From a virus: a stretch of DNA of 32,093 nucleotides. Made by a program: the position numbers and the translations under genes. Below the pieces are notes generated by a model that worked only from the letters and a program-made list of their open reading frames with translations, was not told the DNA's origin and ran no database searches. Positions 1 to 32,093 of this stretch are shown one piece after another; within the stretch, counting starts at the first letter, position 1, and the number at the start of each line of letters is the position of its first letter. The stretch covers positions 1-32,093 of the IMG/VR virus record IMGVR_UViG_3300030090_000612. The stretch is one strand, 5' to 3'.

Positions 1-816
1 AAGTAATTGCCGTCTTTGTTGTTCAGGTAATGACAGAAGCATTGCTTCATAGTCACCTTGAGTGGCTAGATAAGGATTGTCTGAAAGACGTGCAGGTATA
101 AACCTACGTTTAAAGAGAGACTTTCCAGCCTTGGCATGACCTGTTGGATAACGTAATACCTCTGTTGTTTCAATATCTGTAGCGTCAAATGGTGTACCAT
201 GTGGTGCAGGGTCAATAAACATTTTCTTAACCCAATGATGTCCTCTTCCTCCTGGGTTAGTAGTAGCCCTCATAAACACAGGCAAGTCAGGTGCAGTGGA
301 CCGTAGACGTGACCGCATGTAGTTCCATGCAAAGGGTGTGGGCCATTGAGTTAGCTCGTCAAAGCCTATCCAGCTAAATGCTAGACCTTGGTAGCGCAGG
401 ACGTCATCTTCTCTATCTAGGTAGGACATCCACAATCTCGCACCAGAGGGTGCAGTCCACTGCATCTTTCTTTCTGACCACTTAATGCCACGCCATATCT
501 TAGGGTACATTTCTTGAGATTTAAATATAAGTTCTCTAAGTTCCTCTGTAGTATGTCGTAATAGTAGTCCTGAAAAATCGGGATGACCCATATATCTTAA
601 AGGGTCTGCTAACATTGCGTATGATTTGCCACCACCTGCACTACCACCATATAGTACTTCACGTTCTGATGCAGCTAGAAAAGCTGTTTGTGGCCCTTCA
701 TTTGGCTTAAATACAACATTATGTTTTTCTTCAATGGGTACAACTTCTTTTATTATTGCACTAGGCGGCTTGCTCACTGCTTTCTGTTTGGTCGTTGTCT
801 TTGTTTGTTTTTGCAC
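1..816 (-). CDS. terL: Terminase large subunit, N-terminal part (gene runs off the left edge)
   Basis: ATP-driven DNA-packaging motor and headful/cos nuclease. Only the ATPase half is in the window. Numbered from the GTG at 816, the Walker A motif GGSAGGGKS lies at about residues 57-65. The Walker B/catalytic acid stretch WIGFDE is at about 149-154, and the coupling-type motif ATTNPGGRGHHW at about 184-195. The C-terminal RNase H-like nuclease would lie beyond base 1. The start is uncertain: TTG at 834 has GGAGGAGA just upstream at short spacing, while GTG at 816 and GTG at 777 are also in frame. All three overlap the end of the preceding HTH gene, as is common for terS-terL pairs. Identity is secure; the start is not. 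Confidence 0.93.
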   Translation of the reverse strand, partial: MQKQTKTTTKQKAVSKPPSAIIKEVVPIEEKHNVVFKPNEGPQTAFLAASEREVLYGGSAGGGKSYAMLADPLRYMGHPDFSGLLLRHTTEELRELIFKSQEMYPKIWRGIKWSERKMQWTAPSGARLWMSYLDREDDVLRYQGLAFSWIGFDELTQWPTPFAWNYMRSRLRSTAPDLPVFMRATTNPGGRGHHWVKKMFIDPAPHGTPFDATDIETTEVLRYPTGHAKAGKSLFKRRFIPARLSDNPYLATQGDYEAMLLSLPEQQRRQLL

Positions 817-1198
817 CGAGTCTTGTTTTTTCAATCTCCTCCGCTTTGGCGATTGCCTTTTTCGCATAGTTTGCCCATCTGCGTAAGCTGCCAGCTTTGT
901 TTTTACGTCTTCGCTCATTATCTAATCTTTTTCTTAAACCTATGTGGGATATAGATCGTCCTGTATTTCGAGTTAGCCAGTGTGCTACTTCTCTATAAGA
1001 ATATTGTTTTAATAATGTTTTTGCTTTTTCTAATAAATCTAATTCATGTTCTAACGGTAAAAGAATGTCTTTATCTTTAGGATCAATTTCGTACCCAAAT
1101 GGTATTGTCCTTGCAATACGAGGTATAGGAATCCAATCATTATCTTCTTTAAGATCTGTTGGTTGGGGTAATTTCCATGTACCTAAAGGCTTAGTCAT
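761..1198 (-). CDS. HTH protein directly upstream of terL (possible packaging or terminase-associated protein)
   Basis: A 145-residue charged protein. Residues about 65-95 (SYREVAHWL through ISHIGLRKRLDNERRRK) look like a DNA-binding helix-turn-helix in which a Tyr-Arg-Glu-Val-Ala segment starts the first helix. A basic helical region and an acidic, Gln/Ser-rich tail follow. The gene overlaps the start of terL, so it may act as a DNA-recognition subunit or accessory of packaging. The 123-aa gene at 1433-1804 is the better small-terminase candidate by its overall pattern, so this one is called only as an HTH protein. Function beyond DNA binding is inferred from position. Confidence 0.75.
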   Translation of the reverse strand: MTKPLGTWKLPQPTDLKEDNDWIPIPRIARTIPFGYEIDPKDKDILLPLEHELDLLEKAKTLLKQYSYREVAHWLTRNTGRSISHIGLRKRLDNERRRKNKAGSLRRWANYAKKAIAKAEEIEKTRLGAKTNKDNDQTESSEQAA

Positions 1199-1429
1199 TT
1201 ATTTATTTTTTAAATTATTAACAATAGTAACAGGATTAACGTAATTTTTTGATGTAGCAACACCGCCTTTAGAAAAGCCTTTTATTTCAGCCATAGGCTC
1301 TCCATACTTTTCATCCATTTCGTGTGCAAAATCTTCTAGTTTTATTAAATATTCTAATGGACGTTTTTCATACATTCTCATCAGTCTATCGTATCTAGCA
1401 CGATCTGTTTTATTTAATTTTTTACCCAT
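1199..1429 (-). CDS. Small hypothetical protein with LEDFAxxMDxKY motif
   Basis: A 76-residue charged protein ending one base before the HTH gene's start codon. It contains LEDFAHEMDEKYGEP at about residues 31-45. The same pattern (LEDFA..MD.KY) occurs in the 110-aa protein at 7475-7807, so the two are probably distant paralogues. The middle has the small-residue stretch KGGVATSKN, a GG-type linker seen in other short proteins of this phage. No function is recognised. Its place inside the packaging cassette suggests a virion or assembly role, but nothing in the sequence proves this. Confidence 0.7.
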   Translation of the reverse strand: MGKKLNKTDRARYDRLMRMYEKRPLEYLIKLEDFAHEMDEKYGEPMAEIKGFSKGGVATSKNYVNPVTIVNNLKNK

Positions 1430-1432
1430 AGT

Positions 1433-1804
1433 TTAATCCTCATTATCTATTTGTTTAGGTGGCATAAGCATTACACCACCTTTTGCTTCTACTTGCATCT
1501 TTTCAGTTTTAACAAGACCTGTACGATCTAGTAACTCTTTAGCTGCTGCCATCTTATCACGTATACCTAACTCTGTGGGATCATACAATGCACCTACCAT
1601 TGACATTGCAGCTTTAGGAGCATTACGTGCTAAATATATTTGAGTAGCTTCTAATACTTCTTCTTTAATAGAGGGTAATATATCTCCTACAGTTGTAGTA
1701 TCTGCATAACCTGCAAGTTTTTTAGCTTGTACTAAATCTCCTTGAGCTTCATCAAATAATACTGCAAGAAGTTTTTGTTGCTTCTCTGTTAATTGTCTTG
1801 TCAT
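1433..1804 (-). CDS. terS: Probable terminase small subunit
   Basis: A 123-residue protein with the usual small-terminase layout. It starts with LTEKQQKLLAVLFDEAQGD, an HTH-forming segment, followed by a helix with AKKLAGYADTTTVGD. A central helical region with IYLARNAPKAAMSMVGAL follows, then AAAKELLDRTGL, typical of phage and prophage small terminases in which DNA-binding and oligomerisation helices precede a short tail. The C-terminus is Gly/Pro-rich and acidic. The ATG at 1804 overlaps the TGA of the lipoprotein gene (ATGA), so the two are translationally coupled. Position two genes ahead of terL fits a recognition subunit that binds the phage genome and feeds the motor. Confidence 0.78.
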   Translation of the reverse strand: MTRQLTEKQQKLLAVLFDEAQGDLVQAKKLAGYADTTTVGDILPSIKEEVLEATQIYLARNAPKAAMSMVGALYDPTELGIRDKMAAAKELLDRTGLVKTEKMQVEAKGGVMLMPPKQIDNED

Positions 1805-2262
1805 TGTTCTACTTTCTGTCTGTAACTATTAAACACTGGTAAATCACTTGGATTATCTGTTACATTTTTTTCTTTTACAACTAATACTTTAGGTTCTCTA
1901 CGCCTAAATAATGCTAAAAAGAAATTCTTTACACCTAAAGCTATTTCAGTAGGGGTAGGTAATAACCAACCTAAAATAAGTAATAACATAACCCAAGGTG
2001 GTATATTCTGGTTTTTAATTAAAAGTTCTTCTACCATTCCTGTTTTTACTGGATTCTCTTCCAATACTTCTGTCTGTATAACATCTCTACCTGCGCTAGT
2101 ATTTGTTTCTTCTTCAAGCGATATAGCAGCTTGTCTATTTTCTTTACCAATCTGTGCATTGGAATTTACGTTTGTTCCACTTCCACCACCACCTGACATA
2201 AGACCAGATAGTGTTGATAAGCCACATCCAGAAAGAAATAAAAATAGAACTAGCCATCTCAT
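1801..2262 (-). CDS. Lipoprotein with C-terminal membrane span; candidate unimolecular spanin
   Basis: A 153-residue protein. It starts with a lipoprotein signal peptide, MRWLVLFLFLSGCG, with the lipobox Cys at residue 13. A Gly/Ser/Asn-rich low-complexity segment follows (residues about 20-45, including NAQIGKENRQ). One strongly hydrophobic segment, PPWVMLLLILGWLLP (about 88-102), precedes a basic tail. An outer-membrane lipid anchor plus an inner-membrane span in one chain is the design of T1 gp11-type u-spanins, which fuse the two membranes in the last step of lysis. The gene follows the endolysin with TAATG overlap, which supports a lysis role. The 50-residue cytoplasmic tail is longer than expected for a u-spanin, so this is a candidate only. 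Confidence 0.65.
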   Translation of the reverse strand: MRWLVLFLFLSGCGLSTLSGLMSGGGGSGTNVNSNAQIGKENRQAAISLEEETNTSAGRDVIQTEVLEENPVKTGMVEELLIKNQNIPPWVMLLLILGWLLPTPTEIALGVKNFFLALFRRREPKVLVVKEKNVTDNPSDLPVFNSYRQKVEQ

Positions 2263-2714
2263 TAGGTTAATTCAAAATGTGGACCATCAATGAACGGTCT
2301 ACGTCCTTGGGATCTACGTAAATCTATATAACCCATCATGGCATCTTCCATAGTGCCATCCCATTCAGCTATGTCATCTATATGCCATGCTGCCCCCCAC
2401 CTTATTTTAGTACCAAGTTCTCTTGCTGCAGTCTTCATTGCATCAGCTATATCGTCATAAAGATTAAGTTCCCAAGAAGGCTGACCTTCCCAGTATGCCA
2501 TTAAGTCTACGGCTCTTCCATCTAAATGTTTAGATTTCATTGTCTGGGATTTACCAGCAGCATAAAGTTTAGCCTGTTCTGCTTCAGTCCGTAAGCCATA
2601 AATACATCCAAAATCTACCTTAGTACGTTGAATAGCTTTTACAACTACATCAACTAAATCTTGTTCTACACCTTCTAATTTTTGTATACTTCTTTTACCT
2701 AATCTGAATGTCAT
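2262..2714 (-). CDS. Endolysin, M15-family L-alanyl-D-glutamate endopeptidase type
   Basis: A 150-residue peptidase that would cut peptidoglycan stem peptides at the end of infection. Zinc-site motifs of the VanY/CwlK/T5-endolysin group are visible: SKHLDGRAVDL at residues 61-71 (ligands His63 and Asp70) and GPHFEL at 144-149 (ligand His146). The upstream GLRTEAEQAKLYAAGKS segment is also typical of the fold. There is no signal peptide, so export would need a holin; no clear holin gene is recognised, though several one-span proteins lie upstream. Its stop overlaps the ATG of the spanin-like lipoprotein (TAATG), giving an endolysin-spanin cassette immediately before the packaging genes. Confidence 0.9.
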   Translation of the reverse strand: MTFRLGKRSIQKLEGVEQDLVDVVVKAIQRTKVDFGCIYGLRTEAEQAKLYAAGKSQTMKSKHLDGRAVDLMAYWEGQPSWELNLYDDIADAMKTAARELGTKIRWGAAWHIDDIAEWDGTMEDAMMGYIDLRRSQGRRPFIDGPHFELT

Positions 2715-2724
2715 CTTTTATCCT

Positions 2725-3315
2725 TTATTTAAATAAACCACTTTTACGCATATCTCTATGTCCTGTACGTTTATTAATTATTAAACCACCTTTATTAGCT
2801 TTTTTACTAAACCAAAAATTTATAAATTCTTGTTTTGTTGGATTATGCTTTTGAAGAAATTTTAATATTTGTTTTGAAGTTTCTCGTCCAACTTGAGTTT
2901 CAGGTGCAGTTTTAGATTTGTAAAATCTATCTTCTATCTCACCAAAAGACATTGTTTTATCATCTTTAAATAAAATATAAGGAACTATTTCTCCATCAAC
3001 TGTATAATGATTTATCTCAAACATTTTTTCTTTACTAATACTAGAATCAGAAGATTTAGTTACTGAGTCAGAAGATTTAGTTACTGAGTCAGAAGATTTA
3101 GTTACTGAGTCAGGTCTAAGTCTAGGTCTAGGTTGAGGTTTAGTTACTGAGTCAGGTCTAAGTCTAGGTCTAGGTTGAGGTTTAGTTACTGAGTCAGGTC
3201 TACGTCTAGGTCTAGGTTGAGATTCTACTGAGTCAGGTCTACGTCTAGGTCTAAGTTTAGATCTAGTTAGAGGTTGAAGTTCTGATTTTGGAGATTTAAT
3301 TTTAGATTTTGGCAT
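2725..3315 (-). CDS. Repeat-rich Arg/Pro/Ser protein with C-terminal RTGHRDMRKSGLFK motif
   Basis: A 196-residue protein in three parts. Residues 1-95 are low-complexity: about four copies of a PRPRxRPDSV-type unit followed by three copies of KSSDSVT. Residues about 95-170 form a normal, mixed alpha/beta-looking domain (FEINHYTVDGEIVPYILF, then a helical stretch with KQILKFLQKHNP). The end is TGHRDMRKSGLFK, nearly the same as the end of the unrelated 110-aa protein at 7475-7807 (TGHIDMRKGGLFK). The repeat half is strongly basic and likely disordered; it could bind nucleic acid or a partner. No family is recognised. It lies between the transporter-like gene and the endolysin. Confidence 0.75.
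   Translation of the reverse strand: MPKSKIKSPKSELQPLTRSKLRPRRRPDSVESQPRPRRRPDSVTKPQPRPRLRPDSVTKPQPRPRLRPDSVTKSSDSVTKSSDSVTKSSDSSISKEKMFEINHYTVDGEIVPYILFKDDKTMSFGEIEDRFYKSKTAPETQVGRETSKQILKFLQKHNPTKQEFINFWFSKKANKGGLIINKRTGHRDMRKSGLFK
3047..3232. repeat. In-gene tandem repeats: 21-bp unit x3 and 42-bp unit x2 plus degenerate copies
   Basis: On the plus strand the 21-base unit TCAGAAGATTTAGTTACTGAG occurs three times head to tail (3047-3067, 3068-3088, 3089-3109). A 42-base unit starting TCAGGTCTAAGTCTAGG is then repeated exactly at 3110-3151 and 3152-3193. A related 39-base copy follows at 3194-3232, and a decayed copy runs on. All units keep the reading frame and encode the KSSDSVT and PRPRxRPDSV peptide repeats. 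Unit lengths divisible by three suggest growth by slipped replication or unequal recombination under selection for the frame. Confidence 0.95.
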
Positions 3316-3328
3316 TTTTTATTTCCTT

Positions 3329-3757
3329 TTAAACTCTACTTACTAGTTTAGCTATTTGTTGTACAAAAGGAAGTAAAGCTATTGCCATCAATAAATTAAC
3401 TCCTGTATGTACTAAAGCTATTCTTAATGTATCACCTCTTGGCATACCATCTGATACTAATAAACCAGCTAACCATATTGTACCTGTTGTACCTACATTA
3501 GCTCCTAATACTGCACCTATAGCTGCAGGTAAAGGAACTGCTCCACTCGCTACAAGAGCTATTATTGCGGTGGTAGATAGTGAAGATGACTGCCAAGCCA
3601 AAGTCATAATAATACCACCAAAAAACATGTAAACTGGATTAGCTATAAACCAAGATAAATGATCTATGTTTCCTAGTTCTTTCATACCACCAGAAAACAT
3701 CTTCAAGCCAATATAAAAAATAACTAGTCCAATAATAATTTGAACTGAATTGTACAT
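3329..3757 (-). CDS. Half-length Na+/phosphate cotransporter-like membrane protein (NptA/Na_Pi_cotrans domain)
   Basis: A 142-residue, very hydrophobic protein that carries one copy of the Na/Pi cotransporter repeat. The signature QSSS is at residues 56-59 within LAWQSSSLSTTAIIALVASG. The second hallmark, GANVGTT, is at 85-91 within GAVLGANVGTTGT, and the closing ALVHTGVNLL at about 114-123 also fits the family. Cellular NptA/YjbB-type carriers have two such repeats in a chain of 300 or more residues, so this is about half a transporter and would have to dimerise or assemble with a host subunit to transport. It lies in the minus-strand block between the EF-hand membrane gene and the endolysin. 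Likely an auxiliary metabolic gene for phosphate uptake; a structural or regulatory membrane role cannot be excluded. Confidence 0.85.
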   Translation of the reverse strand: MYNSVQIIIGLVIFYIGLKMFSGGMKELGNIDHLSWFIANPVYMFFGGIIMTLAWQSSSLSTTAIIALVASGAVPLPAAIGAVLGANVGTTGTIWLAGLLVSDGMPRGDTLRIALVHTGVNLLMAIALLPFVQQIAKLVSRV

Positions 3758-3762
3758 TTAAG

Positions 3763-4098
3763 CTAGTAGCCACCTTTATCTTTTTTCATTGCTATTTTAT
3801 TACCCATAGGTTTACCAGCCATATAAGCTGTTGCACCCATATATGCAGCTACGACACCTGTCTGTGCAATATAAAACAACCCCAACAAATCTGCTAGGGC
3901 TTGTACTCTTGAGTCAGACACCATTGGAGTAAACAGATATACAGATAGTCCAATCATCATTAGCATGGCTACCCATGCCATTTTCTTTTGTGATTCTGCT
4001 TTTTCTTCACGTAGCTCTATCTCAAGCATACGTTCTTTACGGTTTATCTCTTCCTCTGTGATTTTACCATCACCATCTAAATCAAAATCAATTACCAT
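3763..4098 (-). CDS. EF-hand membrane protein
   Basis: The protein is 111 residues from the ATG at 4098, which overlaps the stop of the upstream Cys-rich micro-ORF (TAATG); an in-frame ATG at 4107 would add three residues. Residues 6-17 (DLDGDGKITEEE) match the 12-position EF-hand calcium loop exactly: Asp at 1, 3 and 5, Gly 6, Ile 8, Glu 12. A charged helix follows (about 20-38), then two hydrophobic segments, MAWVAMLMMIGLSVYLF (about 40-56) and LLGLFYIAQTGVVAAYMG (about 71-88), and a basic tail. A single EF-hand ahead of two membrane spans suggests calcium-responsive behaviour or stabilisation. The role is unknown; it is adjacent to the phosphate-transporter-like gene. Confidence 0.8.
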   Translation of the reverse strand: MVIDFDLDGDGKITEEEINRKERMLEIELREEKAESQKKMAWVAMLMMIGLSVYLFTPMVSDSRVQALADLLGLFYIAQTGVVAAYMGATAYMAGKPMGNKIAMKKDKGGY

Positions 4099-4196
4099 TA
4101 ACAACAATCACAATCTGGACTACATTTACGATTTAGTAAAGCACAGAACAATCTTTTAAAATATCGTCTAATACCTTTTACTATATTCATTATCAT
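4098..4196 (-). CDS. Cys-rich micro-protein (32 aa)
   Basis: A 32-residue reading frame. GGGAGA lies six bases before the ATG at 4196, which itself overlaps the stop of the preceding gene (TAATG). Its own TAA overlaps the ATG of the EF-hand gene in the same way. The product is basic and amphipathic at the front (KGIRRYFKRLF) and ends in a cysteine cluster, RKCSPDCDCC. Two-sided stop-start coupling and a ribosome-binding site make translation likely. The cluster could bind metal or form disulfides. No family is recognised. Confidence 0.55.
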   Translation of the reverse strand: MIMNIVKGIRRYFKRLFCALLNRKCSPDCDCC

Positions 4197-4654
4197 TATA
4201 TTCTCCCTGTCATTCCTAATAAAATTAGTGTACCTAAACCTAAAAAAATTAAAAGCACAACTCCTATAATACTATACATAACAATAGCGTCAAATCTTTC
4301 TTCTCGTTGTCGCTCTAATGCTTCTTGTTGTTCTTTACGTTCTCTACGTATTTGAGATCTTAAAGCAATTAATTCCTGCCAAGCATTAAAACCTCTAGTT
4401 GCTATTATTATTTCACGTAAATTATTCTCTAGGTCTTTAGCTTCCTGTAATTTTACAAATGTATCTAGTGCCTGTTCATTTGCACTTCCTCTAAATACAC
4501 TGTCTTTCTTTTTTGTATGGGCATTTCTACAGTCATCTATTGCGTCAAATAGAGTTCCTATATCCTTGCCTAATTCAGCTATAGATTTGCCAGCACCCAC
4601 CGCAGTTTTAATAGCTCCAAATGCAGCTATTGCCATTGTTATAGGTTCTGGCAT
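4196..4654 (-). CDS. Coiled-coil protein with C-terminal membrane span
   Basis: A 152-residue protein in three parts. An N-terminal small-residue amphipathic segment (MAIAAFGAIKTAVGAGKSIAELG, residues 7-29) comes first. A long charged helix, likely coiled coil (about 68-122, dense in Glu, Arg and Gln), follows. One strong membrane span, IIGVVLLIFLGLGTLILLGM, lies near the end. This pattern (MPEP start, AFGAIK, helix, span) recurs in short proteins of marine phages as I remember them, but no function is established. It could be a virion-associated membrane-contact or lysis-region protein. The next gene starts at its stop (TAATG). Confidence 0.75.
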   Translation of the reverse strand: MPEPITMAIAAFGAIKTAVGAGKSIAELGKDIGTLFDAIDDCRNAHTKKKDSVFRGSANEQALDTFVKLQEAKDLENNLREIIIATRGFNAWQELIALRSQIRRERKEQQEALERQREERFDAIVMYSIIGVVLLIFLGLGTLILLGMTGRI

Positions 4655-4713
4655 TTCTATTCTTTCTTATTATTACATTTTATACATAAGCCTAACAAAG
4701 TTGTTACGTAAAT

Positions 4714-5307
4714 TTAAAATACAGTATATTCTACCATAACAGTAAATCTACCTTGTTGGGAAGTATTACTATTCAGTGTTGTTGTTGTACATGCATACAA
4801 GTATATTAAACTAGAAGCAACTGTAATATTAGGGTCAAACACATGAACACCAGCACTATTAAAGTTTATATCAATTTCAGTTACACTTGGAGCAGCAGAT
4901 ATTTGTGGGTCAATCAAAGCTGCACCTGCACCTACAATCTCTGTACCTGAAGAAACAGCAGAGTTAGTTGCAGTTCCTGAAGTTGCACTAAGTTGCAAGT
5001 TACCTACCAGAGTTTCACCAGAGGCAGTAGTGACAAGTATTTTTACTTTGTCAATAAATATTTTAGTTGCTGCAACAATACCAAGATTAGTTGCATCTAT
5101 TGTTGTATCTAATGTACCAAGCTCAACAAGAATATCATTGTCTGCGTACTGCGTTGTACCACCATTTGTATCAGCTAGTGATCCAGCAAATACTTGGAAT
5201 TTTTTAGTACCAAGAGTTACAGTTCCAGCATCTACATTAAGACCGTCCTTAAATGTAAACTGTGTTTCATACTCTTCAGTACCTTGTGTTAATGTAGTAG
5301 TTGTCAT
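4714..5307 (-). CDS. Beta-rich probable virion protein
   Basis: A 197-residue protein dominated by Thr, Ser, Gly, Ala and Val with alternating hydrophobic residues. It has few charges and no membrane span or signal peptide. The composition and the closing stretch with GVHVFDPNITVASS and RFTVMVEYTVF suggest a beta-sandwich head-decoration, fibre or tail protein. The neighbouring 100-aa gene (5322-5624) has a similar character and also contains an AGVH.F segment (LPAGVHTFVVPK), so the two may be related domains or partners. The call of structural protein is inferred from composition and from the minus-strand block it lies in. Confidence 0.7.
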   Translation of the reverse strand: MTTTTLTQGTEEYETQFTFKDGLNVDAGTVTLGTKKFQVFAGSLADTNGGTTQYADNDILVELGTLDTTIDATNLGIVAATKIFIDKVKILVTTASGETLVGNLQLSATSGTATNSAVSSGTEIVGAGAALIDPQISAAPSVTEIDINFNSAGVHVFDPNITVASSLIYLYACTTTTLNSNTSQQGRFTVMVEYTVF

Positions 5308-5321
5308 TATTAGTTCCTTTC

Positions 5322-5624
5322 CTAAGTTAATACTACTCTTACTACTGTACTTGAACTACTAGCTCTCCTATAATTTAAGATCGTAGAATTACCAACAGCT
5401 TTAGGTACAACAAAAGTATGTACACCAGCAGGTAGTTCAATATCGTTATCATCGACATCCGCTTCGGCTGAACCAAAGTTAATATCTAAAGTATGGCTTG
5501 TTTCAATAATTACCATCTTTGCATTAGTGCAATCAACGTGTGTTGTATTGGTATTACTTAAAGTAACTGCAGTTTCTACAGACCACCCTAAATGTTCTCC
5601 AACTAAAGCTGCTTGATCAACCAT
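5322..5624 (-). CDS. Small beta-rich probable virion protein
   Basis: A 100-residue protein rich in Thr, Val, Asn and Ser with short alternating strands, and no span or signal. It contains HTLDINFGSAEADVDDNDIELPAG (an acidic loop) and the AGVHTF segment shared with the next protein in the block. It resembles capsid-decoration or fibre-associated proteins in composition. The gene lies 14 bases upstream of that neighbour, with an AAGGAA-type ribosome site between them, so they are probably co-translated. No named family is recognised. Confidence 0.68.
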   Translation of the reverse strand: MVDQAALVGEHLGWSVETAVTLSNTNTTHVDCTNAKMVIIETSHTLDINFGSAEADVDDNDIELPAGVHTFVVPKAVGNSTILNYRRASSSSTVVRVVLT

Positions 5625-5638
5625 TTATTCTATCCTTT

Positions 5639-5896
5639 CTAAACCTCTATATTTATTATCTGACCTTTTTCAACTAAATTTTTTAGATATACTCTATTAT
5701 CTGAAAACTTTTCTACTAGTTGTTGTTGTTCAAATAATCTTTTTGCTCTATGAATTTTATTATGTTCGTTTTCTATAATACGTTTTTCTATTCTTTGTGT
5801 AATATTTTCTCGTTCTTGTTTAAGTTTTTGTACATGATCTTGGATGCCTACATTAAAAGGAAGAACACTTTTAAATGCATCTTTAGCTATTTTCAT
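5639..5896 (-). CDS. Coiled-coil hypothetical protein
   Basis: An 85-residue protein, highly charged and predicted by eye to be almost entirely helical. Residues about 20-70 (KLKQERENITQRIEKRII then HRAKRLFEQQQLVEKF) show heptad-like spacing of hydrophobic residues. There is no membrane span, signal or cysteine. It sits between a one-span membrane protein and the two beta-rich proteins. An adaptor or scaffold role would fit, but no function can be assigned from the sequence. Confidence 0.65.
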   Translation of the reverse strand: MKIAKDAFKSVLPFNVGIQDHVQKLKQERENITQRIEKRIIENEHNKIHRAKRLFEQQQLVEKFSDNRVYLKNLVEKGQIINIEV

Positions 5897-5902
5897 ACTG
5901 AT

Positions 5903-6109
5903 TTAGTCGTTTTCGGTGAAGAAGCCATAATTTAGTCCCATTCCATCTACAATATATCCTATTTGTACTGACATTACTTCTGTACGTTTGTCTACAGTTA
6001 TAAGAGTTTCTGTGGCCCAACTCATCCAATTATATGATATATATCCTATTGTACAAATAAGAACACCTATAATTGCATAAGTTACATTTTTATCTATTTG
6101 CATTTCCAT
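5903..6109 (-). CDS. Single-span small membrane protein
   Basis: A 68-residue protein. A short cytoplasmic-looking start (MEMQIDKN) leads into one membrane span (TYAIIGVLICTIGYISYNWM, residues about 10-29), followed by an outer acidic tail. The gene overlaps the end of the basic protein gene by 16 bases. Size and topology would suit a pinholin or antiholin, or a small virion membrane anchor. Several other one-span proteins lie nearby, so this one cannot be named the holin on sequence alone. Confidence 0.62.
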   Translation of the reverse strand: MEMQIDKNVTYAIIGVLICTIGYISYNWMSWATETLITVDKRTEVMSVQIGYIVDGMGLNYGFFTEND

Positions 6110-6423
6110 CTCTTTCTTGCTTGACGTAATCTGCTATTAGGATTTTTAGCAGCTTTAGGAAACTTCTTCATTTGTCCTGCAGACCTTGCACAAAAAGATT
6201 TTCTTCTTTTAGCGTCTTTACTTCCTTTTTTTACTTTACCTGTAACTGCAGTTTTTAGTTTAGAATCTGGGTTATCTCTACGGTACTTAGCCACACCTTT
6301 GGCGGTCATACCTGCCCCTTGTTTAGTAGGGCGTTTATGACCACCTTTAATGGTGTGACCTTTCATCGTACCTTTTTTAGGTGTTTTAGATGTTTTACCT
6401 TTTTTAGATTTTTTCTCAGTCAT
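6094..6423 (-). CDS. Highly basic KRRKSFCARSAG protein, probable DNA-binding or condensing
   Basis: A 109-residue protein, nearly a third Lys and Arg. It starts with a Lys/Gly/Thr-rich tail (residues 1-40) and continues with AKGVAKYRRDNPDSKLKTAVTG (about 41-62) and KRRKSFCARSAGQM (72-85). It ends in SRLRQARKRWKCK with a second cysteine pair position. I recall this YRR.NP.SKL.TAV...RRKSFCAR pattern as conserved in many aquatic phages and some large eukaryotic viruses, usually as an unnamed domain. The charge suggests nucleic-acid packaging or virion DNA binding. That function is inferred, not shown. Confidence 0.8.
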   Translation of the reverse strand: MTEKKSKKGKTSKTPKKGTMKGHTIKGGHKRPTKQGAGMTAKGVAKYRRDNPDSKLKTAVTGKVKKGSKDAKRRKSFCARSAGQMKKFPKAAKNPNSRLRQARKRWKCK

Positions 6424-6424
6424 T

Positions 6425-6493
6425 TTACATAATTGAGTTTATTACTGCTGACACTATAAAAAATGCTGCTACTACTGCTGCCATCTCTATCAT
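6425..6493 (-). CDS. Transmembrane micro-protein (22 aa)
   Basis: A 22-residue reading frame with AAGGAG eight bases before the ATG at 6493. After MIEM it is one hydrophobic stretch of Ala, Val, Phe and Ile ending in NSIM, just enough to cross a membrane once. It fills the gap between the coiled-coil membrane protein and the basic protein. The good ribosome site and exact fit into the gap support translation. It could be a small holin-like or regulatory peptide. Confidence 0.45.
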   Translation of the reverse strand: MIEMAAVVAAFFIVSAVINSIM

Positions 6494-6505
6494 GCTATAT
6501 CTCCT

Positions 6506-6853
6506 TTAGTGATCCAATGCTGTTATCATTTCTATCTGCTTTTCAAGTACAGTAACTCTTCCCTTGATTTTAATTTGTTCTGTGAGCATCAGGCTCAAGG
6601 AATTTTCCATCTCCCACAGTTCGTCTAGTTCTTCATCTAAACTTATACCCCAAGACTCTAGGGTATACTTAATATCTTCTACATCTCTTTTAAGATTTAT
6701 TTCTTCTTCTTGAGCTACTCTACTTGACATCTCGGAGACTGTCTCTTGTAGATTACTAATTGTGGCTGCCTGTTGAGATACCCACCAGACACCACCAGAT
6801 ATTTGTAGCACCATAGCTAATACTAGTGCTATTGGTAATTTCATATTTTCCAT
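6506..6853 (-). CDS. N-terminally membrane-anchored coiled-coil protein (i-spanin-like topology)
   Basis: A 115-residue protein. An uncleaved signal-anchor-like span, LPIALVLAMVLQISGGVWWVS (residues about 6-26), is followed by a long charged coiled coil (about 30-112) with regular Leu/Ile spacing. One inner-membrane span plus a periplasmic coiled coil is the topology of inner-membrane spanins (Rz) and of several virion membrane proteins. No outer-membrane Rz1-like partner overlaps it, and the u-spanin candidate at 1801-2262 lies elsewhere, so the role is open. Its ATG overlaps the stop of the 46-aa basic gene (TAATG). Confidence 0.7.
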   Translation of the reverse strand: MENMKLPIALVLAMVLQISGGVWWVSQQAATISNLQETVSEMSSRVAQEEEINLKRDVEDIKYTLESWGISLDEELDELWEMENSLSLMLTEQIKIKGRVTVLEKQIEMITALDH

Positions 6854-6993
6854 TACCTTTTCTTTACCTTACCACCTTTATTCATAGCCATCATAGATTT
6901 TTTCTTTTTATTCATAGCCATTCCACCACCCATCATTTTTTTCTTTGGGGGTCTACCTACTTTAGATCCGTATGTTCCTTTTCCTTGGGGCAT
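6853..6993 (-). CDS. Basic Gly/Met/Lys-rich micro-protein (46 aa)
   Basis: A 46-residue frame beginning MPQGKGTYGSKVGRPPKKK and continuing with Met/Gly/Lys-rich repeats (MMGGGMAMNKKKK, MMAMNKGGK). AAAGGAA precedes the ATG at 6993 at good spacing. Its TAA overlaps the ATG of the coiled-coil membrane gene. I recall very similar MPQGKGTYG starts as frequent in marine phage genomes, without known function. The composition suggests RNA or DNA contact. Confidence 0.65.
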   Translation of the reverse strand: MPQGKGTYGSKVGRPPKKKMMGGGMAMNKKKKSMMAMNKGGKVKKR

Positions 6994-7007
6994 GTTTATT
7001 TTCCTTT

Positions 7008-7160
7008 CTAAACTACATAGCTCCTACGTGATCGTTGAGCTTTTCTACCAAATCGTTTAACTTTTATTCTAAAGATATCATTTTGTTTATTATATTTATT
7101 ATATGATGTAACTCGTTGTGACACTTTTCTATACTCTTTATATGTCTTTTTCTTATTCAT
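7008..7160 (-). CDS. Basic Tyr/Arg/Lys-rich micro-protein (50 aa)
   Basis: A 50-residue open frame filling the gap between its two neighbours (15 bases on either side). It starts MNKKKTYKEYRKVSQ and ends RFGRKAQRSRRSYVV. No clear Shine-Dalgarno sequence is seen before the ATG at 7160, so the call rests on the fit in a dense operon and the strongly basic composition shared with neighbouring small proteins. A nucleic-acid-binding role would be a guess. Confidence 0.42.
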   Translation of the reverse strand: MNKKKTYKEYRKVSQRVTSYNKYNKQNDIFRIKVKRFGRKAQRSRRSYVV

Positions 7161-7175
7161 ACTTAAAGTATAATA

Positions 7176-7397
7176 TTATGTACGCCATGAATTAAAATAG
7201 AATAACATGTTATTTGGATTACCACCTCTAGTTTCCGCTAGTTTCTTCCAGTAATTATATTTTTCAAGGGCAATATCTTTTGATTGCATAAAGTCATCAT
7301 AAGCACTTTCAATCTCACCGTACCTTAGATCATGTAATTGTTTTTGCTTATCTGCAATTTCCTTTTCCAAAAGTTCTTCTTGTGTCATGTCGTTCAT
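7176..7397 (-). CDS. Small acidic helical hypothetical protein
   Basis: From the ATG at 7397 the product is 73 residues, starting MNDMTQEELLEKEIADKQKQ. AAGGAG lies seven bases before this ATG, which decides the start. The frame stays open to another ATG at 7475, which overlaps the previous gene's stop (TAATG) and would add 26 basic residues. The protein is charged and helical at the front, with an aromatic-rich end (KYNYWKKLAE, MLFYFNSWRT). No family is recognised. Confidence 0.68.
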   Translation of the reverse strand: MNDMTQEELLEKEIADKQKQLHDLRYGEIESAYDDFMQSKDIALEKYNYWKKLAETRGGNPNNMLFYFNSWRT

Positions 7398-7474
7398 ATT
7401 AAACATCTCCTTAGTTTTTAATTTTAACAACCTAGTACCTAGTAGATAATTTATATAGGCTTTTGTTTTTCTCA

Positions 7475-7807
7475 TTATTTAAATAGTCCACCCTTACGCA
7501 TATCTATATGTCCTGTACGTGGTTTAGCTACAGAACCACCCATATATGCTTTTACAGATACCGCTTTAGCTGCTACCTCTTTTCCTGTAGGTATTTTATT
7601 ATCTTTTTTATCTTCAGATGGATTATATTTTTTATCCATTTTATTTGCAAAATCTTCTAGTTTTATTTGTTTATCCATATTATAAGGATCTTTTCTAAAA
7701 GAAGCTATTAAACTTAGACGTTTAGCTTTATCTTTTTTACTTAACTTATCTGGAAAATCTGGATCAGTTATAATAAATCTAGTTTTTGCACTTAATGTTC
7801 TGCTCAT
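7475..7807 (-). CDS. Hypothetical protein with LEDFAxxMDxKY and C-terminal RTGHIDMRKGGLFK motifs
   Basis: A 110-residue basic protein. The middle, IKLEDFANKMDKKYNPS (about residues 48-64), matches the LEDFA..MD.KY motif of the 76-aa protein at 1199-1429. The end, PRTGHIDMRKGGLFK, matches the end of the repeat protein at 2725-3315. It therefore links two otherwise unrelated small proteins by shared modules. The AKAVSVKAYMGGSVAKPRTGH stretch before the tail looks like a flexible Gly/Ala linker. The tail may be a docking or processing signal for assembly; this is inference. Confidence 0.72.
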   Translation of the reverse strand: MSRTLSAKTRFIITDPDFPDKLSKKDKAKRLSLIASFRKDPYNMDKQIKLEDFANKMDKKYNPSEDKKDNKIPTGKEVAAKAVSVKAYMGGSVAKPRTGHIDMRKGGLFK

Positions 7808-7808
7808 T

Positions 7809-8018
7809 TTAATCTGACCATCCTTCAGCCCTCATTGCGTCCTCTACATGCTTTAAAGTAAATGGTCTACCGTAATGAGCTTGTACGGCTTCTCTTACAT
7901 AGAATACATCACTGTGGGGAATATGTAATTCTTCAATGTTCCCATTAACTACATGTCTATAGAATTCTCCAAGAACATTGTCTGTGTATAGTTTTACTGA
8001 TTTTCGTGGCAAAGTCAA
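7809..8018 (-). CDS. First leftward gene; small conserved-looking hypothetical protein
   Basis: A 67-69-residue protein with a compact alpha/beta look: residues about 25-65 read VNGNIEELHIPHSDVFYVREAVQAHYG then LKHVEDAMRAEGWSD. Two TTG starts are possible. AAAAAGG lies only two bases from the TTG at 8018 but eight from the one at 8012, so 8012 is the more likely start. As the first gene of the leftward block it follows the central regulatory region directly. No family is recognised; it could be a small regulator, by position only. Confidence 0.66.
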   Translation of the reverse strand: MTLPRKSVKLYTDNVLGEFYRHVVNGNIEELHIPHSDVFYVREAVQAHYGRPFTLKHVEDAMRAEGWSD

Positions 8019-8176
8019 TACCTTTTTACAAAAAATACAAATTTATTCCTTATCGTTATAATGTATTGTTAATAATAGATATTTAATTAAAGTGTCTGCT
8101 ATATGCATCACTAGTATAGAAGATATACATGATAAAGAATAATTAAATAACTAGTAAATATATTATTATTATTATT

Positions 8177-8206
8177 GTACATTTAAAGTGTAACATTGTA
8201 CGTGTA
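8177..8206. repeat. 30-bp direct repeat, copy 1
   Basis: Starts GTACATTTAAAGTGTAACAT and continues to ACGTGTA. It matches 8240-8269 at 29 of 30 positions; the sixth base differs. It contains one half-site (TGTAACA) of the palindrome found elsewhere in the region. On the minus strand it lies downstream of the candidate leftward promoter. Confidence 0.9.
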
Positions 8207-8239
8207 ATAGTTAAGTATATTTATATTTAATAAGTGTAA

Positions 8240-8269
8240 GTACAGTTAAAGTGTAACATTGTACGTGTA
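8240..8269. repeat. 30-bp direct repeat, copy 2
   Basis: Starts GTACAGTTAAAGTGTAACAT, 63 bases after copy 1 (six helical turns). The next bases, TCACTTTAAGTGA, form a short palindrome. Two phased, near-identical copies suggest protein-binding iterons. Confidence 0.9.
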
Positions 8270-8308
8270 TCACTTTAAGTGACCCTACCCAAATATGTTA
8301 TATACATA

Positions 8309-8336
8309 GTTTTACACATTTTTAAGGCCATGTCAA
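8309..8336 (-). promoter_or_regulatory. Candidate leftward sigma70-type promoter
   Basis: On the minus strand TTGACA (8336-8331, exact -35 consensus) is followed after 16 bases by TAAAAC (8314-8309, four of six -10 matches). It would read toward the leftward block, whose first gene starts at about 8012-8018. The leader of nearly 300 bases would include both 30-base repeats. Palindrome copies at 8354 and 8399 lie just upstream. Confidence 0.4.
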
Positions 8337-8353
8337 CCCCCTATTACCTATTA

Positions 8354-8370
8354 TGTTACATATTGTAACA
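8354..8370. promoter_or_regulatory. Palindromic operator-like site, copy E
   Basis: TGTTACATATTGTAACA: perfect 7-base arms TGTTACA/TGTAACA with a 3-base centre. Same arm sequence and spacing as the other copies. It lies 17 bases upstream of the candidate leftward -35. Confidence 0.75.
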
Positions 8371-8398
8371 ATAAGTGATCAATATAGTAGTAACATTT

Positions 8399-8415
8399 TG
8401 TTACAAACTGTAACC
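8399..8415. promoter_or_regulatory. Palindromic operator-like site, copy F (one mismatch)
   Basis: TGTTACAAACTGTAACC: the same arms and spacing with one end mismatch. It is 45 bases from copy E, centre to centre. Confidence 0.65.
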
Positions 8416-8776
8416 TTATGGTGTGTAAACCACTATATATGTAATGTGGTTAACAGTAGATTTTACTGATCTGTGTATTTATGTGTATATATATACGCAC
8501 AGTACCCCACCGTCCCATGCCGTCCAGACGCTGCTTAAATATGCGCCTGCGCAAGAGGGCCAGTTACGCATGATGGATGCTAGTTTCTGTCACACTTCTT
8601 TTATACGTGACGTGCTACACGTTATTATTGCGCCTAGCTTGTGACATCGGTTGGTGTTGTCTCTTTATATATACTGTCAGTTGCCAGACATCTATAATGG
8701 GTAGTGGTATGGTTGGGAAATGTGAAGCACATCTCTATCAGTTGATGTACATTATAAATATATATCCCCTATCATT

Positions 8777-8793
8777 TGTTACATTATGTAACA
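8777..8793. promoter_or_regulatory. Palindromic operator-like site, copy C
   Basis: TGTTACATTATGTAACA, a perfect 8-base inverted repeat around one base, followed by TTTTAAAA. It lies 17 bases before the TTGACG of the candidate promoter for the first rightward gene. Confidence 0.8.
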
Positions 8794-8809
8794 TTTTAAA
8801 ATTAATGGG

Positions 8810-8838
8810 TTGACGTCATTTTCAAATTGATATAGAGT
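8810..8838 (+). promoter_or_regulatory. Candidate early rightward promoter
   Basis: TTGACG (8810-8815), 17 bases, then TAGAGT (8833-8838; four of six -10 matches). It precedes the 226-aa early gene at 8869, which has AGAAGGA before its start. Palindrome C sits just upstream of the -35. Confidence 0.45.
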
Positions 8839-8868
8839 TTACTATATTAAATAGAAGGATTTAAACAA

Positions 8869-9549
8869 ATGACCAAAACAATAACCAACACAAGTGAATA
8901 TTCAGCCAAAATTAAAACATTCTTAAAAGTTAATACGTCAACCGGCACAAAGGCAAGAAAAGCTAATGACTCTTTAAATAGTATTTTTGCTCCTACTAGT
9001 GAAGCATTCCAAACCCTAGCGGATTCAGTTGAATTTTGCTTTACTCAACTTGATCAAGGTAAAAAGAATATTTCAACAGATATGAAAAATAAAACTGGCA
9101 TATCTAATGCCCTTAGATTTAAAATGAGTACAAAAGGGAAATATGAGGAATGCCGAGTAACTATGGCCGCTATTAAAAAATACGTAAATAATAGAGATGC
9201 AATAGATGAATATATTAAAAAGAGTAATAATACATTTACTAATATTAGATCGGTATTCCAAAATATAGCTAATAATGGTTTAAAAATAGACGAGGAAACT
9301 GGAAAGATTATTGAGAAACCAAAAAAAGAAAGTGAAGCAGAAGCAGAAACTAATGAAGAAACTGTTAATATGTCGGAACTAACAGACGATAAATATGTCC
9401 AACTTCTTATAATTAAAATGATGCAAGATAAGAAAGATCCGAAGAAAATACTTTCTATAATGTATGAAAAGCTCAACAAGGTACAAACACCAACATCAAC
9501 TATTGTAAAAGTAACGCCACCAACTGCAAAGAAAGCAAAGGCATCATAA
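8869..9549 (+). CDS. First rightward early protein, unknown function
   Basis: A 226-residue protein rich in Lys, Asn, Thr and Glu. The first 145 residues look helical with regular hydrophobic spacing (YSAKIKTFLKV, FQTLADSVEFCFTQL, IDEYIKKSNNTFTNIRSVF). A low-complexity acidic linker follows (about 151-170, KKESEAEAETNEE). A short helical end (DDKYVQLLIIKMMQDKKDPKKILSIMY) finishes in a Lys/Thr/Pro/Ala tail. There are no cysteine clusters, spans or known motifs. It is the first gene after the control region and is closed off by its own terminator, so it is probably made early and in quantity. DNA binding or host takeover is possible; no family is recognised. Confidence 0.8.
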   Translation: MTKTITNTSEYSAKIKTFLKVNTSTGTKARKANDSLNSIFAPTSEAFQTLADSVEFCFTQLDQGKKNISTDMKNKTGISNALRFKMSTKGKYEECRVTMAAIKKYVNNRDAIDEYIKKSNNTFTNIRSVFQNIANNGLKIDEETGKIIEKPKKESEAEAETNEETVNMSELTDDKYVQLLIIKMMQDKKDPKKILSIMYEKLNKVQTPTSTIVKVTPPTAKKAKAS

Positions 9550-9574
9550 ACACATAAACACATAAACAACTTAT

Positions 9575-9610
9575 AACACTAGCTAGGTTAAACACTGGCT
9601 AGTGTTTTTT
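9575..9610 (+). terminator. Rho-independent terminator after the first early gene
   Basis: Perfect 9-base stem AACACTAGC (9575-9583) / GCTAGTGTT (9598-9606) with a 14-base loop, ending in a run of six T (9605-9610). It separates the first early gene from the next promoter at 9633. Confidence 0.85.
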
Positions 9611-9632
9611 ATTGTGGAACAATTAACACAAG

Positions 9633-9662
9633 TTGACAACTTTATTTAACTTGTGCTATTTG
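9633..9662 (+). promoter_or_regulatory. Candidate promoter for the GP88-like gene
   Basis: TTGACA (9633-9638), 18 bases, then the extended -10 form TGCTATTTG (TATTTG at 9657-9662). The -10 runs into palindrome A, so a bound protein would cover the start point. The same arrangement recurs at 10512. Confidence 0.55.
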
Positions 9663-9677
9663 TTACATAATGTAACA
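9661..9677. promoter_or_regulatory. Palindromic operator-like site, copy A
   Basis: TGTTACATAATGTAACA, a perfect inverted repeat overlapping the end of the -10 element. TTTTAAAA follows, as in copy C. It lies 35 bases before the GP88-like start codon. Confidence 0.82.
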
Positions 9678-9711
9678 TTTTAAAACTAGTAATCAAAGAA
9701 AGTAAAAACAA

Positions 9712-10485
9712 ATGAATAAACAATTAAGCAAAACCGAACTTGCAATTTTGAACAATAGGTCATTGTTTCAATATAAAGTTAAGCCAGCAAGCCTTGACGT
9801 TATGAGAAAAAGTGAAAGGCTTATTAAACGTTCAACTAATAAAAAATTAGGAAAGAAAGTTACAAAAGGCATTTGGAAATCTTACCCTATCTATACTTTA
9901 ACACTTGAGGAAAGGGCCACTTGCCCTCGATCATGTTTTCATTATGAAGATTGCTTCGGTAACAATATGCACCGAGCTATTAGATATCGGCATGGCCCAG
10001 AGCTTGAAGCTATGTGTGAAGATGAGTTGGTGGTGTTGCAAGCCAAGCATCCTAACGGTTTTGTTGTTCGCTTGCATATACTAGGAGACTTTTACAGCGT
10101 TTCCTACGTTGCAAAGTGGGCTGGCTGGCTAACTAAATTTCCAGCCTTGCACGTGTACGGTTACACTGCAAACCAGCCTAACGCACAAGACAAATTAGAA
10201 CGTGACATAGGGCAGGCCATACTTTCATTAAGGACAAATTGCCCTAACAGATTTGCAGTTAGGTTTTCGGGTAATTTTACCTTTGATACTTGGACTGCTA
10301 ATAGTTATGATGATCCTGTATCAGTTGAAATGGTAAAGAATAAACAAGCCTTTTTATGCCCTACCCAAATCAGTAAAGAGACAGGGCGATATGCTAAAAA
10401 AGATGAGGAAACTATTGTGCCTGATTGTGGTGCGTGTGGCTTATGCTGGACAGCCAGTAAGCCAGTAATATTTATTACACACTAA
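9712..10485 (+). CDS. GP88-like phage protein with cysteine motifs
   Basis: A 257-residue protein that I match by memory to the phage Gene-product-88 family. It shows ATCPRSCFHYEDCFGNNMHR at residues 69-88 (Cys71, 75, 81). RLHILGDFYSVSYVAKW lies at 120-136, LHVYGYTA at 146-153 and CGACGLCW at 239-246 (Cys239, 242, 245). The two cysteine clusters are about 160 residues apart and could jointly hold a metal or Fe-S centre. The biochemical role of the family is not established, as far as I know. The gene is a monocistron-like early unit with its own promoter and palindrome and is followed by a second identical-style promoter. Confidence 0.82.
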   Translation: MNKQLSKTELAILNNRSLFQYKVKPASLDVMRKSERLIKRSTNKKLGKKVTKGIWKSYPIYTLTLEERATCPRSCFHYEDCFGNNMHRAIRYRHGPELEAMCEDELVVLQAKHPNGFVVRLHILGDFYSVSYVAKWAGWLTKFPALHVYGYTANQPNAQDKLERDIGQAILSLRTNCPNRFAVRFSGNFTFDTWTANSYDDPVSVEMVKNKQAFLCPTQISKETGRYAKKDEETIVPDCGACGLCWTASKPVIFITH

Positions 10486-10511
10486 CCATTCAACCTGACA
10501 GATAGCACGAT

Positions 10512-10540
10512 TTGACATTATAATTGAATCATGCTATTTG
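10512..10540 (+). promoter_or_regulatory. Candidate promoter for the early micro-ORF series
   Basis: TTGACA (10512-10517), 17 bases, then TGCTATTTG (TATTTG at 10535-10540) running into palindrome B. It is a near copy of the promoter at 9633 and drives the gene at 10576 and its overlapping followers. Confidence 0.55.
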
Positions 10541-10555
10541 TTACATAATGTAACA
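10539..10555. promoter_or_regulatory. Palindromic operator-like site, copy B
   Basis: TGTTACATAATGTAACA, identical to copy A and in the same place relative to the -10. It lies 21 bases before the next start codon. Confidence 0.82.
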
Positions 10556-10575
10556 TTTAAAGAGGATAAACAAAA

Positions 10576-10776
10576 ATGAGTTATACAATATATAAAGGCC
10601 ATCAATCAAAAAAACCTATGGCATTGCATCAAGATTTAAATACTGCTACATATGAAGCAATACTATGGGCTATTGAAGTTGATAATGTAGTAACAGTTAG
10701 AGATACGTTTGGTTGCCTACGTTACTCTGTAGATCCACACGCCCCAATGGGAAAAAGAATAGGACATTACAAATGA
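10576..10776 (+). CDS. Small hypothetical early protein
   Basis: A 66-residue protein starting MSYTIYKGHQSKKP, with AGAGGA ten bases before the ATG. It has mixed alpha/beta character (ATYEAILWAIEVDNVVTVRDTFG) and a basic end. The stop TGA overlaps the next ATG (ATGA). It is the first gene behind promoter/palindrome B. No family is recognised. Confidence 0.7.
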   Translation: MSYTIYKGHQSKKPMALHQDLNTATYEAILWAIEVDNVVTVRDTFGCLRYSVDPHAPMGKRIGHYK

Positions 10777-10964
10777 GACAAGTACCATTAAGAAATTTGC
10801 AGGAAGGCGCAATCTTTCAGCGTAAGGAATTTAGTGATACATATTATGAGCGGAACCATTACAATCGTAAAGATCAATTTGGCCCAGCCTGTTATTCATG
10901 CACTAATTTAGAGAACATGAATGAGATATTTTTAAACCCATCAACAAAAGTATGGATAGACTGA
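10773..10964 (+). CDS. Small hypothetical protein of the single-domain beta type
   Basis: A 63-residue protein starting at the ATG that overlaps the preceding stop. The sequence (VPLRNLQEGAIFQRKEF near the front, CTNLENMNEIFLNPSTKVWID at the end) resembles short phage proteins with a GD.F.R.E / I.L.G...V layout that I recall as unnamed. A longer in-frame extension back to 10713 would overlap the previous gene heavily and is not preferred. Confidence 0.68.
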   Translation: MRQVPLRNLQEGAIFQRKEFSDTYYERNHYNRKDQFGPACYSCTNLENMNEIFLNPSTKVWID

Positions 10965-10965
10965 A

Positions 10966-11061
10966 ATGCTAAAAGAATTTATTAAGTCGTTACTTAGTGC
11001 AATGTCACTGGTAATATTATTATTCACATTACTATATATAATTTATGGAGTAGACTTATGA
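10966..11061 (+). CDS. Single-span membrane micro-protein (31 aa)
   Basis: A 31-residue frame: a short basic start (MLKEFIKS), then one hydrophobic span (LLSAMSLVILLFTLLYIIYG) and a two-residue acidic end. Its TGA overlaps the next ATG. The exact fit between two genes supports it, although no strong ribosome site precedes it, so it is probably read by coupling. Confidence 0.5.
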   Translation: MLKEFIKSLLSAMSLVILLFTLLYIIYGVDL

Positions 11062-11330
11062 CTAGTGAAGCAAAACAGATAGACACATTGCATGAACATG
11101 TGGAAAAGTTGCAAATATGTATAAATCATGTTAAGGATATGAAGGGTGAGCTAGAAAATATGTATACTATATGTTCTTTTATACAAGCTCAATACCCAAA
11201 TTTATTTGGTGAAGATTTAAATTGTACCATGACAACTATGAAACAATGTAGTTATGATCTATTAAACATATTGAAAGAAAGGCAAGATGAAAAAGAAAAA
11301 GATAGTATATCGCAATCCTGTGGCACGTGA
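11058..11330 (+). CDS. Cysteine-containing helical hypothetical protein
   Basis: A 90-residue protein, largely helical with heptad-like spacing (IDTLHEHVEKLQICINHVKDMKGELENMYTI is the core, residues about 8-38). It has five cysteines and a charged tail (KERQDEKEKDS). ATGGAG lies upstream of the ATG at 11058, which overlaps the stop of the membrane micro-gene. No family is recognised. Confidence 0.68.
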   Translation: MTSEAKQIDTLHEHVEKLQICINHVKDMKGELENMYTICSFIQAQYPNLFGEDLNCTMTTMKQCSYDLLNILKERQDEKEKDSISQSCGT

Positions 11331-11463
11331 CATGCTACAAGATAGAAAGTCACCGCAAGTAATACCACCAAAAAAAGGTAACAAAGCAAAACACAACAGG
11401 AGAAAAGATAAGGAAGGATTAAAAAATGAAATACGAAATGAGAAACTTTATCAAGACAACTAA
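11287..11463 (+). CDS. Basic micro-protein (58 aa) overlapping its neighbours
   Basis: A 58-residue frame starting MKKKKIVYRNPVARDM within the last 44 bases of the preceding gene (AAAGGCAAG precedes the ATG). It ends after the start of the next gene. The RNPVA segment followed by a basic Lys/Arg stretch (KKGNKAKHNRRKDK) resembles small T7-group proteins I recall with a KNPVAK start. It is likely nucleic-acid binding by charge only. Confidence 0.58.
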   Translation: MKKKKIVYRNPVARDMLQDRKSPQVIPPKKGNKAKHNRRKDKEGLKNEIRNEKLYQDN

Positions 11464-11575
11464 GAAAATGTTACATAATGTAACAAATGAACCTGAACAA
11501 TCTAACAATAACTGGAAACGTGAAAGACAGAAAGCACGTAAAGCAAAACAAATGCACAGGAGAATTGCAGCATGA
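11426..11575 (+). CDS. Basic micro-protein (49 aa) containing palindrome D in its coding sequence
   Basis: A 49-residue frame starting MKYEMRNFIKTTKKM with AAGGAAGGA upstream. The palindrome TGTTACATAATGTAACA lies inside it and encodes part of MLHNVTN. The end is strongly basic (KRERQKARKAKQMHRRIAA). Its TGA overlaps the next ATG. Translation is plausible; function is unknown. Confidence 0.52.
   Translation: MKYEMRNFIKTTKKMLHNVTNEPEQSNNNWKRERQKARKAKQMHRRIAA
11469..11485. promoter_or_regulatory. Palindromic operator-like site, copy D (inside a reading frame)
   Basis: TGTTACATAATGTAACA, identical to copies A and B but lacking the upstream TTGACA and the TTTTAAA following the other copies. It may be a roadblock or silencer site within the transcribed region. 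Confidence 0.7.
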
Positions 11576-11745
11576 ACATTAACGATAGATGGTACGAGCA
11601 AGAAGCTGTTACCTTATTAGATTTACACTACAAGACTGCCAGACTTACAGGACTATCCTGTACACACAGTATGGATTACGCTGTCCATGAACCACAAGAA
11701 TTAACCCTAACCCACACTAACAATACCCAACAGGAGGATATATAA
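11572..11745 (+). CDS. Small hypothetical protein (57 aa)
   Basis: A 57-residue frame whose ATG overlaps the previous stop and whose stop lies two bases before the ParB-like gene. The front (INDRWYEQEAVTLLDLHYKTARLTG) looks like a short helical domain; the end is Thr/Asn/Gln-rich. The ribosome site of the next gene (AGGAGGA) lies within its last codons. No family is recognised. Confidence 0.5.
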   Translation: MNINDRWYEQEAVTLLDLHYKTARLTGLSCTHSMDYAVHEPQELTLTHTNNTQQEDI

Positions 11746-11746
11746 A

Positions 11747-12652
11747 ATGACAAAGCTAATAGGAAATGTAAAAGTAGAACCAGTTACACCTAGTTATGCA
11801 AAGATGTTATTAGAAAAGAATACATGTAATTACAGAAAATTAAATAATAAAACTGTGAATGAGTACACAAATAAAATGTTGAAAGGGGAATGGAACTCTG
11901 CTTGTTGCTTAATACAAGTTGACAAAAATGGTAAGCTAGTAAATGGACAACACAGGTTACATGCTATTGTAAAGGGTGGTGTAACAGTGGACGTAATACT
12001 TGTTACAGATGTATTACCAGAAAGTAGATACCTCATAGATGCACACATGCCAAGAAGAATGAAGGATCACTGTGAATGTATGCCGTATAAAATAACTATG
12101 ATTAACACATTCCTACGTTCTGAACGCTTGCATCTGATATACAAAGATAATGTACCTTTCTTTAAGAAGCACGTTAAAGGTATCATAGGTAAGCTATCTG
12201 AAAAAATGCACCTTGAATATGGCAATACCACCTCACCTTTTACATCTGTCGGCTTGAGAGCAGGGCTTATATTAGGTGTCATCAATAATGACATTACAGA
12301 AGAAGAAGCCTTGGATTTATTTGTAAGACTAAAAGAGTTTCGTAGAAAGCCAAAATCAAAAGGTGCATCAGTAGGAGAACATTATAATGATATAAGCACT
12401 AGGTCTAAACTTCTACCTACATTTGATCCTCTTATGCAGACACTAATAAATTATTTAGATGCTGATAAGTTACCAGTACAAACAACTACATCTGATAGTA
12501 ATAGTTGGTACACAGAAAGTTATGAAGGTGCGAGAGAAAAGGCTAGTAAAATTATGAAAGCTACATACCTAGCTATTAGTAATATCACCAAACAAGATGA
12601 AGAATATAAAGGAACTTTTACAAAACAAATAAGAGAAGCATTGGGAGTATGA
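11747..12652 (+). CDS. ParB/sulfiredoxin-fold protein with GQHR motif
   Basis: A 301-residue protein. The N-terminal 95 residues fit a ParB-like nuclease/Srx domain: a VTPSYAKMLLEKN start, NEYTNKMLKGEW, then KLVNGQHRLHAIVKGG with the hallmark GQHR at residues 67-70 and the strand VDVILVTDV. The rest is helical, with an Arg/Lys-rich middle (FRRKPKSKGASVGEHY). Related phage proteins are usually unnamed; ParB-type domains bind or hydrolyse nucleotides and some cut DNA. Strong AGGAGGA precedes the start. Role in infection is unknown; early expression suggests DNA metabolism or host chromosome handling. Confidence 0.75.
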   Translation: MTKLIGNVKVEPVTPSYAKMLLEKNTCNYRKLNNKTVNEYTNKMLKGEWNSACCLIQVDKNGKLVNGQHRLHAIVKGGVTVDVILVTDVLPESRYLIDAHMPRRMKDHCECMPYKITMINTFLRSERLHLIYKDNVPFFKKHVKGIIGKLSEKMHLEYGNTTSPFTSVGLRAGLILGVINNDITEEEALDLFVRLKEFRRKPKSKGASVGEHYNDISTRSKLLPTFDPLMQTLINYLDADKLPVQTTTSDSNSWYTESYEGAREKASKIMKATYLAISNITKQDEEYKGTFTKQIREALGV

Positions 12653-12789
12653 ATAGGGAACTTTTATTTGAACAAGTATTAAAAATGAGTGTGGTTGATT
12701 TGCACTTGTTGATTAGTAAACCCACTATGCCTGTTGAATTGATTAGAGTTCTTGAGATGGGTGTTGAAGCACTTGAACGAAAGGGTTGA
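12649..12789 (+). CDS. Helical micro-protein (46 aa)
   Basis: A 46-residue frame coupled to the ParB-like gene by ATGA. It is helical and leucine-rich (NRELLFEQVLKMSVVDLHLL, then MPVELIRVLEMGVEALERKG). TTGGGAG upstream gives a ribosome site. Its stop codon lies inside the -35 element of the next promoter. Function is unknown. Confidence 0.55.
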   Translation: MNRELLFEQVLKMSVVDLHLLISKPTMPVELIRVLEMGVEALERKG

Positions 12790-12814
12790 CAACATTATAA
12801 TTATCTTGTATAAC
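12786..12814 (+). promoter_or_regulatory. Strong sigma70-type promoter
   Basis: TTGACA (12786-12791), 17 bases, then TATAAC (12809-12814): exact -35, five of six -10 and ideal spacing. It drives the winged-HTH gene at 12844 and probably the genes that follow. No TGTTACA palindrome is attached, so it may escape the control on the earlier promoters. Confidence 0.8.
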
Positions 12815-12843
12815 TAAATTATAACAACAACAAGGGGACTGTT

Positions 12844-13053
12844 ATGAAAACATCTACACAACACATTAAAATATTAAACCACTTAGAAAAAGTAGGTTCA
12901 ATTTCTGTAAGAGAGGGTATGGTTGAATACAGCATACCAAGTCTAACCAAACGTATCTCAGAATTGAGAAGGATAGGTTATAAAATAGAAGACCAGTGGA
13001 AAAAACACAAAGTTACAGGCCAGTGGTACAAACGATATTACTTGGCTTCCTAA
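12844..13053 (+). CDS. Winged helix-turn-helix DNA-binding protein
   Basis: A 69-residue protein with the short phage HTH pattern QHIKILNHLEKVGSISVREG then PSLTKRISELRRIGYKIEDQW and the wing WYKRYYLAS. The layout (helix, SI turn, recognition helix with RI.ELR..GY.I, beta wing) matches small HTH_39-type domains. AAGGGGA lies nine bases before the ATG. Placed directly behind the strongest promoter in the window, it is a good candidate for a transcription regulator, possibly of the TGTTACA sites; that link is inference. Confidence 0.8.
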   Translation: MKTSTQHIKILNHLEKVGSISVREGMVEYSIPSLTKRISELRRIGYKIEDQWKKHKVTGQWYKRYYLAS

Positions 13054-13200
13054 ATGAGACAAACAATATGCAGTGAATGTGGCAGTGAGAACGCCAGCTT
13101 GCATTGCAAGTGGGACGTTAAAGAACAGGCGTGGCTCCCAGTGGAGCCGCCAACCTGTGACCACTGTGGCAAGGAAATAGAAATGGAATATATACAATAA
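13054..13200 (+). CDS. Zinc-ribbon micro-protein (48 aa)
   Basis: A 48-residue frame whose ATG follows the stop of the HTH gene directly (TAAATG). It has CSECG (residues 6-10) and CDHCG (36-40), a CxxC...CxxC pair suited to one zinc ion, with an extra HCKW between them. The composition of this stretch is more GC-rich than its surroundings. It is likely a small nucleic-acid-binding or adaptor protein. Confidence 0.62.
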   Translation: MRQTICSECGSENASLHCKWDVKEQAWLPVEPPTCDHCGKEIEMEYIQ

Positions 13201-13235
13201 CATATAGAAAAATTACAACAAGCAAAGGAACTAGT

Positions 13236-13481
13236 ATGACAAAAGAAATAACTTGTTTTGAGGTAAGATTAGAAGTTGACGGCAGAATAAAACAGATAAG
13301 TCTGGACACTACTATGCCAGAAATTTCTGATTGGAATACCGCAGTAACATGGGCTATTGCTTACTTCAAAGTTAAAGAACCCAAAGCTATACATGTAGAC
13401 TTTGTGGACGTGAGTGAGTACACAGTACGACCTAGTAGTAAAGATTCGTACATCTACCCTGCATCTATGATGGTGCATTAA
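13236..13481 (+). CDS. Small hypothetical protein (81 aa)
   Basis: An 81-residue protein with AAAGGA eight bases before the ATG. It starts with strands (ITCFEVRLEVDGRIKQISLDT) and has a helix (WNTAVTWAIAYFKV) and further strands (KAIHVDFVDVSEYTV), giving a compact alpha/beta look. No cysteine cluster, span or family is recognised. It lies just before the SleB-like gene, which follows an AGGAGA site. Confidence 0.68.
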   Translation: MTKEITCFEVRLEVDGRIKQISLDTTMPEISDWNTAVTWAIAYFKVKEPKAIHVDFVDVSEYTVRPSSKDSYIYPASMMVH

Positions 13482-13497
13482 ACAGGAGATAATAATA

Positions 13498-13890
13498 ATG
13501 ATTAGTGCAGCATTGATGTGTCTTGCTCTAACTGTATACCACGAGGCAAGAGGTGAAGAAGTCGTAGGGCAATACGCAGTAGCCCACGTAGTTATGAATC
13601 GTGTTAAAGATGAAAGGTTCCCAGATAATATCTGTGACGTAGTACATGAAGGGTATAGTAAAGATCATAATCTATGCCAGTTTAGTTGGTACTGTGACGG
13701 TCAATCAGATAAACCACATGAAAAGAAAGAGTGGGACACAGCTATATTTGTAGCTAATAATGTAATGAAAGACAGGATACCTGACGTGACACATGGTTCT
13801 CTATTCTACCATGCTAACTACGTTAGACCTGCTTGGTTTAAGAAGCTAGAACATACTGTTGTAATTGGACAACACATATTCTATAAATAA
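13498..13890 (+). CDS. SleB/Hydrolase_2-family cell wall hydrolase
   Basis: A 130-residue protein matching the catalytic domain of SleB-type lytic transglycosylases. It has LALTVYHEARGE at residues 9-20 (catalytic Glu16), GQYAVAHVVMNRV at 24-36, FPDNICDVV at 41-49, CQFSWYCDG at 60-68, FYHANYVRP at 103-111 and IGQHIFY at 123-129. It would cleave peptidoglycan glycan strands. The first 13 residues are hydrophobic and could act as a weak signal. It lies in the early block, far from the M15 endolysin, so a role other than final lysis (entry, superinfection exclusion or an accessory lysin) should be considered. Confidence 0.88.
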   Translation: MISAALMCLALTVYHEARGEEVVGQYAVAHVVMNRVKDERFPDNICDVVHEGYSKDHNLCQFSWYCDGQSDKPHEKKEWDTAIFVANNVMKDRIPDVTHGSLFYHANYVRPAWFKKLEHTVVIGQHIFYK

Positions 13891-13897
13891 ATATACA

Positions 13898-13940
13898 GTT
13901 ACATAACACTTTAACTGTTAAGGTAGAAGTGTTATATAAC
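13898..13940 (+). promoter_or_regulatory. Large hairpin upstream of the Mom-like gene
   Basis: Left arm GTTACATAACACTT (13898-13911) pairs with AAGTGTTATATAAC (13927-13940) at 13 of 14 positions around a 15-base loop. No T-run follows, so it is not a standard terminator. It lies 29 bases before the Mom-like start codon and could be an RNA control element, a processing site or an operator. Confidence 0.6.
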
Positions 13941-13969
13941 ATGTATACTAATTGCAAAGGATTGATAGT

Positions 13970-14575
13970 ATGAAAGGTTACACTGTAAAACAAATACAGT
14001 ATAAAGACACTAAGGATTTAATTCTTAACGTCCACTACGCTAAAAGGATGCCTAGTATATCATACGCTTATGGTTTATTTGAAGATGGAGAGATGGTGGG
14101 TCTTGTTAGTTATGGTTCACCTGCTTCTCCATTTTTATGTAAAGGTATAATGGGAGAGGAGCACAAGAGTAAAGTCATAGAACTAAATAGATTGGTCTTA
14201 TATAACAACAAAAAGAATGAAGCTAGTTATCTTGTGTCTAACTCACTAAAACTACTGCCTAAACCTAAGTGTGTTGTAAGTTATGCCGACACTAAAGAAG
14301 GGCACACAGGGTACATCTATCAGGCCTGTAACTTTATGTTTACAGGTACAAGCAAGCCACGCACAGACATGGCGGCTAAAAATGGAGCACACTCTAGGCA
14401 TCATAGCGGAGACAGGACTAAACGAGTTGATAGGTCTGCAAAACACAGGTATATTATATTTACAGGTAACAAGAAGGAGAAGAAATTTATGCAGAGTATA
14501 TTAAAATATACAATACAAGATTACCCTAAAAAGTGTATTAAGGAGAAAATAAATGACAAAAGAAGAATTTTATGA
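13970..14575 (+). CDS. Mom-like DNA modification protein (GNAT-fold acyltransferase type)
   Basis: The protein is 201 residues from the ATG at 13970 (AAAGGA nine bases upstream; an in-frame ATG at 13952 lacks a site). I match it to the Mom family of phage Mu, which modifies adenines in DNA to N6-carbamoylmethyl-adenine and blocks restriction. Segments shared with Mom-like proteins are YGLFEDGEMVGLVSYGSPAS at 34-53, ELNRLVL at 71-77, SYADTKEGHTGYIYQACNF at 104-122 and RSAKHRYI at 155-162. The basic C-terminus overlaps the next gene by 23 bases. The strong hairpin upstream suggests tight control, as Mom is toxic when made early in Mu. The modification chemistry in this phage is inferred. Confidence 0.8.
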   Translation: MKGYTVKQIQYKDTKDLILNVHYAKRMPSISYAYGLFEDGEMVGLVSYGSPASPFLCKGIMGEEHKSKVIELNRLVLYNNKKNEASYLVSNSLKLLPKPKCVVSYADTKEGHTGYIYQACNFMFTGTSKPRTDMAAKNGAHSRHHSGDRTKRVDRSAKHRYIIFTGNKKEKKFMQSILKYTIQDYPKKCIKEKINDKRRIL

Positions 14576-14675
14576 ATGGCTTGCTACTTGTCCAACTCAC
14601 AAGTATGAAACTATAGATGAGTTTGGTCATATTACTGTAACATTTAAAGTTGTAAATGAAGAGAAGGAGATATAA
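14553..14675 (+). CDS. Micro-protein (40 aa) overlapping the Mom-like gene
   Basis: A 40-residue frame with AAGGAGA before the ATG at 14553, overlapping the last 23 bases of the Mom-like gene. It is acidic (MTKEEFYEWLATCPTH start, VVNEEKEI end). Its last codons carry the AAGGAG of the next gene. A small partner or regulator of the Mom-like protein is possible but unproven. Confidence 0.55.
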   Translation: MTKEEFYEWLATCPTHKYETIDEFGHITVTFKVVNEEKEI

Positions 14676-14676
14676 T

Positions 14677-15033
14677 ATGGACAAAGAAAATCCAACGACA
14701 GCACAGTTTAAAGTGACACAGACTATGCTAGACAAATGTATCATAGATCAGAACAAATCAATAAGACTTATGGCACATGCATATGATTGGCCGGATGAAT
14801 TAACACTGCCATCTACCTTTGTTGGCATTGATGAAGAGGACAATGAAACACATATAAAACTTTATGTAACTAAACGTGGTGACAAAAGAATGTCCATTAA
14901 GAACTTGAAGAAGTACGCAGAGGCAGGGGATCTTGTGAAGATTACTGATGAATACCATGATCCCTATATAGACAGCCCACTAGTACAAATTGAAATAATT
15001 AAACCAACAGAAGGAGAAGATGGTAATGTTTGA
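14677..15033 (+). CDS. Hypothetical protein upstream of DUF932
   Basis: The protein is 118 residues from the ATG at 14677, which has AAGGAG seven bases upstream; the ATG at 14656 would add seven residues and has no site. It shows strands and a helix: FVGIDEEDNETHIKLYVTKRGDKRMSIKNLKKYAEAGDLVKI. It ends in an acidic-basic mix. The stop overlaps the start of the DUF932 gene, so the two are probably coupled. Function is unknown. Confidence 0.72.
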   Translation: MDKENPTTAQFKVTQTMLDKCIIDQNKSIRLMAHAYDWPDELTLPSTFVGIDEEDNETHIKLYVTKRGDKRMSIKNLKKYAEAGDLVKITDEYHDPYIDSPLVQIEIIKPTEGEDGNV

Positions 15034-15853
15034 TATACCCACTAACCTAGACTTTGAAGTAGAGTTTGAACCAACTAAAGTTAATGATAAGAAGTACGTT
15101 ATCAATGCTGACACAGGTAAGTACCTTGGTATAGTTGGCAATGGCTTTAATTGTGCCTCGCATGGTGACTTTTATAGTAAGCTAAGAGACACAGTGACAG
15201 AGGGCATCAGTGCCTATGAACTGCAAGATGCTAAAACTAGATGGCATACTGCACGTAATGGAGCATGGACTATGCTTGATATAACACTACCTAATATGAC
15301 TAGTCAGGTAGTCTCAGAAAAACATCAGACAGAACTAGGCAATCGTTTGATTTGTTTACATGGTGTTGATGGGTCATGCTCTAACCAAGTGTACTATGGC
15401 ATGATAGATTTCTTTTGTACCAATGGTATGATACAAGGTGAGTACGATAAGGTACGTAGAAAGAACACCACTAACTTTTCTTTGGGTGCTTTCATTCAAG
15501 AGTTGAAGAACGCAAGGACTTCTTTCTATGACAATGCAGCTAAGATGCAGGTATGGGCAGAGACTAGTCTCAAGTATGTAGATGTTAAATCTTTGCTAGA
15601 TGACATGCTTAAATCTAAGCGTAAGTCTGAGAAAATGTACAACCTATACATGCAAGAGACAGGTACACGTGGTCATAACAAGTGGGCATTGTACTCTGCC
15701 TTCACCAACTATGCCAGCTATGCTGATGAACAGAATGGCTTTAAGTTGAAGGAGACAGGTAACGATACCAAAGCAATCAGCATGTGGTCACGTGAACAGG
15801 AAGTGAGCAAGCTGATAAGTGACAAGCGATTTGTTGAACTTGAAGCAGCATGA
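15020..15853 (+). CDS. DUF932 (plasmid/phage-like TIGR03299-type) protein
   Basis: A 277-residue protein of the DUF932 type. It has the VINADTGKYLGIVGNGFNCASH start region, FFCTNGMIQGEY at about residues 131-142 (the CTNGM signature), and an end with HNKWALYSAFTNYASY (about 220-235), usual for the family. Members occur on plasmids and phages near replication genes; the function is unknown. A second ATG at 15026 is spaced better from AGGAG and may be the true start. It lies between the Mom-like group and the recombinase-like gene and overlaps the latter by four bases. Confidence 0.85.
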   Translation: MVMFDIPTNLDFEVEFEPTKVNDKKYVINADTGKYLGIVGNGFNCASHGDFYSKLRDTVTEGISAYELQDAKTRWHTARNGAWTMLDITLPNMTSQVVSEKHQTELGNRLICLHGVDGSCSNQVYYGMIDFFCTNGMIQGEYDKVRRKNTTNFSLGAFIQELKNARTSFYDNAAKMQVWAETSLKYVDVKSLLDDMLKSKRKSEKMYNLYMQETGTRGHNKWALYSAFTNYASYADEQNGFKLKETGNDTKAISMWSREQEVSKLISDKRFVELEAA

Positions 15854-16611
15854 ATCTTAAATCTAGCAGCAAGTTAACGGACTTGATTAACTACTACTAT
15901 TTATCTAATGATTACAGTATGTTACGTGACTCTACTAAAGTAGATTATAGGTACTTTCTTACAGTGCTACATCAATCTCTAGGGTCACGTAAGTATACTT
16001 GTATAACTAGTAAGATGGCTAAACAAGCCTATGAAGATTGGGTTAAGCGTGGCATTACCTTTGCTAATAAGATAGCTACTTGTGCTAACATAGTATTTAA
16101 CTATGCAATACAAATGAAACACGCTACCTTTAATCCTTTCAATGGGATCAAAAGAAAAAAAGCACCACAACGTAAGGTTGTGTGGCAACATGGAGATGTA
16201 GTAAAGTTTCTTGACACTGCGTACTCTGACTACGAGTACAGAAACATAGGTCTGATAGTACACATGGCGTATGAATGGAAACAGAGAATCGGTGACATGA
16301 GAAATTTACAATGGGAGAATATACATTTGAGTAAAAGTATGGTACATCTTGAACAAAGCAAGCGAAGGGCAGAGGTGTTTCTTCCTATATCTGAAAGCCT
16401 TAACACTATGTTAAATGAACAAAGAAAGGACTTTGGCTTTCAGGAATTGGTAGCTCCCCACCCAAGGCCAAGTCTAGGAAAGTTTAGACCATATGCTATG
16501 GAACGCTTGTCAAAAGTAGGTAGACGTGTTATGAGACTAGCTAAACTACCAGAGAGATTACGTCTAATGGATTTAAAAAGAATAGAGGAACTTGTGTATG
16601 AACATAAATAA
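15850..16611 (+). CDS. Tyrosine recombinase-like protein lacking the C-terminal catalytic part
   Basis: A 253-residue protein. It has the N-terminal SAM-like core-binding layout of tyrosine recombinases (residues about 8-100). A catalytic domain start follows, in which Arg146 (YEWKQRIGDMRNLQWENI) and Lys171 (EQSKRRAEVFLPI) match the first Arg and beta-hairpin Lys. The chain stops after LRLMDLKRIEELVYEHK. Where active enzymes have H-x-L-R, then GH and the nucleophilic Tyr some 60 residues on, this one has M-D-L-K-R and ends about 10 residues later. It is therefore unlikely to cut DNA alone. It could be a degraded integrase or a repurposed DNA-binding protein. The end overlaps the primase start. 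Confidence 0.75.
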   Translation: MNLKSSSKLTDLINYYYLSNDYSMLRDSTKVDYRYFLTVLHQSLGSRKYTCITSKMAKQAYEDWVKRGITFANKIATCANIVFNYAIQMKHATFNPFNGIKRKKAPQRKVVWQHGDVVKFLDTAYSDYEYRNIGLIVHMAYEWKQRIGDMRNLQWENIHLSKSMVHLEQSKRRAEVFLPISESLNTMLNEQRKDFGFQELVAPHPRPSLGKFRPYAMERLSKVGRRVMRLAKLPERLRLMDLKRIEELVYEHK

Positions 16612-17407
16612 AATATTAGATGACATGAATATTGGTGTTGGTGAAACTAAACGTATGGACTGCCCTAATTGTAAAGGCCGTAATACTTTTACAGCTACTA
16701 ATAGTATGGGTAGTCTAATATGGAACTGTTACAAAGCTAGTTGTGACTTGTCAGGTGGTAGACGTGTACATCTATCTACTAGTGATATACGCAAAACATT
16801 AGGTAGTGTTGCAGAAGAGACACACTCTGTATCGTTTGATAAGCCTGAGTTCTTAGTGCGTAATAACAAGAAGATACAAAAGTTTTGTAACGAATGGGGT
16901 CTTGATCCAGATACCTTGGGTCTACTATATGACGTAGCTCAAGATCGTGTGGTGTTCCCTATTGTACAGGGTGGTGTCATGATTGACGCTACAGGAAGAG
17001 CCATGTCTAACAGACTACCTAAATGGAAACGGTACGGTAAAAGTCGCTTGCCTTATGTTTCTGGACGTGGTACAACGGTGGTAGTCGTTGAGGACTGTGT
17101 AAGTGCAGCTATTGTGGGTGCGACTGAGTGTGGGTCAGGTTGTTCAGATGGCGATGGTTTTGTTGGGTTAGCAGTGTTGGGTACATCGCTTTCTGAAGAC
17201 CACAAGAAATGCATATCACAGTTCTCAACTGCTATCATTGCTCTTGATCCTGATGCATTACCCAAGACCTTACAGTTTGCAAAGGAACTAAGAGGATATA
17301 TAAACAAAGTAAAAGTATTATCTTTGAAAGATGATTTGAAATATAGAAACCCAACTGACGTTAATAATTTAAGGAGCCTAACATATGGAACTATCACTAG
17401 TACGTAG
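16598..17407 (+). CDS. DNA primase (T7 gp4 N-terminal type, zinc-binding and TOPRIM domains)
   Basis: The protein is 269 residues from the ATG at 16598 (GAGGA eight bases upstream). It makes RNA primers at the fork. Residues 22-49 hold a zinc ribbon (CPNC at 22-25; Cys44 and Cys49). The TOPRIM core shows VVVVEDCVSAAIVG (161-174, catalytic Glu165) and IIALDPDALPK (213-223, Asp217 and Asp219). In T7, primase and helicase are one chain; here they are separate genes overlapping by 23 bases. The gene also overlaps the recombinase-like gene by 14 bases. Confidence 0.9.
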   Translation: MNINKILDDMNIGVGETKRMDCPNCKGRNTFTATNSMGSLIWNCYKASCDLSGGRRVHLSTSDIRKTLGSVAEETHSVSFDKPEFLVRNNKKIQKFCNEWGLDPDTLGLLYDVAQDRVVFPIVQGGVMIDATGRAMSNRLPKWKRYGKSRLPYVSGRGTTVVVVEDCVSAAIVGATECGSGCSDGDGFVGLAVLGTSLSEDHKKCISQFSTAIIALDPDALPKTLQFAKELRGYINKVKVLSLKDDLKYRNPTDVNNLRSLTYGTITST

Positions 17408-18608
17408 TCTTATGAACAGACCATTCTATGAAGATCATAGAGGGGCTAAGTGTCCTGACCGTCTGTTCAGTGCAGATGTACGTAAAATTAAACAGGCAAT
17501 AGATGCCGCAATGATACGGTATGAACGTACCGTTACACCTGATGAAATACAGGCGTTGTTTATGTCTAACAATCCAACACTTACTACTGCACAAAAGCAA
17601 GCCTATGCCCATTTGTTTGCTCAGATAAAACGTGAGCAACCTATGGGATCTGACGTAGCAGGTGAGGTACTGTCCAAGCTATTTCAACAGGTAGTAGGTG
17701 AAGACATAGCCAACTTAGGTTTTGATTATGTCAATGGTGACAAGACTACGCTTGAACCATTACGTAATTTGCTTGAGCAATATGGTGATGACTTCACTCC
17801 AAACCTTAATATAGAATGGGATGACATTGAGATAGATACCTTGCTTGCAAAGAACGATTTGGAATCTCAATGGACGTTTAATATACCTAGCCTCACACGT
17901 AAGGTAGAGGGCGTTAATGCAGGGCATTTAATTGAGGTAGGTGCGAGGCCAAACACAGGTAAAACATCATTCCACGCCTCTCTCATAGCCTCTCCGAGTG
18001 GGTTTGCGGCACAAGGAGCTAAGTGTATAATTTTATGTAATGAAGAAGCCTCTCACAGAGTAGGTGCAAGGTATCTTACAGCTGCTACTGGTATGACTAT
18101 GCAACAGGTAAGAGACAACCCATCCAAGGCCAGAGATTCCTATTCTTTGGTCAAACAAAACATCAAGATCAAGGACGCAAGTGATCGTGACATGGCATGG
18201 GTAGAGAGTGTATGTAAAACGTACAAGCCTGACGTGGTGGTGCTGGACATGGGAGATAAGTTTGCTAAGATGGGTGGTTTCTCACGTCCTGATGAAGCAC
18301 TCAAAGCTAATGCAATACATGCTAGGCAGGTAGCCAAAGCACATAGTTGTGCTATGTTCTACATGTCACAGTTATCTGCTGATGCAGAGGGTAGAATATT
18401 ACTAAACCAGAGCATGATGGAAGGATCACGTACAGGTAAAGCTGCTGAAGCTGACCTGATGATACTAATTGCAAAGAATCCACCTGTTGATGGGCAGGAA
18501 GAAGAGGATAACCAACGCCATCTTAACGTGGTGAAGAACAAACTGTCAGGTTGGCATGGAGTTATTCATTGTAATATGAACTATAAAACAGCGAGGTACG
18601 AAGTATGA
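17385..18608 (+). CDS. Replicative DNA helicase, DnaB/T7 gp4 RecA-core type
   Basis: A 407-residue ring helicase that unwinds the fork. The front (residues 1-150) is a helical domain reminiscent of the DnaB N-terminus. The RecA core carries Walker A GARPNTGKTS at 186-195, ILCNEEA at 216-222 (catalytic Glu), Walker B VVVLDMGD at 284-291 and the MSQLS motif at 327-331. Arginine-finger-type residues lie in the C-terminal part. Its start overlaps the primase gene and its stop overlaps the next nuclease gene (ATGA), so the replication set is translationally coupled. Confidence 0.9.
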   Translation: MELSLVRSLMNRPFYEDHRGAKCPDRLFSADVRKIKQAIDAAMIRYERTVTPDEIQALFMSNNPTLTTAQKQAYAHLFAQIKREQPMGSDVAGEVLSKLFQQVVGEDIANLGFDYVNGDKTTLEPLRNLLEQYGDDFTPNLNIEWDDIEIDTLLAKNDLESQWTFNIPSLTRKVEGVNAGHLIEVGARPNTGKTSFHASLIASPSGFAAQGAKCIILCNEEASHRVGARYLTAATGMTMQQVRDNPSKARDSYSLVKQNIKIKDASDRDMAWVESVCKTYKPDVVVLDMGDKFAKMGGFSRPDEALKANAIHARQVAKAHSCAMFYMSQLSADAEGRILLNQSMMEGSRTGKAAEADLMILIAKNPPVDGQEEEDNQRHLNVVKNKLSGWHGVIHCNMNYKTARYEV

Positions 18609-19087
18609 AAGCAATAAGTCCTATTAGTGGTGTAAGAGCTAGGAAGTTTGTGCATGGTGCATATGTAGCTAATGACAAGCGTGCTAAGGACGCAGTGGTA
18701 AATTATTTAAAGAAGAAAGGACATGTTATTATTGATACAACTGAAGACTATTACTTTGATATAGAGAGTAAGAGTAATGGGAATATGTGTTACTCTGAGG
18801 TAGAAATGAAGAACCAATGGTCAGGAGAATGGAATCCTACATGGACTGAGATACGTATACCCTATCGTAAGCATAGACTAATCAATAAGTTTACAGATAG
18901 GTACCCTGTAGATACACATCATAAGTTACACTTCTATGTACTAAGACAAGACTGTAAGTTTGCTTGGTGCATGGATTGGAAACAACTAACACAAGATAGG
19001 ATCAAACAAACCTATCTTAGTAATGCAAGAAAGTATGAGTACTTCTTTCAAATACCATACAAAGAAGTAGAGTTAGTGGAGCTATAA
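18605..19087 (+). CDS. PD-(D/E)XK-type nuclease, possibly resolvase-like
   Basis: A 160-residue protein with a compact PD-(D/E)XK pattern: helix AKDAVVNYLKKKGH, strand VIIDT, Asp52 in YYFDIES, and VEMKNQW with Glu67 and Lys69 as the E-x-K pair. The rest has basic and aromatic segments (IRIPYRKHRLINKF, FAWCMDWKQL). Such proteins in marine phages are usually taken as resolvases or restriction-like nucleases. A separate endonuclease I is encoded at 24788, so a specialised or overlapping role is likely. It is coupled to the helicase gene. Confidence 0.7.
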   Translation: MKAISPISGVRARKFVHGAYVANDKRAKDAVVNYLKKKGHVIIDTTEDYYFDIESKSNGNMCYSEVEMKNQWSGEWNPTWTEIRIPYRKHRLINKFTDRYPVDTHHKLHFYVLRQDCKFAWCMDWKQLTQDRIKQTYLSNARKYEYFFQIPYKEVELVEL

Positions 19088-19112
19088 CATGAGAATAGAA
19101 GATACAATTAAG
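19085..19112 (+). repeat. 28-bp start-region repeat, copy 1 (GIY-YIG gene)
   Basis: TAACATGAGAATAGAAGATA plus CAATTAAG, covering the start codon of the GIY-YIG gene. It matches 19644-19671 at 27 of 28 bases, including bases outside the start codon. See the GMP reductase start. Confidence 0.92.
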
Positions 19113-19643
19113 AAGGAGATACTAGTGTTGAAATCTAAACATACACATTGTAGAATTTGTGGAACTGAACTAATTGTAGGTCAGAATTGGACACAAAAAC
19201 GTAAAGATCATTCGATGTACATTTGTAGTGCTTGCGAACTAGAGGAAGGAAGAAACAGGCATATGCGTGTAAACGGCAAATACATTTCTAAGCATCACCC
19301 TTTACATAAACCTGGAAACTATAAATCTTTTGGTGACGCTGCGTTTAGTGCTTTAGAAAAAGATAAAAAAGTAAAGGAAGGATATGTGTATGCAATCAGC
19401 AATCCTGCATGGCCTGAGTGGATTAAGATAGGTATGGCTGTTGATGCAGAGGATAGATTGAATGCATATCAAACTGGATCACCTAGTCGTGATTATGTTT
19501 TGATACACTCTATTCCTAGCAAAGACAGGTCAAAGACTGAAAGAGAAGCACACAACATAGCATCTACCAATAACACTAGATCAGGTGAATGGTTTAAGAT
19601 ATCTAATAAAGATGTTATAAATATATTAGATAGTTTGGTTTAG
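19089..19643 (+). CDS. GIY-YIG/T5orf172-type nuclease with N-terminal zinc finger
   Basis: A 184-residue protein. The front has CRIC (Cys21, 24) and CSAC (Cys46, 49), a zinc-finger-like pair. Residues 98-170 form a GIY-YIG-type domain of the T5orf172/Mug113 kind: GYVYAISNPAWPEWIKIGMA with the GYVY and IKIG strands, Arg123, Glu151 and a closing SGEWFKI. Such genes are often free-standing mobile endonucleases. Its first eight codons nearly copy those of the GMP reductase gene that follows (19648), which suggests insertion at the start of that gene. Its own stop lies four bases before the GMP reductase ATG. Confidence 0.8.
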   Translation: MRIEDTIKKEILVLKSKHTHCRICGTELIVGQNWTQKRKDHSMYICSACELEEGRNRHMRVNGKYISKHHPLHKPGNYKSFGDAAFSALEKDKKVKEGYVYAISNPAWPEWIKIGMAVDAEDRLNAYQTGSPSRDYVLIHSIPSKDRSKTEREAHNIASTNNTRSGEWFKISNKDVINILDSLV

Positions 19644-19671
19644 TAACATGAGAATAGAAAATACAATTAAG
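19644..19671 (+). repeat. 28-bp start-region repeat, copy 2 (GMP reductase gene)
   Basis: TAACATGAGAATAGAAAATA plus CAATTAAG, covering the start codon and first codons of the GMP reductase gene. The protein-level match MRIE(D/N)TIK also resembles the N-terminus of bacterial GuaC (MRIEEDLK in E. coli, from memory). Confidence 0.92.
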
Positions 19672-20682
19672 TTAGACTTTAATGATGTCTTGATACGTCC
19701 TAAAAGAAGTACTCTTACCTCACGTAAAGAGGTAGACATGGAACGTCACTTTACTTTTAAGCATTATGGAGAGTATAGAGGAATACCTGTTGTAGCTTCT
19801 AACATGGATGGAGTAGGCACATTTGCAATGGCAAAAAAGTTAAATGAACTAAGATTATTTACTTGTTTAACTAAAACATATTCAGTTGTAGGTTTAACAA
19901 GTTACTTTCATAATGCTCCTTACTTAAAAAAACTACCTCTTAATGTGGCAATGAGTATTGGCATTAAACATGACGATCTTAAAAAGTTTATGGCTGTATA
20001 TAGAGTAATACATGATCTACAATATGTTAATATTGATGTAGCCAACGGCTACACACAAAGATTTATAGAGTTTATTAGTAATTTTAGAAAACAATTCCCT
20101 GATATAACTATTATAGCAGGTAATGTAGTAACTGCTGATCAGACCCAAGAGTTAATACTTAATGGTGCTGATATAGTGAAGGTAGGTATAGGACAAGGAT
20201 CTGTCTGTACAACAAGGATACAGACTGGTGTAGGCTATCCACAGCTAAGTGCTATTATGGAGTGTGCTGATGCAGCTCATGGTTTAGGAGGGCATATTAT
20301 AGCTGATGGTGGATGTACTTGTGCAGGAGATGTATCCAAAGCATTTGCTGCTGGTGCTGATTTTGTTATGCTTGGTGGTATGCTTGCAGGACATGATGAA
20401 AGTGAGATTGAACCTGTAGATGGCAAGATTTCTTTCTATGGAATGAGTTCCAAGGTAGCTAATGATAAACATTTTGGGGGATTGGATACATATAAATCTT
20501 CTGAAGGTAGAGAAGTATCTGTTCCATATAGAGGTGCAGTCCAAGATACCATACAAGATATACTAGGTGGAATTAGATCTACCTGTACATATGTTGGTGC
20601 TAAAAGTTTAAAACAATTAAGCAAATGTACAACTTTTATTCGTACTAACAATCAGTATAATAAGGTATACGAAAAATATTAA
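19648..20682 (+). CDS. guaC: GMP reductase
   Basis: A 344-residue, full-length IMPDH-fold enzyme that converts GMP to IMP with NADPH. It reads closely like bacterial GuaC. It has DVLIRPKRSTL at residues 13-23, the NMDGVGTFAMA barrel entry, the NIDVANGYT strand at 128-136 and AGNVVTADQTQELILNGADIVKVG at 157-180. The active-site loop GIGQGSVCTTR (180-190) holds catalytic Cys187. ADGGC, GADFVMLGGMLAGH and the YGMSS flap follow. No CBS domain is present, which separates it from IMP dehydrogenase. It may recycle host guanylate toward adenine nucleotides for an AT-rich genome. It lies in the replication block behind the GIY-YIG gene. Confidence 0.93.
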   Translation: MRIENTIKLDFNDVLIRPKRSTLTSRKEVDMERHFTFKHYGEYRGIPVVASNMDGVGTFAMAKKLNELRLFTCLTKTYSVVGLTSYFHNAPYLKKLPLNVAMSIGIKHDDLKKFMAVYRVIHDLQYVNIDVANGYTQRFIEFISNFRKQFPDITIIAGNVVTADQTQELILNGADIVKVGIGQGSVCTTRIQTGVGYPQLSAIMECADAAHGLGGHIIADGGCTCAGDVSKAFAAGADFVMLGGMLAGHDESEIEPVDGKISFYGMSSKVANDKHFGGLDTYKSSEGREVSVPYRGAVQDTIQDILGGIRSTCTYVGAKSLKQLSKCTTFIRTNNQYNKVYEKY

Positions 20683-20698
20683 ACAAGGGATTGACTAA

Positions 20699-20959
20699 AT
20701 GAAAAATAGCCCATATGCTTTATTAGCTAGAGCAATACTAAAGACAGCAGAAAGGAATTATAAAACTATGAAAGACATTGAAGAAATAAATAAAAGGTTT
20801 GACATATTAGAGACAAAGATAGATCAGATTGCTCAGAAGATAGGTCTATACACAAACAGAGCTTACTCTGATACGATCAGACCTTTCGATGAGGATGAAC
20901 GTAATCGTGCAGCAGAAAGAAAAGCAGCTAACACTGATGATAAATTTGATGGGAGATAG
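20699..20959 (+). CDS. Small coiled-coil protein upstream of DNA polymerase
   Basis: An 86-residue charged helical protein. Residues about 20-48 (MKDIEEINKRFDILETKIDQIAQKIGL) form a short coiled coil; the end is acidic and Ala-rich (DEDERNRAAERKAANTDDKFDG). It ends two bases before the polymerase start, so it may be translated with it. Role unknown; a polymerase accessory is possible by position only. Confidence 0.7.
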   Translation: MKNSPYALLARAILKTAERNYKTMKDIEEINKRFDILETKIDQIAQKIGLYTNRAYSDTIRPFDEDERNRAAERKAANTDDKFDGR

Positions 20960-20961
20960 AT

Positions 20962-23013
20962 ATGAAACTTGTTCTTGATGTAGAAAATACTGTAACCAAA
21001 CGTGATGGTAAACTACATCTTGATCCATTCGAGTCTGATAATTCGCTTGTGATGGTGGGGATGCTAGATGATCGCAACAAAGAAAATATAATTACCTTTG
21101 ATCACGCAGAGCAACAGCCTACCACAAATGGTTGGCAGATTGTCCAAGATAAACTGGACTCTGCCAGCCTACTAATTATGCACAATGCAGCACACGATTT
21201 GTTGTGGCTATGGGAGACAGGCTTTACCTATGACGGTGCAATCTTTGACACTATGTTAGGTGAATACATACTACAACGTGGTCAGAAAGAACCATTGTCT
21301 CTTGAAGCATGTGCAGAAAGATATGAGCTAGAGAATCTCAAACAGGACTCTTTGAAGGAACACCTACGTAAAGGTGGTACTGTTAGAGAGATGCCCTTTG
21401 AAGAGTTATCTAGCTACCTCAGTGCTGACCTTAAAGCTACCAGAGATTTGTACAATATGATTAGTGGTAGGTATGAAGAGTTTGATGATGACACTGGCCT
21501 TGCAGGTACACTCAAGCTAACAAACAAACTAGCTATGTTACTTACACGCATATACCAACGTGGTTTTACTGTTGATAAAGATGCATTGGAAACTGTGCGT
21601 GTGGAGTTTGAACAGGAACGTAATGAATTAGTTAGACAGCTAGAGGAACAGGTTATTGATCTGATGGGTGACACTCCTATCAATCTCAACAGTCCAGAGC
21701 AACTGTCGTGGGTTATCTTTAGTCGTAAGCCTTTTGACAAGAAGCATTGGGCTGAAGAGTTTGGTGATCGTATGCTGGACGCTGACTTCAAAGCAGAGGT
21801 CAACAATCTTAGTGAGGTTATGCACAAGACACAAGCACGTCAGTGTAATGATTGTAATGGCACAGGTAAAACTTACAAGACACGTAAGGATGGTTCACGT
21901 TACGCCAAGCCCAATCATTGTAAGGACTGTGGTGGTGGTGGATATGTTTATCTTGAACTACCAGCAATAGCTGGACTAAAGTTCAATGCACCTAATTCCA
22001 AGTGGGTAAGTGCCAATGGTTTTAGCACCAGTAAAAACAATCTTACTGTACTAGAGGGCAGAGCTAGGTCACGTAACATGAAGGAAGCAGAGCTATTCCT
22101 GCAGAGAGTACGTAGACTATCAGCAGTGGAGACATATCTTTCTAGCTTTGTAGAGGGCATTGCTACACACACTAAATCTGATGGTAAATTACATGTACGA
22201 TTACTACAACATCGTACTGGTACAGGTAGACTATCAGGTGCAGATCCCAACATGCAGAACATGCCACGTGGAGGTACGTTTCCTGTCAAGCGTGTGTTTG
22301 TTTCAAGGTGGGAAGGTGGTCAGATTATGGAAGCTGACTTTGCACAGTTAGAGTTTAGGGTAGCTGCGTTTTTATCTCAGGATAAGGTAGCTATTGAAGA
22401 AGTCAAGACAGGATTTGATGTGCATAGTTATACAGCCAAAGTTATATCTGATGCTGGTCAATCTATATCTCGCCAAGATGCAAAGGCACATACGTTTGCA
22501 CCTTTGTATGGTGCTAGTGGATATGGAAGGACACCTGCAGAAGCGGCATACTATAAACAGTTTACGACAAAGTATGCAGGTATTGCTAAGTGGCATGAGC
22601 AATTAGCCAAAGAAGTATTGAACACTGGTAAAGTTAAAACGCCATCAGGCAGGGAGTTTGCCTTTCCTGATGCACAGAGAAGACGGTATGGGGGTGTGAC
22701 ATATTTCACACAGATTAAAAATTATCCTGTACAATCTTTTGCAACTGCTGACATCGTACCTATATCTCTGTTATACATAGATAGGTTGTTATCAGCTAAC
22801 AGGCTACGCAGTTGCGTAGTAAACACGGTGCATGACAGTATTGTTATTGACGTGCATCCAGAAGAGGAAAGGAAAGTACTAAGAGTAATTGAAGCTGCCA
22901 ATGATAAACTTATATGCATCATCAATAAGACATGGGGTATTGATTTTAATGTGCCATTATTATTAGAAGCAAAGATGGGTTTAAATTGGCTTGACACTAA
23001 AGACGTTGCATGA
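20962..23013 (+). CDS. polA: Family A DNA polymerase with 3'-5' exonuclease and internal DnaJ-like zinc motif
   Basis: A 683-residue replicative polymerase. The exonuclease domain shows DVE (6-8), HNAAHDL (74-80) and YLSADLKATRD (152-162). Palm motif A is MEADFAQLEFR (456-466), motif B is RQDAKAHTFAPLYG (504-517) and motif C is NTVHDSI (621-627). The position matching E. coli 762 is Phe512, the ancestral residue. Between thumb and palm lies a cysteine module, CNDCNGTG (295-302) and CKDCGGGG (320-327), a pair of CxxCxGxG motifs as in DnaJ, where T7 polymerase carries its thioredoxin-binding insert. A partial DnaJ domain in the polymerase is reported for phage HMO-2011, so this assigns the phage group. 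AGGGAGA-like sequence precedes the ATG. Confidence 0.95.
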   Translation: MKLVLDVENTVTKRDGKLHLDPFESDNSLVMVGMLDDRNKENIITFDHAEQQPTTNGWQIVQDKLDSASLLIMHNAAHDLLWLWETGFTYDGAIFDTMLGEYILQRGQKEPLSLEACAERYELENLKQDSLKEHLRKGGTVREMPFEELSSYLSADLKATRDLYNMISGRYEEFDDDTGLAGTLKLTNKLAMLLTRIYQRGFTVDKDALETVRVEFEQERNELVRQLEEQVIDLMGDTPINLNSPEQLSWVIFSRKPFDKKHWAEEFGDRMLDADFKAEVNNLSEVMHKTQARQCNDCNGTGKTYKTRKDGSRYAKPNHCKDCGGGGYVYLELPAIAGLKFNAPNSKWVSANGFSTSKNNLTVLEGRARSRNMKEAELFLQRVRRLSAVETYLSSFVEGIATHTKSDGKLHVRLLQHRTGTGRLSGADPNMQNMPRGGTFPVKRVFVSRWEGGQIMEADFAQLEFRVAAFLSQDKVAIEEVKTGFDVHSYTAKVISDAGQSISRQDAKAHTFAPLYGASGYGRTPAEAAYYKQFTTKYAGIAKWHEQLAKEVLNTGKVKTPSGREFAFPDAQRRRYGGVTYFTQIKNYPVQSFATADIVPISLLYIDRLLSANRLRSCVVNTVHDSIVIDVHPEEERKVLRVIEAANDKLICIINKTWGIDFNVPLLLEAKMGLNWLDTKDVA

Positions 23014-23053
23014 TATAACTATGCAATCTGTAATATAAAAGGAGAATATATAT

Positions 23054-23947
23054 ATGACTGAAGTAACTACAATTAACACAAATAACTATGCAGCTATGGC
23101 TGAAGCAATGGGGATGTCTATTGATACAACTTCCTCTAACAGACAAGCAAGCACACTTGCACGTTTACGTATTCATCACTCAGCTATTATGGGTCAGGAA
23201 GAAGTAAAGGGTAAAACTGTAAACTTAGAGGTCGTACCTGCTGGTACGTACAAATTAGAGATACCTGATGGGCCTACTTACTATGCTAATAAGGTAACAA
23301 TCAGACCTTACATGCAAAGGTTTATGTATAAGAAGTTTGAGAAAGGCAATGACACTACTCCTAATCGTTATGTCAAAACTGTTATGGCTAATGACCTTAA
23401 CAGTGACATGAAGGATAATGACGGTGGGTTTAACTGTGGCAAACCTGCAGGGTTCATTAAAGATTGGGCAGGTCTACCTCAAAAGATACAAGATCTGATA
23501 CGTCAAATTAAACGTGTACGTGTATTGTTTGGTACAGCAGTACTACATGATCCTGTAGATGAAACAGGTAAGCCTGTAACATTAGAACCTACTGCTTTCA
23601 TATGGGAAGTTGAGAATAGGGATGCCTTTAAAACTATTGGTGGTATCTTCACTAAGTTGGGTAATATGAAGAGACTTCCACCTCAACATACCTTCTCGGG
23701 TGCAACAGAGGAACGCAACTTACCTAACGGTAATAGTTTCTTCTTACCTACAGTAGCATTAAATCTTCAGACTACTCTTGAGATGGATGATGATACACAA
23801 GAGAACTTCTCCAACTTCTTAGCTTGGATCTCTAACTATAATGATTACATATGTAATTCATGGAATGAGAATATGCACAAGCATGAAGAGGTAGACACTG
23901 AAACTGTTGACAGTTTTGTTGACATTGATGAAGAGGAGTTAGTCTGA
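23054..23947 (+). CDS. Putative single-stranded DNA-binding protein
   Basis: A 297-residue protein with an acidic C-terminal tail (EEVDTETVDSFVDIDEEELV), as in T7 gp2.5 and bacterial SSB tails that recruit partners. The body has a beta-rich region (LEVVPAGTYKLEIPDGPTYYANKVTIRPYMQRF, about 58-90) and basic, aromatic segments. It lies between the polymerase and exonuclease genes, where T7-like phages often place their SSB. Strong AAGGAGA precedes the start. The fold cannot be proved by eye, so the call is from tail, position and length. Confidence 0.55.
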   Translation: MTEVTTINTNNYAAMAEAMGMSIDTTSSNRQASTLARLRIHHSAIMGQEEVKGKTVNLEVVPAGTYKLEIPDGPTYYANKVTIRPYMQRFMYKKFEKGNDTTPNRYVKTVMANDLNSDMKDNDGGFNCGKPAGFIKDWAGLPQKIQDLIRQIKRVRVLFGTAVLHDPVDETGKPVTLEPTAFIWEVENRDAFKTIGGIFTKLGNMKRLPPQHTFSGATEERNLPNGNSFFLPTVALNLQTTLEMDDDTQENFSNFLAWISNYNDYICNSWNENMHKHEEVDTETVDSFVDIDEEELV

Positions 23948-24807
23948 TGAACCACCCTGCTGAACTGGCATTGCATCAGTATCTTGAAGATGCAGCTAAT
24001 AGCAAGTCCACCATATCTGAGGAAACAGTCCGACAGATAGGCATTGATGTAATGGACGCTATTAGACGTCAGTTCAGTGGGCCTGTTAGGCGTGACAAGT
24101 TTAGACTACGTATGTCAAATATAGGTAGGCCATCTTGTCAACTCTGGTACGAGAAGAACAAACCAGAGACTGCTTTACCTAAACCAACTACATTTGTAAT
24201 AAACATGTTACTTGGTGATATAGTTGAAGCAGCCTTTAAAGGTATATTAAAGGAAGCTAAGATAAAGTACGAGGACTCTGAGCACGTAACCCTAAAGGTT
24301 AAGGACAAAGAGATTTCTGGTACGTATGATCTTGTGATTGATGGTGCAGTAGATGATGTTAAGTCTGCTTCTGATTGGTCTTATAGGAATAAATTTGAAT
24401 CCTATGACACTTTAAAACATGGAGATTCTTTTGGTTATGTTGGACAACTAGCTGGCTATGCTAAAGCATCTGGAAAGAAAGCTGGCGGCTGGTGGGTAGT
24501 TAATAAAGCTAATGGTAATATTAAATATGTACCTGCTAACATAGACATAGATGAAGAAATGGATAAAGTGGGAGAGCGAATTGAAGCTGTAGAGTCTAGT
24601 GAGTTTAAGAGGTGTTTTGATCCAGTGCCAGAAAGGTTTAGGGGTAAACTAACTGGTAATAAAATACTAAATGATAACTGTAGATTCTGTAGCTATCGGT
24701 TTGATTGCTTCAAAACCTTACAGGAATTACCATCAAGAATGTCACAAGCACAGTCACCAAAGATTGTGCAATATGTGGAGCTTGCAGATGAGAAGAAAGC
24801 AGTTTGA
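23947..24807 (+). CDS. Cas4/RecB-like exonuclease with probable Fe-S cluster
   Basis: A 286-residue nuclease. The RecB-family core is visible: GD at about 90 (GDIVEAAF, with Glu94), GTYDLVID with Asp128, DDVKSAS with Asp137 and Lys139, and the QLAGY motif (Gln167 to Tyr171). Cysteines 64 (PSCQLWYE), 245, 248 and 254 (CRFCSYRFDC) fit the split four-Cys Fe-S site of Cas4 and AddB. It probably takes the part of T7 gp6: resection of DNA ends, primer removal and recombination. Its ATG is coupled to the SSB-like gene's stop, and it overlaps the endonuclease I gene by 20 bases. Confidence 0.85.
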   Translation: MNHPAELALHQYLEDAANSKSTISEETVRQIGIDVMDAIRRQFSGPVRRDKFRLRMSNIGRPSCQLWYEKNKPETALPKPTTFVINMLLGDIVEAAFKGILKEAKIKYEDSEHVTLKVKDKEISGTYDLVIDGAVDDVKSASDWSYRNKFESYDTLKHGDSFGYVGQLAGYAKASGKKAGGWWVVNKANGNIKYVPANIDIDEEMDKVGERIEAVESSEFKRCFDPVPERFRGKLTGNKILNDNCRFCSYRFDCFKTLQELPSRMSQAQSPKIVQYVELADEKKAV

Positions 24808-25240
24808 AGCTGCACTAAGACATGGATATAGGAGTGGTCTTGAGATAAAGATAAAAGATCTTTTAGTTGCTTTAAAAGTACCAGTAAAGTACGAAGCAAT
24901 AAAGATTGAATGGGAAGATCTCATGTACCGCACCTATACTCCTGACTTTGTGTTACCTAACGGTATATTTATTGAGACAAAGGGTAGGTTTACAGCAGCA
25001 GATAGACGTAAACATGTTGAAATAAAAAAGCAACACCCTAAACTTGATATACGTTTTGTGTTTGATAATAGTAGACGCAAGCTAAGTAAAGGTGCTAAGA
25101 CTACATATGCTAGTTGGTGTGAGAGAAATAAATTTATATACTGTGATAGAGATATACCTGAAGATTGGATAAAAGAAAAGGGAAAGGATAAACATAAAGA
25201 GCTTATACACTTTCCCTTAAAGAAAATAAAAAGGAGATAA
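24788..25240 (+). CDS. Endonuclease I, T7 gp3-like Holliday junction resolvase
   Basis: A 150-residue resolvase that debranches replicating DNA before packaging. Catalytic residues align with the T7 enzyme at nearly the same spacing: Glu19 (SGLEIKI), Asp53 (YTPDF), Glu63 and Lys65 (FIETKGRF). In T7 gp3 the corresponding residues are Glu20, Asp55, Glu65 and Lys67. FVFDNSRRKLSKGAKTTYASWC (91-112) is also typical. The ATG at 24788 has GGAG seven bases upstream; an open frame runs further back to 24671 but inside the exonuclease gene. Confidence 0.92.
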   Translation: MRRKQFEAALRHGYRSGLEIKIKDLLVALKVPVKYEAIKIEWEDLMYRTYTPDFVLPNGIFIETKGRFTAADRRKHVEIKKQHPKLDIRFVFDNSRRKLSKGAKTTYASWCERNKFIYCDRDIPEDWIKEKGKDKHKELIHFPLKKIKRR

Positions 25241-25241
25241 T

Positions 25242-25565
25242 ATGGAAGATGAACCTATATGGATAGACTTTGATAAGAATGATTTTGTAATTACATTAAC
25301 ACCTGCTATCAATAAAAAAGATAATAGGTGGACAGGAGAGATTATGTTAAATCATTGTTCTACACAAGATAATGATATGCATCCAGAAGACTGTGATAAT
25401 ATGGTGCAAATGATTAATATGTTATTAGCTTCCATTCCTCTTATGGAACATGATTTAGAGTTTAGAAATAAACTTTGCAACTATGCTAAATCTATGGTAA
25501 AAGAAAATGATAAATCTAAAATAATAGATACGGTAGACAATGTTATAAATGTAAACTTTAATTAG
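25242..25565 (+). CDS. Acidic hypothetical protein
   Basis: A 107-residue acidic protein, starting directly after endonuclease I behind AAGGAGA. It starts with strands (PIWIDFDKNDFVITLTP) and has a central Met-rich helix (DNMVQMINMLLASIPLMEHDLEFRNKL). No cysteine pair, span or known motif. It is probably a small accessory protein of the DNA metabolism block; no family is recognised. Confidence 0.68.
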   Translation: MEDEPIWIDFDKNDFVITLTPAINKKDNRWTGEIMLNHCSTQDNDMHPEDCDNMVQMINMLLASIPLMEHDLEFRNKLCNYAKSMVKENDKSKIIDTVDNVINVNFN

Positions 25566-25579
25566 AAGGAGATATGTAC

Positions 25580-25855
25580 ATGACAACAATCCCTACAGAT
25601 ATGGTTAATAAACCACCTCATTACAATAAGAGTGGTATTGAATGTATAGATGCTATTGGTGCAGCTACAGAGGATGGCTTTGAGTACTATTTACAAGGAA
25701 ACATTTTAAAGTATCTGTGGAGATATAGATATAAGAATGGTGTGGAAGATTTAAAGAAAGCAAAATGGTACTTAAATAAACTAATAGAGATACAATCTGT
25801 ATCCTACGAAAACGTGGATAAGAATGATGTTATTAAAAGTCTATTTGACACTTGA
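25580..25855 (+). CDS. DUF3310 / T7 gp1.7-like protein (putative nucleotide kinase)
   Basis: The protein is 91 residues from the ATG at 25580, which is eight bases after AAGGAG; the ATG at 25574 is too close to it. It has the DUF3310 core: DMVNKPPHYNKSGIECID, then YLQGNILKYLWRYRYKNGVEDLKKAKWYL. T7 gp1.7, in this family, is a thymidylate/dideoxythymidylate kinase, so a role in nucleotide supply is likely. Its place just before the ribonucleotide reductase supports that. Confidence 0.85.
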   Translation: MTTIPTDMVNKPPHYNKSGIECIDAIGAATEDGFEYYLQGNILKYLWRYRYKNGVEDLKKAKWYLNKLIEIQSVSYENVDKNDVIKSLFDT

Positions 25856-25994
25856 TATAGATTCAGAAGAGTATCCTATTCCTGCCGATGGTGCAGTTGA
25901 CTTAGAAGTTGATAGTGCTTTTAGAGAGTACATACATGATATAGATGGGATGAATATTAAAAACATGAAAATAGTAATGGGGGATGACAGATGA
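25827..25994 (+). CDS. Acidic micro-protein (55 aa) before the ribonucleotide reductase
   Basis: A 55-residue frame overlapping the end of the DUF3310 gene and coupled by ATGA to the reductase gene. It is acidic with alternating strands (MLLKVYLTLDIDSEEYPIP, VDLEVDSAFREYIHDI) and ends in MGDDR; the GGGGGA within its last codons is the reductase ribosome site. Plausible but not proven. Confidence 0.55.
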   Translation: MLLKVYLTLDIDSEEYPIPADGAVDLEVDSAFREYIHDIDGMNIKNMKIVMGDDR

Positions 25995-27892
25995 ATAATT
26001 ATTTACCAACAGATTACCAAGCCTTTATTCATACATCACGCTATGCTCGTTGGCTAGATGATGAAGGACGTAGAGAAACTTGGGCTGAAACAGTTAATAG
26101 ATACATAACAAATGTTGTATGTCCTAATATAGAAAGCAAAGATATAATCAAAAATATAGAGAGTGCAATACTTAGCTTGGAAGTAATGCCTTCCATGAGA
26201 GCGTTAATGACTGCAGGACCAGCTTTAGATAGAGATAATACAGCAGGATATAACTGTAGTTATCTACCCATAGATGATCCTAAAAGTTTCGATGAGGCTA
26301 TGTTCATTCTCTTGTGTGGTACTGGTGTTGGATTTAGTGTTGAAAGGCAGTTCATCTCTAAACTCCCCGAAGTCCCCGACCTCGATGATAGTGAAACTGT
26401 CATTGTCGTTAGGGATAGTAAAGAAGGATGGGCTAAAGCTCTTAGACAACTAATTGCACTCCTATATAGTGGTGAAATACCTAAGTGGGATATGTCACGT
26501 GTCAGACCTGCAGGATCAAGACTAAAAGTTTTTGGTGGTAGGGCTAGTGGTCCTGCTCCACTAATAGATCTATTTAACTTTACAGTTAAGATATTTAAAG
26601 ATGCACAAGGACGTAGGCTATCTTCAATAGAGTGTCACGATATAATGTGTAAGATAGGAGATATAGTTGTTGTTGGTGGTGTACGTAGGTCAGCAATGAT
26701 AAGTCTAAGCAATCTAAGTGATGATCGTATGCGTCATGCTAAATCAGGAGCATGGTATGAACATGAAAAACAACGTGCATTAGCTAATAATTCTGTAGCA
26801 TATACTGAAAAACCAGATGCACCTTCGTTTATGAGAGAGTGGTTGGCATTAGTAGAATCAGGGAGTGGAGAACGTGGTATATTCAATAGGCAAGCAGCTA
26901 AAGAACAGTGTAAAAAGAGTGGTAGGAGAGATGATAGCTATGATTTTGGAACCAATCCTTGTAGCGAAATCATTCTTAGGCCATATCAGTTTTGTAATCT
27001 TACTGAAGTTGTGGTCAGGGCTACAGATAGTGTTAAAAGTCTTGAGAATAAAGTACGTATTGCTACCATTCTTGGGACTATACAATCCACCTTCACCAAG
27101 TTCCCATACTTGCGAAAGGTGTGGACAAAAAATACAGAAGAGGAGCGTTTGCTGGGTGTGTCACTCACAGGGATAATGGACAACCCTCTTATGGTATGTA
27201 AGAATAAGGGTTTAGCAAAGACCCTACAACATTTAAAGGAGGTAGCAGTTGATACAAATAAGATATGGGCATCTAAATTGGGCATACCGAACAGTACTAG
27301 CATTACTTGTGTTAAGCCTAGTGGCACTGTTTCTCAACTGGTGGACTCAGCCAGTGGTATACATGCAAGACACTCTAACAAATACATACGCACCGTAAGA
27401 GGTGATAACAAAGATCCATTAACACAGTTTATGAAAGACCAAGGTATTCCTAATGAACCCTGTGTAATGAAGCCTGACAATACAACAGTATTTAATTTTC
27501 CTGTTAGATCACCTGAAGGATCTTCTGTTAGGGCTGATTGGACAGCCATTGATCAACTTAAACTATGGTTGGTATACCAAAGAAACTGGTGTGAACATAA
27601 GCCTTCAGTTACAATAAATGTACGTAAGGATGAATGGTTTGAGGTAGGTGCATTTGTATATGAACACTTTGATGAGATGTCAGGTGTGTCATTTTTACCA
27701 TACGATGATCACATCTATCAACAAGCACCTTATCAAGAAATTACAAAGCATGAATATAAAATGTTACTAGACATTATGCCAGATAAAATAGATTGGTCTA
27801 AGCTATCTTCTTATGAAAAGGAAGATAATACAGTGTCATCACAGACTATGGCATGTACAGGTGATATATGTGAAGTAGTAGATATAATATAA
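25991..27892 (+). CDS. nrdJ: Class II (adenosylcobalamin-dependent) ribonucleoside-triphosphate reductase
   Basis: A 633-residue monomeric reductase that makes dNTPs using vitamin B12, without oxygen. Active-site residues align with the Lactobacillus enzyme by spacing. Cys89 (GYNCSYLPI) and Cys335 form the redox pair. Asn322, Cys324 and Glu326 lie in TNPCSEI; the Cys324-Cys335 spacing of 11 matches C408-C419. The C-terminal relay pair Cys622/Cys627 (CTGDIC) matches C731/C736. The chain is shorter than the 739-residue Lactobacillus enzyme. B12 dependence ties infection to cobalamin in the host. AGGGGGA-type site precedes the start. Confidence 0.92.
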   Translation: MNNYLPTDYQAFIHTSRYARWLDDEGRRETWAETVNRYITNVVCPNIESKDIIKNIESAILSLEVMPSMRALMTAGPALDRDNTAGYNCSYLPIDDPKSFDEAMFILLCGTGVGFSVERQFISKLPEVPDLDDSETVIVVRDSKEGWAKALRQLIALLYSGEIPKWDMSRVRPAGSRLKVFGGRASGPAPLIDLFNFTVKIFKDAQGRRLSSIECHDIMCKIGDIVVVGGVRRSAMISLSNLSDDRMRHAKSGAWYEHEKQRALANNSVAYTEKPDAPSFMREWLALVESGSGERGIFNRQAAKEQCKKSGRRDDSYDFGTNPCSEIILRPYQFCNLTEVVVRATDSVKSLENKVRIATILGTIQSTFTKFPYLRKVWTKNTEEERLLGVSLTGIMDNPLMVCKNKGLAKTLQHLKEVAVDTNKIWASKLGIPNSTSITCVKPSGTVSQLVDSASGIHARHSNKYIRTVRGDNKDPLTQFMKDQGIPNEPCVMKPDNTTVFNFPVRSPEGSSVRADWTAIDQLKLWLVYQRNWCEHKPSVTINVRKDEWFEVGAFVYEHFDEMSGVSFLPYDDHIYQQAPYQEITKHEYKMLLDIMPDKIDWSKLSSYEKEDNTVSSQTMACTGDICEVVDII

Positions 27893-27903
27893 AGGAGAAA
27901 ATT

Positions 27904-27984
27904 ATGATAAAAGAATATTTACCTTGGATAATAATAGCAACAATGCCAGTTATACTGGTATTATTTATGCTGAGTACTTTCTAA
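27904..27984 (+). CDS. Single-span membrane micro-protein (26 aa)
   Basis: A 26-residue frame with AAAGGAG seven bases before the ATG. After MIKEYLP it is one hydrophobic span (WIIIATMPVILVLFML). Its TAA overlaps the next ATG (TAATG). The good ribosome site and coupling support translation. Function unknown. Confidence 0.55.
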   Translation: MIKEYLPWIIIATMPVILVLFMLSTF

Positions 27985-28181
27985 TGTGGGTAGCAGTATT
28001 TATAATGTGGATGGGGAGTACACATAATGTGTTTTCACCCAATCAAATCTTTACAACAAAAGAAATGTGTGAAGATTTTAGAAAGATACAACATATAACT
28101 TTAGAAAGAACTAAACCCCATGAGCAATCAGGTGTTAAAGGTTCTGCTTGTGTGCTTGTAATCAAAGGAGAAAGTGTATGA
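27984..28181 (+). CDS. Small protein with N-terminal hydrophobic segment
   Basis: The protein is 65 residues from the ATG at 27984, coupled to the previous stop. The first 11 residues are hydrophobic (MWVAVFIMWMG) and could be a weak signal or anchor. The remainder has two cysteines (EMCEDF, SACVLV) about 38 residues apart, suited to a disulfide if exported. A frame extension back to 27924 overlaps the membrane micro-gene and is not preferred. Confidence 0.6.
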   Translation: MWVAVFIMWMGSTHNVFSPNQIFTTKEMCEDFRKIQHITLERTKPHEQSGVKGSACVLVIKGESV

Positions 28182-28432
28182 AAAAACTAAATAGACAACA
28201 ACGTGGACTTGGCAAGTATGATGCCCCTCTTAAACTACAGTTTGAAAAAGGGTACTTAGATTTTAAGCTAGGACGTGTTAGAAATCCTTTTCCTATTGAC
28301 ACTATGACCAATAGGGAATGGGAACGTGGGTTTAACAAAGCCTACTATGAGTGCCTAAAGAAAAGGAAGAGGTATGAACAAGCTACAGGAAGAAGCAAAA
28401 CAATGGGTGGAGAACAAATACAACATGTCTGA
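28178..28432 (+). CDS. Small basic protein, weakly ribosome-modulation-factor-like
   Basis: The protein is 84 residues from the ATG at 28178, which overlaps the previous stop and follows AAAGGAG. The middle (FEKGYLDFKLGRVRNPFPIDTMTNREWERGFNKAYYECLKK, residues about 23-63) has the G...F..G...NP......W..GF..A layout of short RMF-like proteins. In bacteria RMF dimerises ribosomes, but many phage look-alikes are of unknown function, so this is only a resemblance. Its C-terminus is read through by the MazG gene start. Confidence 0.6.
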   Translation: MKKLNRQQRGLGKYDAPLKLQFEKGYLDFKLGRVRNPFPIDTMTNREWERGFNKAYYECLKKRKRYEQATGRSKTMGGEQIQHV

Positions 28433-28754
28433 TTTTAATGCATATCAAAGGAGTGCAGCTAGGACTGCAATATATCCTGATCAACACAAAATACTTTATC
28501 CTGCACTTGGACTAGCAGGGGAAGCAGGAGAGGTAGCCAACAAAGTCAAGAAGATTATGCGTGATGGCGTAGATAATCAACCTGATGATTGGAAGGAACA
28601 GATAGCTAGCGAGATAGGAGATGTACTATGGTACTGTGCTGCATTAGCAAGCGATCTTGGAATGAATCTAGGTAGGTGTGCTTCCTTGAATGAACTTAAA
28701 TTACAAGACCGTAAAGTTAGAGATAAACTTGGTGGGTCAGGAGACAATAGATAA
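28374..28754 (+). CDS. MazG-like nucleotide pyrophosphohydrolase
   Basis: A 126-residue protein with the all-alpha NTP-PPase pattern. LGLAGEAGEVANKVKK (residues 45-60) has Glu50 and Glu53, and IASEIGDVLWYCAALASDLG (77-96) has Glu80 and Asp83, giving the ExxE...ExxD magnesium site. AAGGAAGAGG precedes the ATG at 28374. Phage MazG enzymes may hydrolyse odd NTPs or alter ppGpp; which applies here is unknown. It is the last rightward gene before the convergent terminator and belongs with the reductase, DUF3310 and GMP reductase in nucleotide control. Confidence 0.88.
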   Translation: MNKLQEEAKQWVENKYNMSDFNAYQRSAARTAIYPDQHKILYPALGLAGEAGEVANKVKKIMRDGVDNQPDDWKEQIASEIGDVLWYCAALASDLGMNLGRCASLNELKLQDRKVRDKLGGSGDNR

Positions 28755-28756
28755 AA

Positions 28757-28783
28757 AAAGAGGGAGCATTTAGCTCCCTTTGT
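28757..28783. terminator. Bidirectional hairpin terminator between convergent blocks
   Basis: AGGGAGC (28761-28767) pairs perfectly with GCTCCCT (28773-28779) around ATTTA. Read leftward it is followed by seven T on the minus strand (from the A-run at 28753-28759), a strong terminator right after the large virion gene. Read rightward only TTTGTTAATTT follows, so it is weaker for the MazG side. Confidence 0.82.
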
Positions 28784-31700
28784 TAATTTGAAAGTGCCTT
28801 TTCTAAGGACTGTCGTTTTGGATCTACCTTCTCTTTAAACTGACCTACATATGTTCTTTTAATTTCTTTAGATGCCATTAGTAACCAATTTATATCTTTT
28901 ATATTTCTCTTTAATTTTTCACTTGTCATTAAATAAGTTTCATATTCTTCTATAGAGGGATACTTTTTTTGTAATTCAGGTATTCTATCATATAATTTTA
29001 ACTTTTCTTGTATTAATTTTTCTATACTAATTATATCTTCTTTTGAAGATATTTGATCAAAGGGTCTTCGTTTAAATTTTTTAAAGAACTCTACAGATGC
29101 AGCACTTCTATATGTTTTAGAAATTTTACTATATTGTTCAAACAAATCTATATATTGAGAAGAGGCTTTATATTTAGTCCTATCTCTTAAAAATGTTTTT
29201 AACACTCCCATTTCTGCTCTTGCTTTAGCTCTTAATACATAAGATGTATATTGCTTTCTTGTATATGCGTTTTGTAATAAAGGATCATTGTCCCATTCTT
29301 TTTCTAAATCATTTTGTTTTTCTTTTAATGACCTTACTATAGTTGGTAATGCAGATCTCATTAACCTAGTGTGTTCTCTTATAGCCTTTGGAGATTCAAA
29401 TTTACTTTTAAATTCATACGCTTTAAGTCCTAAATTATGTAGATATTCACCAGATTCTAATAGTGATCTATACATACTAAGTCCTAATGTAAGACGGTAG
29501 GTTGGATACATACGTAGTGCTTTATCTGAATACAATCCTTCAACAGTAGGTAACAATTCTTCTTCTTTTGCTGATGTAAAAAGACCACTTCTTTGAATAG
29601 GTTTTAAAATAACAGATCCTTTTACCGATTCTGCCATACCTGAAAAATCAAAATCAATAAGATTGCTCATAAATGTAGCACCATTAGAAAATGGTTCTTT
29701 TTTTCTATCTTTAATTTCAGAAGTCCTAGAAGGTAAAAGTAATTCAGGTATTAAATATTTTGCCCAAGGATGAATCTCCCTAATTTCTTCTGCTGCCCTT
29801 TGTGCATCAATTATTTGAGTTAGAGGAACAAGAGTAGTTCCTCCCCATTCACCAACTAACCTACCTAAAACTATACCAAATTCTTTTGACTTTTCATCTC
29901 CAACAATATCTTTTGTACCTGCAATTAAATTTGCAGCTTCATTTAATATAGTGTGACCTGTTCCCTGCCTAAAATTAGAGCCTGTAAAAACCTGTAAAAA
30001 TTCTTTAGAGTCAAATGTTTCTGCGTCAAATGTCTTATTATTAATTTGAATTGTAAGATCAACTAAATATCTAAATTGTCTCATTGGAAATATAGGATTA
30101 GTATCTAAGTATTCATTCTTACCAACTTTAATATATCGTGAAGGGGGTGGTGCATCATCTGATATAAATACTTTTTCTTTTTCTTGATCTGATAGTTGAC
30201 TAAATTCCCAATCATTTATTATCTTACCTTTATACTCATATAATTTTTTATTTAATTCATATTGTCTTTGCCAATAAAATGCTCCAAACTGTGCTGAACC
30301 TGCTATATAATCAGTAAATGTATCAAAGGTACTCCCCTCTTTTGGTTGTACAAGTTTATCAATATAAGAACTCAGTATAGCGAACCCTGTTCCAGTACCT
30401 GCTATTATTCCTGCCAAATTTCTTGATAAGTATTTTCTTTCATTGTCGGTTAATGGCCCTCTAAGTTTTGAATTAGCAACACTCATAAGTTTACGTGTTA
30501 AAGGAACCGATCCTCCTGCTCCTAACATAGCTATATATTCAGCAGATTTAGCCATAAATCTAGGAAACATAACAGCGGTAGTTAGAGGTATTTTAGCTAT
30601 ACTATTTTGATTAATAATATCAACCATACTTTTAAGAAATTTATTATCTGGTTTATTAGCATAGGTTACATCTAAAGCGTACTGTACAGATTCATTAATT
30701 AAACCTTCAAAGGTTTTTACTTTTGATATTTTTCTAACAGATTTTTTAGCATTATCCCCTAAAGAATCTACTTCTGCTTTTGATATTTCTTTACCATCTA
30801 ACTCATATATAAATGCATCGTCTTTATTTATTTTTCTTATTTCTGGATTATCATTTACTAGATCTCTAAATTTTCCAGCTTGCATTGTATCTATTAAATC
30901 AATACCATATTCACGTTTAACTAAAACTTCTAACTTTCCCAAAAAAGCAGCATTTCTAACTAACATTTCTTGCCATCTGTTAGGTGTATTTAAAACACGT
31001 GTAAGATCTTCTAATTCAGTTAAAACATTATCCATGTGTGGATTCGGATTATACCCTTTCTTCTTTGCATAATTTTGTATTTCATTTAACTGATTATACA
31101 TAAGGTCAAATTGATCTGCATAATTTTTATTTGATAATATTAATTTAGCCATGCCCTCTACTCTATCAGGCCTACTAAATATATAAGTTAAAGGAGTAAA
31201 ACTATCTTTCCAATTTTCTTTTGAGTATAAACTTTTACCACCTGCTATATATCCATTGGTTGATACTTGATAAAGAGCTTCATCAAATACATTAGAAAGA
31301 CCTTCTAATGGAGCACGAATAAACGCAGACTGTAAGTTACGCATAGCAGTTGCAACTTTAGAAACAACGAAACCAAGCCTAACACTCTCAAGTCTTCTAA
31401 TATTAACATCAGCATCACTCATTGCTTCAAGCATTTTTTTAGTTTTTATATTTTCTTGTCTACCACTAGGTATACGTTTGCTTAGTTGTGACCATTTACC
31501 CATAATAGAAGCAGCATCAGATACAGCACCAACAATAGATAAAGCATAATCTTCAAAGTCTATGCCATATTTAGATATAGCAGCTACAGCTTTTTCTTCT
31601 GTTATATCTCCTCTTAGCATTAACGCATATATATTTTGAGTAGGAGATTTTTTATTATTCCATTTTTTTGGAAATTCTTTTTTAAAATCTGCAGCTATGG

Positions 31701-32093
31701 CTACCATAGCATCTAATACTTGCGGTTTAAATATAGGTACAACAAAATCGTCACGTTGAGATATTTTATCATAATAATCTTCTCCAAGATTCATTGTAAC
31801 AATGTCATCTCTTATGTCCTTAGATATTGCAAGTAGTTTATCTTCATCTAATATTATTTTTTTATTTACTATTTCATATACTCTAAACTTTTCTAAATCT
31901 TCTGGTGTAGGATTTAAAATACCTGACTTAAATGCCATACGTCTTTCAAAATCTTCTAACATACTTATTTTTATTTTTGGATTATCGTCTGCTATTTTAG
32001 CTGCAAGAATTTCTTTTTGCCAATTTGCTTCCCAGTTTGCTCCCATAGCAAGATTAGGATTACGTCTAAGATCTTCTATTCTTCTAGCTTCTT
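28783..32093 (-). CDS. Large virion-type protein, 5' end beyond the window
   Basis: At least 1,103 residues, open to the right edge. The ATG at 32046 is internal, since the frame continues upstream without a stop as EARRIEDLRRNPNLAMGANW. The protein is rich in Lys, Leu, Ile, Asp and Asn, mostly helical, with long charged stretches and a few hydrophobic segments (FAILSSYI, TTAVMFPRFMA, LSRNLAGIIAGTGTG). No enzymatic motif is recognised. Size, helicity and place at the end of the minus-strand late block fit an internal virion or ejection protein like T7 gp15/gp16. No lysozyme-like motif was found in the part seen. It is closed by the terminator at 28757. Confidence 0.75.
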   Translation of the reverse strand, partial: EARRIEDLRRNPNLAMGANWEANWQKEILAAKIADDNPKIKISMLEDFERRMAFKSGILNPTPEDLEKFRVYEIVNKKIILDEDKLLAISKDIRDDIVTMNLGEDYYDKISQRDDFVVPIFKPQVLDAMVAIAADFKKEFPKKWNNKKSPTQNIYALMLRGDITEEKAVAAISKYGIDFEDYALSIVGAVSDAASIMGKWSQLSKRIPSGRQENIKTKKMLEAMSDADVNIRRLESVRLGFVVSKVATAMRNLQSAFIRAPLEGLSNVFDEALYQVSTNGYIAGGKSLYSKENWKDSFTPLTYIFSRPDRVEGMAKLILSNKNYADQFDLMYNQLNEIQNYAKKKGYNPNPHMDNVLTELEDLTRVLNTPNRWQEMLVRNAAFLGKLEVLVKREYGIDLIDTMQAGKFRDLVNDNPEIRKINKDDAFIYELDGKEISKAEVDSLGDNAKKSVRKISKVKTFEGLINESVQYALDVTYANKPDNKFLKSMVDIINQNSIAKIPLTTAVMFPRFMAKSAEYIAMLGAGGSVPLTRKLMSVANSKLRGPLTDNERKYLSRNLAGIIAGTGTGFAILSSYIDKLVQPKEGSTFDTFTDYIAGSAQFGAFYWQRQYELNKKLYEYKGKIINDWEFSQLSDQEKEKVFISDDAPPPSRYIKVGKNEYLDTNPIFPMRQFRYLVDLTIQINNKTFDAETFDSKEFLQVFTGSNFRQGTGHTILNEAANLIAGTKDIVGDEKSKEFGIVLGRLVGEWGGTTLVPLTQIIDAQRAAEEIREIHPWAKYLIPELLLPSRTSEIKDRKKEPFSNGATFMSNLIDFDFSGMAESVKGSVILKPIQRSGLFTSAKEEELLPTVEGLYSDKALRMYPTYRLTLGLSMYRSLLESGEYLHNLGLKAYEFKSKFESPKAIREHTRLMRSALPTIVRSLKEKQNDLEKEWDNDPLLQNAYTRKQYTSYVLRAKARAEMGVLKTFLRDRTKYKASSQYIDLFEQYSKISKTYRSAASVEFFKKFKRRPFDQISSKEDIISIEKLIQEKLKLYDRIPELQKKYPSIEEYETYLMTSEKLKRNIKDINWLLMASKEIKRTYVGQFKEKVDPKRQSLEKALSN

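Follow-up and report, generated by a model that had tools for sequence, protein, structure and literature searches.

Lineage-private early palindromes of HMO-2011-type marine phages and a candidate regulator family that covaries with them

The phage and the palindromes of its early region

The window, by which we mean the whole analysed stretch of 32,093 nucleotides, is a virus fragment from IMG/VR. Its DNA polymerase (ORF 20962-23013) belongs to family A and carries a DnaJ-type CXXCXGXG insert (CNDCNGTGKT...CKDCGGGG), and over its full length it is 73.8% identical to the polymerase of CRP-345, 71.3% to that of CRP-1 and 65.1% to that of HMO-2011. Because of this insert and these high identities, we assign the window to the HMO-2011-type marine phages. 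Comparison with the annotation of the same three phages reveals that the order of integrase, primase, helicase, polymerase and ribonucleotide reductase is kept (window ORFs 15850, 16592, 17385, 20962 and 25991), so that the window has its gene order and its integrase-primase-helicase-polymerase module in common with CRP-1, CRP-345 and HMO-2011 (PMC9038755, PMC6918029). CRP-3, which represents another subgroup, integrates (PMC6918029). In the window, leftward genes run from 8018 and rightward early genes from 8869, with a long noncoding stretch between them (Table 1).

An earlier note on this DNA had described five intergenic copies, one of them with a mismatch, of a palindrome with 7-base arms and a 3-base centre. 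The copies and the arms are borne out, and the palindromes in the window are confirmed as real. TGTTACA-N3-TGTAACA occurs in five perfect copies, at 8354, 8777, 9661, 10539 and 11469, and in a further copy with one mismatch at 8399, the whole set being confined to 3.1 kb of the 32 kb contig. With up to three mismatches allowed there are 12 matches, compared with 4.6 +/- 2.1 in shuffled sequences, and none of 100 shuffles reaches 12. An unbiased scan of the 9 kb region for recurrent palindromes also ranks this motif first by far (log10 p of -17, against about -2 in shuffles). The note had missed the copy at 11469, which is the only one of the five perfect copies that is not intergenic, and it had treated as uniform a set that falls into two classes. 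The copies at 8777, 9661, 10539 and 11469 have 8-bp arms in common, TGTTACAT-N-ATGTAACA, while those at 8354 and 8399 form a separate array, array 2, with shorter or broken arms. The centre of the window palindrome, TAA/TTA, is asymmetric and is found in both orientations.

The same note had placed the copies at 9661 and 10539 over the second hexamers of near-identical promoters. The sequences TTGACA-N17/18-TATTTG are indeed present, and each overlaps its palindrome by 2 bases. However, the region contains no more sigma-70-like matches than shuffled sequence does (25 versus 25.7), and a CTGACA-N18-TATAAT match at 10495-10524 outscores the one at 10512-10540. If the former is the promoter, the 10539 palindrome would lie just downstream of the start site.

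Table 1. Features of the early region of the window (positions are those of the window)
Feature	Position	Strand	Remarks
Palindrome TGTTACATATTGTAACA	8354..8370	.	Perfect; array 2, left of the conserved element
Array-2 copies	8389..8415	.	Two that overlap: 8389-8405 (degenerate, 3 mismatches) and 8399-8415 (one mismatch)
Conserved noncoding element	8424..8500	.	Upstream of the first early gene; conserved across the clade
Palindrome TGTTACATTATGTAACA	8777..8793	.	Array 1; upstream of ORF 8869, the gp01 leader position
First early gene, 226 aa; divergent gp01 member, proposed regulator	8869..9549	+	Profile match, hhalign, synteny
Promoter-like TTGACA-N18-TATTTG	9633..9662	+	Consensus match only; extended TGC before second hexamer; overlaps 9661 palindrome
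Palindrome TGTTACATAATGTAACA	9661..9677	.	Array 1; upstream of ORF 9712
Early gene, GP88-like protein (PF17338)	9712..10485	+	Downstream of 9661 palindrome
Promoter-like TTGACA-N17-TATTTG	10512..10540	+	Consensus match only; overlaps 10539 palindrome
Palindrome TGTTACATAATGTAACA	10539..10555	.	Array 1; upstream of ORF 10576
Small early ORF, no assigned function	10576..10776	+	Downstream of 10539 palindrome
Small ORF MKYEMRNFIKTTKK...	11426..11575	+	Contains a palindrome in window and relatives
Fifth perfect palindrome	11469..11485	.	Inside ORF 11426-11575; same place as relatives' GTCCAA/GTCCGA palindromes

Palindromes of the related phages

CRP-345, CRP-1, HMO-2011 and eight further HMO-type genomes do not contain the window 17-mer, three scattered two-mismatch matches excepted, and in comparison with these relatives the motif is private to the window's lineage. 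The earlier note had regarded such absence as speaking against an operator role. The palindrome is literally missing from the relatives, yet a different one occupies the same places. Recurrent-palindrome scans of the homologous early regions find GTCCAA-N2-TTGGAC in CRP-345 and CRP-1 (about five copies each) and TAGTCCG-N4-CGGACTA (GTCCGACAGCGGAC, about five copies) in HMO-2011, whose centre, ACAG/CTGT, is likewise asymmetric and present in both orientations; other relatives carry GTCCGA-N2-TCGGAC. Each relative usually has 3-8 copies at positions equivalent to those of the window: the leader that precedes the first early gene, the stretches just ahead of ribosome-binding sites and the interior of a small ORF. 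Sites also often lie inside gp01, our name for the gene that opens the rightward early operon and for its family, which is defined here. This comparison supports the proposal, made from the window alone, of a coherent operator set serving a phage regulator.

The small ORF at 11426-11575 illustrates how the site is kept while its sequence changes. It is 47-49% identical to ORFs of CRP-1 and CRP-345, and its family, with the motif MRYEM.NFIK, is present in 63 of the 83 sequences searched. The palindrome inside it is TGTTACATAATGTAACA in the window (at 11469), the related contig L321 having the identical palindrome, and GTCCAACGTTGGAC or GTCCGATGTCGGAC in relatives, with MLHNVT encoded over the site in the window and VSNVG or VSDVG in relatives. 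Since the peptide varies with the site, it is the DNA site, rather than the peptide, that appears to be conserved.

Covariation of gp01 with the site

The gp01 family is common to CRP-345, CRP-1 and, at 28% identity, HMO-2011. Scanning IMG/VR with the family profile gave 80 gp01 loci, all of which have at least one site of the class and 79 of which have at least two. Conversely, in the eight other HMO-type genomes the recurrent-palindrome scan found nothing comparable, no GTCCR-N4-YGGAC site is present, and gp01 gave no match even at maximum search sensitivity. The phage CRP-2 lacks the sites. Most phages are pure, with either GTCCAA or GTCCGA at each copy, and two small groups carry half-and-half sites.

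Residues of gp01 follow the class of the site. In CRP-1 numbering, 47 of 49 GTCCAA phages have T at residue 113, where all nine GTCCGA phages have S; residue 117 is K in 9/9 GTCCGA phages, and at residue 120 R/K is replaced by A, N, S or Y in 8/9 of them. On a gp01 tree built without residues 108-152, the site class changes eight times, these being A-to-G switches. Among seven independent pairs, residue 113 follows the site in 6.5 on average and opposes it in none (sign test, median p 0.016), and in a scan of 176 columns a score of 6/7 is reached only by 113, 117, 120 and 145; column 145 is equally strong, yet it merely encodes an operator that lies inside gp01. The pair L307 (GTCCAA) and L316 (GTCCGA), which comes close to a natural experiment, demonstrates for the relatives that all copies in one phage switch jointly: all homologous operators are switched with nearly or fully identical flanks, and the gp01 helix is changed. 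Other early genes that were tested display no comparable covariation, except at residues encoded by the site itself.

The covarying residues sit in the motif KKGFTSL[T/S]ALQxAMx. In the AlphaFold model of gp01 (mean pLDDT 75, and 80-90 in the helix region), residues 113, 117 and 120 lie at the start of a helix, 109-122, that follows a helix at 92-102, a predicted helix-turn-helix arrangement in which the second would be the recognition helix. This is a reading of the predicted model, because searches of gp01 against Pfam, PHROGs and the PDB gave no match that names a DNA-binding or repressor family. The best structural matches in the PDB (Foldseek E of 1.4; VIA Z of 3.4, to a TetR-family chain) fall below the meaningful level for a helical model, and the result is an absence of library matches, not proof of a new fold. 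A search of 84,980 species genomes with the gp01 profile found no prophage.

Because gp01 is present with the sites, absent together with them and changes its residues as the site switches, it is most likely the protein that binds the palindromes. The same covariation, being with a phage protein, argues against the suggestion of a hijacked host factor at the early-operon sites; such a factor may still act at the 8354/8399 array.

We also considered whether the repeats work without a DNA-binding protein. They could form RNA hairpins in early mRNA leaders, as targets of an RNA-binding protein or as processing or stability elements, and many sites do precede the Shine-Dalgarno sequence by about 9 nt; moreover, symmetric A-to-G with T-to-C changes preserve an RNA stem as well. 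However, the asymmetric centres occur in both orientations in HMO-2011 and the window, sites are also situated within coding genes and in a leader, and the residues that covary belong to a predicted helix-turn-helix, so that we regard this as very unlikely. Slightly less probable still is that the palindromes are recombination joints for early cassette exchange, with no dedicated binding protein. Different phages do carry different accessory genes behind the same operator-RBS module, the window and L321 sequences diverge right at the 10539 palindrome, and exchange between Corndog-type repeats has been reported (PMC4351075), but joints of this kind would explain neither why all copies in a phage change class together nor why three gp01 residues covary with them. 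Cassette exchange at the palindromes is probably a by-product.

The candidate protein of the window and the second array

The window's own member of the family would be ORF 8869-9549. This ORF matches the gp01 HMM with an hmmsearch E of 0.0069 (15.2 bits), the next window ORF scores 3.0 bits, and none of 20,000 shuffles scores as high (best, 14.2 bits). By hhalign the probability is only 15% (E=0.0018), and the best local match is the predicted helix-turn-helix, at about residues 109-135 of the ORF. The protein is about 20% identical to the family, its structure model is poor, and opposite the KKGFTSL[T/S]ALQxAM motif of the family it has SNNTFTNIRSVFQNIAN; its recognition helix would be about TNIRSVFQNIAN. 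The 8777 palindrome precedes its start, as in the layout of the gp01 family, in which 67 sites of the relatives' own palindromes lie upstream of gp01. A scan of viral contigs with the ORF and tblastn searches in phages found no further match. The link of the window to gp01 consists of synteny, a weak but significant similarity and the positions of the sites, which moderately support the view that the ORF 8869 product is a distant gp01 homolog, and we infer that it has acquired the TGTTACAT-N-ATGTAACA specificity.

Array 2 bears directly on this assignment. It lies left of the conserved element at 8424-8500, which is 91% identical to CRP-345 and 89% to CRP-1 although the polymerases are only 71-74% identical, and which gave no match in Rfam. 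The relatives have an array 2 at the same side of this element, with the alleles TGTAACA, TGTGATCACA and GAAC-N-GTTC. In the relatives its allele does not follow gp01: CRP-345 and L309 are close in gp01 and differ in array 2. Because the early-operon sites of the window have the 7-bp arms of array 2, one factor might serve both arrays, and these shared arms are the main weakness in assigning the window sites to the ORF 8869 product. An array-2 factor, either a host transcription factor or a phage protein, would then bind all six window copies, and the gp01-like protein of the window would no longer do so. In its favour, the 8354 and 8399 copies stand where the GTCCAA- or GTCCGA-type phages L300, L306, L309, L315 and L317 carry GTTAC/GTAAC repeats, so that the motif is read there by a factor other than gp01, and array-2 alleles differ among the close relatives L309/L077 and CRP-345, as expected if they follow the host. 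On the other hand, the four early-operon copies have 8-bp arms and lie at the gp01 positions of the relatives, whereas in the array-2 copies the arms are shorter or broken, and the spacing of most array-2 sites of the relatives is N4, not N3. On balance we consider a shared array-2 factor unlikely, and we continue to favour the ORF 8869 product at the early-operon sites.

Several other candidates were rejected. The winged-HTH protein at 12844 (HTH_39, phrog_4973), which the earlier note had tentatively named as the regulator, has no homolog in any other locus with an equivalent set of palindromes. As an array-2 factor, the conserved leftward gene at 7809-8018 is identical in L309 and CRP-345, whose array-2 alleles differ, and no gene family stood out when presence or absence was compared with the allele. 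A GTCCAAGGTTGGAC sequence in the integrase (ERLSKVGR) is unchanged in the GTCCGA phage L114 and is thus a coding coincidence. A second specificity position was considered in the outer flank base (A versus T/C), which tracks a deep family split and is not informative. The AATGCCT palindromes of L011, L016 and L017 belong to an extended A/T-rich palindrome of other contigs, and are perhaps terminators.

A proposed early switch and comparable repeats

The reading that we hold to be more probable than its rivals, with moderate confidence in it as a whole, is that a phage repressor of the gp01 family (ORF 8869-9549 in the window) acts on lineage-private operators and confers heteroimmunity. Each lineage would have its own operator sequence, several copies of which are read by gp01. 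Made immediately after infection, gp01 would bind these operators as a dimer through its helix-turn-helix and shut off its own transcription and the early operon, and a phage resident in the cell would silence a co-infecting one of its own type and not one of another type. Beyond the private palindromes at equivalent positions, their co-occurrence with gp01 and the residue-to-base covariation over independent switches, all of which were computed here, we infer direct binding, dimerization, repression over activation and heteroimmunity. In the simplest reading, gp01 is probably an autoregulating early repressor. As operator and recognition helix switch jointly and repeatedly, related phages would end up with mutually blind regulators, and recurrent changes of specificity are what immunity between phages would favour.

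The arrangement of sites and promoters is not uniform. In the window two palindromes overlap promoter-like -10 elements, while in the CRP types the commonest arrangement places the site 27-30 bp past the -10, and many sites have no promoter-like match. A ParB-type protein would also be compatible with dispersed 14-17 bp palindromes. It is possible, though we think it improbable, that gp01 binds the palindromes for activation of early or middle genes, for a centromere/partition or nucleoid-like role, or for replication, and not for repression, given that several sites lie within genes or away from recognisable promoters (29 sites classed as 'other' and 120 without a promoter-like match). However, about half of the sites (183 of 378) lie no more than 60 bp upstream of a Shine-Dalgarno sequence and start codon, at a median distance of 9 bp, most sites of near-full-length relatives cluster in the gp01/early region, and a ParA-like gene was not noticed in the window. 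Repression by gp01 remains our preferred reading.

Among known systems, the nearest in form are the 17-bp repeats TGTTCGG-N3-CCGAACA of the cluster O mycobacteriophage Corndog, which have the same 7-3-7 architecture with invariant arms; as in the window, the centre is A/T-rich, asymmetric and found in both orientations, copies lie between as well as within genes, and cassettes are exchanged between copies (PMC4351075). The arms differ in sequence from TGTTACA/TGTAACA. Corndog carries 34 copies genome-wide, and its authors considered it unlikely that the repeats act in transcription and named no binding protein (PMC4351075); here, by contrast, the copies are fewer and mainly in the early region, the sequence is lineage-specific and a candidate protein covaries with it. 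The nearest in logic are the stoperators of cluster A, dispersed sites with group-specific sequences that are served by one phage protein and underlie heteroimmunity (PMC6550527, PMC9283540). Stoperators have an asymmetric, oriented sequence, and binding as a monomer has been shown for one repressor (PMC6550527, PMC9283540), whereas the sites here are dyads of 14-17 bp with centres in both orientations, and immunity is a proposal from sequence. The nearest in position are the SAS/ESAS repeats of cluster K, just upstream of the start codons of non-structural genes (PMC3203893). The SAS is attached to different genes in different phages and its function is not known; it includes the ribosome-binding site, is asymmetric and lies mostly in one orientation, unlike the palindromes here, and the ESAS are imperfect inverted repeats of 17 bp whose spacer varies (PMC3203893).

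HMO-2011-type phages are reported to be dominant and widespread in the ocean, and among open-licence papers we found none on their gene control. The main text of a review of these phages (in the group cited above, PMC9038755, PMC6918029) makes no mention of promoters, palindromes or repressors, and a text search of open-licence papers for HMO-2011 with inverted repeats returned nothing. The protein that covaries with the lineage-private early palindromes, gp01, belongs to no known family in the libraries tested. The covariation singles out a protein, its residues and a base, and the approach provides a worked route to the binding protein of palindromic phage repeats that have no known role, such as those of Corndog. 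We are evenly divided on a broader proposal, that a new phage DNA-binding family and its operators form a natural evolving code. In this code a single operator base has changed at least seven times in concert with three residues of one helix, the private early-gene switches would decide whether co-infecting relatives respond to or ignore one another, and the window would represent a distant branch with an unrelated 17-bp operator. If the switches do give heteroimmunity, phage-phage competition would become readable from metagenomes for abundant marine phages that can hardly be cultured.

The window motif also occurs outside the phages compared here. Three contigs (L124, L131 and L201) carry 6-12 copies of TGTTACA-N3-TGTAACA with GG..CC flanks; they were set aside as relatives, since no homologs of window proteins or of the polymerase were found in them and the stretches examined have 58-62% GC.

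Repeat alleles and the palindrome upstream of ORF 10576

Where positions 1-136 of contig L321, a relative 97% identical to the window, are compared with the window, homology begins directly after the palindrome at 10539, the proposed operator upstream of early ORF 10576, and on the upstream side of this junction L321 carries a different gene from that in the window. Such a junction fits an exchange of gene cassettes at this operator. The second repeat array, which lies to the left of the conserved noncoding element, occurs among relatives as TGTAACA, TGTGATCACA or GAAC-N-GTTC, and the allele differs even between close phages, such as CRP-345 versus L309 and L077. The leftward control region of the window also holds a direct repeat, GTACAKTTAAAGTGTAACATTGTACGTGTA.

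The palindrome TGTTACA-N3-TGTAACA is also found in 6-12 copies in the GC-rich phage contigs L124, L131 and L201, most copies having GG..CC flanks, and no kinship between these contigs and the window was detected. They are another palindrome-set group with a core identical to that of the window.

Features of the window
Feature	Position	Description
Membrane protein, Na/Pi cotransporter-like	3329-3757	likeness read from translation
Second repeat array	8160-8420	three exchangeable alleles among relatives
Direct repeat	8177-8269	30 nt, two copies, 63 bp apart
Noncoding element	8424-8500	89-91% identity to CRP-345 and CRP-1
Mom-family protein	13952-14575	PF25680, E 2e-36
Integrase, short form	15850-16611	lacks N-terminal arm and C-terminal part

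The conserved noncoding element

Comparison with relatives reveals that conservation of this element extends clade-wide, and within it AACCAC...GTGGTT forms an inverted repeat. The element matches no Rfam family, and a search of 84,980 species genomes with its core, AACCACTATRTRTGTAATGTGGTTAAC, gave no match. It is perhaps an origin or an attachment site.

Other genes of the window

In relatives the integrase continues beyond 'LRLMD.RRTG' with a C-terminal part that is missing from the integrase of the window, as is the N-terminal arm; L042 and L043, two near relatives, have this short form too. Recombinase activity of the window's integrase is unlikely. The Mom-family protein suggests that the phage DNA carries modified bases. 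Genes resembling Na/Pi cotransporters, like that of the window, have been reported in HMO-type phages (PMC9038755).
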